From: Bacillota bacterium
GTDB taxonomy: Bacteria; Bacillota; Dethiobacteria; DTU022
DNA length: 64,000 nucleotides
NCBI GenBank assembly: GCA_029782095.1
Contig: JAKOVL010000073.1
Location: 1-64,000, forward strand
Reading direction: 5' to 3'
How positions within the stretch are numbered: position 1 is the first letter of the stretch; the number at the start of each line of letters is the position of its first letter. A program made the translations under genes and the position numbers. The notes below the pieces were generated by a model. That model had not been told where the DNA came from, made no database searches, and saw only the letters and a list, made by a program, of their open reading frames with translations. Below, in pieces: positions 1 through 64,000 of the stretch.

Positions 1-2
1 CG

Positions 3-200
3 CAGTTTTATTTCCGGACCACGGACGTTACCGGGACGATTACCCTGCCGGAAGGCGTGGAGATGGTCATGCCCGGAGACAACGTGAACATGGAAATTGA
101 ACTGATTACGCCTATCGCCATTGAAGAGGGGCTGCGCTTCGCCATCCGGGAAGGCGGCCGCACCGTCGGCGCCGGCGTGGTCACCAGCATCATCGAATAA
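3..200 (+). CDS. tuf: Elongation factor Tu, C-terminal part (truncated by window edge)
   Basis: The reading frame is open from the window edge and ends at TAA 198-200. It encodes the last 65 residues of EF-Tu: the domain 3 beta-barrel with [22 protein letters not shown] and the classic end [18 protein letters not shown]-Tu brings aminoacyl-tRNA to the ribosome in a GTP-dependent way. The N-terminal G domain lies outside the window. It sits directly before rpsJ, the usual Bacillota order (str operon into S10 operon). Confidence 0.97.
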
Positions 201-250
201 AAAAACGGGAAAATTGAATGGTAAGGGTTAGGCGATGAAGTAAAAGGTTG

Positions 251-274
251 CCGGATAAGGTCCGGGTAATTTTT
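251..274 (+). terminator. Weak hairpin with T-tract between tuf and rpsJ
   Basis: A 5-bp stem CCGGA/TCCGG (251-255 with 261-265) is followed by AATTTTT. It lies in the 119-nt gap after tuf. The stem is short, so partial termination or attenuation is the most that can be claimed. Confidence 0.3.
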
Positions 275-319
275 ACGGAGCATGTCTGTTTAAATCAGGC
301 GCGAAGGAGGAGTACCGCA

Positions 320-628
320 ATGGCCAATCAAAAAATTCGCATCAGGTTAAAAGCATTTGATCATCAATTACTGGACCAGTCTGCCGGTAAAATTGTGGAG
401 ACAGCCCGGCGGACAGGAGCCGAGGTATCCGGTCCTGTCCCGCTGCCCACGGAAAGAAGTCTCTACACGGTAATCCGGGCACCCCACAAGTATAAGGATT
501 CCCGGGAGCAGTTTGAAATGCGCACTCATAAGCGTTTAATCGATATCCTGGAGCCTACTCCGAAAACTATAGACGCTTTGATGCGGCTGGATCTCCCCGC
601 TGGAGTAGACATTGAAATTAAGTTATAG
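320..628 (+). CDS. rpsJ: 30S ribosomal protein S10
   Basis: 102 residues, the normal S10 (uS10) length, beginning [15 protein letters not shown] and containing the [29 protein letters not shown] block. The ATG at 320 follows AAGGAGGAGTACCGC, a strong Shine-Dalgarno; the in-frame upstream ATG at 248 would add 24 residues not found in the family and is rejected. S10 is a 30S head protein and the first gene of the S10 block. Confidence 0.97.
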
Positions 629-660
629 CGACTTGGTTTTCGCAGGAGGTGTGGAAAGGT

Positions 661-1290
661 ATGACCAAAGCGATATTAGCCAGAAAAGTTGGTATGACCA
701 GGGTTTTTGACGAGCAAGGCCGGGCGGTGGCGGTCACGGTTCTCCAGGCTGGACCATGCTACGTTTCTCAGGTGAAAAGTGTTGAAACCGACGGGTATAA
801 CAGCATCCAGTTGGGATTCGGCGAGAAGAAAGAACACCGGGTAAACCGGCCTTTGCGCGGGCATTTCCAGCGGGCTGGGATCAAGCCCTGCCGTTTTCTC
901 CGGGAATTCAGAGTCGATGATCCGTCCTCTTACCAGGTTGGACAGGAAATTACTGCCGGGATTTTTTCTCCCGGTGACTTGGTGGACGTTAGCGCTGTTT
1001 CACGGGGCAAAGGCTACGCCGGCTCGATTAAGCGCCTCGGTTTTCACCGCGGCCCGGAAACACACGGTTCCCATTATCATCGTGGACCCGGTTCGCTGGG
1101 TGCCATCACAGCCAGCCGCGTGTTCAAAGGGCGGCCTCTTCCCGGCCGCATGGGCGGCAAGCGCAGAACCGTGCAGAATTTAAGCATCGTTCATGCTGAC
1201 AGCGATAAAAATATTTTAGTGGTTAAAGGTTCAGTCCCCGGGCCCCAGGGCGGCCTGGTGGAGGTAAAGCAATCCGTGAAGAAAAAGTAG
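661..1290 (+). CDS. rplC: 50S ribosomal protein L3
   Basis: 209 residues, typical L3 (uL3). Start at ATG 661 after AGGAGGTGTGGAAAGGT gives [18 protein letters not shown]; an in-frame GTG at 649 lies within the ribosome binding site. The central [11 protein letters not shown] loop reaches towards the peptidyl-transferase centre. It binds 23S rRNA early in assembly. The gene lies 32 nt after rpsJ. Confidence 0.97.
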
Positions 1291-1327
1291 ACGGTGACAG
1301 TCGTTCCAGAAAGGAGTTGCCCTGATT

Positions 1328-1954
1328 ATGCCAAGTTTAGCTCTATACAACTGCGATGGGGAGCAGGTAGGCGAAGTGGAAGTCCAGGAGGGACTTTTCG
1401 CCGTCCCTCTCAAAAAGGGAGCCCTTTATCAGACCGCCGTATCTCAGGCGGCCCGGAAGCGCCAGGGCACTTCTGCAACCAGAGATCGCAGTGAAGTAAA
1501 AGGTGGCGGCGCCAAGCCCTGGTCTCAAAAGGGGACCGGTCGCGCCCGCCACGGCAGCATTCGCTCTCCCATCTGGGTGGGCGGCGGCGTTGTTTTCGGC
1601 CCCCACCCCCGGGACTACGGTTTTAGCGTGCCTAAAAAAGTGCGCCGCACAGCCCTGCGCTCCGCCTTAAGCGCCAAGGTTAGGGAAGGGTTGCTGCTGG
1701 TGGTGGATGATCTGGCCATTCACGAGCCTAAAACCAAGGCCATGGTGCGGCTGCTGGAGAACCTGAAAGCCTCCCGCAGCGCCCTGGTGGTCACGGCAGA
1801 GCCGGATCAGAATGTGATTAAGTCAGCCCGCAACCTGCCGCGCGTGAAAACGATTACCGCCCGGCAGTTGAATGTGTTGGATCTTTTAAGCTATGACTAC
1901 GTGGTTATGACCAGCGAGGCTTTGCAGAAGGTAGAGGAGGTGTTCGGAGGATGA
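1328..1954 (+). CDS. rplD: 50S ribosomal protein L4
   Basis: 208 residues, uL4. The extended loop that lines the exit tunnel is visible as [20 protein letters not shown]. Start ATG 1328 follows AAAGGAGTTGCCCTGATT. In E. coli L4 represses its own operon; no such leader could be recognised here. The last bases overlap rplW by 4 nt (ATGA), indicating translational coupling. Confidence 0.96.
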
Positions 1955-2244
1955 AGAACGCCCGCGATATAATCGTGCGCCCGCTGATCAGCGAAAAGTC
2001 TACCAACCTGATGGAAGAAAACAAGTATACTTTTGTGGTCGACCGCAGGGCTAACAAAATTGAGATCAAACGGGCCTTGGAAGAAATATTTGATGTTAAA
2101 GTTAAAGCGGTAAATACGGCCAATTATCGGGGCAAGAAAAAACGAATGGGACGCTTTCCCGTAGGGCATCAACCCCGCTGGAAAAAGGCGATCATTACCC
2201 TGACCGACGACAGCAAGCCCATTGAGCTGTTTGAAGGCCGTTAG
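1951..2244 (+). CDS. rplW: 50S ribosomal protein L23
   Basis: 97 residues, uL23, starting [18 protein letters not shown], with the usual [19 protein letters not shown] helix-sheet core. L23 sits at the tunnel exit and docks trigger factor and SRP. It overlaps rplD by 4 nt and is 17 nt before rplB. Confidence 0.97.
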
Positions 2245-2261
2245 CGAGGGAGGAAGCAAGG

Positions 2262-3092
2262 ATGGCTTTAAAAAGATTTAAACCGACATCACCGGGGCGG
2301 CGTTTCTTAACGGTATCAACTTTTGAGGAAATTACCAAAAAGGAGCCGGAAAAATCGCTTTTAGCGCCGCTGCATAAAAAGTCCGGCCGCAACGTCTATG
2401 GCCGCGTCACCGTCCGCCACCGCGGCGGAGGCCATAAGCGTAAATACCGGTTGATCGATTTTAAGCGAGATAAAGATAATATTCCCGCCCGGGTGGCCGC
2501 GGTGGAATATGATCCCAATCGCACGGCCCATATCGCCCTGCTGCACTATGCCGACGGGGAGAAGCGCTACATCCTGGCCCCGCTGGGGCTGCAGGTGGGG
2601 CAGACCGTAATGTCCGGAGAAAAAGCGGAAATCCGGCCTGGGAACGCCATGCCCCTGCAGCAGATTCCCGCCGGAACCTTTGTGCATAATATCGAACTGA
2701 AAGAGGGCGCCGGCGGACAGCTGGCCCGCTCTGCGGGTACTGCGGCCCAGCTGGTGGCCAAAGAAGGGCGCTTCGGGCACCTGCGGCTGCCATCGGGAGA
2801 AGTGCGCCTGGTTCCCTTAAGCTGCCGGGCCACTATTGGCCAGCTGGGCAACGTGGAGCATGAAAACCTGGTTATCGGAAAAGCGGGCCGCAGCCGTTGG
2901 CTGGGCAAAAGACCCGCAGTGCGCGGCTCGGTAATGAACCCGGTGGACCACCCCCACGGCGGCGGAGAGGGCAAAGCCCCGATTGGCCGTTCCGGGCCGG
3001 TTACGCCCTGGGGCAAGCCCACCCTTGGCTATAAGACACGGAAAAAGAACAAGGAATCGGACCGCTTGATTGTGAGGCGGCGCGGCAGCTGA
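2262..3092 (+). CDS. rplB: 50S ribosomal protein L2
   Basis: 276 residues, uL2, with the conserved C-terminal [19 protein letters not shown] containing the histidine linked to peptidyl-transferase function. Ribosome binding site AGGGAGGAAGCAAGG precedes ATG 2262. Immediately after the stop lies a 16-bp palindrome (3093-3108), and the gap to rpsS is the longest in this block. Confidence 0.97.
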
Positions 3093-3108
3093 TAAAGGCG
3101 CGCCTTTA
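3093..3108. repeat. Perfect 16-bp palindrome after rplB
   Basis: TAAAGGCGCGCCTTTA reads the same on both strands and abuts the rplB stop codon. There is no T-tract after it, so it does not look like a terminator. Role unknown; an mRNA hairpin affecting processing or stability is possible. Confidence 0.5.
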
Positions 3109-3189
3109 TGGCTAGGCGCTGTTGAAACCATCTCAGCCTGCCTAAGGTGGTGCAGCTTGACAGGTTAGACCGAAGGGAGGTTTCCTGGA

Positions 3190-3474
3190 TTGTCCCGCTC
3201 ATTAAAAAAAGGGCCGTTCGTGGATGAAAGCTTGATGAAAAAAATTAGGCAGATGAATGAAAAAGGCCAAAAAAAAGTGATCAAGACCTGGTCACGGCGC
3301 TCAACCATTTTCCCCGAGATGGTGGGCCATACCATTGCCGTGCACGACGGGCGCAAGCATGTTCCCGTTTATATCAGTGAAGATATGGTTGGGCATAAAC
3401 TGGGCGAATTTGCCCCGACCCGGACTTTTCGGGGTCACGGGCATCACACCGAGCGCTCTACCGCTTTGAAGTAG
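3190..3474 (+). CDS. rpsS: 30S ribosomal protein S19
   Basis: 94 residues, uS19, starting [12 protein letters not shown] from a TTG codon at 3190 after GGGAGGTTTCCTGGA. Contains the conserved [11 protein letters not shown]-like segment ([20 protein letters not shown]) and [11 protein letters not shown]19 contacts S13 in the 30S head. A 97-nt gap separates it from rplB. Confidence 0.97.
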
Positions 3475-3497
3475 GGCAGAGGAGGTATTATTGTTCC

Positions 3498-3839
3498 ATG
3501 GAAGCAAGGGCACAGGCCCGTTTCGTGCGCATTGCGCCGCGTAAAGCAAGGGCTGTAGTAGACCTGATACGTCAAAAAAATGTGGACGAAGCGCTGAGCA
3601 TCCTGCGCTATATCCCTAACCGGGCGGCTGGCCTGGTAGCCAAGGTGGTTCAATCGGCCGCCGCCAATGCAGAAAACAACCTGGAACTCAACCGGGCCGG
3701 GCTGTACATTGATCGTATCTTTGTTGATGAAGGCCCTACGTATAAGCGTGTCCGGCCCCGGGCCAGGGGGCGCCGCTATCTTATTCGCAAGCGGACCAGC
3801 CATATTACAGTGATTGTGAAGGAAAGAAAGGAGGTTTAG
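3498..3839 (+). CDS. rplV: 50S ribosomal protein L22
   Basis: 113 residues, uL22. The N-terminal [19 protein letters not shown] and the C-terminal beta-hairpin [19 protein letters not shown] that lines the exit tunnel are present. Start ATG 3498 follows AGAGGAGGTATTATTGTTCC. Two nucleotides separate it from rpsC. Confidence 0.97.
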
Positions 3840-3841
3840 AT

Positions 3842-4516
3842 GTGGGACAAAAAGTAAGCCCAATCGGTTTCCGCATCGGTGTCATTCGCGATTGGGACGC
3901 CCGCTGGTACGCGGATAAAAACTATACAGAGCTGCTGCATGAAGACCTGGATGTGCGCCGCTACCTCACTGAAAAGCTGGCTGAAGCTGGAGTGTCCCGG
4001 GTGGAAATCGAGCGGGCTGCCAACAACATGCGCATTAATATTCATACCGCCAAGCCCGGCATGGTGATCGGGCGCGGCGGCGCCGGCGTAGAGGAACTGC
4101 GCAAGGAACTGGAAAAACGAACCGGAAAAAAAGTACACTTAAACATTATGGAAATAAAGGTCCCCGAGCTGGACGCTTTTCTGGTAGCCGACAGTATAGC
4201 CACCCAGCTCACGCGGCGGGTTGCTTTCCGGCGGGCCATGAAGCAGGCGCTTTTCCGGACCATGCGGGCCGGCGCCAAGGGTATCCGCATTTCGTGCAAA
4301 GGCCGCCTCGGCGGAGCCGAAATGGCGCGTCACGAGAGCTACATGGAAGGAACTGTCCCGCTGCATACCCTGCGGGCTGATATTGATTATGGGTTTGCCG
4401 AAGCCCACACCACTTACGGACGGATCGGGGTTAAGGTTTGGATTTATAAGGGCGAAGTTTTACCGGCGAAGGCCTCCGACCGGCAAGAGGAGGTAAGAGA
4501 AGATGTTAATGCCTAA
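3842..4516 (+). CDS. rpsC: 30S ribosomal protein S3
   Basis: 224 residues, uS3, from a GTG start at 3842 ([18 protein letters not shown]) preceded by AAAGGAGGTTTAGAT. The KH domain with [18 protein letters not shown] and the C-terminal domain ending in [17 protein letters not shown] are both present. S3 helps form the mRNA entry channel. The gene overlaps rplP by 14 nt. Confidence 0.97.
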
Positions 4517-4931
4517 AAGGGTTAAATTCCGCCGCCAGCACCGCGGGCGCATGACCGGAAGAACCAAGGGCGGCGCGGAGATTCAATTTGGTGAGTACGG
4601 CTTGCAAGCCCTGACGCCGGCCTGGATTACCAGCCAGCAGATTGAGGCGGCCCGTATTGCCATGACTCGCTATATCAAGCGGGGTGGCAAAGTCTGGATT
4701 CGCATCTTTCCTGACAAACCGGTTACCGAAAAACCGGCCGAAACCCGGATGGGTAAAGGCAAAGGCTCGCCCGAGTACTGGGTAGCCGTGGTTAAGCCGG
4801 GACGGATCATGTTTGAGCTGGCCGGAGTCAGTGAAGATGTGGCCAGGGAAGCCTTTCGCCTGGCCGGGCACAAATTGCCGATCAGGACTAAGTTCGTTAA
4901 AAGAGCTGAAGCGGGTGGTGTTGCTGAATGA
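4503..4931 (+). CDS. rplP: 50S ribosomal protein L16
   Basis: 142 residues, uL16, starting [19 protein letters not shown], the usual start in Bacillota; a second in-frame ATG at 4509 is possible. [20 protein letters not shown] is the characteristic L16 loop near the A site. It begins inside the end of rpsC, so it is probably translationally coupled, and overlaps rpmC by 4 nt. Confidence 0.96.
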
Positions 4932-5116
4932 AGGCGAAAGAAATACGCGAATTGAGCGACCAGGAACTGGAAGACAAGCTGAAAGAGCTGAAAGAAGAGC
5001 TCTTCAACCTTCGCTTTCAGTTGGCCACCGGGCAGTTGGATAATGTCATGCGCATCAATGAAGTCCGCCGGGGCATTGCCCGCGTTAAAACGGTAATCAG
5101 GGAGCGGGCTTTATAG
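4928..5116 (+). CDS. rpmC: 50S ribosomal protein L29
   Basis: 62 residues, uL29, a two-helix protein: [20 protein letters not shown] then [14 protein letters not shown] and [11 protein letters not shown]. Overlaps rplP by 4 nt (ATGA). L29 lies beside L23 at the tunnel exit. Confidence 0.97.
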
Positions 5117-5148
5117 CCAAAGCCGCGGATGAAGGAGGCTTAGTCAGG

Positions 5149-5406
5149 ATGGAAAAAGCTAACCGCAAAGTGCGTACCGGCCGTGTTGTCAGCGATAAAA
5201 TGGATAAGACCCGTGTGATTGCGGTGCAGCGGATCTCCCGCCACCCTCTTTACGGCAAAACCATTCGCCGGACGAAAAAATACAAGTTTCATGACGAGCA
5301 CAATGAAACCAAAGTGGGCGACCTGGTCAAAATCGTCGAAACAAGACCTTTAAGCAAGCATAAAAGATGGCGCCTGAAAGAAATTTTGGAACGGTCGCAG
5401 CTGTAG
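5149..5406 (+). CDS. rpsQ: 30S ribosomal protein S17
   Basis: 85 residues, uS17, OB-fold: [37 protein letters not shown] and the family end [20 protein letters not shown]. Start ATG 5149 follows GAAGGAGGCTTAGTCAGG. Binds 16S rRNA early in assembly. Confidence 0.97.
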
Positions 5407-5456
5407 ATTCTCTACCGGCTTGAGCATGACGCCGGAAGGGGAAAGGAGAGGCGAAG

Positions 5457-5825
5457 ATGATTCAAAGTGAAAGCATCTTGCAAGTAGCCGATAATTCCGG
5501 GGCAAAGAAAGTCCTCTGCATCCGGATTTTAGGAGGCTCCAAGCGCAAAGCCGGAAGGGTCGGCGATATTATTATCGCTTCGGTAAAAGAAGCCACCCCC
5601 GGGGGGGTTGTTAAAAAAGGCGATGTGGTCAGGGCGGTGATCGTCCGTACCAAAAGCCCCTTTCTACGCAAAGACGGCTCGCATATCCATTTCGATGACA
5701 ATGCGGCCGTAATTATCAACGAGCAGAACAATCCCCGCGGCACCCGGATATTTGGGCCTGTTGCCCGGGAGTTGCGCGAAAAAGAGTTCATGAAAATCGT
5801 GTCCCTGGCCCCTGAGGTGATCTGA
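5457..5825 (+). CDS. rplN: 50S ribosomal protein L14
   Basis: 122 residues, uL14, complete: [18 protein letters not shown], the RAVIVRTK segment and the end [21 protein letters not shown]. Shine-Dalgarno GAAAGGAGAGGCGAAG precedes ATG 5457. L14 forms an inter-subunit bridge and is the site bound by the silencing factor RsfS. Confidence 0.97.
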
Positions 5826-5853
5826 GAGGGGCAAAAGGAGGTGGCTTTAGCAG

Positions 5854-6183
5854 ATGACGCAGAGAAAGCTGAATGTCCGCAAAGGAGACAAAGTGCTGGT
5901 GCTCTCCGGGAAGGACAAGGGCAAGAAAGGAAAAATCATTGCCACCATGCCGGCGGAAGGCCGGATTAAGGTGGAAGGTATCAATATGATCAAAAAGCAT
6001 GCCAAACCCACTCCCAAGGTGCCCCAGGGGGGAATCCGGGAGATGGAAGGAGCAATTGCCCATTCTAAAGTAATGCTGATCTGTCCGGCCTGCAATAAGC
6101 CGACCCGGGTCGGCAAGAAAGTGCTGGCCGACGGGCGGCGCGTGCGCGCCTGTAAAAAATGCGGGGAATCAGTGGATAAGTAA
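5854..6183 (+). CDS. rplX: 50S ribosomal protein L24, with C-terminal zinc-ribbon-like motif
   Basis: 109 residues, uL24. The KOW motif is near residues 10-37 (KGDKVLVLSGKDKGKKGKI). The C-terminal half carries two CxxC pairs, C77/C80 and C100/C103, consistent with a bound zinc as in some bacterial L24 proteins. Start ATG 5854 follows AAAGGAGGTGGCTTTAGCAG. L24 is an assembly initiator of the 50S subunit. Confidence 0.96.
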   Translation: MTQRKLNVRKGDKVLVLSGKDKGKKGKIIATMPAEGRIKVEGINMIKKHAKPTPKVPQGGIREMEGAIAHSKVMLICPACNKPTRVGKKVLADGRRVRACKKCGESVDK

Positions 6184-6201
6184 GGAGGGTCGCGTTCGAT
6201 C

Positions 6202-6744
6202 ATGTCGCGCCTTAAGGAAAAGTATGAACATGAAATTAGGCCTGCCCTCGTGGAGCGCTTTAAGTACCGCAACATCAACCAGGCTCCCCGGATTGAAAAA
6301 GTAGTAATCAATATGGGTATAGGCGAAGGAAAAGATAATCCCAAATTGCTGGAAGCCGCGGCCAAGGATCTGGCAGCCATCACCGGGCAAAAAGCGGTGA
6401 TTACCAAGGCCCGCTTGTCCGTAGCCAGCTTCAAGGTGCGCCAGGGCATGCCCATCGGCTGCAAGGTGACTTTGCGCGGCGTCCGCATGTATGATTTTCT
6501 AGATAAGCTTTTTAATGTCGCCCTGCCCCGGGTGCGGGACTTCAGGGGGGTTTCGCCCCGCTCCTTTGACGGCCGCGGCAATTTTACCCTGGGCATTAAA
6601 GAGCAAATTATCTTTCCGGAAATAGATTACAGCAAAGTGGAAAAGATTCTCGGAATGGATATTGTTATTGTAACCACCGCTAAAACGGACGAAGAAGCCA
6701 GAGAGCTATTAACCCTGATGGGGATGCCTTTTCGGGCCGCTTAA
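6202..6744 (+). CDS. rplE: 50S ribosomal protein L5
   Basis: 180 residues, uL5, with [17 protein letters not shown], the [19 protein letters not shown] block and [19 protein letters not shown]. Binds 5S rRNA and contacts tRNA at the P site. ATG 6202 follows TAAGGAGGGTCGCGTTCGATC. Confidence 0.97.
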
Positions 6745-6787
6745 AGCCGGTCTAGCGGCATTCGCGCAAGTATGAAGGAGGAACAGG

Positions 6788-6973
6788 ATGGCCAAGAAAT
6801 CTATGATCGCTAAGGCAAAGCGTACTCCCAAGTTCAGTGTGCGCCGTTACCACCGGTGCCGCATTTGCGGTCGTCCCCGGGGGTACCTGCGCAAGTTTGG
6901 CATGTGCCGCCTCTGCTTTCGTCATCTAGCCAATGAAGGTAAAATACCTGGCGTGAAGAAGGCCAGCTGGTAG
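6788..6973 (+). CDS. rpsZ: 30S ribosomal protein S14, zinc-binding type
   Basis: 61 residues, the short zinc-containing uS14 form. Ligands are C24, C27, C40 and C43 (CRICGRP...GMCRLCFR). The length matches the C+ form of Bacillota; many of these bacteria carry a longer zinc-free paralogue for zinc starvation, which is not in this window. Confidence 0.97.
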
Positions 6974-7005
6974 ATGGTGAAAGGAAGAAAGGAGGGTTTT
7001 ACCTG

Positions 7006-7401
7006 ATGATGACTGATCCGATTGCCGATATGCTTACCCGGATCCGCAATGCCAACATGGTCCGCCACAGCACCGTGCTGGTTCCTGCTTCCAACGTAAA
7101 GCGCTCCATTGCCGAAATACTGAAGCGGGAAGGCTTTATTAAGGACTATGAGGTTATAAAGGATCAAAAACAGGGTATTATCCGTATCCATCTGAAGTAC
7201 GGACAAAATAACCAGCGTATCATTAGCGGTTTAAAGCGGATTAGCAAACCGGGATTGAGAGTATACGTCAGCAAAGATGAGCTCCCCAAGGTTCTGGGCG
7301 GCTTAGGGATCGCCATAATCTCTACCTCGCGGGGTGTAATGACCGACCGGGAGGCCAGAAAAATCGGTTGTGGCGGAGAGGTACTTTGTTATATCTGGTA
7401 G
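7006..7401 (+). CDS. rpsH: 30S ribosomal protein S8
   Basis: 131 residues, uS8, starting [17 protein letters not shown] and ending with the conserved [26 protein letters not shown]. The second ATG (7009) is an alternative start. Ribosome binding site AAAGGAGGGTTTTACCTG. S8 organises the 16S central domain. Confidence 0.97.
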
Positions 7402-7425
7402 CTGTAGTGAGGAGGTTTGCCGATA

Positions 7426-7962
7426 ATGTCTCGCACCGGTAAAAAACCCATCAGCGTACCCCCGGGAGTCCAGGTGCAGCTTGATGGCAATACAATTACC
7501 GTTAAAGGCCCGAAAGGGGAGCTCACCCGACAGCTGCCCCCCGATGTTCTCATTGAACAGGAAGAGGGCCGGATTTTGGTAAAACGTCCTTCGGATAGTC
7601 CGCGGCACCGGGCCATGCATGGTTTGACCCGGACCCTTATCGATAATATGATCGTGGGTGTTACCGAGGGATTTACCCGTACCCTGGAACTGGTCGGCGT
7701 GGGCTATCGGGCGGCCAAGCAGGGTAAAAATCTAGTTTTGAATGTGGGCTTTTCCCATCCGGTAGTTTTTGAGCCGGAACAAAACATGGAAATTGAAGTG
7801 CCCAGCAATACCAAGATTGTGATTAAAGGAATCGACAAGCAGCAGGTAGGCAATTTTGCCGCCGTAATCCGCAAAGTCTATCCGCCGGAGCCCTACAAGG
7901 GCAAGGGTATCCGTTACGAAAACGAAATGGTCCGCCGTAAAGTGGGCAAAGCGGGCAAGTAG
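7426..7962 (+). CDS. rplF: 50S ribosomal protein L6
   Basis: 178 residues, uL6, two repeated domains: [17 protein letters not shown] at the start and the conserved [16 protein letters not shown] near the end. ATG 7426 has GAGGAGGTTTGCCGATA upstream; the in-frame TTG at 7417 lies inside the Shine-Dalgarno region. L6 sits near the sarcin-ricin loop. Confidence 0.96.
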
Positions 7963-7983
7963 CAGGCGGGAGGTTATTTAAGG

Positions 7984-8352
7984 ATGATTAAAAAACAATC
8001 GCGCAATGAAATAAGAAAACGGCGGCATCGGCGGGTCCGCAGTAAAATCAGCGGCACACCGGAAAGGCCTCGTTTAAACGTTTTCCGGAGCAGCCGGCAT
8101 ATCTATGCCCAAGTTATAGACGACCAGGCAGGACGGACTCTTGTCGCCGCTTCCAGCCTTGATCCCGGGCTGCGGGAGAAACTGGGCCATGGTGCCAACA
8201 GGGAGGCCGCTAAAAAAGTGGGCGAGCTGCTGGCCCGGCGGGCCCTGGATAAAGGGATTACTGAAGTTGTTTTTGACCGGGGCGGCTATATTTTTCACGG
8301 CCGGGTTAAAGCGCTGGCCGATGCGGCCCGGGAAAATGGTTTAAAATTTTAG
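7984..8352 (+). CDS. rplR: 50S ribosomal protein L18
   Basis: 122 residues, uL18, with a basic N-terminus ([19 protein letters not shown]), [20 protein letters not shown] and [21 protein letters not shown]. Binds 5S rRNA with L5. Follows rplF by 21 nt. Confidence 0.97.
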
Positions 8353-8370
8353 AAAGGAGGGATGGCCAAG

Positions 8371-8868
8371 GTGTCGCACATTGAACCGTCACAAGAGCTC
8401 ATCGAAAAGGTCGTTAAGATAAACCGGGTGGCCAAAGTGGTTAAAGGAGGGCGCCGGTTCAGCTTCAGTGCCCTCGTCGTTGTCGGTGACCAGAACGGCG
8501 TGGTCGGCGCCGGCCTCGGTAAAGCCGGAGAAGTTCCCGAAGCCATTCGCAAGGGCATTGAGAATGCTAAGAAAAACCTGATCCGTGTACCTATGGTTGG
8601 AACCACCATCCCTCACCCAGTGGTGGGTCGATGCGGTGCGGGGCGGGTCTTAATGAAGCCTGCTTCGGAAGGAACCGGCGTTATCGCCGGGGGACCGGTC
8701 CGGGCGGTCCTGGAGCTGGCCGGGATCAGGGATATCTTGACTAAATCTCTGGGTTCATCCAATGCTAAGAATATGATCGAGGCCACCATGGCCGGGTTGA
8801 GGTCAATGCGCAAGGCCGAAGAAGTGAGCACCATGCGTGGTGTGGAAGTAGACCAGTTGCTGGGGTAA
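8371..8868 (+). CDS. rpsE: 30S ribosomal protein S5
   Basis: 165 residues from GTG 8371. The KH-like/S5 fold is clear: [19 protein letters not shown] and [19 protein letters not shown]. An in-frame ATG at 8362 sits only 1 nt after the AAAGGAGG site, while GTG 8371 sits 10 nt after it, so the GTG start is preferred. S5 lines the mRNA entry and affects fidelity. Confidence 0.93.
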
Positions 8869-8883
8869 GGAGAGGGTTAAGCA

Positions 8884-9066
8884 ATGGCCAAGTTGCAGAT
8901 TAAACTGATTAAAAGCCCCATATCCAGTCAACCGGGGCAGCGCCGCACCCTGCGGGCCCTGGGTCTGAGAAAAATCGGCCAGGTTGTGGAGCACGACGAC
9001 GGGCCGGTAATCCGGGGCATGATCAGGAAAGTTCATTTTATGGTTGACGTAGCTGAAAGCGAGTAA
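8884..9066 (+). CDS. rpmD: 50S ribosomal protein L30
   Basis: 60 residues, uL30: [19 protein letters not shown] then [21 protein letters not shown]. Normal length for the family. Located between rpsE and rplO as in the spc operon of Bacillota. Confidence 0.97.
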
Positions 9067-9091
9067 TTTTCTGAAGAGGGAGGTGCGGTTG

Positions 9092-9532
9092 TTGCGCCTG
9101 CATGAATTAAGCCCTCCTGAAGGGGCAAGAAGAGAAGCGAAGCGAAAAGGAAGGGGTATGGCCTCGGGCCTGGGCAAGACCGCAGGAAGAGGGCAGAAAG
9201 GCCAGAAATCACGCTCCGGGTATAAAATGCGCCGCGGATTTGAAGGCGGCCAGATGCCGCTTTTCCAGCGCCTGCCCAAGCGCGGCTTTACCAATATCTC
9301 CAAGAAGAAATGGGTTATAGTCAATTTGGAGGCGCTAAACCGCTTTAGCGACGATACAGTGGTTACGCCGGAGCTGCTCCACCGCGAGGGTGTGATCAAA
9401 ACCCTTAAAGATCCGCTTAAAGTCCTGGCAAACGGAGATTTGCAGTGCAAACTGGTGGTCAGGGCGCACAGCTTCAGCGAGCAGGCCAAGGCCAAGATAG
9501 AAGCCGCCGGTGGGAAAGCTGAGGTGATCTAG
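9092..9532 (+). CDS. rplO: 50S ribosomal protein L15
   Basis: 146 residues, uL15, beginning [22 protein letters not shown] from TTG 9092, 8 nt after GGGAGG. Other in-frame starts (GTG 9083, TTG 9089) lie in or against the binding site. Contains the glycine-rich extension [18 protein letters not shown]. Followed 2 nt later by secY. Confidence 0.95.
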
Positions 9533-9534
9533 CT

Positions 9535-10791
9535 TTGTTCGAAGCAGTGAGCACCGCTTGGCGCATTAAAGAGCTGAGACAGAGAATTCTATTCACCCTG
9601 GCCATGTTTGTTGTCTTTCGGGCCGGTTCGGCTATTCCGGTGCCCGGAGTCGATACGGGCGCCCTGGCCCAGCTGTTCCAGGGGGATAATATTTTTGGCT
9701 TTCTCAACATTCTCGGGGGGAACAGCCTCTCGAATTTTACCATCTTTGCGCTGGGGATTATGCCTTACATCAATGCTTCTATTATCATGAACCTGTTGAC
9801 CATCGTTATCCCCAGGTTTAAAGAGTGGAGCCAGGAAGGCCCGGAAGGGCGGAAAAAGTTGACGCAGCTTACCCGCTACGGCACTGTCGTCATCGCCCTG
9901 ATCCAGGGGATCGGCCTTTCCTCGCTCATTGCCAATACGGCTATTTCGGACCGAAGCTTTATCACCTTTCTTACGATTATCATCTCCCTTACCGCGGGAA
10001 CCTCTTTTTTAATGTGGATGGGCGAGCTGATTACTGAAAAAGGGATTGGCAACGGTATTTCCCTGATTATCTTTGCCGGGATTGTGGCCGGGTTCCCGTA
10101 TGGTGTGGCCGCTGCTGCGGAGCAGTACCGTTTCGGGCAGATTACCATTTATATTATTTTGCTGGTATTGATCTTAATGCTGGCTTTAATCGTTGGGATT
10201 ATCGCCTTGGACCAGGGCCAGCGCCGCATTAATGTGCAGTACAGCAAGCGGATCGTGGGCCGAAAAATGTACGGCGGCCAGACCACCCACATTCCCATGA
10301 AAGTAAACCAGTCCGGGGTGATTCCGGTAATTTTCGCGTCGGTCATTCTATCCTTTCCCCAGACTATTGCCAGCTTTATCCAGCATCCCTGGGCGCAAAG
10401 GACAGCCGAAGCGCTGGAATGGGGTTCAAATCTTCATTTGAGCTTATACGTGCTTTTGATTATCGCCTTTTCTTATTTTTATACTGCCGTGCAGTTCGAC
10501 CCGTTTCAGGTGGCAGGCAATATCAAAAAATACGGCGGCTTTATCCCCGGTTTGCGTCCGGGTCGTCCCACGGCGGAGTACCTGGGGAAGGTAACCTCGC
10601 GGTTGACCACTGTGGGCGCCTTTACCCTGGCTTTTATCGCTGTCTTTCCCGTTATTCTGCAGCGTTTCACCGGGATGCAGCTGATCTTCACCGGGACCGG
10701 CTTGATTATCGTTGTTGGCGTGGTCCTGGAAACGGCAAAGCAAATAGAAAGCCATATGCTCATGCGCAGTTACCGGGGCTTTATGAAATAG
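9535..10791 (+). CDS. secY: Preprotein translocase subunit SecY
   Basis: 418 residues, the channel-forming subunit of the Sec translocon in the inner membrane, with ten predicted membrane helices. The first helix (LFTLAMFVVFRAGSAIPVPGV), the plug-region GNSLSNFTIFALGIMPYI and the cytoplasmic loop YSKRIVGRKMYGGQ are recognisable. The start is TTG 9535, 2 nt after the rplO stop, so translation is probably coupled. The next gene is map; adk, common here in Bacillota, is missing. Confidence 0.97.
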   Translation: MFEAVSTAWRIKELRQRILFTLAMFVVFRAGSAIPVPGVDTGALAQLFQGDNIFGFLNILGGNSLSNFTIFALGIMPYINASIIMNLLTIVIPRFKEWSQEGPEGRKKLTQLTRYGTVVIALIQGIGLSSLIANTAISDRSFITFLTIIISLTAGTSFLMWMGELITEKGIGNGISLIIFAGIVAGFPYGVAAAAEQYRFGQITIYIILLVLILMLALIVGIIALDQGQRRINVQYSKRIVGRKMYGGQTTHIPMKVNQSGVIPVIFASVILSFPQTIASFIQHPWAQRTAEALEWGSNLHLSLYVLLIIAFSYFYTAVQFDPFQVAGNIKKYGGFIPGLRPGRPTAEYLGKVTSRLTTVGAFTLAFIAVFPVILQRFTGMQLIFTGTGLIIVVGVVLETAKQIESHMLMRSYRGFMK

Positions 10792-10798
10792 GTGCTTT

Positions 10799-11551
10799 AT
10801 GATTAGAATCAAATCTCCCAATGAAATAGAGGCGATGCGGCGGGCGGGGCGCATAGTTGCCGCAGTGCTCCAGCAAATGGGGCAAATGGTCAGACCCGGT
10901 ATAACCACCGCCGCCCTGAATAAAAAGGCGGAGCAGCTTATTCGCAAAGCCGGGGCTGAGCCCGCTTTCCTGGGGTACCATAATTTCCCTGCCTCGATTT
11001 GTACTTCTGTTAACGAAGAAGTAGTGCATGGCATTCCGGGGTTGCGCAAGCTTAAAGAGGGCGATATAATCAGCATTGATGTGGGTGTGCGGCTTCAAGG
11101 CTACTACGGTGATGCGGCCGCAACTTTTGCCGTCGGAGAAATCTCACCGCTGGCGGCCAGGTTGATTGAAGTTACCCGGCAGTCCCTTTACGAGGCCATT
11201 AAGGCGATGCGGGTGGGAGGTCGCCTGTCGGATATCTCTCATGCGGTGGAGTCATATGTCAAGCTGAACCGGTTTTCGGTCGTGCGCGATTATGTCGGCC
11301 ACGGTATTGGCACCGAAATGCACGAGGATCCCCAGGTGCCCAATTTTGGCCCACCGGGCCGGGGCCCCGTGCTCCAGAAGGGTATGGTTTTAGCCATCGA
11401 ACCGATGGTCAATGCCGGCGGTTGGGAGGTTGAAGTATTGCCAGATCAATGGACCGTGGTTACTAAAGATCGCAGTTTATCCGCTCATTTTGAACATACC
11501 GTTGCCCTTGGTGAAGACGGTCCGGAAATCCTGACCGTGCTCGAGCAGTAA
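10799..11551 (+). CDS. map: Methionine aminopeptidase, type I
   Basis: 250 residues. Removes the N-terminal methionine from new proteins. The five metal ligands of the pita-bread fold are visible: two aspartates in SIDVGVRLQGYYGDAA, His in GHGIGTEMHEDPQ, Glu in AIEPMVNAG and Glu in SAHFEHTVAL; the substrate His is in VHGIPG. No N-terminal zinc finger, so type Ia. Starts 7 nt after secY, in place of the usual adk. Confidence 0.96.
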   Translation: MIRIKSPNEIEAMRRAGRIVAAVLQQMGQMVRPGITTAALNKKAEQLIRKAGAEPAFLGYHNFPASICTSVNEEVVHGIPGLRKLKEGDIISIDVGVRLQGYYGDAAATFAVGEISPLAARLIEVTRQSLYEAIKAMRVGGRLSDISHAVESYVKLNRFSVVRDYVGHGIGTEMHEDPQVPNFGPPGRGPVLQKGMVLAIEPMVNAGGWEVEVLPDQWTVVTKDRSLSAHFEHTVALGEDGPEILTVLEQ

Positions 11552-11560
11552 AGGGGTGGT

Positions 11561-11851
11561 ATGATGGATGAGTTTAAGCCCGGGCAGCTGGTTCGCTCGC
11601 TGGCGGGCCGGGACAAGGGTGAACATTATCTGGTGATCAAGGTGCTGGGGCCGCGATACGTGTTGCTGGCCAACGGGCGCAGCCGGCCGTTAAACCGGCT
11701 TAAAAAGAAGAACATTGCTCACCTCCAGCGATACAACCGTCGGGCCGATATTCAAGAGTTGTTAGATGCGCAAAAGCTCACCGACAGCCAGGTAATTAGA
11801 TTAATTAAAGAGCTGGCGCCGCTGGAAGACGTTTCAAGACAGGAGGTTTAA
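11561..11851 (+). CDS. KOW domain-containing RNA-binding protein (L14e-like)
   Basis: 96 residues. The N-terminal half resembles the KOW/L14e fold: [26 protein letters not shown], then a basic stretch [13 protein letters not shown]; the C-terminal half is helical. A protein of this kind is regularly found between map and infA in Clostridia, where it is annotated as an RNA-binding or ribosomal-like protein. Exact role unknown. ATG 11561 or ATG 11564 could be the start; the GGGGTGG site fits either poorly. Confidence 0.85.
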
Positions 11852-11858
11852 AAAGCCG

Positions 11859-12080
11859 ATGACCAAAAAGAAGGATGTCGTAGAGGTAGAAGGTACGGTT
11901 ATTGAACCACTTCCGAACGCCATGTTTCGGGTCGAGTTAAAAAACGGTCTCAAGGTGCTGGCTCACGTTTCCGGAAAAATTCGCATGAACTTTATCCGCA
12001 TACTCCCCGGCGATCGGGTGCTGGTTGAGCTATCTCCATATGATCTTACCCGGGGGCGGATTACCTATCGCTATAAATAA
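11859..12080 (+). CDS. infA: Translation initiation factor IF-1
   Basis: 73 residues, one OB-fold: [42 protein letters not shown] and [15 protein letters not shown]. Binds the 30S A site during initiation. Ribosome binding site AGGAGGTTTAAAAAGCCG. Eight nt after the KOW gene. Confidence 0.97.
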
Positions 12081-12094
12081 GGAGGCGGCAAAAG

Positions 12095-12208
12095 ATGAAG
12101 GTGAGGCCCTCAGTCAAACCGATGTGCGAAAAATGCAAGGTTATTCGCCGTAAGGGCAAAGTGGTGATCATCTGCCAGAACCCCAAGCACAAGCAGCGGC
12201 AGGGTTAA
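12095..12208 (+). CDS. rpmJ: 50S ribosomal protein L36, zinc-binding type
   Basis: 37 residues, bL36, read directly from the sequence: [20 protein letters not shown] at the start and [10 protein letters not shown] at the end. Zinc ligands C11, C14, C27 and H32 are all present. ATG 12095 follows AAGGAGGCGGCAAAAG. The canonical infA-rpmJ-rpsM order is kept. Confidence 0.97.
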
Positions 12209-12300
12209 GAATAGGACCCCTTGCTATAGGGAAATATATCTTTGTTTAGCTTTTTTTGGTTTTCCAGGACTGGTGAACATGGTTAAGGAGGTGTAAAACA

Positions 12301-12672
12301 TTGGCAAGAATCGCCGGAGTTGACTTGCCGCGGGACAAGAGGGTGGAGATTGCGCTCAGTTATATTTACGGGATTGGTCGTGCCCGGGCCGCCCAAATTC
12401 TGAAAAACACCGGAGTAAACCCCGATACCCGTGTGCGCGATTTAACTGAAGATGAAATCAGCCGCTTACGGGAATTTATTGATAAGAATTATAAGGTCGA
12501 AGGTGACCTGCGCCGGGAAGTGGCCATGAACATCAAACGGCTGGTGGAGATCGGCTGCTACCGCGGTATACGCCACCGCCGCGGCCTGCCCGTGCGGGGC
12601 CAGAACACCAAAAATAACGCCCGGACGCGCAAAGGGCCGGCCAAGACCGTCGGCGTCCGCCGCAAGAAATAA
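12301..12672 (+). CDS. rpsM: 30S ribosomal protein S13
   Basis: 123 residues, uS13, from TTG 12301 ([19 protein letters not shown]) after TAAGGAGGTGTAAAACA. Helix-two-turn-helix region [14 protein letters not shown] and basic tail [18 protein letters not shown] that contacts tRNA. Unusually, 230 nt separate it from rpsK. Confidence 0.97.
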
Positions 12673-12902
12673 TGATCAGCAGTTAGCAGTGGTTCGCAAG
12701 AAGACGGCTGCAGCTTGGCAGGGGCGCTGTGGGCAAGTGAGAACTAATGCCTTTTCAGTCGCAAACCTATGGGGGTGCAGTATGCTGCCCTCCCATGATG
12801 GCGTCATGATCATGGCATCTGCCGTAGGGGCGGCGCTGCTTTAGAATCCGAAGCGTGGTCGCACCCTGCCAGTATGCAAATAGAAAGGAGGAGGCCATAA
12901 AC
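12673..12902. other. Long spacer inside the alpha operon (rpsM-rpsK)
   Basis: 230 nt without a supported gene, much longer than the other gaps in this cluster (mostly under 100 nt). It contains short inverted repeats around 12796-12816 (ATGATGGCGTCAT and TGATCA) but no T-tract or convincing promoter. It ends in the strong rpsK binding site. Confidence 0.5.
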
Positions 12903-13295
12903 TTGGTCAAGAGAAAAGGAGCACGTCCCAAGCGGCGTGAACGTAAAAATGTTGAACGCGGGGTCGCCCATATTAAATCGACCTTTAACAATACAATTAT
13001 TACGATTACCGATATGAACGGCAATGGCATCGCCTGGTCCAGCGCCGGAAACGTGGGCTTTAAAGGGTCGCGGAAGTCAACGCCGTTTGCTGCCCAGCTG
13101 GCTGCCGAAACGGCGGCGCGGGCAGCCATGGAACACGGTATGCGCCAGGTCGAAGTTTTGGTTAAGGGGCCCGGAGCAGGCCGGGAAGCGGCTATTCGCT
13201 CGCTGCAGGCTGCCGGGCTGGAAGTGAATATGATTAAGGACGTTACCCCGATTCCGCATAACGGCTGCCGTCCGCCCAAGCGGCGGAGGGTCTAA
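12903..13295 (+). CDS. rpsK: 30S ribosomal protein S11
   Basis: 130 residues, uS11, from TTG 12903 ([20 protein letters not shown]) after [38 protein letters not shown] and the end [11 protein letters not shown] are diagnostic. The in-frame GTG at 12855 would add 16 unrelated residues and is rejected. S11 forms part of the 30S platform. Confidence 0.97.
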
Positions 13296-13334
13296 GCCTG
13301 AAACTTACAAACGGGAGGTGTAGCTAAGAATACG

Positions 13335-13961
13335 ATGGCACGCTATACAGGAGCAGTTTGCCGTTTATGCCGCAGGGAAAGAATGAAGCTGTACCTGAAA
13401 GGGGACCGCTGTTATTCCGATAAATGCAGCGTGGTTAGGCACAATTACCCGCCCGGGGAGCACGGCCAGGCTCGCCAGAAGTTTTCCGAGTACGGGCAGC
13501 AGTTGAGGGAGAAGCAGAAAGCAAAGCGCATTTACGGTGTGCTGGAGCGCCAGTTCAGGCGCTACTTCAAAGAAGCAGACCGGCGCAAAGGTGTGACCGG
13601 TGAAATTTTGCTGCAGCTTTTAGAGAGCAGGCTGGACAATATAGTCTACCGCCTCGGCCTGAGCCGTTCCCGGTCGGAAGCACGCCAGCTGATCAATCAC
13701 GGCCATTTTGAGGTGAACGGCCGTAAAGTGGATATTCCCTCTTATTTAACCCGGCCCGGGGACGTCATTGCCGTCCGGGAGAAAAGCAAAAAACTGCCCG
13801 TGTTTAAGGAGATCGCTGAAGCGCGGGATCAGCAGGGTACTGTAGACTGGCTGGAAGTTGACTATGAAAAGCTCGAAGGCAGAATAGTGCGGGTGCCGCA
13901 GCGGGAGGAAATCGATGTGCCTCTGGCCGAGCACCTTATCGTCGAACTTTATTCCCGGTAA
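13335..13961 (+). CDS. rpsD: 30S ribosomal protein S4, zinc-binding type
   Basis: 208 residues, uS4. The N-terminus has the zinc cluster C9, C12, C26 and C31 (CRLCRRE...RCYSDKC). The S4 RNA-binding domain [20 protein letters not shown] and [20 protein letters not shown] follow. S4 nucleates 30S assembly and in many bacteria represses the alpha operon. Confidence 0.97.
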
Positions 13962-14010
13962 GCGGTAGCAAACCCTCAATAACCTTACCGAGGAGGGTAT
14001 ACAGGTTCCT

Positions 14011-14958
14011 ATGATCGAGATTGAAAAGCCTAAAATCGAGTATGTGGAAAAGGACGAAAAGCTAACCTACGGCAAGTTCGTCGTCGAACCGCTGGAGCGT
14101 GGCTACGGGATTACTCTGGGCAACGCTCTGCGCCGGATCCTTTTATCATCGCTGCCCGGCGCCGCAGTGACCAGCGTTAGGTTTGATGGTGCTTTGCATG
14201 AGTTTTCGACGCTGCCCGGAGTTCTTGAGGATACCATTGAGATTATCCTTAACCTGAAAAACCTGTCCATGAAAATTCACAGCAGCGAGCCCCAGACCCT
14301 GATTCTGGACACCGATAAAACAGGCGTGGTCAGGGCCGGTGACATCAAGGCACCGGCGGAGGTGGAAATCTTAAACCCTGACCTGCCGATCTGTACTCTG
14401 GAAGAGGATGCCCGCATCTACATGGAGATGACGGCAGTTAATGGTCGGGGCTATGTACCTGCGGAGCGGAACAAGCAGCCGCACCAGCCTATCGGCGTAA
14501 TCCCGGTGGATTCCATCTTTTCGCCGATTCGCAAGGTTAACTACCAGGTGGAAAATACCCGCGTCGGCCAGGTTACCGATTATGACAAATTAACCCTGGA
14601 GGTCTGGACCGACGGAAGCGTCAAACCGGACGAAGCGGTGTCCCTGGCGGCGAAGATTTTAAACAAGCATATCGCCCTGTTTGTCAACTTGACCGAGCAG
14701 GTGGACGAAGTGGAGATCACCTCAGATCGCCAGGAAGAGGATAAAGAAAGGCTCCTGGAAATGACCATTGAGGAGCTGGATCTGTCTGTACGCTCTTACA
14801 ACTGCCTGAAGCGGGCCGGGATCAATACCGTTGGGGAACTGGTCCGCAAGACCGAAGAAGAAATGATGAAAGTACGTAATTTGGGCAAGAAATCCCTGGA
14901 AGAAGTCGAGTCGAAGCTACGTGAGCTTGGCTTAGGACTGAGCAAGGGCGGGGAGTAA
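14011..14958 (+). CDS. rpoA: DNA-directed RNA polymerase subunit alpha
   Basis: 315 residues. N-terminal assembly domain (to about residue 230) with [24 protein letters not shown]-terminal domain with [26 protein letters not shown] and the helix-hairpin-helix [20 protein letters not shown], which binds UP elements and activators. Preceded by GAGGAGGGTATACAGGTTCCT. Confidence 0.98.
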
Positions 14959-14979
14959 TTGCTGTAAGGAGGAATGAAG

Positions 14980-15321
14980 ATGGCATACCAGAAACTGGGC
15001 CGGAAAAGCGGACCGAGGCGGGCTCTGCTGCGCGGCCAGGTCACCTCGCTTTTGGATACGGGGCGTATCGAAACTACCTCGGCCAAGGCCAAAGCCATCC
15101 GTCCCATCGCCGAAAAGATGATCACGCTGGCCAAGCGGGGCGATTTGCATGCACGACGCCAGGCTCTCGCTTTTCTATTAAGTGAAGACGTGGTTACCAA
15201 ATTGTTTGAAAAAATCGGCCCCAGGTTTGAAGGCCGTGAAGGCGGTTACACTCGAATCGTGCCCATCGGGCCGCGGCGCGGTGACTCAGCACCCATGGTC
15301 ATCCTTGAACTGGTAAAGTAA
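14980..15321 (+). CDS. rplQ: 50S ribosomal protein L17
   Basis: 113 residues, bL17: [19 protein letters not shown], then LARRQALAF-like [18 protein letters not shown] and a [19 protein letters not shown] end. ATG 14980 is 7 nt after AAGGAGG; an ATG at 14974 is only 1 nt away and is rejected. Last gene of the ribosomal cluster before a 560-nt repeat-bearing gap. Confidence 0.97.
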
Positions 15322-15881
15322 GCAGGCTGGTGTATGCTTTTTCTGAATTGCCCTTTTCCCCAAGGCTGCCCTTCGCATGAATGTGCGGGGGCATTGCTTT
15401 CTGAATGCAGAATGCGGAATATGGAAACCAGAAGTAAGTGGTTCATAGCCGGGGTTTCCCCATAATCCCCTCCCCCGGGGCATGACACAAGCACCCCCTC
15501 TCCCTGGCCCTCTCCCGCCAGGGGAGAGGGAACTGCTCCTCTTGGGGAGGAGGGCCAGAGCGAGGGGCGAATGGGGAAGGACACAGAATAAGGGATACAG
15601 AATAAAAGCCGGGAACCAAAAACTCCCTCTCCCTGGTGGGGGGGCAGGAGACAGAATTAGAGCAGGGTAATAGTGCAGTTTGTACGAACAGCCACTCCCT
15701 CCTTCTTAACGGGGTAAGCCGGGGTGGCGGTGGAATGGGAAAGGACGCAGGTCTCAGAATAAAAGCCCGGGAAATGCAGATTTTATCGCAGGGGCGCAGC
15801 GCGCTGCGCCCGTCATCTGCAAAGGTGCCGGTTTAAATTTGCGCTGCACCGCACCCGCGAGGACAGCGGAGGTTTATTGCC
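15322..15881. other. 560-nt intergenic region with dispersed repeats
   Basis: No gene is supported. It holds a copy of the CCCTCTCCC...GGGAGAGGG repeat family (15493-15530), a partly complementary GGAGGAGGGCCAGAGCGAGGGG stretch after it, a second degenerate piece near 15625-15650, and AATGCAGAATGCGGAATATGG motifs. No clear promoter for ecfA1 was found. Confidence 0.6.
15493..15530. repeat. Dispersed GC-rich inverted repeat, copy 1
   Basis: CCCTCTCCC ... GGGGAGAGGG with a short GCC-type loop; shares core sequence with copies near 18.53, 26.11, 26.41, 37.73 and 51.66 kb. Confidence 0.75.
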
Positions 15882-16751
15882 TTGAACATTAATAATATTG
15901 AACAAAGTCCTTTTATAAAGATCGAGGGTCTGCATTATTACTACGAAGCCGAAGGCGGGGAAATGATCGAAGCCCTGGCCGGAATTGATTTGGAAATAAG
16001 GCAGGGGGAATATGTGGCCATAATCGGGCCCAACGGCTCCGGGAAAACGACCCTGTTAAAACATTTGAACGCACTTTTAATACCATCCGCCGGCAGCGTC
16101 ACCGTATCAGGCCTATCCACTGCCGATGAGGCCAACTTTCCAGAAATACGGCGGCAATGCGGCATGATTTTCCAAAACCCTGACAACCAGCTGGTGGCCA
16201 CCACGGTGGAGGAAGACATCGCTTTTGGCCTGGAAAACATGGCTCTGCCTTCACCGGAAATTCGCGAGCGCGTAGCTGAAGCCATGCACATTCTTGGTCT
16301 CACCGGCCTGGAGCAGCACCCGCCTCACCTTTTGTCCGGCGGCGAAAAACAAAGGGTGGCCATCGCCGGTGTTCTGGCCATGCGCCCCCGCTGCCTGCTC
16401 ATGGACGAGCCCACAGCCATGCTTGATCCTGCCGGCCAGCAGGAGGTTCTCGCCGCTGTGCATAAATTGAACCGGGAGCGGAATATCACCGTCGTCCACG
16501 TGACCCATTTTCCCGAGGAAGCGGCCCTGGCTGGGCGGATTGTGGTTATGGACCGGGGTGCGATCGTTGGGGACGCCCCCCCCAAGCAGCTATTGAGCCG
16601 GCTTTCCATGTTGCACCGGCTGGGGCTGCAGGGGACCATGGCCGCCGAACTGGCCGCGCTGCTGCGGCAGGACGGTTTGGCCCTGGATGGGGAGATCATC
16701 CATATGCGGGAGTTGAGCGATGCGCTATGCGCCTTGGCACAGAAAACCTAA
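15882..16751 (+). CDS. ecfA1: ECF transporter ATPase, first subunit (EcfA1)
   Basis: 289 residues. ABC ATPase of an energy-coupling-factor transporter, which powers vitamin or metal uptake by interchangeable S components. Walker A GPNGSGKTT at 49-57, Q-loop FQNPDNQL at 98-104, signature LSGGEKQRV at 151-159, Walker B LLMDEPTAMLDP with D175/E176, and the switch His in VTHFPEEA. The start is TTG 15882. It overlaps ecfA2 by 25 nt. The gene set ecfA1-ecfA2-ecfT-truA after rplQ is the standard Bacillota order, which makes this the housekeeping shared module. Confidence 0.94.
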   Translation: MNINNIEQSPFIKIEGLHYYYEAEGGEMIEALAGIDLEIRQGEYVAIIGPNGSGKTTLLKHLNALLIPSAGSVTVSGLSTADEANFPEIRRQCGMIFQNPDNQLVATTVEEDIAFGLENMALPSPEIRERVAEAMHILGLTGLEQHPPHLLSGGEKQRVAIAGVLAMRPRCLLMDEPTAMLDPAGQQEVLAAVHKLNRERNITVVHVTHFPEEAALAGRIVVMDRGAIVGDAPPKQLLSRLSMLHRLGLQGTMAAELAALLRQDGLALDGEIIHMRELSDALCALAQKT

Positions 16752-17590
16752 CTTATACCTACATGCCCGGGACTCCTTTTGCCAACACAGCGTTAAAAGA
16801 AGTGACCATAGACATTGAGCCGGGCAGCTTTACAGCCCTGCTCGGACGTTCGGGCTCAGGCAAGTCCACATTGATTCAGCATTTAAACGGACTGCTTAAG
16901 CCCACTTCTGGCCGCGTGCTCATCGATGGACAGCCCCTCGGCAGCAACCGTGCGGATTTGCTGGAGCTAAGGCGGCGCGTGGGGCTGGTCTTTCAAATGC
17001 CTGAGCAGCAGTTCTTCGCCGAGTCGGTTTTCGACGAGATTGCTTTTGCGCCCCGCAACCTGGGGCTAAACGAAAAAGAAGTGGAAGAGAGGGTGCAGCG
17101 ATCGCTGGAGCTGGTCGGGCTGGAGGGGGAAAACCTGCAGAAACGCTCGCCGTTTCACCTCAGCTCGGGGCAAAAGCGGCTGGTGGCCATTGCCTCTGTC
17201 CTGGCCCTTCGGCCCCGGGTATTGATCCTTGATGAACCGACCGCCGGCCTGGATCCAGGGGGGCGCCGGCATCTTTTTTCCCTGTTATCCCGTTTGAATC
17301 GCCGGGAAAAGTTGACCGTGCTTATTGTTACCCATCACCCTGAAGACGTGGCGGCCCTGGCTGATCAATGCCTTGTCTTAAGCGGCGGCCGGCTGGTTTT
17401 AGCCGGAACGCCTGAAGAGGTGTTCAGCCAAAGTGAGGAGCTGCAGCGCCTGGGGCTGGCCCTGCCGCCGGTGACGAGTTTAATGAACGAACTGAATGCT
17501 CAGGGCGCGCCGGTTCCGGGGCCGGTTTTTTCCCTGGAGCAGGCCCGCCGTGTGATCAATAACTGGTTTGGGCGGGGTGAAGAATCATGA
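16727..17590 (+). CDS. ecfA2: ECF transporter ATPase, second subunit (EcfA2)
   Basis: 287 residues, paralogue of the preceding gene and its heterodimer partner. Walker A GRSGSGKST at 40-48, Q-loop FQMPEQQFF, signature LSSGQKRLV at 145-153, Walker B LILDEPTAGLDP with D169/E170. ATG 16727 lies within the end of ecfA1; another in-frame start is not evident. Its stop overlaps ecfT by 4 nt. Confidence 0.94.
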   Translation: MRLGTENLTYTYMPGTPFANTALKEVTIDIEPGSFTALLGRSGSGKSTLIQHLNGLLKPTSGRVLIDGQPLGSNRADLLELRRRVGLVFQMPEQQFFAESVFDEIAFAPRNLGLNEKEVEERVQRSLELVGLEGENLQKRSPFHLSSGQKRLVAIASVLALRPRVLILDEPTAGLDPGGRRHLFSLLSRLNRREKLTVLIVTHHPEDVAALADQCLVLSGGRLVLAGTPEEVFSQSEELQRLGLALPPVTSLMNELNAQGAPVPGPVFSLEQARRVINNWFGRGEES

Positions 17591-18384
17591 GCCGCAGCAT
17601 TACCCTGGGCCATTATCTACCGGGAAGCTCCCTGCTGCACCGCCTCGATGCGCGGTTCAAGCTATTGTCGCTGTTTATCTTCCTGACGGCCCTGTTCTGG
17701 TTGAAAACCTTTGGCGGCATGGCTGCAGCGCTGCTGCTATTGAGCCTGCTTTTAGCCACGGCCCGGGTGCCCTTCCGCTACCTGGTGCGCGGCCTGCGCC
17801 CGTTGATGTATATAGTTCTGTTTACGTTACTGATCTATTTCTTTTTCACCAAGGGCGGCGTCGTCCTGCTGCGCCTGGGTCCTGTAACCGTGGAGCAGGC
17901 TGGGGTGAGCGAAGGCTTGTTTATCGTGGCCCGCCTGATCGGCCTGGTCATGGCCACCCTGCTGGTTACTCTTACAACCACCCCCCTTTCTCTGACCCAC
18001 GGACTGGAGTTTTTTTTAAAGCCATTTCAGCTGATTCACCTCCCCGTGTCCGAGATTGCCATGATCATGACCATTGCCTTGCGATTTGTCCCCACGCTAA
18101 TGGAGGAGAGCCAGCGTCTTATGCGCGCTCAGATCTCCCGGGGCGCCGATTTTGAAAGCGGCAACCTCTGGCGCAAAGCGCGCAATCTCATTCCTTTAAT
18201 TGTGCCCCTTTTTGTCAGCGCCTTTCGCCGGGCCGACGAACTGGCCCTGGCCATGGAAGCCCGCGGATACCGCCTCGGCGCTCGCCGCACCCGCCTACAT
18301 GAAACCAAAGCGGCTTTTCGCGACTGGGTGGTGCTGTTTATCAGCATCGCTATCCTGGTTGTGATCATTGTGGCGAAAATTTAG
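17587..18384 (+). CDS. ecfT: ECF transporter transmembrane subunit T
   Basis: 265 residues, about five membrane helices (for example LSLFIFLTALFWLKTFGG and YIVLFTLLIYFFF). The cytoplasmic coupling motif appears as AQISRGADFESGN and MEARGYRLGARRTRL, the two A-R-G segments that touch the ATPases. Starts in an ATGA overlap with ecfA2. No S component is encoded next to it, as expected of a shared (group II) module. Confidence 0.93.
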   Translation: MSRSITLGHYLPGSSLLHRLDARFKLLSLFIFLTALFWLKTFGGMAAALLLLSLLLATARVPFRYLVRGLRPLMYIVLFTLLIYFFFTKGGVVLLRLGPVTVEQAGVSEGLFIVARLIGLVMATLLVTLTTTPLSLTHGLEFFLKPFQLIHLPVSEIAMIMTIALRFVPTLMEESQRLMRAQISRGADFESGNLWRKARNLIPLIVPLFVSAFRRADELALAMEARGYRLGARRTRLHETKAAFRDWVVLFISIAILVVIIVAKI

Positions 18385-18512
18385 CTGGTTAAAGCGGATT
18401 TAGTTATAGAGAAGAGTGTAAGAGCCAGAATACAGGATGCCGGAGAATAGTTTCAAAGATCGGCAAGTGAGATTATCGAAAATATCCTTGTCCAATGACC
18501 GGTAGAATGGCT

Positions 18513-18556
18513 GGCCCTGCCCCTCCCCCGGTGGGTAAGGGTTAGGGAGAGGGGCC
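18513..18556. repeat. Dispersed GC-rich inverted repeat, copy 2
   Basis: GGCCCTGCCCCTCCCCCGG ... GGGAGAGGGGCC within the 219-nt ecfT-truA gap. It is a near-palindrome and shares the core of the family. Upstream, AGAGCCAGAATACAGGATGC resembles the stretch at 29.5 kb. Confidence 0.7.
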
Positions 18557-18603
18557 AAGCAGCCCAAAGCAGTGCTGCGAAAATCTCTTGGGAGTATGGA
18601 GCT

Positions 18604-19347
18604 GTGAGCAAGATTAAGCTGCACATCAGCTATGACGGGACCCGCTACAGCGGGTTTCAAATCCAGGATAACGCGCCCACCATCCAGGGGGAACTGGAGA
18701 AGGCGCTGGCGGTTATCTACAAGCAGCCCGTGCGCCTCACCGGCGCCGGGCGCACCGATGCCGGGGTGCATGCCCGGGGGCAGGCAGCCCACTACGAAGC
18801 CCCTTTCCCCATAGCCGTAAGCAAACTGCCTGCCGCGCTGAATGCTGCCCTGCCCGGCGATATTGTCATCACCGGGGCCGAGGCGGTCCCTGCGGATTTT
18901 CATGCCCGCTTTCAGGCCAAGAGAAAGATCTATTGCTACACCGTGGACCGGGCGCCATACCCCCAGGTCATGCTGCGCCTGTACAGCTGTCATTTCCCGG
19001 CTGCCCTGGACCTGGAATCTATGCGGGCCGGAGCAAAGCTTCTCCAGGGCAAGCACGATTTTGCCGCTTTCCAGGCTGCGGGCAGCTCCGTGCGCGACAC
19101 GGTGCGCACCCTTTACCGGGTCGAGGTGCACGAACTGCCCCGGGAGCATCTGCTGAAGATTCAGTTTGAAGGAGACGGTTTTCTTTACAAGATGGTGCGC
19201 CTGCTCACCGGCAGCCTGCTTAAGCTGGGCCAGGGCAAGCTGGCGGTGAAGGACCTGGCCGCCGCCCTGGAGGGCCGCTGCCCGGCAGCCGTTGGACCGG
19301 CCGCTCCGCCGCACGGCCTTTGCCTGGAGCGGGTGATCTACGAATAA
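18604..19347 (+). CDS. truA: tRNA pseudouridine(38-40) synthase TruA
   Basis: 247 residues. Isomerises uridines 38-40 in the anticodon arm. The catalytic aspartate is in GAGRTDAGVHARGQ; ISYDGTRYSGFQIQ at the start and FLYKMVRLLTGSLLKLGQGK near the end are family hallmarks. GTG start at 18604 follows a weak GGAGTATGGAGCT. Preceded by a repeat insertion that separates it from ecfT. Confidence 0.95.
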   Translation: MSKIKLHISYDGTRYSGFQIQDNAPTIQGELEKALAVIYKQPVRLTGAGRTDAGVHARGQAAHYEAPFPIAVSKLPAALNAALPGDIVITGAEAVPADFHARFQAKRKIYCYTVDRAPYPQVMLRLYSCHFPAALDLESMRAGAKLLQGKHDFAAFQAAGSSVRDTVRTLYRVEVHELPREHLLKIQFEGDGFLYKMVRLLTGSLLKLGQGKLAVKDLAAALEGRCPAAVGPAAPPHGLCLERVIYE

Positions 19348-19395
19348 TTTTTTGCGAAACCACGCGGTAAAATGCGTTTTTTGCGCAGTTTTTGC

Positions 19396-19424
19396 TTGAC
19401 ACTGCACAACCCGTGTATTAAAAT
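19396..19424 (+). promoter_or_regulatory. Sigma-A promoter for rplM-rpsI
   Basis: TTGACA (19396-19401), 17-nt spacer, TAAAAT (19419-19424). It sits 38 nt before the rplM start codon. Confidence 0.8.
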
Positions 19425-19461
19425 GATGTTTGTGACTGAATGGAGGAAGTGGAGGTAAAAA

Positions 19462-19929
19462 ATGCATACCACCTATATGGCCAAATCCCGGGACATTGAG
19501 CGCAAATGGTATATTATCGATGCGGCAGGCCGGCCTTTGGGCCGGGTAGCGGTTGAGGCGGCCAGGTTGCTCAGAGGAAAACATAAAGCTATTTATACCC
19601 CCCATATCGATACCGGCGACCACGTCATTGTGCTCAATGCTTCCAAGGTTGCACTGACTGGCAACAAGTTACGGCAAAAGTACCACTATCGCCATTCCGG
19701 TTATCCCGGCGGCCTGAAAAAGACCGATTATGCCACTTTGCTGGCGGAGAAACCGGAACGGGCTGTATATATTGCGATAAAAGGGATGCTGCCCCATAAC
19801 CGGTTGGGCCGCGCCATGCTTAAAAAATTAAGGGTTTATCGCGATGATAAACATCCCCACGAGGCGCAGCAGCCCTTAATGTGGGCGGAAGGGCCGCAGC
19901 CTGAAGAGAAAGGAGGCCCTGCATCTTGA
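19462..19929 (+). CDS. rplM: 50S ribosomal protein L13
   Basis: 155 residues, uL13: [39 protein letters not shown] and [19 protein letters not shown]. The C-terminal tail after PHEAQQP is about ten residues longer than usual and rich in Pro/Glu/Gly. ATG 19462 follows AAGTGGAGGTAAAAA. Overlaps rpsI by 4 nt. Confidence 0.97.
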
Positions 19930-20318
19930 GTGTAGTGCAATATATGGGCACCGGACGCCGCAAGGAATCTGTGGCCAGGGTGCGCCTGGTTCCAGGTGAG
20001 GGCAAGGTTATTATTAACGGCAAACCGATGGATCAGTATTTCGGGCTGGAAACTTTGAAGCTGATTGTGCGCCAGCCGCTGGTAGCTACGGGTACCCTGG
20101 ATCGGTTTGATGTGATTGCCAAGGTCGAGGGCGGCGGTTTTTCCGGACAGGCCGGGGCCATCCGCCACGGCATTGCCAGGGCGCTGCTTCAGGCCGGCGA
20201 AGAATACCGTCAGGTGTTAAAGAAAAATGGCTACCTCACCAGGGATCCACGCATGAAAGAGCGTAAAAAATACGGCTTGAAAAAAGCCCGCCGCGCGCCC
20301 CAGTTTTCCAAGCGTTAA
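19926..20318 (+). CDS. rpsI: 30S ribosomal protein S9
   Basis: 130 residues, uS9, from TTG 19926. [19 protein letters not shown] at the start, and the basic end [16 protein letters not shown], whose last Lys-Arg contacts P-site tRNA. The start overlaps the rplM stop (TTGA). A strong terminator follows at 20389. Confidence 0.97.
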
Positions 20319-20388
20319 AATTGTTGTTTATATACAACTCGCGATTGTTCAATTTGCTTCAACTTGCAAAGTATATTTTCGGGCCTGC

Positions 20389-20427
20389 AAAACCGTCATC
20401 GGTTAAAAAAACCATGGCGGTTTTTTT
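20389..20427 (+). terminator. Rho-independent terminator after rpsI
   Basis: 11-bp stem AAAACCGTCAT / ATGGCGGTTTT with one G-U pair (20389-20399 with 20414-20424), 14-nt loop, then a run of seven T. Confidence 0.85.
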
Positions 20428-20558
20428 GTGGACAAAAATTAATCATTTTGCACAAATCTAGCACCGGTATAATTAGAACTAAAATTGGAGGAACACCTAC
20501 TTGGTGTTGCATGACATTTTTCATGTTGCAGCTGTTAGAAAAGTGTGCGAAAAACTGT

Positions 20559-20564
20559 TATAAT
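20559..20564 (+). promoter_or_regulatory. Probable -10 element before the YcxB-like gene
   Basis: A perfect TATAAT lies 17 nt before ATG 20581; the -35 region (TAGAAA) is poor. If used, the leader would be only about 10 nt. Confidence 0.4.
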
Positions 20565-20580
20565 CGAGCAGGGGGATCCT

Positions 20581-21102
20581 ATGGAACAACCTGAAATCAT
20601 TATTAATACAACCATGTCAAAAGAAGATTATCGGAAATTTTTATACATAGCAGCCTTCAGAAGAAATAAAGCTGTAATCCCTTTGCTGGGGTTAATCGCT
20701 TTTGCTGCAAGCATAATAGTAAGTTTTGATAGTGGTAATTTAAATTTTACAATGCTGATCATCAGCTGGATTGCCTTGTTTGCTCTGGCAATAGCCGTTG
20801 TTGTATTTAAAGTTGAAATGAGAAATGCACAACGAATAAAAACAGATCAAACAGGTGCCTTTGATAGCATTAATATTTTAAAGTTTTATGATGACCGGAT
20901 TGTTTTTGAGAATAAAGAGCTTAAGTCGACGGGTGAGTTAAGATATAATCAATTTTATGCTTTAATGGAAACTAAAGATTATTTTATTTTTTATTTAACA
21001 ATAAATCAAGCGGCCCTGGTAAGAAAAAAAGATGTTCATAATCTTAAAGCATTCAAGGAACTTGTTGTCAACAAGTTTGGAAACAAGTATAAAAGCATCT
21101 AA
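20581..21102 (+). CDS. YcxB-like membrane protein
   Basis: 173 residues. Two membrane segments at about residues 33-52 and 58-80 (VIPLLGLIAFAASIIVSF and LIISWIALFALAIAVVVF), then a cytoplasmic beta-rich tail with ALMETKDYFIFYLTINQAALV and FKELVVNKF, the pattern of the YcxB family (function unknown). ATG 20581 is preferred over GTG 20545 because the latter would overlap the -10 box. Distinctly AT-rich compared with the ribosomal genes before it, which hints at a separate origin. Confidence 0.75.
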   Translation: MEQPEIIINTTMSKEDYRKFLYIAAFRRNKAVIPLLGLIAFAASIIVSFDSGNLNFTMLIISWIALFALAIAVVVFKVEMRNAQRIKTDQTGAFDSINILKFYDDRIVFENKELKSTGELRYNQFYALMETKDYFIFYLTINQAALVRKKDVHNLKAFKELVVNKFGNKYKSI

Positions 21103-21324
21103 TGGTAAGACCCTTGCAGGGCAGGATTGCCAGGGCTGCGGGAGAATATTATATCCAAAATATGCTCCGGCGCCACGTCAAATTTGACTTCAACTGTCCC
21201 GGATTGCTGCCTCCCCCACAGGCAGAAGGTTTTTCCCGTTGTGGCCTGGTCGGATGCCGGCTTCAATACGCACCGATGGTAGGGGAGTAGTTGAAAACAT
21301 AATCAGCAGGAGTTGAGAATATAT

Positions 21325-22200
21325 ATGGAGCAGATACTGCCCGGGGTCTGGCTGGTCAAGGCTGAGAATAAGGGCCGCTTCCCTTTCTCCCACTCGTTAT
21401 TCCTTGAGGGAGAGCCCAATCTGCTCATTGATACCGGCGCCGGCTCCGGACTGGAAGCCCTGATCGGACGCGTGGATCTGGTTCTCCTGAGCCATTACCA
21501 CCGCGATCATGTTATGGGCAACCATCTTTTTGCAAATGCCGCTTTTAAGATCCACCGGCTGGATGCGCCGGGAGTCCAGAGCCTGGAAGGCTTTTATGCA
21601 CTGAGCGGACTGGGCCGCTTTCCCGGCGCGGATTACTGGCGGCTGGTCAGGCAAAGCGGCTTTACCGCGACAAGTTTGGCCGGATCCATCGAAGACGGGA
21701 TGCGGTTAGACCTGGGGAGCATGACCGTGCAGGTGCTTCATACCCCCGGCCATACCCCCGGTCATTGCGCCTTTCTCATTGAGGAATATGAAACGGTTTT
21801 TGCAGCGGATATTGATCTTACTTCTTTTGGGCCGTGGTATGGCAACCCCACCTCGGATCCGGCCGGCTTCCTGGAATCCATTCACCGGCTGCGCAGTTTA
21901 AAGCCGTCGCTCCTTTTGTCCAGCCACAGCGGTCCCGTAAGGGACGGCTTAGACCAGCGCCTGGCCGGGTACGCCGCCGTGATCCAGCAGCGGGAAGAAA
22001 AGCTTTACCGGGCTTTAGCAGACGGCCCCAAGACCCTGGAGCAGCTCATTGACCTGAAACTTATTTACGGCCGCCATCCCCACCCGGAGCATCTGTTTCG
22101 CTTCTTTGAGGGAGTCATGGTCGAAAAACACCTGCAGATCATGCTGCAGAAGGCGCGGATATGCGTGCGGGATAGCGGCAGGCTCTATGAGGCACTGTAA
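21325..22200 (+). CDS. MBL-fold metallo-hydrolase
   Basis: 291 residues. Metallo-beta-lactamase fold: NLLIDTGAGSGLE, zinc motif HYHRDH at 57-62, HTPGHTPGHCAF at 139-150, Asp in AADIDLTSFG and a late His in SSHSGP; the C-terminal third is helical as in hydroxyacylglutathione hydrolase-like and ComEC-unrelated members. Substrate cannot be inferred. ATG 21325 lies 12 nt after AGGAG; TTG 21313 touches it. No operon partner is evident. Confidence 0.85.
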   Translation: MEQILPGVWLVKAENKGRFPFSHSLFLEGEPNLLIDTGAGSGLEALIGRVDLVLLSHYHRDHVMGNHLFANAAFKIHRLDAPGVQSLEGFYALSGLGRFPGADYWRLVRQSGFTATSLAGSIEDGMRLDLGSMTVQVLHTPGHTPGHCAFLIEEYETVFAADIDLTSFGPWYGNPTSDPAGFLESIHRLRSLKPSLLLSSHSGPVRDGLDQRLAGYAAVIQQREEKLYRALADGPKTLEQLIDLKLIYGRHPHPEHLFRFFEGVMVEKHLQIMLQKARICVRDSGRLYEAL

Positions 22201-22257
22201 CCCGGTAAAGAAGAGGCGTGGTGGCAGACTGGAGCTAATTACGGTAAAACTTAGCGG

Positions 22258-22286
22258 TTGTCAAAGATTCGGGTCTGATTTATAAT
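22258..22286 (+). promoter_or_regulatory. Sigma-A promoter for the GGGP synthase-like gene
   Basis: TTGTCA (22258-22263), 17-nt spacer, TATAAT (22281-22286), 48 nt before the start codon. The gene thus appears to be transcribed alone. Confidence 0.75.
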
Positions 22287-22334
22287 TTTAAGTAACACCG
22301 CTGAAGTATAATTAATAAAAAGGTTTTGAATTAA

Positions 22335-23069
22335 ATGAAAGTCAAAGAGTATTTAAACAATAAGTTAAGACAAGGTGCCGTCCATATTACTCTCATTGAT
22401 CCTTCCCGCCAGGCCCCGGAGGCTGCCGGGCGGCTGGCCGAAACAGCCCAGGAGGTGGGCAGCGATCTGATCTTTTTGGGCGGCTCCGCCAGCATAACCC
22501 AGAGGGCCCTGGTGGAAACAGTGGATGTGGTTAAAAAGCGGACTTCCATTCCCGTAATTTTCTACCCGGCTGGAACCGAATCTTTAAGTTTAAACCTTGA
22601 CGCTTTTCTGTTTTTAAGCATGCTCAATTCCAGCAATCCCCACTTTATCAGCGGGGCACACGCCAAGATTGCCCTGGTGTTAAAGCGCCTCGAAGTGGAA
22701 ACGATCTCCGCCGGTTATATCATGGTTGAACCGGGGATGAAAATTGCCGAATTGGGCGAGGCTGAACTGGTTTCCCGGGATAATTTCTGGAAAGCCATCG
22801 GCTATGCCCTGGCTGCCGAATTTATGGGCATGGATTTCGTTTACCTTGAAGCCGGAAACGGCGCGGCTCAACCGGTGCCTGCCGGGATGATCCGCGCGGT
22901 TAAAAGGGAAATTTCCATCCCGCTGATCGTGGGCGGCGGCATCCGCACCGCCGTGGACGCCCGCCGGGTGCGCCAGGCCGGGGCGGATATCGTGGTCACC
23001 GGCACGATTATTGAAAACGCCGGCTACCGCGAGCGCCTGCGCTCTATTCTCAGCGCCTTGAAAGAATAG
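22335..23069 (+). CDS. Geranylgeranylglyceryl-phosphate synthase family protein (archaeal-like group)
   Basis: 244 residues, TIM barrel. Family enzymes join a polyprenyl diphosphate to sn-glycerol-1-phosphate, the first ether bond of archaeal lipids. Motifs: LIDPSR at 20-25, IFLGGSASIT at 47-54, YIMVEPGMKI at 128-137, YLEAGNGA at 170-177, PLIVGGGIRT at 196-205 and DIVVTGTIIE at 218-227; the last four bind the phosphate. These read like the group that includes methanogen GGGPS rather than Bacillus PcrB, which has a different FYLEYSG block. Prenyl length and physiological product are unknown. Own promoter upstream, terminator downstream. Confidence 0.85.
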   Translation: MKVKEYLNNKLRQGAVHITLIDPSRQAPEAAGRLAETAQEVGSDLIFLGGSASITQRALVETVDVVKKRTSIPVIFYPAGTESLSLNLDAFLFLSMLNSSNPHFISGAHAKIALVLKRLEVETISAGYIMVEPGMKIAELGEAELVSRDNFWKAIGYALAAEFMGMDFVYLEAGNGAAQPVPAGMIRAVKREISIPLIVGGGIRTAVDARRVRQAGADIVVTGTIIENAGYRERLRSILSALKE

Positions 23070-23110
23070 CTTCTTAGCCCACAATCTAAAAAACAACTTG
23101 CAACAAAATG

Positions 23111-23137
23111 GGGGCCGCTGCCGGCCCCTAATTTATT
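23111..23137 (+). terminator. Terminator-like hairpin after the GGGP synthase gene
   Basis: 7-bp GC stem GGGGCCG/CGGCCCC (23111-23117 with 23122-23128), tetraloop CTGC, followed by TAATTTATTT. The T-tract is interrupted. Confidence 0.6.
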
Positions 23138-23199
23138 TGTACTCCCTAACCCCTCATTATAACTAAAAAGGAGGGAACTAGCCTGTTTCTTTTTAAAGC

Positions 23200-23352
23200 T
23201 CAACTCTTTTGCAGCCAGCCGGGGTATCCGTAGTAGGCCGCCCGACCCCGCTCCAGGATGAGCAGGCGATCGGCGGCATAAAGATCTTCTGTATAATGGG
23301 TCGCCATGGATACGTTTCGTTCATCAAGTAGTCGTAAAAGTGGACCAGCAAA
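23200..23352 (-). pseudogene. Remnant of an ABC transporter ATPase C-terminus
   Basis: On the minus strand a short frame ends at TGA (23202-23200) and reads LLRLLDERNVSMATHYTEDL followed by AADRLLILERGRAAYYG. This matches the region after Walker B of CbiO/EcfA-type ATPases (switch His in THYTED, then the D-R-L-hydrophobic-G-R segment). Walker A, signature and Walker B are absent, so only about 45 codons survive. The remaining 260 nt to the next gene show nothing recognisable. Confidence 0.6.
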
Positions 23353-23611
23353 TGGCTGCCGCCCGCAGCCCTATTTTATTTCCGTCATCATCCATTCCGG
23401 TTAATTCGGCAAAGATATTACTGCAGCGAAATTCAAACTTCGTCTGTATGGCAAAGCGTATAACGAGCGGTCATGGTCAGGAGCGCGGTGGTGCAGCGAT
23501 CCTGAAATAGGAAAAATGGAAGAAAGCCGGGATTGTTTTACCCTTCGGCCCTTGAAAGGCAGAGCGGGCTCGGGTTTTTGAAAAATAACGGTTGTTATTG
23601 GAGGGTTAAAG

Positions 23612-23962
23612 TTGCGGATCTGGGATGTTGACCCGGGTGAGTTGTGCCGCAGCCATCTTTTAGGAGAGCACCGCGAGCTGCATGGGCTCTGGAACATCCT
23701 CACCCAAAAGAAAAAAGGCTACAGCCGGCATCCGGAAACGAGGCGCTGGGTTGGCAAACTGGCGGCCCTTTATGCCAGGCACGAAGCGCTGGTGCGCGAG
23801 ATGGAGCGGCGGGGCTATGCCCACCGCAGCCCGCTGGACCGGCGCCTGGCCACTGGCGAGGGTGTCCAGAAAAGCTATCTCGATTCTCCGGAGCAGCAGC
23901 GCAGGATCCTCCGGTTAAAACCGTGCCCCTGCCCGCGGCGCCGGCCATGGAGCCAGGCGTGA
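23612..23962 (+). CDS. Pyrimidine-dimer glycosylase/endonuclease V-like protein
   Basis: 116 residues from TTG 23612 (MRIWDVDPGELCRSHLLGEH) after TTGGAGGGTTAAAG. The RELHGLWNIL and KKGYSRHPETRRW segments resemble the short bacterial Pyr_excise-type proteins annotated as pyrimidine-dimer DNA glycosylase. The threonine nucleophile expected at position 2 of T4 endonuclease V is absent, so catalysis by the classic mechanism is doubtful. The C-terminus is Pro/Arg-rich and probably disordered. Confidence 0.6.
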   Translation: MRIWDVDPGELCRSHLLGEHRELHGLWNILTQKKKGYSRHPETRRWVGKLAALYARHEALVREMERRGYAHRSPLDRRLATGEGVQKSYLDSPEQQRRILRLKPCPCPRRRPWSQA

Positions 23963-24025
23963 AGCAGCGGGAGCGGGGTTAACCAAGGGGGGCAGCTATT
24001 TAACCTGCGAGGCAATCTGGCAAGC

Positions 24026-24943
24026 CTAGGCGCCGCCGCACTCTCCGCCCCGCCCGGTCAGGATCTCCAGGGCATGGTCTAAAACCGGGGCCAGCACTTC
24101 CAGGCATTCCCGCACCGCCTTGGGGCTGCCGGGCAGGTTGACGATGAGGGTGCGGCCGCTGATGCCGGCCACGCCCCGTGAAAGCATGGCCTTGGGGGTG
24201 GCTGCTGCCGTTTCGCGGCGGATCGCTTCGGCTATACCCGGGACAAGCCGGTCCACTACCTCCAGGGTCGCCTCGGGGGTAACATCCCTGGGGGAAAGGC
24301 CTGTTCCCCCGGTAGTGAAGACAGCGTCCAGGCCCGCCGTCACCATCTTCTTCAGGGCGGCCTTCAGGGATGCACGATCATCGGGCACCACGGCGGCATC
24401 AAGCACATCGCCCCAGGGGGCCAGAAACTCTGCCACAGCGGGGCCGCTTTTATCTTCCCGTTCACCGGCGGCGCCCTTGTCGCTGGCGGTGAGCACGCCA
24501 AAGCGGTACGCAGGCCTGATCGCCAGCGTATCGCCCACTTTCAGCGGGCCGCCCCGCAGTACTTCCGCAAAGATGCCCTCCCGCGGCATAACGCAGTCGC
24601 CGGCCTGGTGGTAGATGGCACAGCGGCTGTGGCACTCTTTGCCGATCTGGGTCACGCGGAGCACCGCCTCCGGCCCGGCCTGCAGGCGCGTGCCCACGGG
24701 CAGAGAGATTAAGTCGATTCCCCTTGTGGTCAGGTTTTCCGCAAAATCGCCCGGGCCCACCTTCAGCCCTGCCGCAATCATCTTTTCTATGCTTTCCATG
24801 GCCAGCAGGCTCACCTGGCGGTGGGCGAAGCCGGCGTGGGCGTCCCCTTCCAGGCCCTGGTGCGCTACCAGCCGTCCCTGCCCGATATTTTTCTTCCGTT
24901 CGCCCTTCCTGGTGCTGGTACAAATAGCGATAATTTCTGCCAT
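24026..24943 (-). CDS. MOSC domain - MogA/MoaB fusion, molybdenum cofactor synthesis
   Basis: 305 residues. Residues 1-145 are a MOSC domain (HQGLEGDAHAG near 28-38, C104 and C108 in GKECHSRCAI), a putative sulfur or cofactor carrier. Residues 147-305 are MogA-like: FGVLTASDKGAAGEREDKSG, TTGGTGLSPRDVTPEA at 209-224 and LPGSPKAVRECLEVLAPVL, the fold that adenylylates molybdopterin before metal insertion. Last gene of the minus-strand cofactor operon, 2 nt after mobB-moaC. The N-terminal MOSC fusion is known in Clostridia. Confidence 0.9.
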   Translation of the reverse strand: MAEIIAICTSTRKGERKKNIGQGRLVAHQGLEGDAHAGFAHRQVSLLAMESIEKMIAAGLKVGPGDFAENLTTRGIDLISLPVGTRLQAGPEAVLRVTQIGKECHSRCAIYHQAGDCVMPREGIFAEVLRGGPLKVGDTLAIRPAYRFGVLTASDKGAAGEREDKSGPAVAEFLAPWGDVLDAAVVPDDRASLKAALKKMVTAGLDAVFTTGGTGLSPRDVTPEATLEVVDRLVPGIAEAIRRETAAATPKAMLSRGVAGISGRTLIVNLPGSPKAVRECLEVLAPVLDHALEILTGRGGECGGA

Positions 24944-24945
24944 GG

Positions 24946-25932
24946 TTATGGTTCCCGGCGATAGTGCCCGGAACGGCCTCCCTTCTTTTCGATCAAGCGG
25001 ATGTTCTGAATGACCATTGATTTGTCAATGGCTTTGCACATGTCATAGATAGTTAGGGCGGCCACGCTGACCCCGGTAAGCGCTTCCATCTCCACGCCGG
25101 TCCGCCCGGCCACCTTTACCCGCACCCCGATTTCGATTTTACTTTCCGGGCTTTCCACCAGGTTGAAGTCCACTTCCACGCCGGAGATCTGGAGGGGATG
25201 GGCCATGGGGATGAGGCGCCCTGTTTCCTTGACCGCCATGATCGCCGCCACCTGGGCCACTCCCAGAACGTCGCCCTTGGCCATCTTTCCTTCTTTCACC
25301 CGGGCCAGGGTTTCCGGCTGCATCACAATTTCACCCCGGGCATATGCCTCCCGCAGGGTCTCCGCCTTGCCGGAAACGTCAACCATGCGCGGCCGCCCCG
25401 TGCGGTCAAAGTGGGTCAATTCGCCGGATTGGTCGCCGCCCGGGCTGAAGAAACGTTCATGGATAAACGCAGCCAGCCCCTTTATATCCTGCAGGTGGAA
25501 CACCGGCACCTCCACTGACAGGTCGGGCACATCGGTAACCACGGCAATAACGTGTTCGGGCAGCAGCGGTTTTGGATTGACCGCCCCCCGGACCACCTCG
25601 ATTTTAGGATTGCTGCTTTTTTTGTGACCCTCCACCAGGATGAGATCCAGATCCTGCAGCAGCTGCTGCGCCGCGGCCATGCCGCCCTGTTCCGGGGCGC
25701 TGCCGATGAGAATATATTTTTCCGGGGTGGTCATCCCCGCCACTGTGGCGCCGGCCCGGGCGAAGCGCCAGGTGTCTTTGCCCGGCAGGTCCAGGTCGTA
25801 ATGATGGATTTCACCTTTAAGGGCTGCCACTTTAAGGCCGCGCTCCGCAAGTTCGGGGATTAGCTTTTCCAAAAGGGTTGTTTTTCCTGTACCCGACTGG
25901 GCTGAAACCAAATTGATAGTAACCGGTGCCAC
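24946..25932 (-). CDS. MobB-MoaC fusion, molybdenum cofactor synthesis
   Basis: 328 residues. MobB-like P-loop part (1-165) with SGTGKTTLLEKLIPELAERG from residue 13 and the metal-site-like HHYDLD; MobB helps convert MPT to the guanine dinucleotide form. From residue 171 a complete MoaC: FDRTGRPRMVDVSGK, KGDVLGVAQVAAIMA, IPMAHPLQISG and the catalytic-lysine region MCKAIDKSM; MoaC makes cyclic pyranopterin monophosphate from the MoaA product. GTG start after AAGGAGGAGATCGG. Confidence 0.93.
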   Translation of the reverse strand: MAPVTINLVSAQSGTGKTTLLEKLIPELAERGLKVAALKGEIHHYDLDLPGKDTWRFARAGATVAGMTTPEKYILIGSAPEQGGMAAAQQLLQDLDLILVEGHKKSSNPKIEVVRGAVNPKPLLPEHVIAVVTDVPDLSVEVPVFHLQDIKGLAAFIHERFFSPGGDQSGELTHFDRTGRPRMVDVSGKAETLREAYARGEIVMQPETLARVKEGKMAKGDVLGVAQVAAIMAVKETGRLIPMAHPLQISGVEVDFNLVESPESKIEIGVRVKVAGRTGVEMEALTGVSVAALTIYDMCKAIDKSMVIQNIRLIEKKGGRSGHYRREP

Positions 25933-26041
25933 CCGATCTCCTCCTTGATCATATGTACACTCCGGTAGCAGAAATTTTCAGTCCGCCGTTCCTTTTCTCT
26001 TCTGCCTTCTCTCACCCCGGCTCCCCCAGTCAGGAGGAGAA

Positions 26042-26197
26042 AGCCGGTTAACCTGCCTGTTGTCTGCATCTACTGAATTCAGTGCGGCAGCGGCAGTTCC
26101 CTCTCCCCTGGTGGGAGAGGGCTAGAGAGGGGGAAAGCAGCATGATTCCTGAAATCGTCACCCCCACCCCGGCCCTCCCCCATCAAGGGGGAGGGAG
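26042..26197. repeat. Dispersed element, long copy A
   Basis: Starts with AGCCGGTTAACCTGCCTG, includes TTGTCTGCATCTACTGAATT, GTGCGGCAGCGGCAGTTCC, the CTCTCCCCTGGTGGGAGAG hairpin and a second hairpin CCCTCCCCCATCAAGGGGG. Differs from copy B at only a handful of positions. Confidence 0.85.
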
Positions 26198-26343
26198 TTT
26201 ATCAAACCCCGGCGCAAATTTTTTCTTCTGGCTTCTGCATTCTGAATTTTAGTTTCTCTTAACCCGTCCAAATCCTGCTTCCCGGTTTTCCTGTCTTCTG
26301 CTTTCAAACCCCCTACCACCCTGTCCTGGTGCCAGGGAGGAGG

Positions 26344-26501
26344 AGCTGGTTTAACCTGCCTGTTGTCTGCATCTACTGAATTCAGTGCGGCAGCGGCAGT
26401 TCCCTCTCCCCTGGTGGGAGAGGGCTAGGGAGAGGGGGAAAGCAGTATAATTCCTGAAATCATCACCCCCACCCCGGCCCTCCCCCATCAAGGGGGAGGG
26501 A
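26344..26501. repeat. Dispersed element, long copy B
   Basis: Direct repeat of 26042-26197, same orientation, offset about 304 nt. A third, more diverged long copy lies at 37636-37780. Confidence 0.85.
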
Positions 26502-26513
26502 GATACTGGACGG

Positions 26514-27509
26514 CTAGCCGCCCGTCTTTGACATCGTCCGCATGGCTCCGGGATTGACCGGGCCGTTTTTCCCCCCCGGGCTCATGAGGTGTTCCCGCGC
26601 CTTTGAACGCAGCACATCTTGAAACAGTGCCTGCAGCTTCGCGGGATCGCCCAGGGCCGGACGGACCGGGTACTCGTCCTGCCAGTAAAGGCAGGCTTTA
26701 AGCTTTCCCTCCGCAGTCAGGCGCAGGCGATTGCAGGCATGGCAAAAATGCCGGCTGATGGGATGGATCAGCCCCACGGTGCCCTGCGCTCCGGGTATGG
26801 CGAACGTTTCTGCCGGCCCGGCTCCGCCGGGGGAGGGAACCGGGGTTAAGGGCATCCCGGCCCGGGCCGCCGCTTCGTGCACATACTCCAGGGGCAGGTA
26901 GTGCCGGTGGTACTCCCGGTCGTGATCGCCGATGGGCATATATTCGATAAAGCGAACATGCAGCGGCCGATCCATCGTCAGCTCCAGGAAGGCGGGCACC
27001 TCGTCATGATTTAGTCCCTTCATTAAAACCGTGTTAATTTTAACCGGATCCAGCCCTTCCTGAAGGGCTGCTTCAATTCCTTCTAGAACATGCTTCAGTT
27101 CGCCGATGCGGGTAATGCGCTTATATCTTTCCCGATCCAGGGAATCCAGGCTGATATTGACCCGCATCAGCCCCGCCTGCTTTAACCGGTGTGCTTCGCG
27201 GGCCAGCAATACTCCGTTGGTGGTCAGGGCCAGGTCTTCGATGCCCTTAACCCCGGCAATTTTCTCCACCAGGGCAACCAGGTTTTTGCGGACCAGCGGT
27301 TCGCCGCCGGTCAGGCGGATCTTGCGGATGCCTGCCGCTGCTCCTGCTTCCACCACTTGCAGGATCTCTTCGTAGCGCAGGATCTCCCAGTGCGAGAGCT
27401 GCTTGATCCCCGCCTCGCCCATGCAGTAAATGCAGCGCAGGTTGCAGCGGTCTGTTACCGATATGCGCAGGTAATCGTGTTTTCTGCCGTAAGAGTCGAT
27501 CAGTGCCAC
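26514..27509 (-). CDS. moaA: GTP 3',8-cyclase MoaA
   Basis: 331 residues. Radical SAM enzyme that starts molybdopterin synthesis from GTP. N-terminal cluster C22-x3-C26-x2-C29 (RCNLRCIYCM), KIRLTGGEPLVR, and a second 4Fe-4S cluster in the C-terminal domain with CxxC-x13-C (CHACNRLRL...KACLYW). The C-terminus ends in Gly-Gly, needed for activity in the family. GTG start after CTAGGAGGGATAGCCT. Confidence 0.96.
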   Translation of the reverse strand: MALIDSYGRKHDYLRISVTDRCNLRCIYCMGEAGIKQLSHWEILRYEEILQVVEAGAAAGIRKIRLTGGEPLVRKNLVALVEKIAGVKGIEDLALTTNGVLLAREAHRLKQAGLMRVNISLDSLDRERYKRITRIGELKHVLEGIEAALQEGLDPVKINTVLMKGLNHDEVPAFLELTMDRPLHVRFIEYMPIGDHDREYHRHYLPLEYVHEAAARAGMPLTPVPSPGGAGPAETFAIPGAQGTVGLIHPISRHFCHACNRLRLTAEGKLKACLYWQDEYPVRPALGDPAKLQALFQDVLRSKAREHLMSPGGKNGPVNPGAMRTMSKTGG

Positions 27510-27582
27510 AGGCTATCCCTCCTAGAGCTCTTCCCGCAATTATGCGCCGATGCGTTTCCGCCTGTGCCGAAGAAGTACTCTT

Positions 27583-29484
27583 TTAAAGTTCGATGAGCCG
27601 GCCTGCTTCGCGCATGCTGTAACCGCCCAGCGCCTCCACCTGCTCCTGAAATGTTTTATCGGTGATAATCTCCAGCAGGGCCTGTCCCGCCGGGGAGTGG
27701 TAGAAGTCTTTGCGCATCAATAAATCGTAGCGTTCTTCCGCCACCGGGATGAAATCCAGGCCAAAGGCCCGGGCAGCAGAAAGAATGCCCAGGCCGGCCC
27801 GGGCGGTGCCTGCGGCCACGGCGGCGGCCACGTTCAGGTGAGTATGCTCTTCCCGTTCGTAGCCGTATAGGTCTGACGGCCGCAAACCGGCCCCTTTAAG
27901 CAGGTGATCCAGCAGCAGGCGCGTCCCTGCACCCCGCTGGCGATTGATAAAGCTGATCTTTTGCCGGACCAGGCTTTCCACGTTCTCCACCCCGTCCGGG
28001 TTGCCCGGAGGCACAATCCAGCCCTGCATGCGATAGGTCAGGTTGACCAGGCAGAGCTCTTTGCTGGCAGCCAGGCGGCAGATATAGGGCACATTGTAAT
28101 CGCCTGTTTCCGGGTCAAACAGGTGCACCCCGGCCAGGTGGGCCTGGCCCCGATCCACGGCAAAAATGCCCCCCATGCTGCCCAGGTGGGCCGAAGAAAG
28201 GGCCAGCCGGGGATCTTTACTTTTTAGGGCTGTGGCCAAGAGGTCGATAATCAAATCGTGGCTGCCGGCGGCAAGGAGATTGTGCTTAAGTTCCGCCGCG
28301 GGGCGAAAAAGCTCCAGGGTCACCGTTTCACCCTGCTCAAACCCGAGGGAGTGCTCCGGGATGATGAGCAGGCCGTCAGCCCGGACCAGCGACATGGTTA
28401 TCCCGGCCCCGCGGGCCAGGGGGTTGGCCACGAAGTGGCCGTTCACATAGCCTATGGCCATGCGCACATGTTCTTCCACGCCCATTTCCGAGACGACGCG
28501 TCGTCCCAGGACCGCCTTCAGCTGCTCCCGCTGCGGCACCGGCTGCCCCCGGTAGCGGTAGAGCAGGGGGCGCACAAACCACTCCAGGCTCATATAGGCT
28601 GAAACGGGGTAGCCGGGCAGACCCACCACCGGTTTTCCCTGGACCAGCCCCAGGATGGTCGGTTTGCCAGGGCGGGTGGCCACGCCGTGCAGCAGCACCT
28701 CGCCTAAATTTTCGATGACGCGGCTGGTGTAGTCTTCCCGCCCGGCGGAAGAGCCGGCGCTGATGATGACGAGGTCGCCTTCGGCCAGGGCTTGCTCTAC
28801 CGCTGCAGTAATTTTCTCCAGGTCGTCGCGCACGATGGGGTAAATAGTGGCGGCAGCGCCCCACTCCTGCAGGTACGCGGCGATGACAGTGCTGTTAAAA
28901 TCAGGAATATCTCCTTTGTTGCGCCGGGCTTCCGGCGGGACTATCTCAGAACCGGTAGGAATTATCACTGCCTTGGGCCGGGCCAGGACTTCCAGCTCCA
29001 GCACTCCTCCTGCCAGCAAGGCTCCCAGGTCTTGCGGGCGCAGGGTCTGGCCGGCGGTCAGGATCAACTCACCTGCCACCACGTCTTCTCCCACCGGACG
29101 GACATACTGCCAGGGGGTGGCCGGGGCTAAAATTTCGATGGCGCCGTCTTCCAGCGGTTGAACATCTTCCACCTTAATTACCGCGTCAAATCCGGGCGGC
29201 AGCGGGTCTCCTGTATCCACCGCTTCGTAACCGTCTCCTGGCGCCAGCCGCAGCGGTCTCTGGTCGGAGGCGCTGAAAGTGGTTTCCGCACGCACGGCGT
29301 AGCCGTCCATGGCTGCGGCATGGTAGCCTGGCATGGAGAGGCGGGCAAAAACGGGCGCTGCCGTGACCCGTCCCAGGGCTTCCGCCACCGGCACGGTTTC
29401 CGTGCGGCGCGGTAGGGCTGCCCTTTCCAGGAAACGCTGCTGCGCTTCTTCCCGGGGGGTATTGTCCAGATAAACTTTACGCAT
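27583..29484 (-). CDS. MoeA fused to a periplasmic-binding-protein-like domain
   Basis: 633 residues. Residues 1 to about 405 are MoeA (molybdopterin molybdotransferase): PGYHAAAMDGYAVRAETT, ISAGSSAGREDYTSRV and KPVVGLPGYPVSAYMS. The last 225 residues are a PBP-like domain (SSAHLGSMGGIFAVDRGQAH, NRQRGAGTRLLLDHLLKG), as found fused to MoeA or LysR-type regulators in anaerobes and presumed to bind oxyanion or cofactor. Second MoeA in the operon; the pair may separate molybdate and tungstate insertion (inference). Confidence 0.92.
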   Translation of the reverse strand: MRKVYLDNTPREEAQQRFLERAALPRRTETVPVAEALGRVTAAPVFARLSMPGYHAAAMDGYAVRAETTFSASDQRPLRLAPGDGYEAVDTGDPLPPGFDAVIKVEDVQPLEDGAIEILAPATPWQYVRPVGEDVVAGELILTAGQTLRPQDLGALLAGGVLELEVLARPKAVIIPTGSEIVPPEARRNKGDIPDFNSTVIAAYLQEWGAAATIYPIVRDDLEKITAAVEQALAEGDLVIISAGSSAGREDYTSRVIENLGEVLLHGVATRPGKPTILGLVQGKPVVGLPGYPVSAYMSLEWFVRPLLYRYRGQPVPQREQLKAVLGRRVVSEMGVEEHVRMAIGYVNGHFVANPLARGAGITMSLVRADGLLIIPEHSLGFEQGETVTLELFRPAAELKHNLLAAGSHDLIIDLLATALKSKDPRLALSSAHLGSMGGIFAVDRGQAHLAGVHLFDPETGDYNVPYICRLAASKELCLVNLTYRMQGWIVPPGNPDGVENVESLVRQKISFINRQRGAGTRLLLDHLLKGAGLRPSDLYGYEREEHTHLNVAAAVAAGTARAGLGILSAARAFGLDFIPVAEERYDLLMRKDFYHSPAGQALLEIITDKTFQEQVEALGGYSMREAGRLIEL

Positions 29485-29673
29485 CTCACCCCTCCTCTGT
29501 TTGTAAGAGTCAGAATGCAGGATTCAGGAGACAGGATGGAGAGTCCAGAATCCAGGTCTTAATTTCCGAATCTGTTCGCCTGTGTCCTCAGTCTTTGATC
29601 GCTTCTTCTGAATTCTGGATTCTGGTTTCCACACTGCCGTTAATCGCCTGTCTCCTGTATTCTTTATCCACCC
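29485..29673. other. Repeat-bearing gap between the two moeA genes
   Basis: 189 nt with sequence such as CAGAATGCAGGATTCAGGAG and TTCTGAATTCTGGATTCTGG, which are related to each other in inverted orientation and recur in other gaps of the window. No gene. Confidence 0.5.
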
Positions 29674-30909
29674 CTACTGCCACAGGTACACTTCCACCGT
29701 TTCCCCTGCGGTCAGCCCCTCTTTGCCAGCGGGAACAACGATAATACCGTCGGCTTCTGCCAGGGTGCGCAGCATGCCCGAACGGCCGAACACGGGCGAG
29801 GCTGTAAAGCTGTCACCCTCCGGTTTAAGCTGCACCCGCACGTAGTCTGTGCGACCGGAGCGGGAGGGGAGATTGCGGGTTAGCGTCGCCCGCACCGCCG
29901 GCTTGAAAGGATGCGCCTTCCGCCCTGCCAGGCGATCAATAATGGCCCTGCCGAAGAGAGAGAAGATGACCAGGGCTGAGACCGGGTGCCCCGGAAGCCC
30001 CAGAACTGGCTTGCCGTCACAGTCAGCCAGCAGGGTCGGTTTTCCCGGCTGGATGGAGACTCCTTCTACCAGCAGCCCCGGCTGACCCAGTTCCTGCATG
30101 GTCCGGGCGGTAAAATCGCGGCTGCCCACGGAGCTGCCCCCGGAGAAGACCAGGAAATCGACCTGTTTCAGCAGGGCTCGGCTCTTTTCCAGGAATTCAG
30201 CAAAAGAATCGCCGAGAATGCCGCCGTTAACGACCCGGGCGCCGGCCTGGCGGCACAGGTAGGCCAGGGCCACGGAGTTGCTGTCGCGAATGCGCCCCGG
30301 CGGCAGCTTGCCGGGGGGGGTGTGATAATCCACCAGCTCGTCTCCGGTGGAAAGCAGGCCCGCCACCGGCCGCCGGAAAGCCGGCACTGTGGTGATGCCC
30401 AGGGAAGCGAGGATCCCCAGCTCCGGGGCGCGCAGCAGGCGCCCCTTCTCCAGCGCCGGCTCATCCCGGCGCAGATCCTCCCCGCGGTGAATTACATTTT
30501 CGCCGGGAGCGACCTGGCGGTAGCAGTTGACTATGGAGCCGGAGACTTCAGTATCCTCCACCATGACCACGGCGTCGGCTCCCTCAGGCAGCGCGGCCCC
30601 GGTATGCACAAGAAAGCACTGGCCCGGCTGCAGGACAGCGGGAGGAGGATGCCCCATCAATACCTCGCCGGCGCATTCCAGCACCGCTGGAAAGCCTTCC
30701 CCGGCGCCGAAAGTCTCCCGGGCGGAAACGGCGTAGCCGTCCACCGTGGAGCGGTTGAACCCGGGCACATCTTCCCCCGGAGTTATCGTTTCGGCCAGGG
30801 TGCGCCCTCCGGCCTCCTCCAGGGGCACTGCTTCCACCTCCAGGGGATGGAAATGCTTTTCAATTAATGACAGCACTGTCTCGGGTTCCGTGACCCGCAT
30901 CAGTTTCAT
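29674..30909 (-). CDS. moeA: Molybdopterin molybdotransferase MoeA
   Basis: 411 residues. Inserts molybdate (or tungstate) into adenylylated molybdopterin. Motifs: PGFNRSTVDGYAVSARETFG, AVVMVEDTEV, FSGGSSVGSRDFT, KPVLGLPGHPVSALVIF and the domain IV end. First gene after the cofactor riboswitch; ribosome binding site TTGAGGTGAACAGAAG lies just past the switch terminator. Confidence 0.95.
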   Translation of the reverse strand: MKLMRVTEPETVLSLIEKHFHPLEVEAVPLEEAGGRTLAETITPGEDVPGFNRSTVDGYAVSARETFGAGEGFPAVLECAGEVLMGHPPPAVLQPGQCFLVHTGAALPEGADAVVMVEDTEVSGSIVNCYRQVAPGENVIHRGEDLRRDEPALEKGRLLRAPELGILASLGITTVPAFRRPVAGLLSTGDELVDYHTPPGKLPPGRIRDSNSVALAYLCRQAGARVVNGGILGDSFAEFLEKSRALLKQVDFLVFSGGSSVGSRDFTARTMQELGQPGLLVEGVSIQPGKPTLLADCDGKPVLGLPGHPVSALVIFSLFGRAIIDRLAGRKAHPFKPAVRATLTRNLPSRSGRTDYVRVQLKPEGDSFTASPVFGRSGMLRTLAEADGIIVVPAGKEGLTAGETVEVYLWQ

Positions 30910-30927
30910 CTTCTGTTCACCTCAAAT

Positions 30928-30960
30928 AAAAAACCGTATCTCCTGCTATGGAAAGTACGG
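30928..30960 (-). terminator. Intrinsic terminator of the cofactor riboswitch
   Basis: On the minus strand CCGTACTTTCC pairs with GGAGATACGG (one mismatch, one G-U), loop ATAGCA, followed directly by TTTTTT. It lies between the aptamer and the moeA ribosome binding site, the layout of a transcription-attenuating switch. Confidence 0.75.
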
Positions 30961-31066
30961 CTTGGCCAGGTTCTCCTTTCCAAATACGGGAGGCGGAGGG
31001 ATTTCTCCCTCAACCCAGACCTTCCACCGTAGCCGAAAAGGCGGTAGGTGCAAAGGTTCGGAGCAA
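30961..31066 (-). ncRNA. Molybdenum/tungsten cofactor riboswitch (Moco RNA family)
   Basis: Minus-strand leader of the moeA operon. The conserved 3' core CGCCTCCCGTATTTGGAAAG closely matches the core of the E. coli moaA Moco RNA as I recall it, preceded by a GAGGGA-GAAA-TCCCTC hairpin (P5-like) and, upstream, TTTGCACC. The middle section between TTTGCACC and the P5-like hairpin is about 35 nt, roughly 20 nt shorter than in E. coli, so the P3 stem seems reduced or absent, the feature proposed for tungsten-cofactor (Tuco) variants. Gene context (five cofactor genes downstream) supports the call. Confidence 0.85.
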
Positions 31067-31088
31067 ATATTTTGTTTTTCCTGTTAAT

Positions 31089-31116
31089 ATTATATCATTT
31101 TGCCCCGGCCCTGCAA
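31089..31116 (-). promoter_or_regulatory. Promoter of the molybdenum cofactor operon
   Basis: Reading the minus strand: TTGCAG (31116-31111), 16-nt spacer, TATAAT (31094-31089). The start of transcription would be about 15-20 nt before the aptamer. Confidence 0.65.
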
Positions 31117-31273
31117 TATTCTTAATTTTGCTTCCTGTTTGCCGTTGGTTAATGGTTTGCCCTTGCAAAAAGAATCAGCCTTTACTTGAATTAATTTAAT
31201 GTCCCCCGTTCAGGAGGTTAAAGAATTTTCTGAAGGGCGGGGTAAAGGAGTCAAGCAGCTTTTCGTCCCTGAA

Positions 31274-31798
31274 TCAGTAGGGATAAAGAATTAAACCCAG
31301 CAGCGCTCCCAGGCCAATCAGATAGAGGGGGTTCACTCTGCGCACCAGGCTCAACAGCAGCAGCCCGGCGAAAATAAGGATTGTGGCCAGATCGACCAGG
31401 GCCTCCTGTCCTAAGGAAAAGGCAGCCGTCAGGATCAGGGCGATCAGGGCGGGCCGCAGGCCCTTAAAAAAGCGCTCCGACCGCGGATTCTGGATAACGC
31501 CCATTAAAAAGCGGCCCAGCAAGAGCAGGATGACCAGGGAAGGGGTAATTACGCCCAGGGTGGCCAGCAGCGATCCCGGCACTCCGGCCAGGCGGTAGCC
31601 AATAAAGGTGGCCGCATTCACGGCCACCGGTCCGGGTGTCATTTCAGCCACGGCCACAATATCGAGGAATTCAGCTGCGGTGAGCCAGCCGCTGCGGTTA
31701 ATCATCTCCGCCTCCATCAGCGGGATCATGGCGTAGCCGCCGCCGATGGTAAAAAGTCCGATCTTAGTAAAAGTCCAGTAAAGAGAGAGGAGCAGCAC
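31274..31798 (-). CDS. Chromate transporter, short-chain (half 2)
   Basis: 174 residues, about six membrane helices. CHR family signature FTIGGGYAMIPLMEAE and MTPGPVAVNAATFIGYR. Short-chain CHR proteins work as pairs of opposite topology; the partner is the gene just upstream (3 nt away). Family members export chromate or related oxyanions; actual substrate unknown. Confidence 0.88.
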   Translation of the reverse strand: MLLLSLYWTFTKIGLFTIGGGYAMIPLMEAEMINRSGWLTAAEFLDIVAVAEMTPGPVAVNAATFIGYRLAGVPGSLLATLGVITPSLVILLLLGRFLMGVIQNPRSERFFKGLRPALIALILTAAFSLGQEALVDLATILIFAGLLLLSLVRRVNPLYLIGLGALLGLILYPY

Positions 31799-31801
31799 CC
31801 T

Positions 31802-32389
31802 TTACACCTTCCACTTCCAGAAAATGACCAGACCGATTAAACCTCCGCCCAGCATGATGGCGATGGGATGGATCTCGAACAGAAGGCTCGCTGCTAGCAG
31901 GACTGCGGTCAGGATGGCGCTGCCCCAGCCGCGCAGCAGCTCCCGGGCCAGGTTCAAGGCGGCGGCGGTAATTAGGGCCACCACCGCCGGGCGCAGCCCG
32001 TAGAAGACGGCCTGCACGTAGATGTTATGGCGGAAATAGGGGAATAAAAAGGAAGCCACGGCCAGGATGACCAGGATGGGCGGGGTAATTACCCCCAGCG
32101 CCGCGATGAGACCGCCGCTAAAACCCCGCAGGCGCTGTCCGATGATGATGGCATTGTTCAAGGCCAGCGGTCCGGGTATGCTCTGGGTAACAATGAGGGA
32201 ATCGAGAAAAACTGACTGGTCCAGCCATTTTTTTCGGTGGACCACTTCCCTTTGAATCACTGGCAGCATGGCGTAGCCGCCCCCGATTGTAAAAGCGCCT
32301 ACCTTCAAAAAAACCAGGAAAATGGTCAGCAGGGAAACCTGCTGTACCTGCGCTGTCTCCTCAGGCTGCAAGGGCTTACCTCTTTTCAA
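31802..32389 (-). CDS. Chromate transporter, short-chain (half 1)
   Basis: 195 residues. FTIGGGYAMLPVIQREVV and SIPGPLALNNAIIIGQRLRG are the CHR motifs; several hydrophobic helices follow. Pairs with the next gene to form one transporter. Lies 6 nt downstream of a MarR regulator, so it is probably cotranscribed with it. Confidence 0.88.
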   Translation of the reverse strand: MKRGKPLQPEETAQVQQVSLLTIFLVFLKVGAFTIGGGYAMLPVIQREVVHRKKWLDQSVFLDSLIVTQSIPGPLALNNAIIIGQRLRGFSGGLIAALGVITPPILVILAVASFLFPYFRHNIYVQAVFYGLRPAVVALITAAALNLARELLRGWGSAILTAVLLAASLLFEIHPIAIMLGGGLIGLVIFWKWKV

Positions 32390-32395
32390 GCTTTT

Positions 32396-32923
32396 TTATT
32401 CTGATTTGAATTTGCTTGGCCCTGCTTCTAGGCCGGTTCCGTTGTTGTTTTTCTGATCGTACGGATACAGCTTCTCCAGCTCGGCGAAAGCGCGCATCAC
32501 CGCCTGCAGAGAAACGATCAGGCTTTCCCGTTCGTCGGCGGTTAAAATGCGGGCCAGGTTATTGAAACGAAAATGGCGTCTTTCAAAGACAAGCCGGGCC
32601 AGTTGACGCCCGTATGAAGTCAGGTTAACCCTGACCACCCGGCGATCTTTTTCATCGCCCCGCCGCCGCACCAGGTTTAAATTCACCAGGCGGTTAACCA
32701 GCCGTGTGGCTGCGCTTTCAGCCAGGTACATCTCCGCGCTCAGCTCGCCCATAGTGAGGTTGTCATTAAAGTAGAGGACCAGCAGCGCATTAATCTGGCT
32801 GGGGGTGATGCCCAGCCCCGTCAATTCCCGGTTTTCTTCTGCGCTTAAGTAATGCATCAACTTGGGAAAAATGGCCTGTATGGCCGCAGTAAACTTCTCC
32901 GTATCTCTATATTCGCTGCTCAT
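32396..32923 (-). CDS. MarR family transcriptional regulator
   Basis: 175 residues. Winged helix: TPSQINALLVLYFNDNLTMG, AESAATRLVNRLVNLNLVRR and RRGDEKDRRVVRVNLT (wing). ATG at 32923 follows AAAGGAGCAGACATCT; an in-frame ATG at 32959 lies almost on the likely transcription start (ATTATAAG just upstream) and is less likely. Probably controls itself and the chromate transporter pair. Confidence 0.85.
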   Translation of the reverse strand: MSSEYRDTEKFTAAIQAIFPKLMHYLSAEENRELTGLGITPSQINALLVLYFNDNLTMGELSAEMYLAESAATRLVNRLVNLNLVRRRGDEKDRRVVRVNLTSYGRQLARLVFERRHFRFNNLARILTADERESLIVSLQAVMRAFAELEKLYPYDQKNNNGTGLEAGPSKFKSE

Positions 32924-33081
32924 AGATGTCTGCTCCTTTACCGGGTCCGTTTGCTTCATGCCTTACTTATAATCTTTTCCACAAAGAAGGGCGATATCCT
33001 TTAGAAAACTGTTGAAAAAGGGAGTCTGCGGCAAAAGGACGATCTCCTGACTGTGGGAAGTTTAAATGAGAATTAGTATGA

Positions 33082-33114
33082 GCGAGGGGCTGCCCTTTTG
33101 GGACAGCCCCTCGC
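33082..33114. repeat. GGGGCTGCCC hairpin element, copy 1
   Basis: GCGAGGGGCTGCCC-TTTT-GGGACAGCCCCTCGC, an almost perfect 14-bp stem. Lies after the sigma-factor operon (minus strand) and may terminate it, though no T-tract follows. Related copies at 37551 and 41599. Confidence 0.75.
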
Positions 33115-33139
33115 CCGCCTTTGCGCAAGTAGGGTCTTT

Positions 33140-34054
33140 TTAATGTACATTGACCTCGATTTCCCAATCTGCCGTAAGATTAAGGGGCCAGGCTCCCTCG
33201 CCCAGGGTAAAGGTGGCCACCGCCTGGGAGTCTGTTTCTCCCACGGACCAGTCGGCGTTGCCCCTAAAACTGCCGGCATGGCTGCTTAATCCGTAAACCG
33301 TCGCATCCAGGGAGGAAGATAGTTCAGCCTGGAGTGTCCCATCTGCATGAATAGACCAGGGTGCGGCCAGGTCATTTAAAATGACTCTGGTCTGGTAGCC
33401 GCTGCTGCGCCTTAATTCCAGGGCCACGCCGGCCGGTACCAGTACGGTCCGGCTTACTTCCCCGGTCCTATGCCAGCCGAAGGGTGTCCTGCTCCGCGGG
33501 GAGTGCTGGTTTATTTGCAGATAAAGGGTGCTTCCCTCCACGTAGTATTCAGCATTGATCGTCTTGGCCAGCGCTGCGGCCTCCCCCGCGGAGGCGGCGA
33601 TAAAAGTACCCTGGCCGAAGATGCGCGCTGCGTCACCGTCGCTGCTGCGCAGCTCCAGTTCGCCGCCTGCACACGAGAGCACCACCCGCTCAATCCCTGT
33701 CAGCGGAATCACTTCTTCCGGCAGGGTCACCGCATGCTCTTTAACCTGCACCGCTTCCCGTACCAGCGTGATCATTCCGCTTTCATGGAGGGCGTAACCG
33801 GCCAGGCTGGAGAAAAAAAAGACGATTACCAGCAGCACGGACCAGAAATCGTATTTAATGGAAATTTTGTCGCCGCGCTGAAAAAAACCGGCAACAAGCA
33901 CTTCTATCCCCAGGAAAATTAGGGCAAGGGGCCACCAGTTAATTATTAAATCCAGGGCTGCAGGGGATCCTTTAAACTGGTATAGCAGCAGCCCTATCCC
34001 CAGCAGCACCAGCACCAGTCCCATGGAAAATGAGCCGACCCGCCACTGGCGCAT
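33140..34054 (-). CDS. Membrane protein with LiaF-like N-terminus and DUF4097-like adhesin domain
   Basis: 304 residues. Three or four membrane helices in the first 110 residues (GLVLVLLGIGLLLYQF, WWPLALIFLGIEVLVAGFF, FWSVLLVIVFFFSSLAGYAL), arranged as in LiaF/DUF5668 proteins, then an extracytoplasmic beta-rich domain (VVLSCAGGELELRSSDGDA, LELRRSSGYQTRVILNDLAA). Such proteins take part in cell-envelope stress sensing. Last gene of the sigma-factor operon, directly abutting the gene before it. Confidence 0.7.
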   Translation of the reverse strand: MRQWRVGSFSMGLVLVLLGIGLLLYQFKGSPAALDLIINWWPLALIFLGIEVLVAGFFQRGDKISIKYDFWSVLLVIVFFFSSLAGYALHESGMITLVREAVQVKEHAVTLPEEVIPLTGIERVVLSCAGGELELRSSDGDAARIFGQGTFIAASAGEAAALAKTINAEYYVEGSTLYLQINQHSPRSRTPFGWHRTGEVSRTVLVPAGVALELRRSSGYQTRVILNDLAAPWSIHADGTLQAELSSSLDATVYGLSSHAGSFRGNADWSVGETDSQAVATFTLGEGAWPLNLTADWEIEVNVH

Positions 34055-34564
34055 TTACTCCGCCTCCTTATCCGGTGCTGAGAGCTGGCTCTCAGCGTCC
34101 TTTTCGCTTGTATCCTGCAGCGGCACCTGCTTGCCCATGGCCAGCCTGATTCCCCCGGCAATAAGCAGGACCGCCACAACAGCTGCGCTGATCATCCTGG
34201 TGTCGTAAAAATTTAGATATAGATGCAGGAAAGGATAGAACAGCCGGTTGATTAGCGTCAGCACCCCCACCACGATGAGGCCGATGCCAACCCAGCGCTG
34301 GTTTTCTGCCAGCCAGGCCCATGGAGGGCGCACCTCCCGGGAGGAGGCGTCACGGGGGGGCAGGTTTAAGGCGTCGAAGAGGCTGTAAAACCAGATTACC
34401 GGCAGCAGGTAGGCGAACAGGGATAAGCTGAGCCATTCCAGGAGAAAAATGGAAAGGGCAAAGGCGCACATGAACTGGAGGCCCCTCTCCATCCAGCCCA
34501 GGTAGAGGTGCCCCACTCCCGGCACTATGGAAAGGATCACTGTGGCGAATTTACTTTTTTGCAT
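34055..34564 (-). CDS. Multi-spanning membrane protein of the sigma-factor operon
   Basis: 169 residues, TM2-like N-terminus (VILSIVPGVGHLYLGWMERG), then two or three further helices and a charged tail. Found between an anti-sigma factor and a LiaF-like protein, with 4-nt gap upstream and no gap downstream. Function unknown; probably acts at the membrane with its neighbours. Confidence 0.7.
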   Translation of the reverse strand: MQKSKFATVILSIVPGVGHLYLGWMERGLQFMCAFALSIFLLEWLSLSLFAYLLPVIWFYSLFDALNLPPRDASSREVRPPWAWLAENQRWVGIGLIVVGVLTLINRLFYPFLHLYLNFYDTRMISAAVVAVLLIAGGIRLAMGKQVPLQDTSEKDAESQLSAPDKEAE

Positions 34565-34568
34565 TTGG

Positions 34569-35033
34569 TTAATCCCCCTTTCGAAACAGTAAATAATTAA
34601 TTTGCTCAGATGCCGATTCCGCCAGTTTGTCGGACCACTTCAGCTCGGCAACGCGGTTAATTTCCCGGGAAATTCGGTCAAGACTCCTCATCATCTGAGG
34701 AATCTCTCGGGCAGCGGCCTCGAAAAAGCCGCCTACAGTAAGGGCCAGGGTGATGGAGGCCGCAGCCGCATATTGCAGCAGGAGGCGCCGCCGCAGCCTG
34801 GATGGCTGTGTCTCCTCGGCCCGGTGGGCCAGCTGCACAACCCGGGCGGTAAAATCGGCCGGCAGCAACTTTTCTGCCGCCGCCGCTTCTTCGGTCCCCA
34901 CTGCGGCGGTGTAGACTTGAAGGCAGGTGTCACAGCGGGCCAGGTGGTGCTCCATGCGGCGCCTTTTGGCTGCGCTCACTTTATTCAGCCTGTAGTCGCG
35001 CCATTCGCCGGAATGGTAATGCCTTATTATCAT
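34569..35033 (-). CDS. Zinc-finger anti-sigma factor
   Basis: 154 residues. N-terminal ZAS/zf-HC2 motif H-x3-C-x2-C (HHLARCDTCLQVY), a single membrane helix about residues 88-108 (AAAASITLALTVGGFFEA), then an outside domain. The stop/start overlap (ATGA-like) with the sigma factor indicates coupling. It should hold the sigma factor at the membrane. Confidence 0.85.
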   Translation of the reverse strand: MIIRHYHSGEWRDYRLNKVSAAKRRRMEHHLARCDTCLQVYTAAVGTEEAAAAEKLLPADFTARVVQLAHRAEETQPSRLRRRLLLQYAAAASITLALTVGGFFEAAAREIPQMMRSLDRISREINRVAELKWSDKLAESASEQINYLLFRKGD

Positions 35034-35554
35034 TACAGGCCCTCCTCCATCTCTTGCTTCAGGATTCGCCTGGCCCGGTAAAGCCGGGATTCTACGGTTT
35101 TTACGGTTATGCCGGCTTCTTCAGCCAGCTGCCTGTAACTTTTCCCTTCCAGGCAGTAACCGGTCAGGGTCAGGCGGTAAGGCAGAGGCAGGTTTTTAAG
35201 GGCGGCAGCCAGGCGGGAGCTGTTTTCAAGTTTCAGGTATTCCTCTTCTGCAGAGCGGACCGTTGCAGGGGCCCCTTCGCCGGGCTCCGCCTGCAGCACT
35301 TCCCGGCGCCGCCGCTCCTGTCGCCGCGCCCAGTCCACGGCTTTGCGCACAGCAATGCGCGACAGCCAAAACTTTATATTACCTCCTTGAAAGGAAGGCA
35401 GGGAGCGATAAGCCTGGCAGAAAGTTTCCTGGAGCACGTCCTGAGCCTGCTCCGGATCGCGGATTACCGGAAGAATTACGGCCATGAGGTAGCCCTTGTA
35501 CTGCTCCACGATGCGGGCAAAGTCTTCATCTCTTCTGCTGTTCCGTTCTACCAA
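35033..35554 (-). CDS. ECF-family RNA polymerase sigma factor
   Basis: 173 residues. Region 2 (PEQAQDVLQETFCQAYRSL) and region 4 (LEGKSYRQLAEEAGITVKTVESRLYRAR) are clear, with no region 3. TTG start after GAAAGGAGGAAGCGG. First gene of a four-gene operon with its anti-sigma factor and two membrane proteins; probably responds to envelope stress (inference). Confidence 0.92.
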   Translation of the reverse strand: MVERNSRRDEDFARIVEQYKGYLMAVILPVIRDPEQAQDVLQETFCQAYRSLPSFQGGNIKFWLSRIAVRKAVDWARRQERRRREVLQAEPGEGAPATVRSAEEEYLKLENSSRLAAALKNLPLPYRLTLTGYCLEGKSYRQLAEEAGITVKTVESRLYRARRILKQEMEEGL

Positions 35555-35886
35555 CCGCTCCGCTTCCTCCTTTCAGCGCGCCCATAATATAAGACGTTTA
35601 AAAAAAGCCCAACCCTGCCGGGCCGGGTCCATATTTTCTACCACAAGCTTACCATAGCAGGACGTTCTTTTCATCGGTTCTAGTTTTATTTTTTTCCGGA
35701 TATTGGTATAATTAAAACTGAATAGAGAAAACAGGAGCCAGGAGTAGAATGCTGCGGCGCTTCGCTCTTGGCCATAAACATGAGCTTAACTTTACTGTAA
35801 CGGCAAGATTCTTTTTCACAGTGGCAGGGTAGAGAAACGGTTTCCCGCAGCCTGTTCCTGACTACTATAAAAGAAGGTGGTCTGTC
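35555..35886. other. Divergent intergenic region
   Basis: 332 nt between the leftward sigma-factor operon and the rightward LigB-AMMECR1 gene. A TATAAT at 35707-35712 has a poor -35 (TTTTAT). An embedded minus-strand frame of 76 codons has no recognisable content and is not called. Confidence 0.4.
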
Positions 35887-37242
35887 ATGATCAAAATCAT
35901 CGGCATTACGCCCCACCCTCCCATTATTATCCCCGAAGTGGGCGGCGGGCGATTGGCCGAGGCCGCCGCCACGGTGGAAGGTTTGCGTGATCTAAGCCGC
36001 CGCATCAGCGAGGCGCGGCCGAAGCGCTTAATTGTGATCACTCCCCATGGCCCCGCCCTGCGGCACGCTGTGGCCGCACCTGCTGCCGCAAGGCTATCCG
36101 GGGATTTTGGCCATTTTGGCGCTCCCGAAGCTGCGGTAACTTTTGATCAAGACCAAACTTTACTGGAGCGCCTGGAGAAAGAAGCGCGGGCGGCGGACCT
36201 GCCGTTAAGCATAATCCGCGGTTTTGCCACCCTCGATCACGGCGCCGCCGTACCCCTGTACTACCTGCAGCGGGAAGATGTGCCGCTATCCGGCATTCAC
36301 CTTACCCCCGGCTTCCTCCCTTACCGTGAACTTTATGAATTTGGGCGGGCCCTGCGCCGGGCCGTGGAAAGCCATGGTTTTCCCACCGCAGTAATCGCCA
36401 GCGGCGATCTTTCCCACCGTCTGACCCGGGACGCCCCCGCCGGGTTCAGCTCCCGCGGCGCCGCCTTTGATCGCCGCCTGGTGGAGCTGCTGCAGCAAGG
36501 GGCCGTGGAAGAGATACTTAGGTTTGACCCGGACTGGGTGGAAGAAGCCGGCCAATGCGCCTTGGGCTCCTTTAGCATCGCCCTGGGGACGTTGGATGGC
36601 ACGCCCTTTGAGACAGAAGTTTTCTCTTACGAAGGTCCCTTCGGCGTAGGCTACCTGGTAGCTTCCCTGCTCCCGCGGCCGGGCCGCCATACCGCGGCCC
36701 CGGAAAAGGGCCATAACGGGGCCCGTGAACCGGAGCAAAGTCCACACGTGGAGCTGGCCCGCAAGGCCCTGCGCCATTATCTCGAGCACGGCCGCATCTT
36801 AAAGGCCCCGGAGCCGCTGCCGCCTGCTTTTAACGTGCAGGCGGGAGCTTTTGTTACCTTAAAGAAGGGCGGGCAGCTGCGCGGCTGCATCGGCACCGTG
36901 GAGCCCGTTCGCCGCAACCTGGCCGAAGAGATCATCGCCAATGCGATCAGCGCCGGCGTGCGCGATCCGCGCTTCCCCCCCGTCAGCCTTGAGGAGCTTG
37001 ACCAGATTACCTTTTCCGTAGATGTCCTCAGCCCCATGGAGCGAGTAAATAGCTTGGAAGAACTCCACCCGCAAAAATACGGGGTTCTGGTGAAAAGCGG
37101 GCACCGCAGCGGTTTGCTGCTGCCCGACCTGGAAGGGATCGACACAGTGGAAGAGCAGGTGGCTATTGCCCGCCGCAAAGGCGGCATCGCCCCGGGTGAG
37201 CCGGTTGAACTGTATCGCTTCACCGTCACCCGCCACTATTAG
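35887..37242 (+). CDS. amrA: AmmeMemoRadiSam system protein A, LigB-AMMECR1 fusion
   Basis: 451 residues. Residues 1-265 form a class III extradiol-dioxygenase-like (LigB) domain: ITPHPPIIIPEVGGG, RLIVITPHGPALRH, DHGAAVPLYYL and ASGDLSHRL, with the metal-binding His pattern. Residues 285-451 form AMMECR1: GAFVTLKKGGQLRGCIGTVE, SAGVRDPRFPPVSLEELDQ and VLSPMERV. The system (A, B/Memo, radical SAM) is widespread in anaerobes but its reaction is unknown; here the LigB part may replace the separate Memo protein. Its radical SAM partner is 566 nt downstream, separated by repeats. Confidence 0.9.
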   Translation: MIKIIGITPHPPIIIPEVGGGRLAEAAATVEGLRDLSRRISEARPKRLIVITPHGPALRHAVAAPAAARLSGDFGHFGAPEAAVTFDQDQTLLERLEKEARAADLPLSIIRGFATLDHGAAVPLYYLQREDVPLSGIHLTPGFLPYRELYEFGRALRRAVESHGFPTAVIASGDLSHRLTRDAPAGFSSRGAAFDRRLVELLQQGAVEEILRFDPDWVEEAGQCALGSFSIALGTLDGTPFETEVFSYEGPFGVGYLVASLLPRPGRHTAAPEKGHNGAREPEQSPHVELARKALRHYLEHGRILKAPEPLPPAFNVQAGAFVTLKKGGQLRGCIGTVEPVRRNLAEEIIANAISAGVRDPRFPPVSLEELDQITFSVDVLSPMERVNSLEELHPQKYGVLVKSGHRSGLLLPDLEGIDTVEEQVAIARRKGGIAPGEPVELYRFTVTRHY

Positions 37243-37416
37243 AGGTTAGAAGTTGGAGGTTGGGAATTGGAAAAAAATTGGAGAGAGAAAATAGGCTGAT
37301 GTAAGTTATACGGCTTCCTTCCCAGGCAATTGGGATTGTCCCAAAAGTGGTTTAACCAGGCTAAGAAGATTGCAACTTGGGGGGAGATGTGGAGGGGGGG
37401 CCCGCCCCTCGTGTAT

Positions 37417-37502
37417 GTCATCCTGAGCGCAGCGAAGGATCTCCAAACCGGGCTGCTGCCATCAACAATGAGAGATCCTTCGGGCTTCGCCCTCAGAATG
37501 AC
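37417..37502. repeat. GTCATCCTGAG/AGAATGAC element
   Basis: Begins GTCATCCTGAGCGCAGCGAA and ends CTTCGCCCTCAGAATGAC, so the ends are inverted. Two smaller fragments (ACTCAGGATGACATC and ACTCAGGATGGAATC) follow it. Sequences of this type are common intergenic repeats in many bacterial genomes. Confidence 0.7.
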
Positions 37503-37550
37503 AACAAGGCAGGAACTCAGGATGACATCAAAGGAACTCAGGATGGAATC

Positions 37551-37580
37551 AAGGGGCTGCCCTTTTGAGACAGCCCCTTA
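37551..37580. repeat. GGGGCTGCCC hairpin element, copy 2
   Basis: AAGGGGCTGCCC-TTTTGA-GACAGCCCCTT; same family as 33082 and 41599. Confidence 0.75.
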
Positions 37581-37635
37581 GGGAGAGGAGGGAGGGAAGT
37601 TTAATGACCTGGCATGGGCCGGGAAAAGCTATACC

Positions 37636-37780
37636 CCCCCACCCTGCCCTCCCCCACGAGGGGGGAGGGGGCCGGTCAACGGCCTGTTTTCTCTATTTAC
37701 GGGGTTCAGCGCGGCAGCGGCAATTCCCTCTCCCCTGGCGGGAGTGGGTTAGGGAGAGGGGGACAAGCCGGTTCAACTGA
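37636..37780. repeat. Dispersed element, long diverged copy C
   Basis: Includes CCCTGCCCTCCCCCACGAGG, a middle section GGTTCAGCGCGGCAGCGGCA related to copies A and B, and the CTCTCCCCTGGCGGGAG hairpin. The order of the two hairpins is changed relative to copies A/B. Confidence 0.75.
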
Positions 37781-37807
37781 CAATATGTTTTTGGTTGGTT
37801 AAATTTT

Positions 37808-38818
37808 ATGCATAAAGCACTTTACTACGAAAAAGAAAAGGAAGGCGCGGTGCGCTGCCTGCTATGCCCGCAGCGCTGCCGCATCGCCGAAGGTGAAGCC
37901 GGACTCTGCGGCGCCCGCAGAGTGGTGGAGGGGGAGCTCTATACAGTCAATTATGGGCTCTGTGCCGCCGCCCATTGGGATCCGGTGGAAAAGAAGCCCC
38001 TTTACCACTTCCATCCCGGCCGGCCCATCCTCTCCCTGGGCACTTTGGGCTGCAACCTCTCATGCCGCTTCTGCCAGAACTGGTCCCTGGCCCGGGGCAA
38101 TCCCGAAAGAGAAAAGGGCTGCCTCTGTTTGATCCCGGAGCAGGTTTTGCAGATGCTGCGGCGCGAAGGCGGGCCGGAAGAAGTCCTGGGCGTGGCCTAC
38201 ACTTACAACGAACCCACGGTCTGGTATGAATTCATTCTGGACACGGCCCGCCTGCTGCACAGCCACGGCTATCGCAATGTCATGGTCACCAACGGCTTTA
38301 TCAGCCGGGAGGCCCTGTTGCAGCTGCTTCCCTTTATGGATGCTTTCAATATTGATGTCAAGGCCTTTAGCGACCACTTCTACCGCCGCTACTGCGGGGG
38401 GAGGCGCCGCCCTGTTTTAAGGACAGTGGAGCTGGCCGCATCCCATAGCCATGTGGAGGTAACCTGCCTGCTTATCCCGACACTGAACGACGATCCGGCG
38501 GAAATAGAAGCTTTAAGCGACTGGCTGGCGGGGATCAACCCCAATATCCCCCTGCATTTCTCCCGCTACTTTCCCCAGTATGAACTGGATTTGCCGCCCA
38601 CACCGCTGAAAACACTTCAGCAGGCGCAGGAGCTGGCCCGAAGAAAGATGAATTTTGTTTACCTGGGCAATGTGGACCTGCCCGGCTCTTCCGACACCTT
38701 TTGCCCTTCCTGCGGTGCTCTTCTGATCAGGCGCAGCGGATACCGGATCGCATTGGCTGGATTGGAAGGGAGCCGCTGCCAGGGCTGCGGCTCTGGCATT
38801 CCCATCGTCCTTTCCTGA
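37808..38818 (+). CDS. amrS: AmmeMemoRadiSam system radical SAM enzyme
   Basis: 336 residues. Radical SAM cluster C82-x3-C86-x2-C89 (GCNLSCRFCQNW). N-terminal cysteines C17, C20, C24 and C34 (CLLCPQRCRI...GLCGARR) typical of the AmrS/PflA-like group. YTYNEPTVWYEF, MVTNGFI and FNIDVKAF are family motifs. The C-terminus adds a zinc-ribbon-like pair, FCPSCGALL and RCQGCGSG. ATG 37808; the upstream sequence GTTAAATTTT has no clear binding site. Partner of the LigB-AMMECR1 gene upstream. Confidence 0.92.
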   Translation: MHKALYYEKEKEGAVRCLLCPQRCRIAEGEAGLCGARRVVEGELYTVNYGLCAAAHWDPVEKKPLYHFHPGRPILSLGTLGCNLSCRFCQNWSLARGNPEREKGCLCLIPEQVLQMLRREGGPEEVLGVAYTYNEPTVWYEFILDTARLLHSHGYRNVMVTNGFISREALLQLLPFMDAFNIDVKAFSDHFYRRYCGGRRRPVLRTVELAASHSHVEVTCLLIPTLNDDPAEIEALSDWLAGINPNIPLHFSRYFPQYELDLPPTPLKTLQQAQELARRKMNFVYLGNVDLPGSSDTFCPSCGALLIRRSGYRIALAGLEGSRCQGCGSGIPIVLS

Positions 38819-39300
38819 AAGGGATGACCTGCGCCCAGGTCCAGTCTGCAGGCTTATTGGGGGCGGCTTTCCCTTTAAGCGAGAAAACAGAGAATGAATC
38901 CCCCCCAGTTCTTCATACTATCAGTAGAAGCGATTCCGGCCTGGACCGCGCCGCGCCGGATGAGCCGGGCCACGGGCAGCCGGAGCAGCGCTGAGGGGTG
39001 ATTCGCGCTCTGCTGAAAATGCTATACTAGCTGAACTGTTTGGGCGGCGGATCCCTGGCCTTTATCCTGATCCCGGCCTTTTTGCTTGACCCTGCGCAGC
39101 GGCCTGGCATAACTGCCTTGATCGAATTGATGGATTTGCGCACGGTAGTGGTGCAGCTGGGTCGCAGTTTTGGCAAAAGTGACCGGATCTGCCGTTCTAA
39201 CTTTTCTGATCCGTTGAAGGTATTTACATAAATGAAAGCGAATAAGCTATAAAGCTTGCAATAATCGAGGCATGAATTCTAAAGAGGGATCAGCGGCAAC
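38819..39300. other. 482-nt region without a supported gene
   Basis: A 63-codon frame (39040-39231) reads like coding but has no recognised homology or binding site. A weak promoter-like pair TTTACA (39223) and TATAAA (39248) with a 19-nt spacer lies before cdaA. Confidence 0.4.
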
Positions 39301-40137
39301 GTGGGCATCTGGGAGACCATTATTACCGCAATTTCACAGCTCAATATCAACTGGTGGCGCGACACGATTGATATTCTTATCGTGGCCTATGTTTTTTATC
39401 GCCTTATTTTGATTATCCGCGGCACCCGCGCCGAGCAGCTGGTCAAAGGTCTGCTGCTGTTGCTTTTGACCATGATCGTCAGCTATCAACTGCAGTTGAA
39501 TACACTGCACTGGCTGCTGCGCCAGGCCACCCTGGGGCTGGCCATCGCCATTCCCATTGTCTTTCAGCCGGAGCTGCGCCGGGCCCTGGAGCAGCTGGGG
39601 CGGGGCAAGCTTTTCCAGCGGGTCTACTGGAACTGGAACCCCCAGGAATTCGACCATATGCTTAACGAGCTGCTCAAAGCCATCCCTGTCCTGGTGAAGA
39701 AGCGCATCGGCGCATTGATCATTATAGAGCGGGAAACAGGCTTGAAAGACTGGGTGGAGACAGGGATCCTGGTGGAGGGGATCATCTCCGCCGAGCTTTT
39801 GATTAATATTTTTTTTCCGCGCAGCCCCCTGCACGATGGGGCGGTGATTATCCGGGGCAACCAGATCGTTGCTGCCGGATGCTTTCTGCCGCTAACCGAT
39901 GATCCGTACCTGAATAAAGAGCTGGGCACAAGGCACCGGGCCGGCATTGGCGTTTCCGAGCAATCCGATGCCGTGGCCATAATTGTTTCTGAAGAGACGG
40001 GAGTTGTTTCGGTAGCCCATAATGGTATCTTGACCCGCTACCTGGACGAGAAGAAACTGCGCTCCGTGCTGACCGATTTATGCGCCCCTCCCCGCAGCGA
40101 GGGAATTAGTTTCTGGCCGTGGAGGAATAGTAAATAA
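39301..40137 (+). CDS. cdaA: Diadenylate cyclase CdaA
   Basis: 278 residues. Makes c-di-AMP from two ATP at the membrane. Three N-terminal membrane helices (IDILIVAYVFYRLILIIRG, VKGLLLLLLTMIVSY, LGLAIAIPIVFQPELRRAL), then the DAC domain with the catalytic DGA at 179-181 and RHR at 211-213. GTG start at 39301. Two nt before cdaR, as in the conserved cdaA-cdaR(-glmM) operon; glmM is not here. Confidence 0.95.
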   Translation: MGIWETIITAISQLNINWWRDTIDILIVAYVFYRLILIIRGTRAEQLVKGLLLLLLTMIVSYQLQLNTLHWLLRQATLGLAIAIPIVFQPELRRALEQLGRGKLFQRVYWNWNPQEFDHMLNELLKAIPVLVKKRIGALIIIERETGLKDWVETGILVEGIISAELLINIFFPRSPLHDGAVIIRGNQIVAAGCFLPLTDDPYLNKELGTRHRAGIGVSEQSDAVAIIVSEETGVVSVAHNGILTRYLDEKKLRSVLTDLCAPPRSEGISFWPWRNSK

Positions 40138-40139
40138 TA

Positions 40140-40829
40140 ATGGAAAAGTTTCTACGCAGCAACATGTTTGCCCGGATTTTAGCCCTGTTTATGGCCATTG
40201 CCCTGTGGCTATTTGTCATGGGTGACAATATTACTCGCACCACCCCGGTCCGCAAGGAAATCCAGGGCGTTCCCCTGAACGTGGAAAACCTGGAGGACGG
40301 CCTGGTCGTTACGGATGCGCCTGCGTCTGTTTCCGTGATTCTGGAAGGGCTTCCTGCAGCCTTTGAAGGTTTAACTGTGGACGAACTGGAGGCTTACGTT
40401 GACCTGGCTGAAAAAGGCCCCGGCAACCACCGGCTTCGCGTAAGGGGCAAGCCGCCCCGCGGTCTGAGCCTGATCACTTTTTCTCCCGAGCAGGTAAACA
40501 TAACTCTCGAAGCACTAAATTCCGCCGTGTTCCAGGTAGCTGTAGATTTTTATGGAGAGCCGGCCCAGGGCTGGACCAGGAAAACTTTCTCTCTAGATCC
40601 GGCGTCTGTGCGGGTGGAAGCGCCCCAGTCAACCTTTGAGCTGATTGAGCAGGTTGTCCTGCGCATCGATCAGAGCGGCCTCAGCGGGCAGACCCGCCGC
40701 CAGGCCACCCCGGTAGCGGTGGATAGCCAGGGCGAAGAACTGCCGGGAGTGACCCTGATTCCCGGCGAGATAACGATTACGATTAATCTCGAACGGATCG
40801 AAGACGCCGCCCCCACGGAAACTGAATAA
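40140..40829 (+). CDS. cdaR: YbbR-domain regulator of CdaA
   Basis: 229 residues. One N-terminal membrane helix (ILALFMAIALWLFVMG) followed by YbbR repeats outside the membrane, each ending in a strand such as VSVILEGLP and VRVEAPQSTFELI. CdaR binds and tunes CdaA. Family members often have three or four repeats; this one appears to have two. Immediately downstream of cdaA. Confidence 0.88.
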   Translation: MEKFLRSNMFARILALFMAIALWLFVMGDNITRTTPVRKEIQGVPLNVENLEDGLVVTDAPASVSVILEGLPAAFEGLTVDELEAYVDLAEKGPGNHRLRVRGKPPRGLSLITFSPEQVNITLEALNSAVFQVAVDFYGEPAQGWTRKTFSLDPASVRVEAPQSTFELIEQVVLRIDQSGLSGQTRRQATPVAVDSQGEELPGVTLIPGEITITINLERIEDAAPTETE

Positions 40830-40970
40830 ACTGAGGCAACCTATAAAGGTATCGGTTTGCAGGCAATGCCGGCTCGAGAGGCACTTGGCATCCTGGCTGA
40901 AGGTGGCCGTCCCACCGATGAGAAGGCCCACCCGCATTCAAAAAAAATTTTTTGTGGTGCAGTGGGATGC

Positions 40971-40995
40971 TGTAGCCGCGGGAAAAGCGGCTACA
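40971..40995. terminator. Hairpin after cdaR
   Basis: Perfect 9-bp stem TGTAGCCGC/GCGGCTACA with loop GGGAAAA; followed by AACATTTTG, a weak T-tract. May end the cdaA-cdaR transcript. Confidence 0.45.
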
Positions 40996-41035
40996 AACAT
41001 TTTGTCAAAACAGCCTCTATCTAATTCTCATAGTG

Positions 41036-41064
41036 TTGACATTTATGGTAAAAAATGTTATAAT
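41036..41064 (+). promoter_or_regulatory. Consensus sigma-A promoter before the HEPN remnant
   Basis: TTGACA (41036-41041), 17-nt spacer, TATAAT (41059-41064): a perfect match to both hexamers. The remnant's ATG at 41077 is only 13 nt from the -10, so its transcript would be nearly leaderless. Confidence 0.85.
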
Positions 41065-41076
41065 TTTGCGCAATCA

Positions 41077-41205
41077 ATGAAAATAGTTTTACAAGGCTTT
41101 TCTTCCGGCAAACCCGCCGATTACTTTACCAAAAAGCAGGCGCAGGAGGCTGTAAATGCGGCGGATCAGATCATCAGGTTCTTTGAAAGCATTCTCTTTG
41201 GATAA
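41077..41205 (+). pseudogene. HEPN-domain protein, C-terminal remnant
   Basis: 42 residues, MKIVLQGFSSGKPADYFTKK continuing to FFESILFG. The block with YFTKKQAQEAVNAADQIIRF is the last helix of HEPN toxins; the first two helices and the Rx4-6H catalytic motif are missing. Upstream the frame stays open to 40885 but does not look like HEPN. Directly precedes and overlaps a MNT-type nucleotidyltransferase, the usual HEPN partner. It could also be a real small protein. Confidence 0.5.
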
Positions 41206-41500
41206 AAACGAGTTAATGAAAAAGCTGCGGGAAGAGGCCGCGGAAGCCGTATTGCTTTTTCCTGAAATAAAAGAGATAAGGCTGGTAGGCTCTGTGGCCA
41301 GGGGAGATCACACCGGGTTAAGCGATGTTGATCTGTTTATCGTAACCGAAAGCGGTGAAAAGAATCCGCTAGACAGAATGAAGCCGTATTACCGGTTTTT
41401 CAGCGGAAAGATAGGGCTGTCCCTGGATATAATTACCGCATTAAAGCAGGAAACCGAAGCTTACAAGGATTTGCTCCGGGACAGCATTTTGCTTTCCTAA
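41156..41500 (+). CDS. MNT-type nucleotidyltransferase (antitoxin-like)
   Basis: 114 residues as called. Pol-beta superfamily core GSVARGDHTGLSDVDLFIV with GS at 45-46 and catalytic D57/D59, followed by SLDIIT carrying the third acidic residue. MNT proteins AMPylate and neutralise HEPN toxins. ATG 41156 has a good AGGAGG 6 nt upstream but that site is within the remnant's coding sequence; homology suggests the protein body begins near LDKNELMKKL (TTG 41198 or ATG 41216). AT-richer than neighbours. Confidence 0.8.
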   Translation: MRRIRSSGSLKAFSLDKNELMKKLREEAAEAVLLFPEIKEIRLVGSVARGDHTGLSDVDLFIVTESGEKNPLDRMKPYYRFFSGKIGLSLDIITALKQETEAYKDLLRDSILLS

Positions 41501-41598
41501 AAGCAGGCGTTTTAAAAAGCCGCCCGCGCCTGCATCCATCGCCGTATAGCTTTTTCGCCCTATAAAATAGGGTTAATAGTTATCGTGACGATTAAAAT

Positions 41599-41624
41599 GG
41601 GGCTGCCCGAAAAGAGACAGCCCC
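41599..41624 (-). terminator. GGGGCTGCCC hairpin element, copy 3; likely gatB terminator
   Basis: On the minus strand GGGGCTGTCTCTTTTCGGGC pairs end to end (GGGGCTG/CAGCCCC) and is followed by ATTTTAAT, 24 nt after the gatB stop. Same family as 33082 and 37551, which suggests these elements can act as terminators. Confidence 0.65.
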
Positions 41625-41647
41625 TTGCTCTTAGTTGATTCGCCCGG

Positions 41648-43087
41648 TTATTGCTGCAGCTTTTCCAGCAGCAGCTTGTTCACCAGCCCGGGGTTGGCTT
41701 TGCCCTTCGTGGCCTGCATAACCTGCCCCACCAGGAAGCCCAGAGCCTTGGTTTTGCCGCTGCGGTAGCTTTCTACGGCCGAGGAGTTGGCGGCGATAAC
41801 CTGTTCCACGATTTTTTCCAGCTCCGACTGGTCGGAAATTTGCAGCAGGCCCTCTTCTTCCACGATGGCCCGCGGCGATTTGCCGGTGGCAAATGATTTT
41901 TCCATGACCTCCTTGGCGATCTTGCCGCTGATCACCTGTTCGTCAATCATCTGCAGCAGCGAGGCCATATATTCCGGGGTAAAAGGGGCTTCGGCCGGCT
42001 CCATGCCGGCGGCGCTAAGATGGGCCGAAAAATCACCCATGACCCAGTTGCTCACTTCCTTGGGGTTGGGATAAAGCTTGAGACAGGCTTCAAAATAATC
42101 GGAGAGGGCACGGGTAGCCGTAAGCACCGCGGCGTCGTAAGGCGGCAGAGCGTACTCCGCCACATAACGGGCCGCCCTTTGTGATGCCATTTCGGGCAGG
42201 CTGCGGCGCGCCGCCTCCACCTCTGCGGCGGTCAACTCCACGGGCGCCAGCTCTGGGTCGGTAAAGCAGCGGTAGTCTGGGGTCTGCAGCTTGTCGCGCA
42301 TGGCTACGGTTACCTGCTTTCCCTCTTCCCAGCGCCTGGTCTGGGGAATGACCGTCCCGCCCTGGCGCAGAATTTGCGCCTGGCGCTCTATTTCATACTC
42401 CACCGCTTTTTCCACGGCTTTGAACGAGTTCATATTTTTCAGCTCGGTCTTATGGCCCAGGATGCTGCTGCCCCGGGGGCGCAAAGACACATTGGCATCA
42501 CAGCGCAGGCTTCCCTCTTCCATTTTGCAGTCGGACACTTCAGCATACTGGAGAATGCTCTTAAGCTGCTCCAGGTAGCGGCGGCATTCGCCGGCGGAGC
42601 GCAGGTCCGGTTCGGTGACAATTTCAATCAGCGGCACGCCGGCCCGGTTATAATCGACGGCCGAATCGAGCCCCGCCGGGGCGTGCACCAGCTTGCCGGC
42701 ATCTTCTTCCATGTGCACCCGCCCGATCCGGATTTTCTTCAGCTCGCCGCTGTCGTCTTCCACTTCGAGATAGCCGTTTCTGCCCAGGGGGACGTAGTAC
42801 TGGGAAATCTGGTATCCCTTGGGCATATCCGGGTAAAAGTAATGTTTACGGTCAAAGTAGCTGTGCAGGGCGATCTCACAGTTTAAAGCCACCGCAGCGG
42901 TTAAAGCCTTCTGCACCGCTTCGCGGTTCAGCAGGGGCAGGGCACCCGGGAATCCAAGACAAACTTCGCAAGTATAGCTGTTGGCCTTGGCCTCGGCGGT
43001 AAAACGGTTCGGGCATTTACAGAAAAGCTTGCTTTCAGTCAACAGCTCTACGTGGACTTCCAATCCGATGATCACTTCATATTCCAT
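41648..43087 (-). CDS. gatB: Aspartyl/glutamyl-tRNA amidotransferase subunit B
   Basis: 479 residues. GatB phosphorylates and amidates misacylated Glu-tRNA(Gln)/Asp-tRNA(Asn). EVIIGLEVHVELLTESKLFC, the zinc/Mg region CLGFPGALPLLN, YFYPDMPKGYQISQY and the C-terminal YqeY-like domain (FLVGQVMQATKGKANPGLVN) are all present. Starts inside the end of gatA. Confidence 0.97.
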   Translation of the reverse strand: MEYEVIIGLEVHVELLTESKLFCKCPNRFTAEAKANSYTCEVCLGFPGALPLLNREAVQKALTAAVALNCEIALHSYFDRKHYFYPDMPKGYQISQYYVPLGRNGYLEVEDDSGELKKIRIGRVHMEEDAGKLVHAPAGLDSAVDYNRAGVPLIEIVTEPDLRSAGECRRYLEQLKSILQYAEVSDCKMEEGSLRCDANVSLRPRGSSILGHKTELKNMNSFKAVEKAVEYEIERQAQILRQGGTVIPQTRRWEEGKQVTVAMRDKLQTPDYRCFTDPELAPVELTAAEVEAARRSLPEMASQRAARYVAEYALPPYDAAVLTATRALSDYFEACLKLYPNPKEVSNWVMGDFSAHLSAAGMEPAEAPFTPEYMASLLQMIDEQVISGKIAKEVMEKSFATGKSPRAIVEEEGLLQISDQSELEKIVEQVIAANSSAVESYRSGKTKALGFLVGQVMQATKGKANPGLVNKLLLEKLQQ

Positions 43088-44549
43088 GGGTATCTTCCTT
43101 CCTTGCGAGATCCCCTGCCGGGGAATATTTAAACGGGAGCGCCGCCCGCCCGGCCAGTCCGGTCAGCGTTGCTTCAGCGAATGGCCGGCCCACCAGCTGC
43201 AAGCCCACGGGCAGGTTATCCACTTCGCCCGCCGGGGCACAGAGTGCCGGCAGCCCCGCAAGGCTCACCGGGGCGCAGAAGCAATCCCGCTGGTATGCCT
43301 TGAGAAAATCTTCGGTTTCTTCTCCGGCTTCGGCCGGTGCCAGTACCGCCGGCAGCATGATCAGAGAGCATTTCTCCAGGGCAGCGGCAAAACTTTGCCG
43401 CACCAGTCTCCAGACCTTTTGTGCCTGGCGGTAATATGGCTCAAAGTTGTCCTTGCTCAACAGGTGGGTGCCGATGATTACGCGGCGTTTTGCCTCCGCG
43501 TTAAAGGTGGCGCCGCGGGTTTTCAAGTAATATTCTTCCAGGGTGGCGCCCTCCGCGGATGCGGCGGAAGGGCCGAAGCGGATGCCGTCAAAGCGGCCTA
43601 AGTTGGAAGATGCTTCCACGCAAGCGATAACATAATAAGCTTGCAGCGCTTCCCGGAAAAGGGGCAGGGTTATTTCCACAAACTCTGCTCCCGCGGCCAT
43701 ATACCTTTCCCGGGCCGGCTCAAGGGCGCTGCGGGTGTGGTGCGGCAGCAGCGCAAACACATCTTTGGGATAGCCGATCTTCAAATTCCGGAATGATTCT
43801 TCGCCCTCCGCCCGGGGAAGTCCGTCTTTTGCGGCGGCAGTGGCCGCATCCCGGGAATCGCAGCCGGAAATAATTTGCAGAGCCAGGTCGATATCCGCGG
43901 CATCCCGCGCGGCAAGAGCCACGGAGGCATAAGAGGGGGCATGGGTGTATAGGCCGTGGCGGGACACCAGCCCGGGAGTGGGCCGCAGCCCGAAGAGGCC
44001 GCAGTGTGAGGCGCCCAGGCGCAGCGAACCGCCGCTGTCGGAACTTAAGCCAAGCAGGCACTGGCCGGCGGCCACAGCCGCGGCGGCGCCGTCACCTGCC
44101 GGCCGGGCCGGATCCCGGGGGTTGGCCGCAGGGCCGGCAGAAGAGCTTGCATCAGAGGAGCCCAGGCCAAACGGATCCAGGTTGGCCTTGCCCACAATGA
44201 TCGCCCCGGCATCGATCAGTTTCTGGGCTGCGGCGGCCGTATAGGGCGGGTGGAGGTTTTTCAAGGAGGCGGCCCCCCAGGTGGTGGGACCTGCACTGTA
44301 GCACAGGTCGTCCTTCAAGACTACCGGCACCCCCGCCAGGGGAAGGGAAGTCCCGCCCTGTCCCACAAGGCTGTCCACGGCTTCGGCCTGCCTGAGCGCC
44401 TCCTGTTCAAATATATGTACTAATGACTGCAAAGTGCTGTTCAGGGAGGAGCAGCGGGCCAGGAACGCTTCGGTCAGCTCCCGGGCTGAAATCTCCCTGT
44501 TGTTTACGGCTTTAGCCGCAGCGGCGGCTGTGATCCTGTCCAGTTCCAC
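43077..44549 (-). CDS. gatA: Glutamyl-tRNA(Gln) amidotransferase subunit A
   Basis: 490 residues. Amidase-signature protein that releases ammonia from glutamine. Catalytic Lys in GVPVVLKDDL, Ser in the DSGGSLRLGASHCG stretch (canonical form GSDTGGSIRQPA; here SSDSGGSLRLGA, with Leu-Gly instead of Gln-Pro), and LPVGLQLVGRPF at the end. The signature differs a little from typical GatA, but the gatCAB order leaves little doubt. Overlaps gatB by 11 nt. Confidence 0.94.
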   Translation of the reverse strand: MELDRITAAAAAKAVNNREISARELTEAFLARCSSLNSTLQSLVHIFEQEALRQAEAVDSLVGQGGTSLPLAGVPVVLKDDLCYSAGPTTWGAASLKNLHPPYTAAAAQKLIDAGAIIVGKANLDPFGLGSSDASSSAGPAANPRDPARPAGDGAAAAVAAGQCLLGLSSDSGGSLRLGASHCGLFGLRPTPGLVSRHGLYTHAPSYASVALAARDAADIDLALQIISGCDSRDAATAAAKDGLPRAEGEESFRNLKIGYPKDVFALLPHHTRSALEPARERYMAAGAEFVEITLPLFREALQAYYVIACVEASSNLGRFDGIRFGPSAASAEGATLEEYYLKTRGATFNAEAKRRVIIGTHLLSKDNFEPYYRQAQKVWRLVRQSFAAALEKCSLIMLPAVLAPAEAGEETEDFLKAYQRDCFCAPVSLAGLPALCAPAGEVDNLPVGLQLVGRPFAEATLTGLAGRAALPFKYSPAGDLARKEDTHGI

Positions 44550-44570
44550 GATAGCCCTCCTTTTAGGCGT

Positions 44571-44864
44571 CTAATCGATTATGGCCGGTACCCGGTAATA
44601 CTTTTTTCTAAATCTGGCTGCAGCCTGCTGCAGTTTCTCCGGGTGCCCGGTCTCCGGCTCATCTTTCCGCCAAACATTCACCGCGTTGTGGCTAAAAAGC
44701 AGCGGCTCTGTGCCGGTGGTATCTACAGCCAGGAGAGGTTCCAGCCACTGCTCAAAGGCGGCCAAATCCTTTTGCAGCTGTTCTTGATGATCAGGGGTGA
44801 GTTCGATTTTACTGGTGCGGGCAGCGTTTTCTACGGCAGTCCGGTAATCTTTCAAAGATAACAC
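44571..44864 (-). CDS. gatC: Glutamyl-tRNA(Gln) amidotransferase subunit C
   Basis: 97 residues, the wrapping subunit that joins GatA and GatB. ARTSKIELTPDHQEQLQKDL and VDTTGTEPLLFSHNAVNVWR correspond to the family. GTG 44864 follows GGGAAGGA and gives the normal length; TTG 44879 would be longer and has no binding site. First gene of gatCAB, 21 nt before gatA. Confidence 0.9.
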   Translation of the reverse strand: MLSLKDYRTAVENAARTSKIELTPDHQEQLQKDLAAFEQWLEPLLAVDTTGTEPLLFSHNAVNVWRKDEPETGHPEKLQQAAARFRKKYYRVPAIID

Positions 44865-44994
44865 ACCGTCCTTCCCCAATAGGATCTATGCAACATTATA
44901 GCATAATTCAGACGCTTAAAATAAAAGAATACCGGGTTTAACTATCTTCCCGGCATTTAATTCAAGGATGAATTTTCTTTGTATTGCCGGCTGC

Positions 44995-45032
44995 AAAAGG
45001 GGCGGCCTTCCCTGCGGGGAAGGACCCCTTTT
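44995..45032. terminator. Bidirectional terminator between gatC and hsp20
   Basis: AAAAGGGG(CGGC)CTTCCC-TGCG-GGGAAG(GA)CCCCTTTT: a long stem with A-tract and T-tract at its ends, so it can stop transcription on both strands. Serves hsp20 on the minus strand. Confidence 0.75.
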
Positions 45033-45040
45033 GTGCCACC

Positions 45041-45463
45041 TTAATGAAAGTCAACCTCAATGCGGCGCTGCTGCCGGTGCGGCTCAGCCTTGGGCATGGT
45101 GACCTCCAGGATGCCATTGCGATAAACAGCCTTGGCCCCATCAGCCACCACGGGGGTGGGCAGAGAGACGGTCCGGTGGAAGGTGCCGCTGAATCGCTCC
45201 CGGCGGTGCATCTGTTCGTCTTTAATTTCCCGGCTGCGCTTGATCGTCCCGCGCAGATCGAGCAGGTTTTCCCGGATATCGATGGTGATGTCATCCTTGC
45301 TTTCCAGGCCGGGTATTTCGCACTGGGCGATCACTTCCTTTTCAGTTTCAAAAACATCGATCCGCGGCCCGGAAAACTCGCGGCCCCAGGGGCCAAAGAA
45401 GCGGTCCATCTCCCGCCGAAAGTTGTCCATCTCCCGGAAAGGTTCATAGGGGATTAAGGGCAT
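45041..45463 (-). CDS. Small heat shock protein, Hsp20 family
   Basis: 140 residues. Alpha-crystallin domain: RIDVFETEKEVIAQCEIPGL, then the ERFSGTFHRTVSLP segment and GILEVTMPKAEP (domain end), followed by a short tail lacking a clear I-x-I motif. ATG 45463 follows TGGAGGTGCAAAGCC; upstream in-frame codons are rejected. ATP-independent holdase in the cytoplasm. No CIRCE element was found upstream. Confidence 0.93.
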   Translation of the reverse strand: MPLIPYEPFREMDNFRREMDRFFGPWGREFSGPRIDVFETEKEVIAQCEIPGLESKDDITIDIRENLLDLRGTIKRSREIKDEQMHRRERFSGTFHRTVSLPTPVVADGAKAVYRNGILEVTMPKAEPHRQQRRIEVDFH

Positions 45464-45574
45464 GGCTTTGCACCTCCAGGTGATCATTTTTTTTATATTT
45501 TTTTCGAGTGTTTCAAATTTATGCGGCCGGGGATCTGTTGGGCTAGCAAAGGTGCTTAATCTAAGAAAGCATAA

Positions 45575-45603
45575 TTGTGGTAATATGTTAGAGTTGGTAT
45601 AAT
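45575..45603 (+). promoter_or_regulatory. Sigma-A promoter for the YchF-like gene
   Basis: TTGTGG (45575-45580), 17-nt spacer, TATAAT (45598-45603), 22 nt before the start codon. Confidence 0.7.
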
Positions 45604-45624
45604 ATCACCGGGAGATGATCAAGC

Positions 45625-46698
45625 ATGCAAATTGGATTGGTTGGGCTGCCGCAGTCCGGGAAAACCACCTTTTTTAATTTGTTGACCGGCCTTGACCAGC
45701 CCACTGGTTTTAATCCCGCGGCCGAGGTTCACACCGGCAGTGCGGTAGTTCCCGATAAGCGCCTCGATTTCCTGGCCTCATTATATAAGCCGCGCAAAGT
45801 AGTATACGCCCGCATTACATTTAACGATATTCCCGGGGTGCGGATGAATGAGAGCGGAGCCAGGGCCGCGCAGCTGCTGGACGAAGTCCGCTCGGCTGAT
45901 CTCCTGGTTCAGGTAGTGCGGGCCTTCAACGGCAGCGCGGGCGGTGCATCGATCCCGCCAACCCCGTACCGGGATCTTGTTGAATACGGCACCGAACTTA
46001 TGCTGGCGGACATGGATGCCCTGGAAAAGAGAATTGAGCGCATTAAAAGCAGGCCCAAGGTCAAAAAGGAGACACAGGAGCAGCTGGCTGTCCTGGAGCG
46101 CATGCTTCAGGCCCTGGAGCAGGAGCAGCCCCTTTCCACGGTAAAGCTAAGCTCTGAGGAGCAGGAGCACCTGGCCGGACAGGCCTTTTTAAGCGAAAAA
46201 CCGCTCATTGCCGCCATTAATCTTGATGAAAAACAGCTATCGGCCAAAGACTACCCCCAGCGCGAGCAGGTCGCAGCTTACGCGGCACAGTATGGTATTC
46301 CGGTGATCGAGATATGCGCCCAGGTGGAGATGGAAATAAGCAGGCTGTCTCCCGAAGAGCGGGGGGATTTTATGGCTGACCTGGGGCTGTCCGAGTCGGG
46401 GCTGGATCGCCTGGCCCGGACCGCTTACGAGCACCTGGGCTTAATCTCTTTCTTTACCGTGGGTGACGACGAGGTGCGCGCCTGGACCATCCGCCGGGGA
46501 ACTACAGCCCGGCAGGCTGCCGGCAAGATTCATTCCGACATGGAGCGCGGCTTTATCCGGGCGGAAGTATTCCATTTTGATCAGCTCCACCGCCTTGGCA
46601 GCGTCGCCAAAGTGCGCGAAGCAGGACTGTTTCGCCTGGAAGGCAAAGACTATATCGTCAAGGACGGCGACATCATCAATATTCGGTTTAACATTTGA
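45625..46698 (+). CDS. YchF-like P-loop NTPase (Obg family, TGS domain)
   Basis: 357 residues. P-loop GLPQSGKTT at 7-15, switch-II FNDIPGV, a coiled-coil insertion around residues 130-165 and a C-terminal TGS domain with FFTVGDDEVRAWTIRRGTTA and VKDGDIINIRFNI. YchF/Ola1 proteins prefer ATP and bind ribosomes. P-loop sequence GLPQSGKTT differs from the usual GLPNVGKST of housekeeping YchF, so this may be a second, divergent copy typical of Clostridia. ATG 45625 after GGGAGATGATCAAGC. Confidence 0.88.
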   Translation: MQIGLVGLPQSGKTTFFNLLTGLDQPTGFNPAAEVHTGSAVVPDKRLDFLASLYKPRKVVYARITFNDIPGVRMNESGARAAQLLDEVRSADLLVQVVRAFNGSAGGASIPPTPYRDLVEYGTELMLADMDALEKRIERIKSRPKVKKETQEQLAVLERMLQALEQEQPLSTVKLSSEEQEHLAGQAFLSEKPLIAAINLDEKQLSAKDYPQREQVAAYAAQYGIPVIEICAQVEMEISRLSPEERGDFMADLGLSESGLDRLARTAYEHLGLISFFTVGDDEVRAWTIRRGTTARQAAGKIHSDMERGFIRAEVFHFDQLHRLGSVAKVREAGLFRLEGKDYIVKDGDIINIRFNI

Positions 46699-46719
46699 GA
46701 CCAGGGTCGTGATCAATAG

Positions 46720-47880
46720 ATGGCAGTAACTACAGCGTCAAAGCATCCGGTTCCATGGAAAAACAAAGCTAAGGTGGACGGCAATCAATTTTCTTCTGCC
46801 TTTTCCGTGCTCCTGGCTGAGTTTAAAGACAGACAGCTGGAAAAAGAATATATCCAGCATGAAATTCACGGCCACCTGAAGTATATCAGGCCCACTGCAC
46901 TCATTTTAGGGCTCCTCTTTTTTCTGTTTATCATTCCCGATTATTTTTTAACCAAAGACAGTCAGACCTTTCAAGCCATTTTTTATATCAGGGCTTCTTT
47001 TTTGCTGCTGATCATCGTTCTCTACAAGATCCTGGGCCTCAGTCCCGGATACAGCGCGCTAACATGTTTGATTTCATTGTACAAGCTGGTGGTGGCGTTT
47101 GATTTTCTGCTGATCTTTTATCTGTATGAATCGCCCAACTTTTTCGTCCAATCTTTTGGCGTTATCGCCATGATCCTGGCTTTCTTCCTGGTGGTCAATC
47201 GCTGGCTCTATGCTGTCTTGACTTCCTTATTTTTGGGAGCCGGTTTTCTGTTTACCGCCAACTTGCGTTTTGAAGCCATACCCCCTTCGGAGTATGCGGC
47301 AGTAGGCGTTTATATTGCCCTGGTTTTGACCATGAGCGCAGTATCCTCCTACCGCTCCAACTATTATAAACGCTTGCAATTTCTTTACAACAAAGAATTG
47401 AAGCGGGCCTGCGAAATTGATGCGCTGACAGGCATCTATGCCAAGAGCAAGTTTAATGCAGAGCTCAATCAATGGATAGAGCTGGCGCAGCGCTATCAAC
47501 ACCCTTTGTCCCTGGTTCTCTTTGATGTGGATGATTTTAAAACGATCAACGATCAGTACGGTCACCTTACCGGTGACCGGGTTTTAGCCTCCCTGGCTGC
47601 AGTGGTGCAAAGCTCAGTGAGGCAGTCCGATATTTTCGCCCGCTGGGGGGGGGATGAGTTTGCGATCCTCCTGCCCTACGCCGATAAAATGCAGGCCTAT
47701 GAGCTGGCGGAACGCGTACGGACGACTATCGCAGCATACCATTTTGACCAGGTTAATCATATCAGCTGCAGTTTCGGCGTTGCTACTTACGAAGAAAATG
47801 ACGACAGCACCTCCCTGATGTCCCGGGCAGACTCTAAATTGCTCCAGGCGAAAAGCAGCGGCAAAAACCTGGTTGTGTGA
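46720..47880 (+). CDS. Membrane-bound diguanylate cyclase (GGDEF)
   Basis: 386 residues. About six membrane helices between 55 and 210, then a GGDEF domain (about 225-386) with LTGIYAKSKF, LFDVDDFKTIND and RWGGDEFAILLP; the active site GGDEF at 310-314 is intact and an inhibitory site RxxD (RQSD, 301-304) sits the canonical five residues before it. So it should make c-di-GMP with feedback control. No EAL domain. 21 nt after the YchF gene, possibly cotranscribed. Confidence 0.93.
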   Translation: MAVTTASKHPVPWKNKAKVDGNQFSSAFSVLLAEFKDRQLEKEYIQHEIHGHLKYIRPTALILGLLFFLFIIPDYFLTKDSQTFQAIFYIRASFLLLIIVLYKILGLSPGYSALTCLISLYKLVVAFDFLLIFYLYESPNFFVQSFGVIAMILAFFLVVNRWLYAVLTSLFLGAGFLFTANLRFEAIPPSEYAAVGVYIALVLTMSAVSSYRSNYYKRLQFLYNKELKRACEIDALTGIYAKSKFNAELNQWIELAQRYQHPLSLVLFDVDDFKTINDQYGHLTGDRVLASLAAVVQSSVRQSDIFARWGGDEFAILLPYADKMQAYELAERVRTTIAAYHFDQVNHISCSFGVATYEENDDSTSLMSRADSKLLQAKSSGKNLVV

Positions 47881-48119
47881 AAAATCAAGGCGCATCCCTC
47901 TTTTTCGGGCACACTTATTTCGGCCATGCGCTGCCATAAGTATTCGTTATGGCGGTAAATCTACTCTTTATCCCGGCAGTTGGGCTGGAATTATTTTACG
48001 GGCAACATAACCAAACCACTGGTATTAATTCTGTTTATAGGTATTGTTCTGTTTTTAACAATATGATAATATCTATTAGGATTCAGTTAAACTATCTATT
48101 TTTGATAGGAGGAAGGGTT

Positions 48120-49223
48120 ATGAAAAAGATTTGGTCACTCACCTTGGCGCTATTGCTGGTAATAGCGCTGGTATCGGCTGGCTGCTCCGGTACCGACGAA
48201 GGCACAGGTCCTGATGAAGAAGGCGGCGCAGAGGGCGCGGCAGTATCCCTGGGCCTCGGCATCATCAATTCCATTGCCAAGTCAAAAGGCTACGCAGTAG
48301 ACGATGACGGCAATGAAACCTTGCCGCTCGGACAAGTCGATACCGTTATCGCTGCGGCTCTGTTCGATGCGGAGGGCCGTGTGGTTGATGTAATTATTGA
48401 TACAGCGCAGACGAGGGTCAACTTTGATGAAGAGTTTCAGGTTACTTCCGACCTGAGTGCTCCTGGCAAAACCAAGGTTGAGCTGGGCTCCGACTACGGC
48501 ATGGGCCGCGTTTCTGAAATTGGTAAGGAATGGTTTGAGCAGATCGCTGAGCTGGAAAAATGGATGGTCGGCAAAACGGTAGAAGAGATCAAAGCCATGC
48601 CGGTCAAGGAAAAAGATGAAGCCCATCCGGCAGTTCCCGATGATCCCGAGCTGAGCTCCCTGGTCACCATCACTGTGCAGGATTACATCGAAGCCATAGA
48701 GAAAGCCTATAACAACCGGGTCGATGTAGAAAACGCGGTGAAGCTGGGCCTCGGCCACAACATCTCTATCGCCAAGTCCAAGGGCTACAGCCTGGATGAG
48801 GAGAGCGGAACAGAAACCCTGCCCCTGGCCCAGGTTGATACGGTCATCGCTGCCACCGCCTTCGACGCCGACGGCAAAGTGGCCGGTGTGATTATTGACA
48901 ATGCGCAGGTTCGGGTCAACTTTGACGCGGAAGGCCAAGTTACTTCCGACCTGAGCGAGCGTCCCAAGACCAAGGTTGAGCTGGGCCCCGACTACGGCAT
49001 GGGCCGCGTTTCTGAAATTGGCAAGGAATGGTTTGAGCAGATCGCTGAGCTGGAAAAATGGATGGTCGGCAAAACGGTAGAAGAGATCAAAGCCATGCCG
49101 GTCAAGGAAAAAGATGAAGCCCATCCGGCAGTTCCCGATGATCCCGAGCTGAGCTCCCTGGTCACCATCACTGTGCAGGATTACATCGCTGCTGTGGAAG
49201 AAGCCTTTGCCAATGCGCGGTAG
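48120..49223 (+). CDS. Lipoprotein with two tandem copies of one domain
   Basis: 367 residues. Signal peptide with lipobox LVSAGC (Cys22), an acidic linker, then two copies of a domain of about 163 residues: each runs GLG...SIAKSKGY, TLPL-QVDTVIAA, VRVNFD/TRVNFD, TSDL, DYGMGRVSEIGKEWFEQIAE and VTITVQDYI. Such domains occur in Clostridia lipoproteins near FMN-related genes, but I could not find the flavinylation motif (D-x-x-T/S-G-A-T), so FMN attachment by the adjacent ApbE is not supported. ATG 48120 follows ATAGGAGGAAGGGTT. The second halves of the copies are nearly identical in DNA. Confidence 0.85.
   Translation: MKKIWSLTLALLLVIALVSAGCSGTDEGTGPDEEGGAEGAAVSLGLGIINSIAKSKGYAVDDDGNETLPLGQVDTVIAAALFDAEGRVVDVIIDTAQTRVNFDEEFQVTSDLSAPGKTKVELGSDYGMGRVSEIGKEWFEQIAELEKWMVGKTVEEIKAMPVKEKDEAHPAVPDDPELSSLVTITVQDYIEAIEKAYNNRVDVENAVKLGLGHNISIAKSKGYSLDEESGTETLPLAQVDTVIAATAFDADGKVAGVIIDNAQVRVNFDAEGQVTSDLSERPKTKVELGPDYGMGRVSEIGKEWFEQIAELEKWMVGKTVEEIKAMPVKEKDEAHPAVPDDPELSSLVTITVQDYIAAVEEAFANAR
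48492..49188 (+). repeat. Near-identical 199-nt direct repeats within the lipoprotein gene
   Basis: 48492-48690 and 48990-49188 differ at one silent position (GGT versus GGC) by my reading, while the sequences before them (about 290 nt each) have diverged clearly. Period 498 nt, a multiple of three. Confidence 0.85.
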
Positions 49224-49251
49224 CAGGTGCGCCTATCTTAAGTAATCCAAC

Positions 49252-49282
49252 GCTCCCCCGCGGCCGCGGGGGAGCTATTTTT
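49252..49282 (+). terminator. Terminator after the repeat lipoprotein
   Basis: Perfect palindrome GCTCCCCCGCGG/CCGCGGGGGAGC followed by TATTTTTC. It lies just before apbE, so apbE is read through or has its own start. Confidence 0.8.
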
Positions 49283-49309
49283 CATGGCTATCTGGAAAAG
49301 GAGATCTTG

Positions 49310-50383
49310 ATGAAAAAAACAATAGCTGTGGTTCTTCTGGCGGCCCTTATGCTGGCCTTGCCCGGGTGCACGCCAAAAAATGAATATACCCGCTATGCCG
49401 ACAGCTTTTACGATACTTTTGACACCCTGGTCCAGGTAGTAGCCTACACTAAAAGCGAGCAGGAATTCCGGCAATATTTTGCGATCATCGAAGAAACATT
49501 TCAAAAGCTGCACCGGCTCTATACCATTTACGAGAGCTATGAAGGTCTCAACAACCTTAAAACAATCAATGACAATGCCGGCATCGCACCCGTGGAAGTA
49601 GAGCAGGAAATTATTGATTTGATTCTCTTCGCCAAAGAGTGGCACGGACGGACCGCAGGGCGCACCAACATTGCCCTGGGACCGGTGCTGAAGCTGTGGC
49701 ATCATTACCGCGAAGAAGGACTTTATGATCCGCCCAATGCAGAGCTGCCGCCGTTGGAGGCGCTGCAGGAAGCGGCCCGGCACACCAGCATCGACGAGGT
49801 TATTGTTGATACGGAAAAGAATACGGTATTTTTACCGGACCCGAAGATGAGCCTTGACGTGGGGGCCGTGGCCAAGGGCTTCGCCGCCGGGCTGGCCGCG
49901 CAAAAGGCCATGGCCGCGGGGATGGAATCGGGGCTCATCAGCGCCGGCGGCAATGTTTACGCCATCGGCCGTCCCCTGGACGGCGTGCGCGAACGCTGGA
50001 CCATCGGTGTTCATAATCCGGAAAAATCCATCGTTGACGGGGATGGCCTCCTCGATACAATTTTCGTCAACGATGCGGCCATCGTCACCAGCGGCGATTA
50101 CCAGCGCTATTATATCGTGGATGGCCAGGTTTACCACCACCTCATTGATCCGGAAACATTAATGCCCGCCACCCATTACCGTGCGGTGACGGTAGTGGCA
50201 TACGATTCAGCAGTGGCCGACTATATGTCAACAGAGCTGTTTTTACTGCCTTTCTCCGAGAGCCTGGTCCTGGCTGAGAGCATTGACGGGGTAGAAGCTT
50301 TATGGGTTTTCCCTGATGGACGAATCGAGGTCACGGAAGGCATGAAGCCGATGCTCAAAAGCTACGGCGCCACCAACGAGTAA
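49310..50383 (+). CDS. apbE: FAD:protein FMN transferase ApbE (lipoprotein)
   Basis: 357 residues. Signal peptide with lipobox LALPGC (Cys20). ApbE fold: YDTFDTLVQVVAYT, NIALGPVLKLWHHYRE, SLDVGAVAKGFAAG, GLISAGGNVYAIGRP and DAAIVTSGDYQRYYIVDGQVYHHLIDPET, including the Mg/FAD-site aspartates. Transfers FMN to Thr/Ser of exported proteins such as Rnf or Nqr subunits. ATG 49310 is 6 nt after AGGAG; TTG 49307 is less likely. No target protein is evident in the window. Confidence 0.94.
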   Translation: MKKTIAVVLLAALMLALPGCTPKNEYTRYADSFYDTFDTLVQVVAYTKSEQEFRQYFAIIEETFQKLHRLYTIYESYEGLNNLKTINDNAGIAPVEVEQEIIDLILFAKEWHGRTAGRTNIALGPVLKLWHHYREEGLYDPPNAELPPLEALQEAARHTSIDEVIVDTEKNTVFLPDPKMSLDVGAVAKGFAAGLAAQKAMAAGMESGLISAGGNVYAIGRPLDGVRERWTIGVHNPEKSIVDGDGLLDTIFVNDAAIVTSGDYQRYYIVDGQVYHHLIDPETLMPATHYRAVTVVAYDSAVADYMSTELFLLPFSESLVLAESIDGVEALWVFPDGRIEVTEGMKPMLKSYGATNE

Positions 50384-50388
50384 TTAAT

Positions 50389-50499
50389 GATCATTTTGCT
50401 GATGAAATTCGCAGCGGCAATATCTATTTTGATTACAAAATCAAGCTGGGAAATTCCCCACCGCCAATGCCCTGGCCTGATGAAACTGGCCGGTGTTAA
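50389..50499 (+). pseudogene. Possible remnant of a MutS-family C-terminus
   Basis: A 36-codon frame reads DHFADEIRSGNIYFDYKIKL then GNSPPPMPWP. This resembles the segment of MutS-like ATPases just before the C-terminus (H-F-x-E-x-x-x-G-x-I-x-F-D-Y-K-L). No start codon, ATPase core or binding site remains. The call is tentative. Confidence 0.35.
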
Positions 50500-50618
50500 G
50501 GTAGAAGCTGGACGGGCAAGGCATGGGCAAAGGATCTTGATCTAACGAAATAATTCAAGAAGGAGAAAGAAGCATAACATAACCCTCCGGTTCACTGCAT
50601 AGGTTAAGTTAAGGCGCC

Positions 50619-50816
50619 CTATTCAAAAATAAACAGCTCTACAATGGCTGTCTTCAGGGCTACGGCGAGGTCGTGGGCCAGTTGCAGCGAAGGATTGTAT
50701 TTACCCTTTTCCAGGTGGACAATGGTCTCTCTTCTAACCCCGACCATGCTGGCCAGCTCTTCCTGGGTCAGATTGTAGCGGGCTCTGAACTCCTTGATTC
50801 TTGTTTTGAAAGCCAT
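50619..50816 (-). CDS. XRE-family small DNA-binding protein
   Basis: 65 residues, nearly all a Cro/CI-type helix-turn-helix: [20 protein letters not shown] then [20 protein letters not shown] and the end IVELFIFE. This compact class (YozG-like) often accompanies a small membrane protein, which is not seen here. Start ATG 50816. Regulated genes unknown. Confidence 0.85.
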
Positions 50817-51085
50817 CCATGCTCAGTCCTTTACCTGCTTGTCGTAAACCTGCCAGTTTTTTTTTCATTACAGCTCCTTGTTATTTTTTTATAACTTTAT
50901 GCTGTAAATATATCACACCCCGAAAAAAGAAACCCTTTGCTTCCTAAAAAACCGGTCATAAAAACGACCAGCAGTAAATAATGCTAAGAATAGCTGGGGG
51001 AGCAGCAGGTTTACCCCCTAAACTCCATTTTATGATTCCGCAATTTTTCACCCGGTTTGTGAAAAAAATACTTTTTTTGTCTCTA

Positions 51086-51114
51086 TTGACAAAATATTTT
51101 TCTAGACGTATACT
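51086..51114 (+). promoter_or_regulatory. Sigma-A promoter for the Cys-rich small protein
   Basis: TTGACA (51086-51091), 17-nt spacer, TATACT (51109-51114), 62 nt before the start codon. Confidence 0.85.
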
Positions 51115-51122
51115 ATTAAAAC

Positions 51123-51136
51123 ACAGAATATTCTGT
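51123..51136. promoter_or_regulatory. Palindromic operator-like site
   Basis: ACAGAATATTCTGT is a perfect 14-bp palindrome placed 8 nt after the -10 box, over the expected transcription start. A repressor bound here would block the promoter. The regulator is unknown; the nearby XRE protein is one candidate. Confidence 0.6.
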
Positions 51137-51176
51137 ATTTGTTACCGGTAGAACTAACGGAAAGGAGGTGCAGCCC

Positions 51177-51488
51177 ATGCTGGAATTAAGCGGACAGGAG
51201 CTTTCTTGCTCAGCATGCCAGGGCAGCATCTATCCGCAGCACCGGGTGGTCAAAAAAGTCCTTTGCGGCGATGAGAATATCTGCTATCCGCCGCATCAGA
51301 AATACAAGGCGCCCGACTGCAAAGTCTACTACTTCTGCTCTGACAACTGCGCCCGGGAGCTGGAAAGCAAACTCAGCGCCTGCACGCCGGTGCCCCGCTG
51401 GAAACGGCTTATGGCCCGGATCAACGAAGTAAGCAAGGTCATCGGCATCGCCGGAGCCTTCAGCCACCACCTGCATAAGAGCAAATAG
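51177..51488 (+). CDS. Small Cys-rich protein with TRASH/YHS-like metal site
   Basis: 103 residues with eight cysteines (C11, C14, C30, C36, C48, C54, C58, C69). VYYFCSDNCARELE resembles the TRASH/YHS motif Y-F-C-S-x-x-C used to bind metal ions in metal-resistance proteins; SCSAC at 10-14 supplies a second pair. C-terminal part is basic and helical. ATG 51177 is 8 nt after AAAGGAGG; GTG 51168 overlaps that site. Strong promoter and palindromic operator upstream suggest metal or redox-regulated expression (inference). Confidence 0.7.
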   Translation: MLELSGQELSCSACQGSIYPQHRVVKKVLCGDENICYPPHQKYKAPDCKVYYFCSDNCARELESKLSACTPVPRWKRLMARINEVSKVIGIAGAFSHHLHKSK

Positions 51489-51645
51489 CGTTTACTTGTT
51501 GGCCATGGCTGACGCGTTGATCAACCGGGAACGGGCACTTAAATAGAGCTGCCTCTTCCCGCTTCCATGCAGCTGCAACCCCTATACTGCCCTGATTTCG
51601 CCCGCCCCAAGGAATTGGCGCTTGTGCCTTCTTGGCCGGGCTAAT

Positions 51646-51690
51646 CCCCTCTCCCCTGGCGGGAGAGGGGTAGGGAGAAGGGGGGATCTC
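51646..51690. repeat. Dispersed GC-rich inverted repeat, copy in 51.5-51.8 kb gap
   Basis: CCCCTCTCCCCTGGCGGGAGAGGGG forms a hairpin, followed by TAGGGAGAAGGGGG as in the other copies. The surrounding 278-nt gap holds no gene. Confidence 0.75.
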
Positions 51691-51766
51691 AAAGCGATTA
51701 AATAGCTGCCGTCCTCGAGCACAGTATCTGGTTGACCCCTTTAGAAATAGATGCCTCAAGGAGCGG

Positions 51767-52633
51767 TTACTGGGCAGAGGAAGCAATGGTGAGGGCCGTG
51801 CCAGCTGCTGCCAGAATAACGGCTGCGGCCACTGCAGCGAGTATAGCCTTTTTGCTGATGGGGCTGCTTCTGCTTTCTGCTTTGCTCTTGAGGAGCCTGC
51901 TGCCGGCCATCAGCAAAAAGGGGACAGCAGCAGTGAGGATCAGATAAATGCCCACTGAGCCCAGCGGGGGCTGGACTGCCGCGCCCGGTTCATTTACCAG
52001 TGTGGAAAAAGAGCTAAAGGCATTATTGACGAAGTGAAAGAGTACGGGCAAGAGGATATTTTGAGTCTCGATCATGATCAAGGTCAGGATTACGCCCAGT
52101 ATTGCCGTTCCCAGGAACCGATATGGATCCAGGTGGAAAATCCCAAAGATAAGCCCCATTCCGATCATGGTAACCCATTTATTTTTGCCCCTAAAGGTAT
52201 GGAGAATCAATCCCCGGTGCAAAGCCTCCTCACAGACAGCCGGCATTACCGCTGCTATGAATAAGGTCAGCGGGAAGGGAACAGAACTTAAAAACTGCAA
52301 CAGCTCATTGCTGATGGAGCTAATTTCCTCGGGAAAAAGATAGGCGATGGCCATGGTGACCGCCGCAACGGTTAAATATGCTCCCAGCCAGAGCACCAGA
52401 ACGCCAAATATTTGCCTCAATGTGGGCCTGCTGAACTTGAAAATTTCCCGCAGATCCCACCCGAAAACCAGGGCCGGAACAATAGCACAGGACAGAAACA
52501 TTAATTCCGTTAAGGCCAGCCCCCACATGCCCCAAAATAGCTGCATCGGGGCGGCTACAAATACCATCAAGACCATTACCACCAGGAATACAATTAGTCC
52601 GATAAAAATGTTTGGCTTCACTGTCCTGGTCAA
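51767..52633 (-). CDS. CPBP-family intramembrane metalloprotease
   Basis: 288 residues, seven or eight membrane helices. CAAX/Abi motifs: CEEALHRGL (E135, E136, R140), FGIFHLDPYRF (H167) and LFHFVNNAF. Family members process prenylated or signal-type substrates or confer bacteriocin immunity; substrate unknown. An internal hydrophobic tail (LAAVAAAVILAAAGTALTI) ends the protein. Transcribed alone on the minus strand. Confidence 0.9.
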   Translation of the reverse strand: MTRTVKPNIFIGLIVFLVVMVLMVFVAAPMQLFWGMWGLALTELMFLSCAIVPALVFGWDLREIFKFSRPTLRQIFGVLVLWLGAYLTVAAVTMAIAYLFPEEISSISNELLQFLSSVPFPLTLFIAAVMPAVCEEALHRGLILHTFRGKNKWVTMIGMGLIFGIFHLDPYRFLGTAILGVILTLIMIETQNILLPVLFHFVNNAFSSFSTLVNEPGAAVQPPLGSVGIYLILTAAVPFLLMAGSRLLKSKAESRSSPISKKAILAAVAAAVILAAAGTALTIASSAQ

Positions 52634-52827
52634 AATAAACCCTCCTCTCCAGACCTACCTTCTATAAGATATCATGAATCCCCGCTTTTTACAGGGTCCT
52701 TTTAGCCTTTTATCATTTACTAATCTTATTACCAGTAACGTGTCAATTTAACTTGTTTCTTATATTAATCTCCCTACCCTATCAAAGGGGAAACAGTTGA
52801 GCGAAAACCAGAAAGTCCCCCTTTTCT

Positions 52828-52900
52828 AAAGGGGGATTTAGGGGGATTTAAAAGAAAAAGATTTAACGAACCGTCTCATAAGTTCTTGACAGGGCACTGG
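52828..52900 (+). repeat. 72-nt direct repeat, copy 1
   Basis: Shares AAAGGGGGATTTA, AAAAAGATTTAACGAA and CTTGACAGGGC with the copy at 53050-53121; about 80 percent alike by eye. Confidence 0.8.
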
Positions 52901-52955
52901 CTTTATGTTGCGAGCGGTAAAGATGAGCACCGGCCCGTCCATAATTTAAGCAAAA

Positions 52956-52998
52956 CGCCAGGCCGCCGGAGAGGCGCCTGGCGCCGTATTTATTTTTG
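52956..52998 (+). terminator. Terminator-like hairpin before the TPR gene
   Basis: CGCCAGG(C)CGCC-GGAGA-GGCG-CCTGGCG, an 11-bp stem with one bulge, then CCGTATTTATTTTTG. Confidence 0.65.
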
Positions 52999-53049
52999 AA
53001 GGAGGGGAACAGTAGTATGTCCGGCCGGGCTGAAACAGTTCGCTTTCGC

Positions 53050-53121
53050 AAAGGGGGATTTAAGGTGATTTATGAAAAAGATTTAACGAATCGCCTTATA
53101 GTTTGCTTGACAGGGCCCTGG
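53050..53121 (+). repeat. 72-nt direct repeat, copy 2
   Basis: Lies inside the open frame that precedes the TPR protein. Each copy contains TTGACA but no matching -10 box. Confidence 0.8.
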
Positions 53122-53211
53122 TTGTTTTGCCTGCCTCCGAAATCGCGGGAAGGGAAAAAACTGTCCGGTGCCGAAATATCAAGTAAAGACCCGCAAAAGG
53201 AGACGTTCTCA

Positions 53212-55581
53212 TTGAGCAGCAGCAAATTCCTGGAAATGATGGAGCGGGGCAAAACCCTGGCCCTGAAAAAAGATTACCGGGGGGCGGCGAAAGCCTTTAG
53301 CGAAGCCCTGCAGCTGGAAAACGATATTTCCGCCCTCAACAACCTGGCCAACGCGTTTTTTTTAAACGGCGAAATTGACCGGGCTTGGGCTCTGATTGAA
53401 CCGCGGCTGGATCCTGCCGCGTTCGATGCCAACCCATATACCTTTGCCCTGGCGGCGCAGCTTTCCGTTCACCTGGGCCGCCCTGAAGCTGCCCGGGAAC
53501 AGCTGAAGGAAGCGGCCGCTATTTTCGAACAAAAGATCCCGCTTCTTGACCGGCTGGGCCTGGTGAAAGAAGCGTGGTACGAGTATACCGTTCAGATGAT
53601 GCGGGCCGCCGCGGCGTTGCAGGATCATCGTCTTGTTCTCGACCTCTATCGCCGCTGGGAGAAATATCACGTCAACTGGGAAAACCCGTTCCTGGCGGGC
53701 ATCGCCGCGTTTAACATCGGCCGCTTCAGTCGGGCCTCCTCCCTGTGGGAGCGTATAAGCCATGTCGCCAAGTTCGTCGTGATGATGCAGCAGGTTGCTT
53801 TCCTGGTTGATCGGGGATTAATACCCCCCTTCCCCCTGGAATATGAACTCTTCGACCCGGAGCGGCTCATGGAACTGGCCCGGGAGCCGGAAAATGAAGC
53901 AGTGCAATCGCGCTACCTGACCCGGGGAAATGTGCGTATGGCCCTGCTATCGTATCTCTTCAGCCCGGACCTACCTGAAGACCAGGTGAAAGGCATTCTC
54001 CGCTCGCTCATAAAATTCGGCGAAGACTGGGGCAAAGAATTCGGTTTAAACTTGCTCGAGGCCGGCGGCGTTCCCCGGGAGCTTAAATACTTTGCCGCCC
54101 TGGCCCTGGTGGAGCGCGGCGTTTACGAAGCCGGCCAGCCCATCCCCGTGGTCATTGATGGCAGAGAAGAACAGATCAAAATCCAAGAATTTAAAATCGC
54201 ACTCGAGCCCGATCCGGAGCTAGACCGCCTCAATAAAAGAGCGGTGACCTTTAGAGACAGGGGGAAGATCGACGAGGCGCTGGCGCTGGTGGAGCCGCTC
54301 TACGAGCAGGGGCGCTATTACTTGCCCACCATGATTACCCTGGCCAACCTCTACCGCTGGAAAAATAAACCGGAGCTGGCGCGGGAAATTTTTGAACTGT
54401 TAGAACAGGCGCTCCCCGGGGCCCCGGTGGTCCTGATTAACCTGGCCGGCGTAAACCTGGAGCTTCATGAATACCGGGCGGCCCTGGACTGCCTGGATCG
54501 CATCGACGCGGAGTTGAACCGGGAGATGGAAGAAAAGGCCAGGATAATCCGAAACCTGGCGGAGCGTCGCCTCTCCTTAAACGAGCCCTATAAAAAGCAT
54601 GCCGCAACCATCGCCTTTGAGGATACCCTGCGGGAAGAGATTGAAAAGAAAAAGATCCCCCTGCAGGCTACCCTGAAGCGGGGCCTCCAAAACATGCCCA
54701 ACGAGTGGCTGCTTAACTTAAGCGATCACCTCGACCTGGACTGCCGGCAGCGCCGCGACCGGGAAGATCAGATTGCGGCCCGGCTGGTGAACCAAAAGGT
54801 GCTGGCTGGGGTTATAGAAGAACTGGGACAGGAAGAGACGGAGCTTCTGCGCTATCTCTTGCAGCAGGGCGGCTGGGCTCGCTTAAATGCCGTCACCCGC
54901 AAGTTTGGCCGCATGGCAGGGGACGGCTTTTACTGGGACGAAGAAGATCCCGTTTCCCCCCTCGGCTTCTTGTGGTCCCGCGCCCTGGTTTTCGTCGGCC
55001 GGGCCGTCATCGACAACCGCAACACCAAAGTAGCGGTCGTCCCCATCGAGCTGCGAGAGAAACTGATGAAACTATTAAATGTTTCTCTTGCCGCCCCGGC
55101 ACGAAAAGATAAAAGCGAGCCCGGAGCCCGGGGCGCCCGTGATTTTGCGCCGGCAGAAGCAGATAAAGAAGTACTCTCCTTCCGGGTGACAATGACAGAC
55201 TATTCCGGGAAAGTGAGAGGATATCCTTTTCGCACACTGGCTGTTCCAGCCAACTTTACCCTCTACCGGTTGGCCCGGGCCATTCTTGATGCCTTTGGAT
55301 TCGACGACGACCATGCCTTCGGCTTCTATGACAACATCAAGCACTGGACCCTCTCCCGGGAAGGCTATGAGCTTTTTGCCGATATAGGCAAAAAACAGAG
55401 CTTCCCGGGTTTAAAGAAAACAGGGGTTGCGAAAGCATTTCCGGTACTGAAGAAGAAAATGCTTTTCCTTTACGATTATGGTGACGAATGGCGCTTTATT
55501 GTCCAGTTGAAGAGAATCGAAAAGGCCCGGCCCGGCCAGACATATCCCGCCGTACTGGAACAATTCGACCCCGAAGACTAG
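53212..55581 (+). CDS. TPR-repeat protein with C-terminal pRiA4 ORF3-like domain
   Basis: 789 residues as called. TPR-like helices at the start (GKTLALKKDYRGAAKAFSEA, LNNLANAFFLNGEIDRAWAL) and again near the middle (TLANLYRWKNKPELAREIFE); the last 135 residues form a plasmid pRiA4b ORF-3-like domain (VRGYPFRTLAVPANFTLYRL, YDYGDEWRFIVQLKRIEKA). Function unknown; such proteins are frequent in mobile or accessory regions. TTG 53212 follows AAAGGAGACGTTCTCA. The frame is open further up to ATG 53017, which also has a good binding site, but that would include the 72-nt repeat. Confidence 0.8.
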   Translation: MSSSKFLEMMERGKTLALKKDYRGAAKAFSEALQLENDISALNNLANAFFLNGEIDRAWALIEPRLDPAAFDANPYTFALAAQLSVHLGRPEAAREQLKEAAAIFEQKIPLLDRLGLVKEAWYEYTVQMMRAAAALQDHRLVLDLYRRWEKYHVNWENPFLAGIAAFNIGRFSRASSLWERISHVAKFVVMMQQVAFLVDRGLIPPFPLEYELFDPERLMELAREPENEAVQSRYLTRGNVRMALLSYLFSPDLPEDQVKGILRSLIKFGEDWGKEFGLNLLEAGGVPRELKYFAALALVERGVYEAGQPIPVVIDGREEQIKIQEFKIALEPDPELDRLNKRAVTFRDRGKIDEALALVEPLYEQGRYYLPTMITLANLYRWKNKPELAREIFELLEQALPGAPVVLINLAGVNLELHEYRAALDCLDRIDAELNREMEEKARIIRNLAERRLSLNEPYKKHAATIAFEDTLREEIEKKKIPLQATLKRGLQNMPNEWLLNLSDHLDLDCRQRRDREDQIAARLVNQKVLAGVIEELGQEETELLRYLLQQGGWARLNAVTRKFGRMAGDGFYWDEEDPVSPLGFLWSRALVFVGRAVIDNRNTKVAVVPIELREKLMKLLNVSLAAPARKDKSEPGARGARDFAPAEADKEVLSFRVTMTDYSGKVRGYPFRTLAVPANFTLYRLARAILDAFGFDDDHAFGFYDNIKHWTLSREGYELFADIGKKQSFPGLKKTGVAKAFPVLKKKMLFLYDYGDEWRFIVQLKRIEKARPGQTYPAVLEQFDPED

Positions 55582-55785
55582 GTGGCGGACAATGCCCACG
55601 GCAGCATCGGTTTCGGTGAATGGCTGTTACCCTTTCCCGGCCGGCCCATTCGCCGAACGCAGAAAACTTCTTGCTACCCGGGCAAGTACTATCGCCACTG
55701 GCGCGCCCGGGAAGCCTTCCGCGGCCTTTCGCGTTACAGTGCATCGAGGTATGTGGTAAAAATTCCCTAAAAGGTCGGATGGAGT

Positions 55786-56100
55786 ATGCCGGCAGTATAT
55801 AACAAGCTGGTCAGAGACAAAATCCCCGGCTTCATCGAAGCTTCCGGCAAGAAAGCGGTAACCCGCATCGCTGACGACGCAGAGCACCGGGCCCTTCTCC
55901 GCCAGAAGCTCTTAGAAGAAGTGAACGAATTTTTGGATAGCGGCAGCCCCGAAGAACTGGCCGATATTATCGAAGTGGTCCGGGCCCTGGGCCACACTTA
56001 CGAGATGCCCCTGGCTGAGCTAATTGAGATGGCCCAGAAAAAAAGAAAAGAGCGGGGCGGCTTCGACAGTAAAGTTATCCTCATAGCAGTGGAAGATTAG
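55786..56100 (+). CDS. MazG-superfamily nucleotide pyrophosphohydrolase-like protein
   Basis: 104 residues. YNKLVRDKIPGFIEASGKKA, EEVNEFLD with the first E-x-x-E metal pair and SPEELADIIEVVRAL with the E-x-x-D pair are the all-alpha NTP-pyrophosphatase pattern. Members clean the nucleotide pool or act on unusual NTPs; substrate unknown. ATG 55786 follows GGATGGAGT. Sits between the TPR gene and the helicase, in the same direction. Confidence 0.85.
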   Translation: MPAVYNKLVRDKIPGFIEASGKKAVTRIADDAEHRALLRQKLLEEVNEFLDSGSPEELADIIEVVRALGHTYEMPLAELIEMAQKKRKERGGFDSKVILIAVED

Positions 56101-56355
56101 AGTAAGGAAGTGTTCCGCGGACACTCCCGCTATACCGCTTTAGGTTTGCACGCCACCTCCCGGTGTCTTTAGCTCACTCGAAAAAGTTCATTTAGGGGTT
56201 GTCCTGCCACTACTTTTCATTTAGAATGAAGTAAGACTACAAAATATTCCAAAGTTGCACTAAGATACACTTTTCATCCTTCGAAACTTTCTCGCGACCA
56301 GATATGCCCTCATAAAACTATATATCCAAACCGCTACCTTCATGGAGGGTAAGCC

Positions 56356-58494
56356 GTGTTTGAACTTCTTATTTCCGACGAATTTAAGGTTACTCTGGAT
56401 CGCTGTCCGGCGGAAATCAAGAAGCAGGCCATGGATACGATCCAGAGGCTCAGGGTGGATCCGTGGTATCCAGGTTTGCAGGCCCACCGGTTAAATAGCG
56501 TGCCGGGAAAGTGGGAGTGTTATGTCAACTTGTCGTGGCGCATCATCTATGACTGGGACGGGGAGGTGTTGCGCCTGTGGAAACTGGGCGATCATCGCAT
56601 TATTGACCGGGTGCAGCGGCGGGTCTTCGCTCCGCAAACCGCCTTCAGCCGCCTGGAAACAGATGACGATGTTGCCGCAGCTGAAGCCGAAGTGGCCGCC
56701 GCTGCAGCGCATACTGGTGCCGCTATCTCCCGCCCGGTGGGTGAAGGTGAAACGGACAACCCCTTTACCTGTTTTCCGGCAGCGCACCTGCGCATCCTGG
56801 GAGTGCCCTCTCACCTGGTCAAAAAGGTGCAAAGGGCCCGCCGCCTCGAAGAGCTGGAGCAGCTTGACGGCCTGCCCCCGCAAAGCTTAGCCTGGATGCT
56901 GGACCTGGCCACCGATTGTGAGATGGAACATGTTCTCTATAACCCCGACAACCTGCTTTTCCGCACCACCCTGGACCGCCTTCAAGGCTACTGCCGGGGC
57001 AGCCTGAAAAGGTTAATGCTGAACCTGGACCCGGAGCAAAACCGCTATGTTGCTTCCCACCATAACGGCGAATTGGTCCTGCGTGGCTGCGCCGGCTCGG
57101 GCAAGACTACTGTGGGCATTTACCGGGCCATCGAGCAGGCCGCCCATGGGCGCAAAGTGCTCCTGCTCACCTTTACCCGCACCTTAAACGGCGTCAACAA
57201 GACCTTGATTGAAGAGTTAATCGGTTCGCTGCCGGATAACCTGGAAGTAATGACCTTCTTTAACTGGCTTACCGAGTACCTGCGCCGGGAGCATGGGCTT
57301 GAATTTGATGTCATTAATGACGACCGGCAGAAGGAATTGGTAGAAGAGGCCGTTGAGCGGGCCCGCCAGACATGGGAAAACGGCTTTCCTCGGCTGGATC
57401 TTAATTTTTTCCACACCGAGATCCAGCAGGTGATCAAGGGTAACGGCATCGGCAGCCTGGAACAGTACCTGCAGGTGCGCCGCTTTGGCCGCAACACCCC
57501 CCTGCCTCCGGGGCACCGCCGGGCTGTCTGGGCTGTATATACAGCCTACCAGGAGCTGCTCCAGGAAGCGGGGCTGCATGATTGGAACGACCTGCCCCTG
57601 GTGGGGCTGAAGCTGATTACTGAAAAACCCCTGGGCGATCCGTACGACGACGTCATCCTGGACGAGGGCCAGGACTTGAGCCCGGTCCAGCTGCGCCTTA
57701 CCCGGGAGTTGATCAAGGGCGGCGATCCCCGCTCCCGCCGCAGCTACATGGTTATGGCCGACGCCTCCCAGACCATTTACAGCCGGGGCTTCTCCTGGAA
57801 AAATGCCGGTATCGATGCCCGCGGCCGCACGGCCATTCTGCGAAGAAATTTCCGCAATACCAGGCAGGTGGCTGCTGCCGCCGCCCGCCTGATTGAGCAT
57901 AATACCCTCCTTAAAGCAGAGCAGGAATTCATCAAGCCGGCATGGTCCCACCGGGTGGGCGCCCGCCCCCGGGCGATCACCTGCGACCTGCAAGATAGGG
58001 AAGTGCGCTACGTCAGTGAAACAATTTTGGACCTGATCGGGGGCGGGCATTTCCGCCTGTCCGATTTTGCCGTCCTCTGCCCAACCAATAAGCTGTGCCA
58101 GCAGTACTGCGATGCTTTGACTAACCGCAACATCCCCTGTGTCTTTCACAAGGACCAGGCTTTTAATATCCTTGAAGAAAATGTGAAAGTCATGACCATT
58201 CATTCCGCCAAGGGCATCGAGTTTCCGGTGGTTTTTGTCGCCGGGGTGCGGCGCGGGCTGCTGCCCCGTTATATCAACCGCAACGGCCTGGATCCAGAAG
58301 AGCAGCAACTGGACCGGGAGCGCTTTCGCACCCTGCTCTACGTGGCCATGACCCGCGCCGCCGAAAACCTCTTCCTGCTCACCACCGCCGGCCAGGAATC
58401 CCCTTTCCTGGCCGAAATCAACGGCCTGGTTGACCGCGAAGAATACCGGGGGCAAAGAGCCCAGGATGCACATGAGTATTTAAGCAACAGATAG
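56356..58494 (+). CDS. UvrD-like helicase with N-terminal RelE/ParE-fold domain
   Basis: 712 residues. Residues 1-90 resemble RelE/ParE toxins (FKVTLDRCPAEIKKQAMDTI, LNSVPGKWECYVNLSWRIIY, LGDHRII). After an Ala-rich linker comes a superfamily I helicase: Walker A GCAGSGKTT at 244-252, VILDEGQDLSPVQLRL (motif II), QTIYSRGFSWK, VMTIHSAKGIEFPVVFVAGV and LLYVAMTRAAENLFLLTT. The fusion occurs in other bacteria as a helicase of unknown role; the toxin-like domain may guide it to ribosomes or RNA (inference). GTG start at 56356. Confidence 0.88.
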   Translation: MFELLISDEFKVTLDRCPAEIKKQAMDTIQRLRVDPWYPGLQAHRLNSVPGKWECYVNLSWRIIYDWDGEVLRLWKLGDHRIIDRVQRRVFAPQTAFSRLETDDDVAAAEAEVAAAAAHTGAAISRPVGEGETDNPFTCFPAAHLRILGVPSHLVKKVQRARRLEELEQLDGLPPQSLAWMLDLATDCEMEHVLYNPDNLLFRTTLDRLQGYCRGSLKRLMLNLDPEQNRYVASHHNGELVLRGCAGSGKTTVGIYRAIEQAAHGRKVLLLTFTRTLNGVNKTLIEELIGSLPDNLEVMTFFNWLTEYLRREHGLEFDVINDDRQKELVEEAVERARQTWENGFPRLDLNFFHTEIQQVIKGNGIGSLEQYLQVRRFGRNTPLPPGHRRAVWAVYTAYQELLQEAGLHDWNDLPLVGLKLITEKPLGDPYDDVILDEGQDLSPVQLRLTRELIKGGDPRSRRSYMVMADASQTIYSRGFSWKNAGIDARGRTAILRRNFRNTRQVAAAAARLIEHNTLLKAEQEFIKPAWSHRVGARPRAITCDLQDREVRYVSETILDLIGGGHFRLSDFAVLCPTNKLCQQYCDALTNRNIPCVFHKDQAFNILEENVKVMTIHSAKGIEFPVVFVAGVRRGLLPRYINRNGLDPEEQQLDRERFRTLLYVAMTRAAENLFLLTTAGQESPFLAEINGLVDREEYRGQRAQDAHEYLSNR

Positions 58495-58603
58495 CCGCCC
58501 GGTACAATCTAGGACAGGCCGGATTGGGATCTAATCGAAACCACTTTCGGTGGGATTGCTATCGCAGTTTAAGTCTTGACACTGGCCCCACTGAATCTCA
58601 GAG

Positions 58604-58632
58604 TTGAATATTAAAAATTCATATTATATAAT
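58604..58632 (+). promoter_or_regulatory. Sigma-A promoter for the TetR gene
   Basis: TTGAAT (58604-58609), 17-nt spacer, TATAAT (58627-58632), 134 nt before the start codon. The long leader has no clear structure. Confidence 0.7.
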
Positions 58633-58765
58633 CAAAAAGTCGGCGGCTGTTAAAAAACCGCTGGTTTCACGTTTCTGCCTCTCGCGGCCCGGGCGGTTGT
58701 AGAGGAAAAGAGCTTAGTTGTGAGAGATCATGTTATCCCAATAGTGGCATTAAGGAGATTTTATC

Positions 58766-59362
58766 TTGAGTGAAGTTAATTTACCGAAGACCAGCAGAGG
58801 ATGGGAAACATTAGAAAAGATCCTTTCTGCCGCGGAGAAATATTTTGGAGAGAAAGGTTATTATAATACTTCAATTACTGATATTTGCTCCCTGGCCGGA
58901 ATTGCCCCGGGTACTTTTTACATCTATTTTTCAGACAAGATCGGTGTTTTCCGTTACCTGGTCAGAAACCTGGGCAAGGATTTGCGCAAAGAAATTGCCT
59001 TAAACATAAAGAACTGTAAAACCAGGCTTGAAGCCGAGCATGTAGGGTTCAAGACTTTTTTTGATTTTATTGCCGAACACCCCAACCTGTATAAAATAAT
59101 CTGGCAAGCCCAAATGGTTGATGAAGAAATTTTTAAAGAATATTATGCTCATATTGGAGAGCGCTATGTCAAGGGATTGGCTGAAGCTCAACAAAAAGGT
59201 GAAGTAACAGAAATCGATCCCGAAGTTCTGGCTTACTGTTTTATGGGTATTACTAATTTTGTTGGGCTCCGCTGGGTGATATGGGAAAAAGCAAAAATTC
59301 CGGAACATGTCCTTCATGATGTTTTGAAGTTTATTAAAGAGGGAGCATTCGCCAAAGACTAG
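58766..59362 (+). CDS. TetR/AcrR-family transcriptional regulator
   Basis: 198 residues. N-terminal helix-turn-helix (about 16-62): LEKILSAAEKYFGEKGYYNT, TDICSLAGIAPGTFYIYFSD. The C-terminal ligand domain (KTFFDFIAEHPNLYKIIWQA, MGITNFVGLRWVIWEK) resembles regulators of fatty-acid or acyl-CoA genes. TTG 58766 after AAGGAGATTTTATC. Probably controls the acyl-CoA genes downstream; its own gene is closed by a terminator. Confidence 0.92.
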   Translation: MSEVNLPKTSRGWETLEKILSAAEKYFGEKGYYNTSITDICSLAGIAPGTFYIYFSDKIGVFRYLVRNLGKDLRKEIALNIKNCKTRLEAEHVGFKTFFDFIAEHPNLYKIIWQAQMVDEEIFKEYYAHIGERYVKGLAEAQQKGEVTEIDPEVLAYCFMGITNFVGLRWVIWEKAKIPEHVLHDVLKFIKEGAFAKD

Positions 59363-59420
59363 TAACGGGTAACTTCCTAAGTTGCCTGTAAAACAGGTTG
59401 ACTGCAAAACAGAAATGTAC

Positions 59421-59455
59421 AAACTGCATCGTCATAAAGATGCAGTTTTTTATTT
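59421..59455 (+). terminator. Terminator after the TetR gene
   Basis: 10-bp stem AAACTGCATC/GATGCAGTTT, 8-nt loop, then a T-rich run TTTTTTATTT. Confidence 0.85.
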
Positions 59456-59534
59456 ATTAGCAATATTATTTTTTTGCGTAGCAATGCTTGAATCTTAATA
59501 CTGGGTAAAAGAATATAACAATTAAAAATTGTGC

Positions 59535-59562
59535 TTGACAAGCGCCATAAGCGTGATATGAT
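59535..59562 (+). promoter_or_regulatory. Sigma-A promoter for the acyl-CoA gene cluster
   Basis: TTGACA (59535-59540), 16-nt spacer, TATGAT (59557-59562), about 88 nt before the reductase start. A likely target for the neighbouring TetR protein, though no clear palindrome was found. Confidence 0.65.
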
Positions 59563-59649
59563 TAAAACATGAGAGATGGTTCAGGTGTTAGGTTTTAGCT
59601 TTTCACATAATCAAAACTATTCAATCTAATTAAAAGGAGATTGGATCAA

Positions 59650-60264
59650 ATGAAAGCAGTAGGGATAAGCGGCAGCCCCAGGGCCAAGGGAAATACGGAG
59701 TATTTAGTTGATTTCGTGCTTAGCAAACTATCAGCTAAAGGAGTGGATACTGAACTCATCACCCTTTCTGATAAGTCAATCGCCCCTTGTAAGGCTTGTT
59801 ACCACTGTGTGAAAGAAAAAGACTGCAGCACAAAGGATGATTTTCAAGCCATATTTGCCAAAATGTGCAGCGCTGATGCTCTGGTAATCGGAAGCCCTGT
59901 CCACCATGCCGGTATGGCTGGTAAATTGAAAGGTCTTCTAGACCGCACTGGCTTTGTTTCCCGCTGGATTGGCAGCGAGATGAAAAGGGCCGGTGAGAAT
60001 TACCAATGGAAGGGAACTGCCCTGTCACGTAAAATACTGGCCCCGATTACCGTAGCCCGCAGAACAGGGCACACCTTTGCTCTTGCCCAGTTGCTGTTAT
60101 GGGGAACAGTAAACGACTTGATTATAGTCAGCGCCGATTACTGGCCCATGGCTGTAGCCGGAACGGCGGGCGCAGTGGATGCCGAATCTGATCGGGAGGG
60201 GCTCACGATCATGGAGCATCTCGCCGATAACATCCACTTTTTGCTTGAAAAACTTCAAAAATAA
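59650..60264 (+). CDS. Flavodoxin-like NAD(P)H-dependent FMN reductase / iron-sulfur flavoprotein-like
   Basis: 204 residues. FMN-binding SGSPRAKGNTEYLVDFVLSK at the start, then CKACYHCVKEKDC (C-x2-C-x4-5-C), a pattern of iron-sulfur flavoproteins, and SPVHHAGMAGKLKGLLDRTG. ATG 59650 follows AAAAGGAGATTGGATCAA; TTG 59641 is too close to that site. First gene of the cluster; may pass electrons in the pathway. Confidence 0.85.
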   Translation: MKAVGISGSPRAKGNTEYLVDFVLSKLSAKGVDTELITLSDKSIAPCKACYHCVKEKDCSTKDDFQAIFAKMCSADALVIGSPVHHAGMAGKLKGLLDRTGFVSRWIGSEMKRAGENYQWKGTALSRKILAPITVARRTGHTFALAQLLLWGTVNDLIIVSADYWPMAVAGTAGAVDAESDREGLTIMEHLADNIHFLLEKLQK

Positions 60265-60283
60265 CAATAAGGGGGCATTTTGC

Positions 60284-61843
60284 ATGATTGCGAACTGGGT
60301 GGGAAATTATTCGAAGCACAGGGCCACTCTGACCCCGAACAAAAAAGCTGTTTACGATCTGGACAACCGGCAATATTACACCTATCGCGAGCTTGATCAA
60401 AGAGCTGATATGCTCGCCAATTTTTTAGGGAACAAACTCGGCCTTAAAAAATACGATCGGGTGGCTTTCCTGGCCCGCAACTGCATTGAATTGATCGATG
60501 CTTACTATGCAACGGGCAAAATAGGAGCCATCCTTGTTCCTTACAATATAAGATTATCGGCGGCGGAGCTGGTTCAATTAGTCCAGAACGAAGAGCCGCA
60601 GGTTCTTTTCTACGAAGAAACTTTCAAAGATAAGGTTATGGCCTTAAAAGAGCAGACCGGTATTCGGCACTACGTGGTGCTGACCGGTGCTTCAGAAAAA
60701 GGCGACGATACGCCTTACAAGACAATCTTTTCTGCCGGCAGCACTGAGCCTCAATCCTGTCCGGACCTGACGCTTAATGATATTCATTTGTTGCTGCATA
60801 CCGGCGGCACCACGGGGCTGCCTAAAGCGGCCATGCTTTCACACCAGGCCCTTTTGTTTAACTCGTTTAACGAGATTGTGACCTGGAATATTACCCATAC
60901 AGATTCCGCCCACATTTTACTGCCATTATTCCATACCGGGGGATGGAATCTCCTGACCCTGCCGCTTCTTCACGCCGGAGGCACAATTATCATTAACAAG
61001 CAATTTGATCCGCTACTGGCGTTAAAGACCATTGAAAATGAAAAGACGACTTTCTGTTTTGGCGCAGCAACAATATTTAAAACCATGATTGACTTGCCGG
61101 AATTCGAAGAAGCCGATTTATCCTCTTTGCGCTGGGCCATGGCCGGGGCTGCGCCTACTCCGCTAAGCGTGATGGAAAAATTCTGGGCCAAGGGTGTTCG
61201 CTTTATTTTAGGCTACGGCATGACCGAGGCTGGACCCAATAATCTCTCCGTTCTGGCGGAGCACTTAACCTGGGAAGAAATTAAAGAGAAGCATGGTTCT
61301 GTCGGGAAGCCCATGTACCTGACCGCGGTAAAAATTGTCGATGAGCAAGGAAACGAGGTTAAAGATAACGAGATTGGCGAGCTCATCTGGAGCGGACCCC
61401 AGATCTTTTCAGGATACTGGCGCAATGAAGAAGAAACTGCCAAAACGCTTCGGGATTCGTGGGTCTACACCGGCGATATGGCCAAAAGGGATGAAGACGG
61501 TTTTTACTATATTATCGGCCGCAAGAAAAATATGTTTATCAGCGGGGGTGAAAATGTTTTCCCCGCGGAAATTGAAAAAGTCTTGTATGAATTAAAGCAA
61601 ATCCGCGAAGCCTGTGTTATCGGTGTGCCGGACGAAAAATGGGGGGAAGTGGGCAAAGCGGTGATCTCTTTAAATCCCGGCCAGCAGTTGACCGAAGAAG
61701 AAATCATCTCTTATTTGCGGAGCAGAATAGCCCATTACAAAGTGCCCAAATATGTGCAATTCGTTGACGAACTTCCCAAGAACTCTGTGGGCAAAATTCT
61801 CACGGCCGATGTAGCCAGGCTTTATGGCAAACCGGGACAATAA
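60284..61843 (+). CDS. Acyl-CoA synthetase (AMP-forming), fatty/aromatic acid type
   Basis: 519 residues. ANL superfamily: ATP-binding TGGTTGLPKAAM at 173-184, GYGMTEAGP (A5), YTGDMAKRDEDGFYYIIGRKK (A7/A8) and the adenylation lysine in PKNSVGKIL. Activates a carboxylic acid as its CoA thioester. Substrate unknown. ATG 60284 (MIANWVGNYSKHRATLTPNK) follows AAGGGGGCATTTTGC; the longer upstream frame overlaps the reductase and is rejected. Confidence 0.93.
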   Translation: MIANWVGNYSKHRATLTPNKKAVYDLDNRQYYTYRELDQRADMLANFLGNKLGLKKYDRVAFLARNCIELIDAYYATGKIGAILVPYNIRLSAAELVQLVQNEEPQVLFYEETFKDKVMALKEQTGIRHYVVLTGASEKGDDTPYKTIFSAGSTEPQSCPDLTLNDIHLLLHTGGTTGLPKAAMLSHQALLFNSFNEIVTWNITHTDSAHILLPLFHTGGWNLLTLPLLHAGGTIIINKQFDPLLALKTIENEKTTFCFGAATIFKTMIDLPEFEEADLSSLRWAMAGAAPTPLSVMEKFWAKGVRFILGYGMTEAGPNNLSVLAEHLTWEEIKEKHGSVGKPMYLTAVKIVDEQGNEVKDNEIGELIWSGPQIFSGYWRNEEETAKTLRDSWVYTGDMAKRDEDGFYYIIGRKKNMFISGGENVFPAEIEKVLYELKQIREACVIGVPDEKWGEVGKAVISLNPGQQLTEEEIISYLRSRIAHYKVPKYVQFVDELPKNSVGKILTADVARLYGKPGQ

Positions 61844-61909
61844 ACCAATATTTGTTTCTGTTCCAGTGTTTACTATAAATTGCGTAGAGCTTAAAGGGAG
61901 TAATTGGCA

Positions 61910-62932
61910 ATGGCAAAAGAGACGATGACAGTCGGTATTGAAAATATCGGAATATATGTACCGCCGGGTATTCAGGATAGCGCTTTTATAGCTGAAAAAT
62001 CGGGCATCCCGCTGGAGGTCATAGAACAAAAATTTGGCATAAAACAGAAACATAAGGCCGGGCCGGACGAGCATGTATCCCATATGGCGGTTAAAGCGGC
62101 CCTGGACGCTTTACAGGATTTTGACCCCCGTGACCTGGATCTCGTCGTTTACTGTGGCAGCGAGTATAAAGATTATTACCTGCATAACCTGGCGGCCAAA
62201 ATTCAGCATGAGATCGGCGCTACCAGCTCCAACGCCTTTGAGATACATTCCTTGTGTTCCGCGGGAGTCTGGTCCCTGAAAGTTGTAAAAAGCATGATGC
62301 TGCAGGACCCCGACCTCAATAGAGTATTGCTGGTCACTTCCTCCAAGGAGGCCGATCTGATTGATCTTAAAAATCAAAGGGCCCGGTTTATGTTTAACTT
62401 TGGTGATGGAGCAGCAGCTGCCTTGTTAATTAAAGGCATCAATAGAAATAAAATTTTGGAAAGTTCCATGATTACAAGAGCAGAATTTGCGGATGATGTT
62501 GCTGTCTACGGAGTGGGCTCCCGTAATTATTACCGCTACCCCACCCTGAATTACGATTTACGGAACCTGGATGTTCAAGACCCCCTTTCCATGAAAGAAA
62601 GGCTTGATCCCATTACCCTGGATAATTTTATCACTGTCATTGAGCAGGCAGCCCAAAAAAGCGGCTATGATCCGCAAGATATTGATTTTATCGCCCCCAT
62701 TTTCATGAAACGTTCGATACTGCTTAAAATACTGTCCCATTTCAATTTAACCGAGGATCAATCTTATATTCTGGATCATTATGGTCACTGTCAATCTGCA
62801 GATGCATATATCGCCCTGGTTGAAGGATCAAAATTGGGGCGCTTAAAAGACGGGGACCTCGTGGTTATGTTTGGCGCCGGTACCGGCTATACCTGGGCAG
62901 CTACTGCCCTCCTGTGGGGTGAATGCAGATGA
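61910..62932 (+). CDS. Beta-ketoacyl synthase III-like (thiolase-fold) enzyme with altered active site
   Basis: 340 residues. Thiolase fold: ENIGIYVPPGIQD, the nucleophile in EIHSLCSAGVWSL (Cys about 116) and FGAGTGYTWAA at the end. In FabH the other catalytic residues are His in HQAN and Asn in GNTSA; here the corresponding segments read IFMKRS (about 264-269) and YGHCQSAD (about 291-298), so the His of HQAN is missing and a His replaces the Asn. The chemistry may differ from chain-initiating FabH. ATG 61910 is 9 nt after AAAGGGAG. Overlaps the MaoC gene. Confidence 0.85.
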   Translation: MAKETMTVGIENIGIYVPPGIQDSAFIAEKSGIPLEVIEQKFGIKQKHKAGPDEHVSHMAVKAALDALQDFDPRDLDLVVYCGSEYKDYYLHNLAAKIQHEIGATSSNAFEIHSLCSAGVWSLKVVKSMMLQDPDLNRVLLVTSSKEADLIDLKNQRARFMFNFGDGAAAALLIKGINRNKILESSMITRAEFADDVAVYGVGSRNYYRYPTLNYDLRNLDVQDPLSMKERLDPITLDNFITVIEQAAQKSGYDPQDIDFIAPIFMKRSILLKILSHFNLTEDQSYILDHYGHCQSADAYIALVEGSKLGRLKDGDLVVMFGAGTGYTWAATALLWGECR

Positions 62933-63321
62933 ATTACCGGGTTGGAGACCGCGCTTCTGTAAGAAGAACCATCACAGAAGCAGATATTGTTAACTTTGCC
63001 GGCATTACGGGTGATTACAATCCGATCCATGTCGATGAAGAATATGCTAAAACTACTATTTTCGGCGGCCGGATAGCGCACGGCATTTTCAGTGCTGCTC
63101 TCATCAGCAACGTTCTTGGCAATAAGTTGCCGGGCCCCGGTTGTATCTATCTCGAACAAACCCTGCGTTTTCTGGCCCCGGTTAGAATTGGCGATACCAT
63201 TGAGGCTGAAGTAGAAGTTATAGAAATCATTGAGGCTAAAAGGAGGTTGCGCTTAAGCACTACCTGTAAAAACCAGGACGGAAAAATTGTATTAAATGGC
63301 GAAGCCCTTGTCAAAATTTAA
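62929..63321 (+). CDS. MaoC-like hydratase (R-specific enoyl-CoA hydratase type)
   Basis: 130 residues, single hot-dog fold. FAGITGDYNPIHVDEEYAKT contains the D-x4-H catalytic pair of hydratase 2/PhaJ; IAHGIFSAALISNVLG and LRFLAPVRIGDTIEAEVEV complete the family pattern. Hydrates a 2-enoyl-CoA. ATG 62929 is better placed than ATG 62923 relative to TGGGGTGA. Overlaps the KAS III-like gene by 4 nt, so the two products probably act in sequence. Confidence 0.92.
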   Translation: MNYRVGDRASVRRTITEADIVNFAGITGDYNPIHVDEEYAKTTIFGGRIAHGIFSAALISNVLGNKLPGPGCIYLEQTLRFLAPVRIGDTIEAEVEVIEIIEAKRRLRLSTTCKNQDGKIVLNGEALVKI

Positions 63322-63362
63322 CGGTAAAACCAATTGATCCAATGCCTTAGATGGGAGGGGAA

Positions 63363-64000
63363 ATGGTGTACGCTGGGCAGTTGTTTGGCCAGGCTTTAGT
63401 TAACGGCATACTGGTCTCGGGCATCTACGCCCTGGCTGCAAGCGGATTGGCGCTGGCGTTTGGGGTAGTTAAATTCCTCAACCTGGCCCATGGCGAATTT
63501 TTAATGCTGGCGGCCTATTTCGGCATCATTGTGTTTGGCTCTTACGGCCTTGATCCCTTATTAATGACGCCTGTTGTTTTCATTCTCTTTTTTATCCTGG
63601 GCGCCGCCTATTATAAGGCCCTGGTGAAACCGGTCCTTAAGGCAGGCGAACTAAACCAGCTCCTGTTAACCTTCGGTATTTCCATATTCCTGCAAAACCT
63701 TGCCCTGTTAATCTTCGGCGGAACGATTCGCACTATTTCGGTGCCCTACCGCACCCATACCATCAGTTTTTGGGGCATCAATTTCGGCACGGCCCGCTTA
63801 TTCATTCTCTTGCTTTCCATTGTGCTGCTGGTGCTATTGTACCAGGTTCTCCAGCGCACCCGCGTGGGAAGGTCCATCAGGGCGGTAAGCCAGGAGCCCG
63901 AAGGCGCCGCCCTGGTGGGGATCGATTCAGAGTCAGTTTATTTAATCGCCCTGGGCATTGCCGTCGGCTTTGCCTCCGTGGCCGGCATGATGCTGAGTAT
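63363..64000 (+). CDS. livH: Branched-chain amino acid-type ABC transporter permease LivH (partial at window end)
   Basis: The first 212 codons of a membrane permease, open to the window edge: GQALVNGILVSGIYALAASG, FGVVKFLNLAHGEFLMLAAY and later RTRVGRSIRAVSQEPEGAAL, which is the cytoplasmic loop that contacts the ATPase. LivH-type permeases work with LivM, LivG, LivF and a binding protein for branched-chain amino acids, short amides or aromatic acids. ATG 63363 follows TGGGAGGGGAA. Placed after acyl-CoA genes, it may bring in the acid used by the ligase (inference). Confidence 0.92.
   Translation, partial: MVYAGQLFGQALVNGILVSGIYALAASGLALAFGVVKFLNLAHGEFLMLAAYFGIIVFGSYGLDPLLMTPVVFILFFILGAAYYKALVKPVLKAGELNQLLLTFGISIFLQNLALLIFGGTIRTISVPYRTHTISFWGINFGTARLFILLLSIVLLVLLYQVLQRTRVGRSIRAVSQEPEGAALVGIDSESVYLIALGIAVGFASVAGMMLS

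Follow-up and report, generated by a model that had tools for sequence, protein, structure and literature searches.

A P3-less Moco-family riboswitch with an intrinsic terminator ahead of a molybdopterin-cofactor operon of Dethiobacteria, and the case for a tungsten-cofactor ligand

The moeA leader and the genes behind it

The window, by which we mean the whole stretch of 64,000 nucleotides analysed from a metagenome-assembled genome (MAG) of the Dethiobacteria, carries five Mo/W cofactor genes downstream of a riboswitch, on one strand (minus) and in order: moeA (29674-30909; 411 amino acids, matching the MoeA families), a second moeA gene fused to a PBP-like domain (27583-29484; 633 amino acids; NF011068 with 749 bits, PF03453, PF00994, PF03454, PF12727), moaA (26514-27509; 331 amino acids; TIGR02666 with 377 bits), a mobB-moaC fusion (24946-25932; 328 amino acids; TIGR00176, TIGR00581), and a MOSC-mogA/moaB fusion (24026-24943; 305 amino acids; NF011069, TIGR00177). 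The initial annotation of this DNA had described promoter, aptamer, terminator and all five genes as an uninterrupted array. This description fails at a non-coding gap of 581 bp (25933-26513, minus strand) that separates moaA from mobB-moaC. The gap contains two copies (26033-26197 and 26336-26502) of a REP-like repeat of about 165 bp that are 92-96% identical and carry the palindrome CCCTCCCCCTTGATGGGGGAGGG; a degenerate third palindrome of this repeat is present at 37647-37669. A low-threshold Rfam scan of the gap yielded only chance microRNA-type matches, which lie on the palindromic repeats. Upstream, a chromate-transporter pair (two PF02417 proteins) and a MarR regulator (31274-32959, minus strand) adjoin the riboswitch promoter on the same strand; chromate is an oxyanion, as are tungstate and molybdate. 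Near the start of the window, an S10-Clostridia ribosomal protein leader (RF03136; 42.8 bits) lies at 227-302 on the plus strand.

Read along the minus strand, the moeA leader consists of an extended −10 promoter, an aptamer, an intrinsic terminator and the moeA start codon at position 30909. The covariance model of the Moco riboswitch family (RF01055) matches the minus strand at 31075-30957 over its full length (model positions 1-135; 65.1 bits, E 2.1e-13), well above the gathering cut-off of 36, and the conserved core quoted in the initial annotation, CGCCTCCCGTATTTGGAAAG, is present exactly. Both results bear out the assignment of this leader to the Moco family that had been made there from the letters alone, and we regard membership in RF01055 as practically certain. 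P2, with its internal bulge at the tetraloop-receptor position and its terminal hairpin (31019-31057; RF01055 alignment and pair counts of helices 2 and 3), P4 with a GNRA (GAAA) tetraloop cap (30991-31016; 100% of the cells of helix 4 paired), P5 and the conserved junction core can all be recognized. The conserved 3' core (30973-30989) comprises P5, CCGUAUUUGG, and the P1-proximal strand, GGAAAGGAG, and is invariant or nearly so in 160 copies and in an alignment of 11 orthologous leaders. The hairpin that had been called P5-like exists under another name: in the published nomenclature, the GAAA-capped hairpin is P4, and P5 is the short CCGUAUUUGG. In the P2 bulge, the window copy reads CCUACC../UACGG versus CCUAAG../UAUGG in most copies, and its close relatives are similarly changed.

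The P3 hairpin is missing from the window aptamer. With 119 nt, it is about 20 nt shorter than the 138-nt E. coli moaA aptamer, as had been noticed, and the deleted RF01055 model positions coincide exactly with P3. A two-nucleotide P2-P4 junction (31017-31018) takes its place; P3 is equally absent at the loci L014-L020 and from the four other copies of the MAG.

The promoter predicted ahead of the aptamer was located by direct reading as the extended −10 element TGATATAAT (31089-31097, minus strand), with a predicted transcription start near 31082-31080. The sequence TGnTATAAT directly precedes the aptamer in each of the eight leaders that we read. A generic sigma-70 promoter scan left the window element unscored because its −35 region is poor. 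The built-in terminator, likewise predicted, extends from 30960 to 30928 and consists of the arms CCGUACUUUCC and GGAGAUACGG, a loop and a U6 tract (10 bp; −11.3 kcal/mol). It is missing from the output of a generic terminator scan; direct reading and covariation support it. The Shine-Dalgarno sequence of moeA, GAGGTG (30918-30923), follows 8 nt ahead of the ATG.

This arrangement is conserved. The seven closest named relatives of MoeA (63-70% identity), several of them from metagenomes labelled Syntrophomonadaceae, all have a P3-less RF01055 match shortly upstream of moeA (7/7), and so do three further genomes of the same family (G377, G181, G339). In the remaining genomes of this family, all listed RF01055 copies measure 116-126 nt, and every aptamer that was read directly is without P3. 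Both the P3-less aptamer and the terminator are kept, with covariation, in the moeA leaders of ten relatives. In the resulting 11-leader alignment, 95% of the helix cells are paired and 13 pairs are changed on both sides, a result matched by none of 500 shuffles; when the helix partners are shifted by one to three columns, pairing falls to 41-58%. Since six of the ten pairs of the terminator helix (helix 6) are changed on both sides, we conclude that this hairpin is under selection. The window leader is also more stable than shuffled sequence (z −2.7). The outer pairs of P1 are non-standard in the window copy and would fit a chance or degenerate, non-functional match, a reading that the 65-bit score against a 36-bit cut-off, the presence of five copies in one MAG, and the conservation of promoter and terminator among the relatives reduce to a negligible probability; the full-length RF01055 match, the P3-less copies of the relatives and the covariation in the 11 leaders refute it.

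A probable terminator-based OFF switch in the P3-less subclass

The reference for this family is the E. coli moaA leader (RF01055; PMC2408646), with which the window RNA shares the core, P1, P2, P4 with its GAAA loop, P5, a position ahead of molybdopterin-biosynthesis genes and the proposed role as a cofactor-sensing OFF switch. The E. coli RNA differs in having P3 (PMC2408646); it heads moaABCDE and acts by Shine-Dalgarno sequestration, whereas the window RNA heads moeA and possesses a transcription terminator. Removal of P3 by itself disrupted the E. coli RNA (PMC2408646). The original description of the family covered 176 Moco RNAs, of which 58 had no P3; most of these came from organisms that have genes for the tungsten cofactor (Tuco), and Tuco was proposed as their ligand (Regulski 2008, PMC2408646). 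Members of this P3-less 'Tuco' subclass (PMC2408646; e.g. Syntrophomonas wolfei) resemble the window RNA in the absence of P3, the intrinsic terminators of some of them, their location upstream of MPT genes and the occurrence of several copies per genome. In S. wolfei, P3-less copies precede putative sulphite-oxidase genes, and two copies of our MAG (L001/L003) likewise precede SUOX-fold proteins. The window element is no new kind of RNA element and does not differ in kind from the published subclass; it adds a new, terminator-bearing member to the P3-less Moco riboswitches already known, for which the tungsten cofactor is the putative ligand. What goes beyond the published subclass are the importer statistics at the level of loci, the negative outcome at the level of genomes and the ECF/pterin-binding operons described below.

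The best overall explanation, to which we assign a rough probability of 0.65, is that of a P3-less Moco-family riboswitch acting as transcriptional OFF switch of the molybdopterin-cofactor operon, with Tuco as its most likely ligand. During transcription, the nascent leader RNA would fold into the aptamer. When the cofactor is plentiful, the ligand would keep the conserved core, CCUCCCGUAUUUGGAAAGGAG, within the aptamer; the terminator hairpin could then form freely, and RNA polymerase would halt ahead of moeA. When the cofactor is scarce, the core would be free to engage both arms of the terminator (GGAAAG:CUUUCC, CCGUAU:AUACGG), and transcription would proceed. Tuco appears as the most likely ligand because it is P3-less RNAs, among them another copy of the MAG, that precede tungstate importers. 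The OFF polarity and the antiterminator pairing, like the identity of the ligand, are what we infer for the window riboswitch.

Several properties of the leader bear on this scheme. Aptamer and terminator can coexist in a single structure (−44.2 kcal/mol, consensus pairs only), as is expected for a ligand-bound OFF state. The candidate antiterminator target CUUUCC lies in the 5' arm of the terminator (30950-30955) and is complementary to GGAAAG of the core (30981-30976); the 3' arm contains AUACGG, the complement of the core sequence CCGUAU. A fold that uses the antiterminator pairs reaches −53.0 versus −57.9 kcal/mol for the minimum free energy (MFE) structure. The TTTC(C) motif is retained in seven of eight clade leaders, and the remainder of the stem is variable. 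Among 99 predicted terminators from both RNA classes, GGAAAG:CUUUCC complementarity showed no significant excess over shuffled arms; it is therefore not general, and the antiterminator is proposed at the level of the clade.

Control might instead be exerted mainly on translation, or by an ON switch, with the terminator in a minor role. The E. coli example is translationally controlled (PMC2408646), and in the unbound MFE structure of the window leader CGCCUC is paired with the Shine-Dalgarno region of moeA. Against this stand the terminator and its U-tract, preserved by covariation in the 11 leaders and compatible with the bound aptamer, and the position of the moeA Shine-Dalgarno sequence, which comes after the terminator and is not part of P1. 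We consider such a mode of control very unlikely and terminator-based OFF control of the window operon highly probable.

Tungsten or molybdenum: the genomic context of P3-less and P3-containing RNAs

The question whether P3-less Moco RNAs sense the tungsten cofactor dates from 2008; the instability of this cofactor has precluded an answer by binding assays. Here we examined the genomic context. A search with RF01055 across 399 genomes of the phylum gave matches in 219 of them. From these, the 150 best-scoring copies, a sample that is not random, were surveyed together with up to 4 kb of downstream DNA; with three copies of our own MAG, this made 153 copies. Genes were classified with phmmer against a few references, and selected cases were checked with NCBIfam and Pfam. 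Copy lengths fall into two modes, and in the alignment the P3 hairpin is either present or absent, which divides the sample into 77 P3-less and 76 P3-containing RNAs; one long copy (L250) is nonetheless P3-less and has a long P2. In 160 copies, the two classes differ clearly, P3 itself apart, only at the junction beside P3.

Among the 153 copies, tungstate importer genes (tupA or tupB; wtpA for L161 and L221) stand downstream of 21 P3-less RNAs and one P3-containing RNA, and modA stands downstream of 4 and 24, respectively, so that tungstate and molybdate importers segregate by RNA type (Fisher p 7e-9). When collapsed to genera, a procedure that falls short of a full phylogenetic correction, the counts are 18:1 versus 4:7 (p 0.001). 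AOR genes are found directly behind three P3-less and no P3-containing riboswitches. In genomes for which both RNA types are listed, such as G068 and G059, the P3-less RNAs go with tup or FDH genes, and the P3-containing RNAs with moeA or mod. There are exceptions to this division: tupA lies behind a P3-containing RNA in G018 (L267), and clear modA operons lie behind P3-less RNAs in G027, G169 and G105. In G117 and G224, genes of the xanthine-dehydrogenase (XDH) family follow P3-less RNAs; enzymes of this family are normally Mo enzymes. As observations apart, tandem P3-less riboswitches precede tupA in a related genome (G339:C12:38239-38364 and 38650-38774; L333, L342), and in G058 (L152) the AOR-like genes are fragmented and a TupB match has in-frame TGA codons, which may reflect decay, frameshifts or recoding.

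Features that do not DISCRIMINATE are the genome-level AOR, ModA and TupB inventories and the window operon type. AOR genes occur in 34 of 36 genomes with P3-less RNAs only and in 26 of 33 with P3-containing RNAs only (p 0.08), and the distribution of their counts is alike; the genome-wide presence of ModA and of TupB shows no significant difference between the same two groups. The gene order moeA-moeA2(-moaA) of the window is found behind 14 P3-containing and 5 P3-less copies. Two MoeA proteins, read in the initial annotation as a possible sign of tungstoenzymes, are consequently uninformative on the metal. The tungsten variant itself stays plausible, given that P3 is missing from all five copies of the MAG, that tupABC stands behind one of them, and that the importers segregate across the 153 copies.

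The five RF01055 matches of the source MAG are all P3-less (5/5) and head the window operon, tupABC with a MOT1-type transporter, two genes for SUOX-fold surface proteins, and an ABC ATPase gene with a DUF364 gene. The MAG contains up to ten AFOR_C genes, two XDH-type genes and four DMSOR-type genes, of which two have an in-frame TGA that may encode selenocysteine. The tungstate importer and AOR-family genes that had been named as a check on the tungsten variant are thus there, and the presence of AOR genes does not discriminate; tungsten genes of the MAG are weakly informative because such genes are nearly universal in both groups of genomes. Like the DMSOR-type and XDH-type genes, a ModABC operon counts against a tungsten ligand; it is located on contig C127, where the stretch read contains no riboswitch and which deviates in GC content and tetranucleotides. 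Contamination of the MAG amounts to 6.3%. Over 3.1 kb with the riboswitch, the ABC ATPase and DUF364, contig C74 (L097) is 99.97% identical to contig C103 (L335) of a MAG of another genus (G128), a case of cross-binning; the riboswitch of C74 may therefore be foreign to our MAG. One AOR also scores identically in the two MAGs.

These data have to be weighed against a reading in which the same OFF switch operates with a metal-blind P3-less aptamer (accepting Moco, Tuco or metal-free MPT), P3 is a stabilising element, and the tup/mod segregation reflects inherited pairings of RNA and operon. The cores of both RNA types are near-identical apart from P3 and a short junction before P4, and the genome inventories that fail to separate the types, the moeA operons found with both, and the modA and XDH-type genes behind some P3-less RNAs would all suit it. 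What speaks against it is the strength of the importer segregation, which survives the collapse to genera, the partition within G068 and G059, and the report that the P3-containing E. coli RNA is unresponsive to Tuco (PMC2408646). We judge the metal-blind aptamer to be rather unlikely. Since importers segregate and neither the genome inventories nor the window operon do, importer context favours Tuco, which we consider somewhat more likely than not to be the preferred ligand of the P3-less window riboswitch. The locus-level segregation over 153 copies provides independent support for the proposal of 2008, and the missing genome-level signal shows which kind of evidence counts.

Riboswitch-linked ECF operons with SUOX-fold proteins

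Behind the tup riboswitch of the MAG (contig C144; L094:6089-15439) lie genes for a calcineurin-type phosphoesterase with a weak SUOX-domain match, a fusion of an ECF S component (PF09819) with an Oxidored_molyb (SUOX) domain, an ECF ATPase and a T component. This gene run, an ECF operon starting with a P3-less riboswitch and tupABC, leads on to a second P3-less riboswitch before the SUOX-fold surface proteins. Of 78 riboswitch genomes, 20 have relatives of the S component. Among the 19 besides our MAG, 8 have an RF01055 copy on the stretch of about 10-18 kb that was read around the ECF S gene, where a rough uniform model predicts about 2% per genome (p ~7e-9). In six genomes (G063, G244, G298, G093, G092, G302), the riboswitch is followed in one orientation by one or more SUOX-fold secreted proteins, usually a phosphoesterase (PF01663 or PF00149), the ECF S component, one or two ATPases and the T component. 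MobB is encoded in the operons of G298, G093, G092 and G302, and MoeA in that of G093. The ECF S gene of G180 lies close behind a riboswitch, and in G241 a P3-containing riboswitch heads an ECF S gene and a MobA-like gene. In all, nine families have ECF S genes in operons with a Moco riboswitch at their head, near it or alongside, and the loci with PF09819 S components, PruR-like proteins, phosphoesterases and MobB, MobA or MoeA are, besides that on C144, L311, L312, L313, L316, L317, L318 (where a small SUOX-fold protein is encoded at 6731-7252), L319 and L321. In G320, a SUOX-fold protein and a phosphoesterase are likewise encoded behind P3-containing riboswitches, so this association is not confined to the P3-less class. 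Large surface proteins of G185 and G059, considered as further SUOX-fold candidates, proved to be fibronectin type III proteins and were ruled out.

The predicted structure of a small secreted protein from G092 (mean pLDDT 83) best matches PruR (7kom, E 3.9e-07), and then enzymes of the sulfite-oxidase family. PruR is a periplasmic pterin-binding protein of SUOX fold (7kom, 7kos; PMC13259868), the fold predicted for the small secreted proteins of the ECF operons; it lacks the metal-ligating Cys (PMC13259868), as do most SUOX-fold domains of these operons. Whereas PruR is a component of c-di-GMP signalling in Proteobacteria, the SUOX-fold proteins described here are encoded in riboswitch-controlled ECF-transporter operons. 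In the model of our own S-component fusion, of moderate confidence (mean pLDDT 70.5), the membrane part resembles the ECF S component 5edl (Foldseek E 4.6e-08, TMt 0.78), in agreement with its PF09819 match (3.7e-21), and the tail resembles the SUOX fold. Unlike 5edl, the riboswitch-linked S component is fused to a SUOX-fold domain in four genomes and is linked to Moco riboswitches and to MobB, MobA or MoeA.

The predicted folds, the riboswitch and the MobA, MobB or MoeA neighbours suggest an importer for a pterin or for the cofactor. It is conceivable, though on balance doubtful, that an undescribed system for salvaging the Mo/W pterin cofactor, or fragments of it, is under the control of P3-less Moco/Tuco riboswitches. 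Secreted PruR-like, mostly Cys-less SUOX-fold proteins would bind the pterin, secreted nucleotide pyrophosphatases or phosphoesterases would strip off nucleotide or phosphate, and an importer of the ECF type would take up the product, its S component carrying in some genomes a fused domain of that same pterin-binding fold; MobB, MobA or MoeA could then rebuild the cofactor inside the cell. Arguing against a cofactor importer, substrates of the thiamine type are also compatible with the S-component fold of PF09819. The pocket of PruR is, moreover, reportedly too small for Moco (PMC13259868). In the open-access literature, we found nothing relevant on an ECF importer of molybdopterin or tungstate or on operons of this kind, and according to a 2026 review the route of pterins across membranes is unknown (PMC13259868). 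The operons that join a riboswitch, an ECF transporter, pterin-binding-type proteins and a phosphoesterase represent a concrete candidate for a pterin-cofactor importer.

Two further features were noted in the MAG. Just upstream of the tup riboswitch on contig C144 (L094:15545-16936, minus strand), a gene encodes a putative regulator that combines a LysR-type HTH with a TupA-like binding-protein domain. On contig C189 (L324), CRISPR repeats (RF01315; positions 1-227) lie near the second PF09819-type S component of the MAG.
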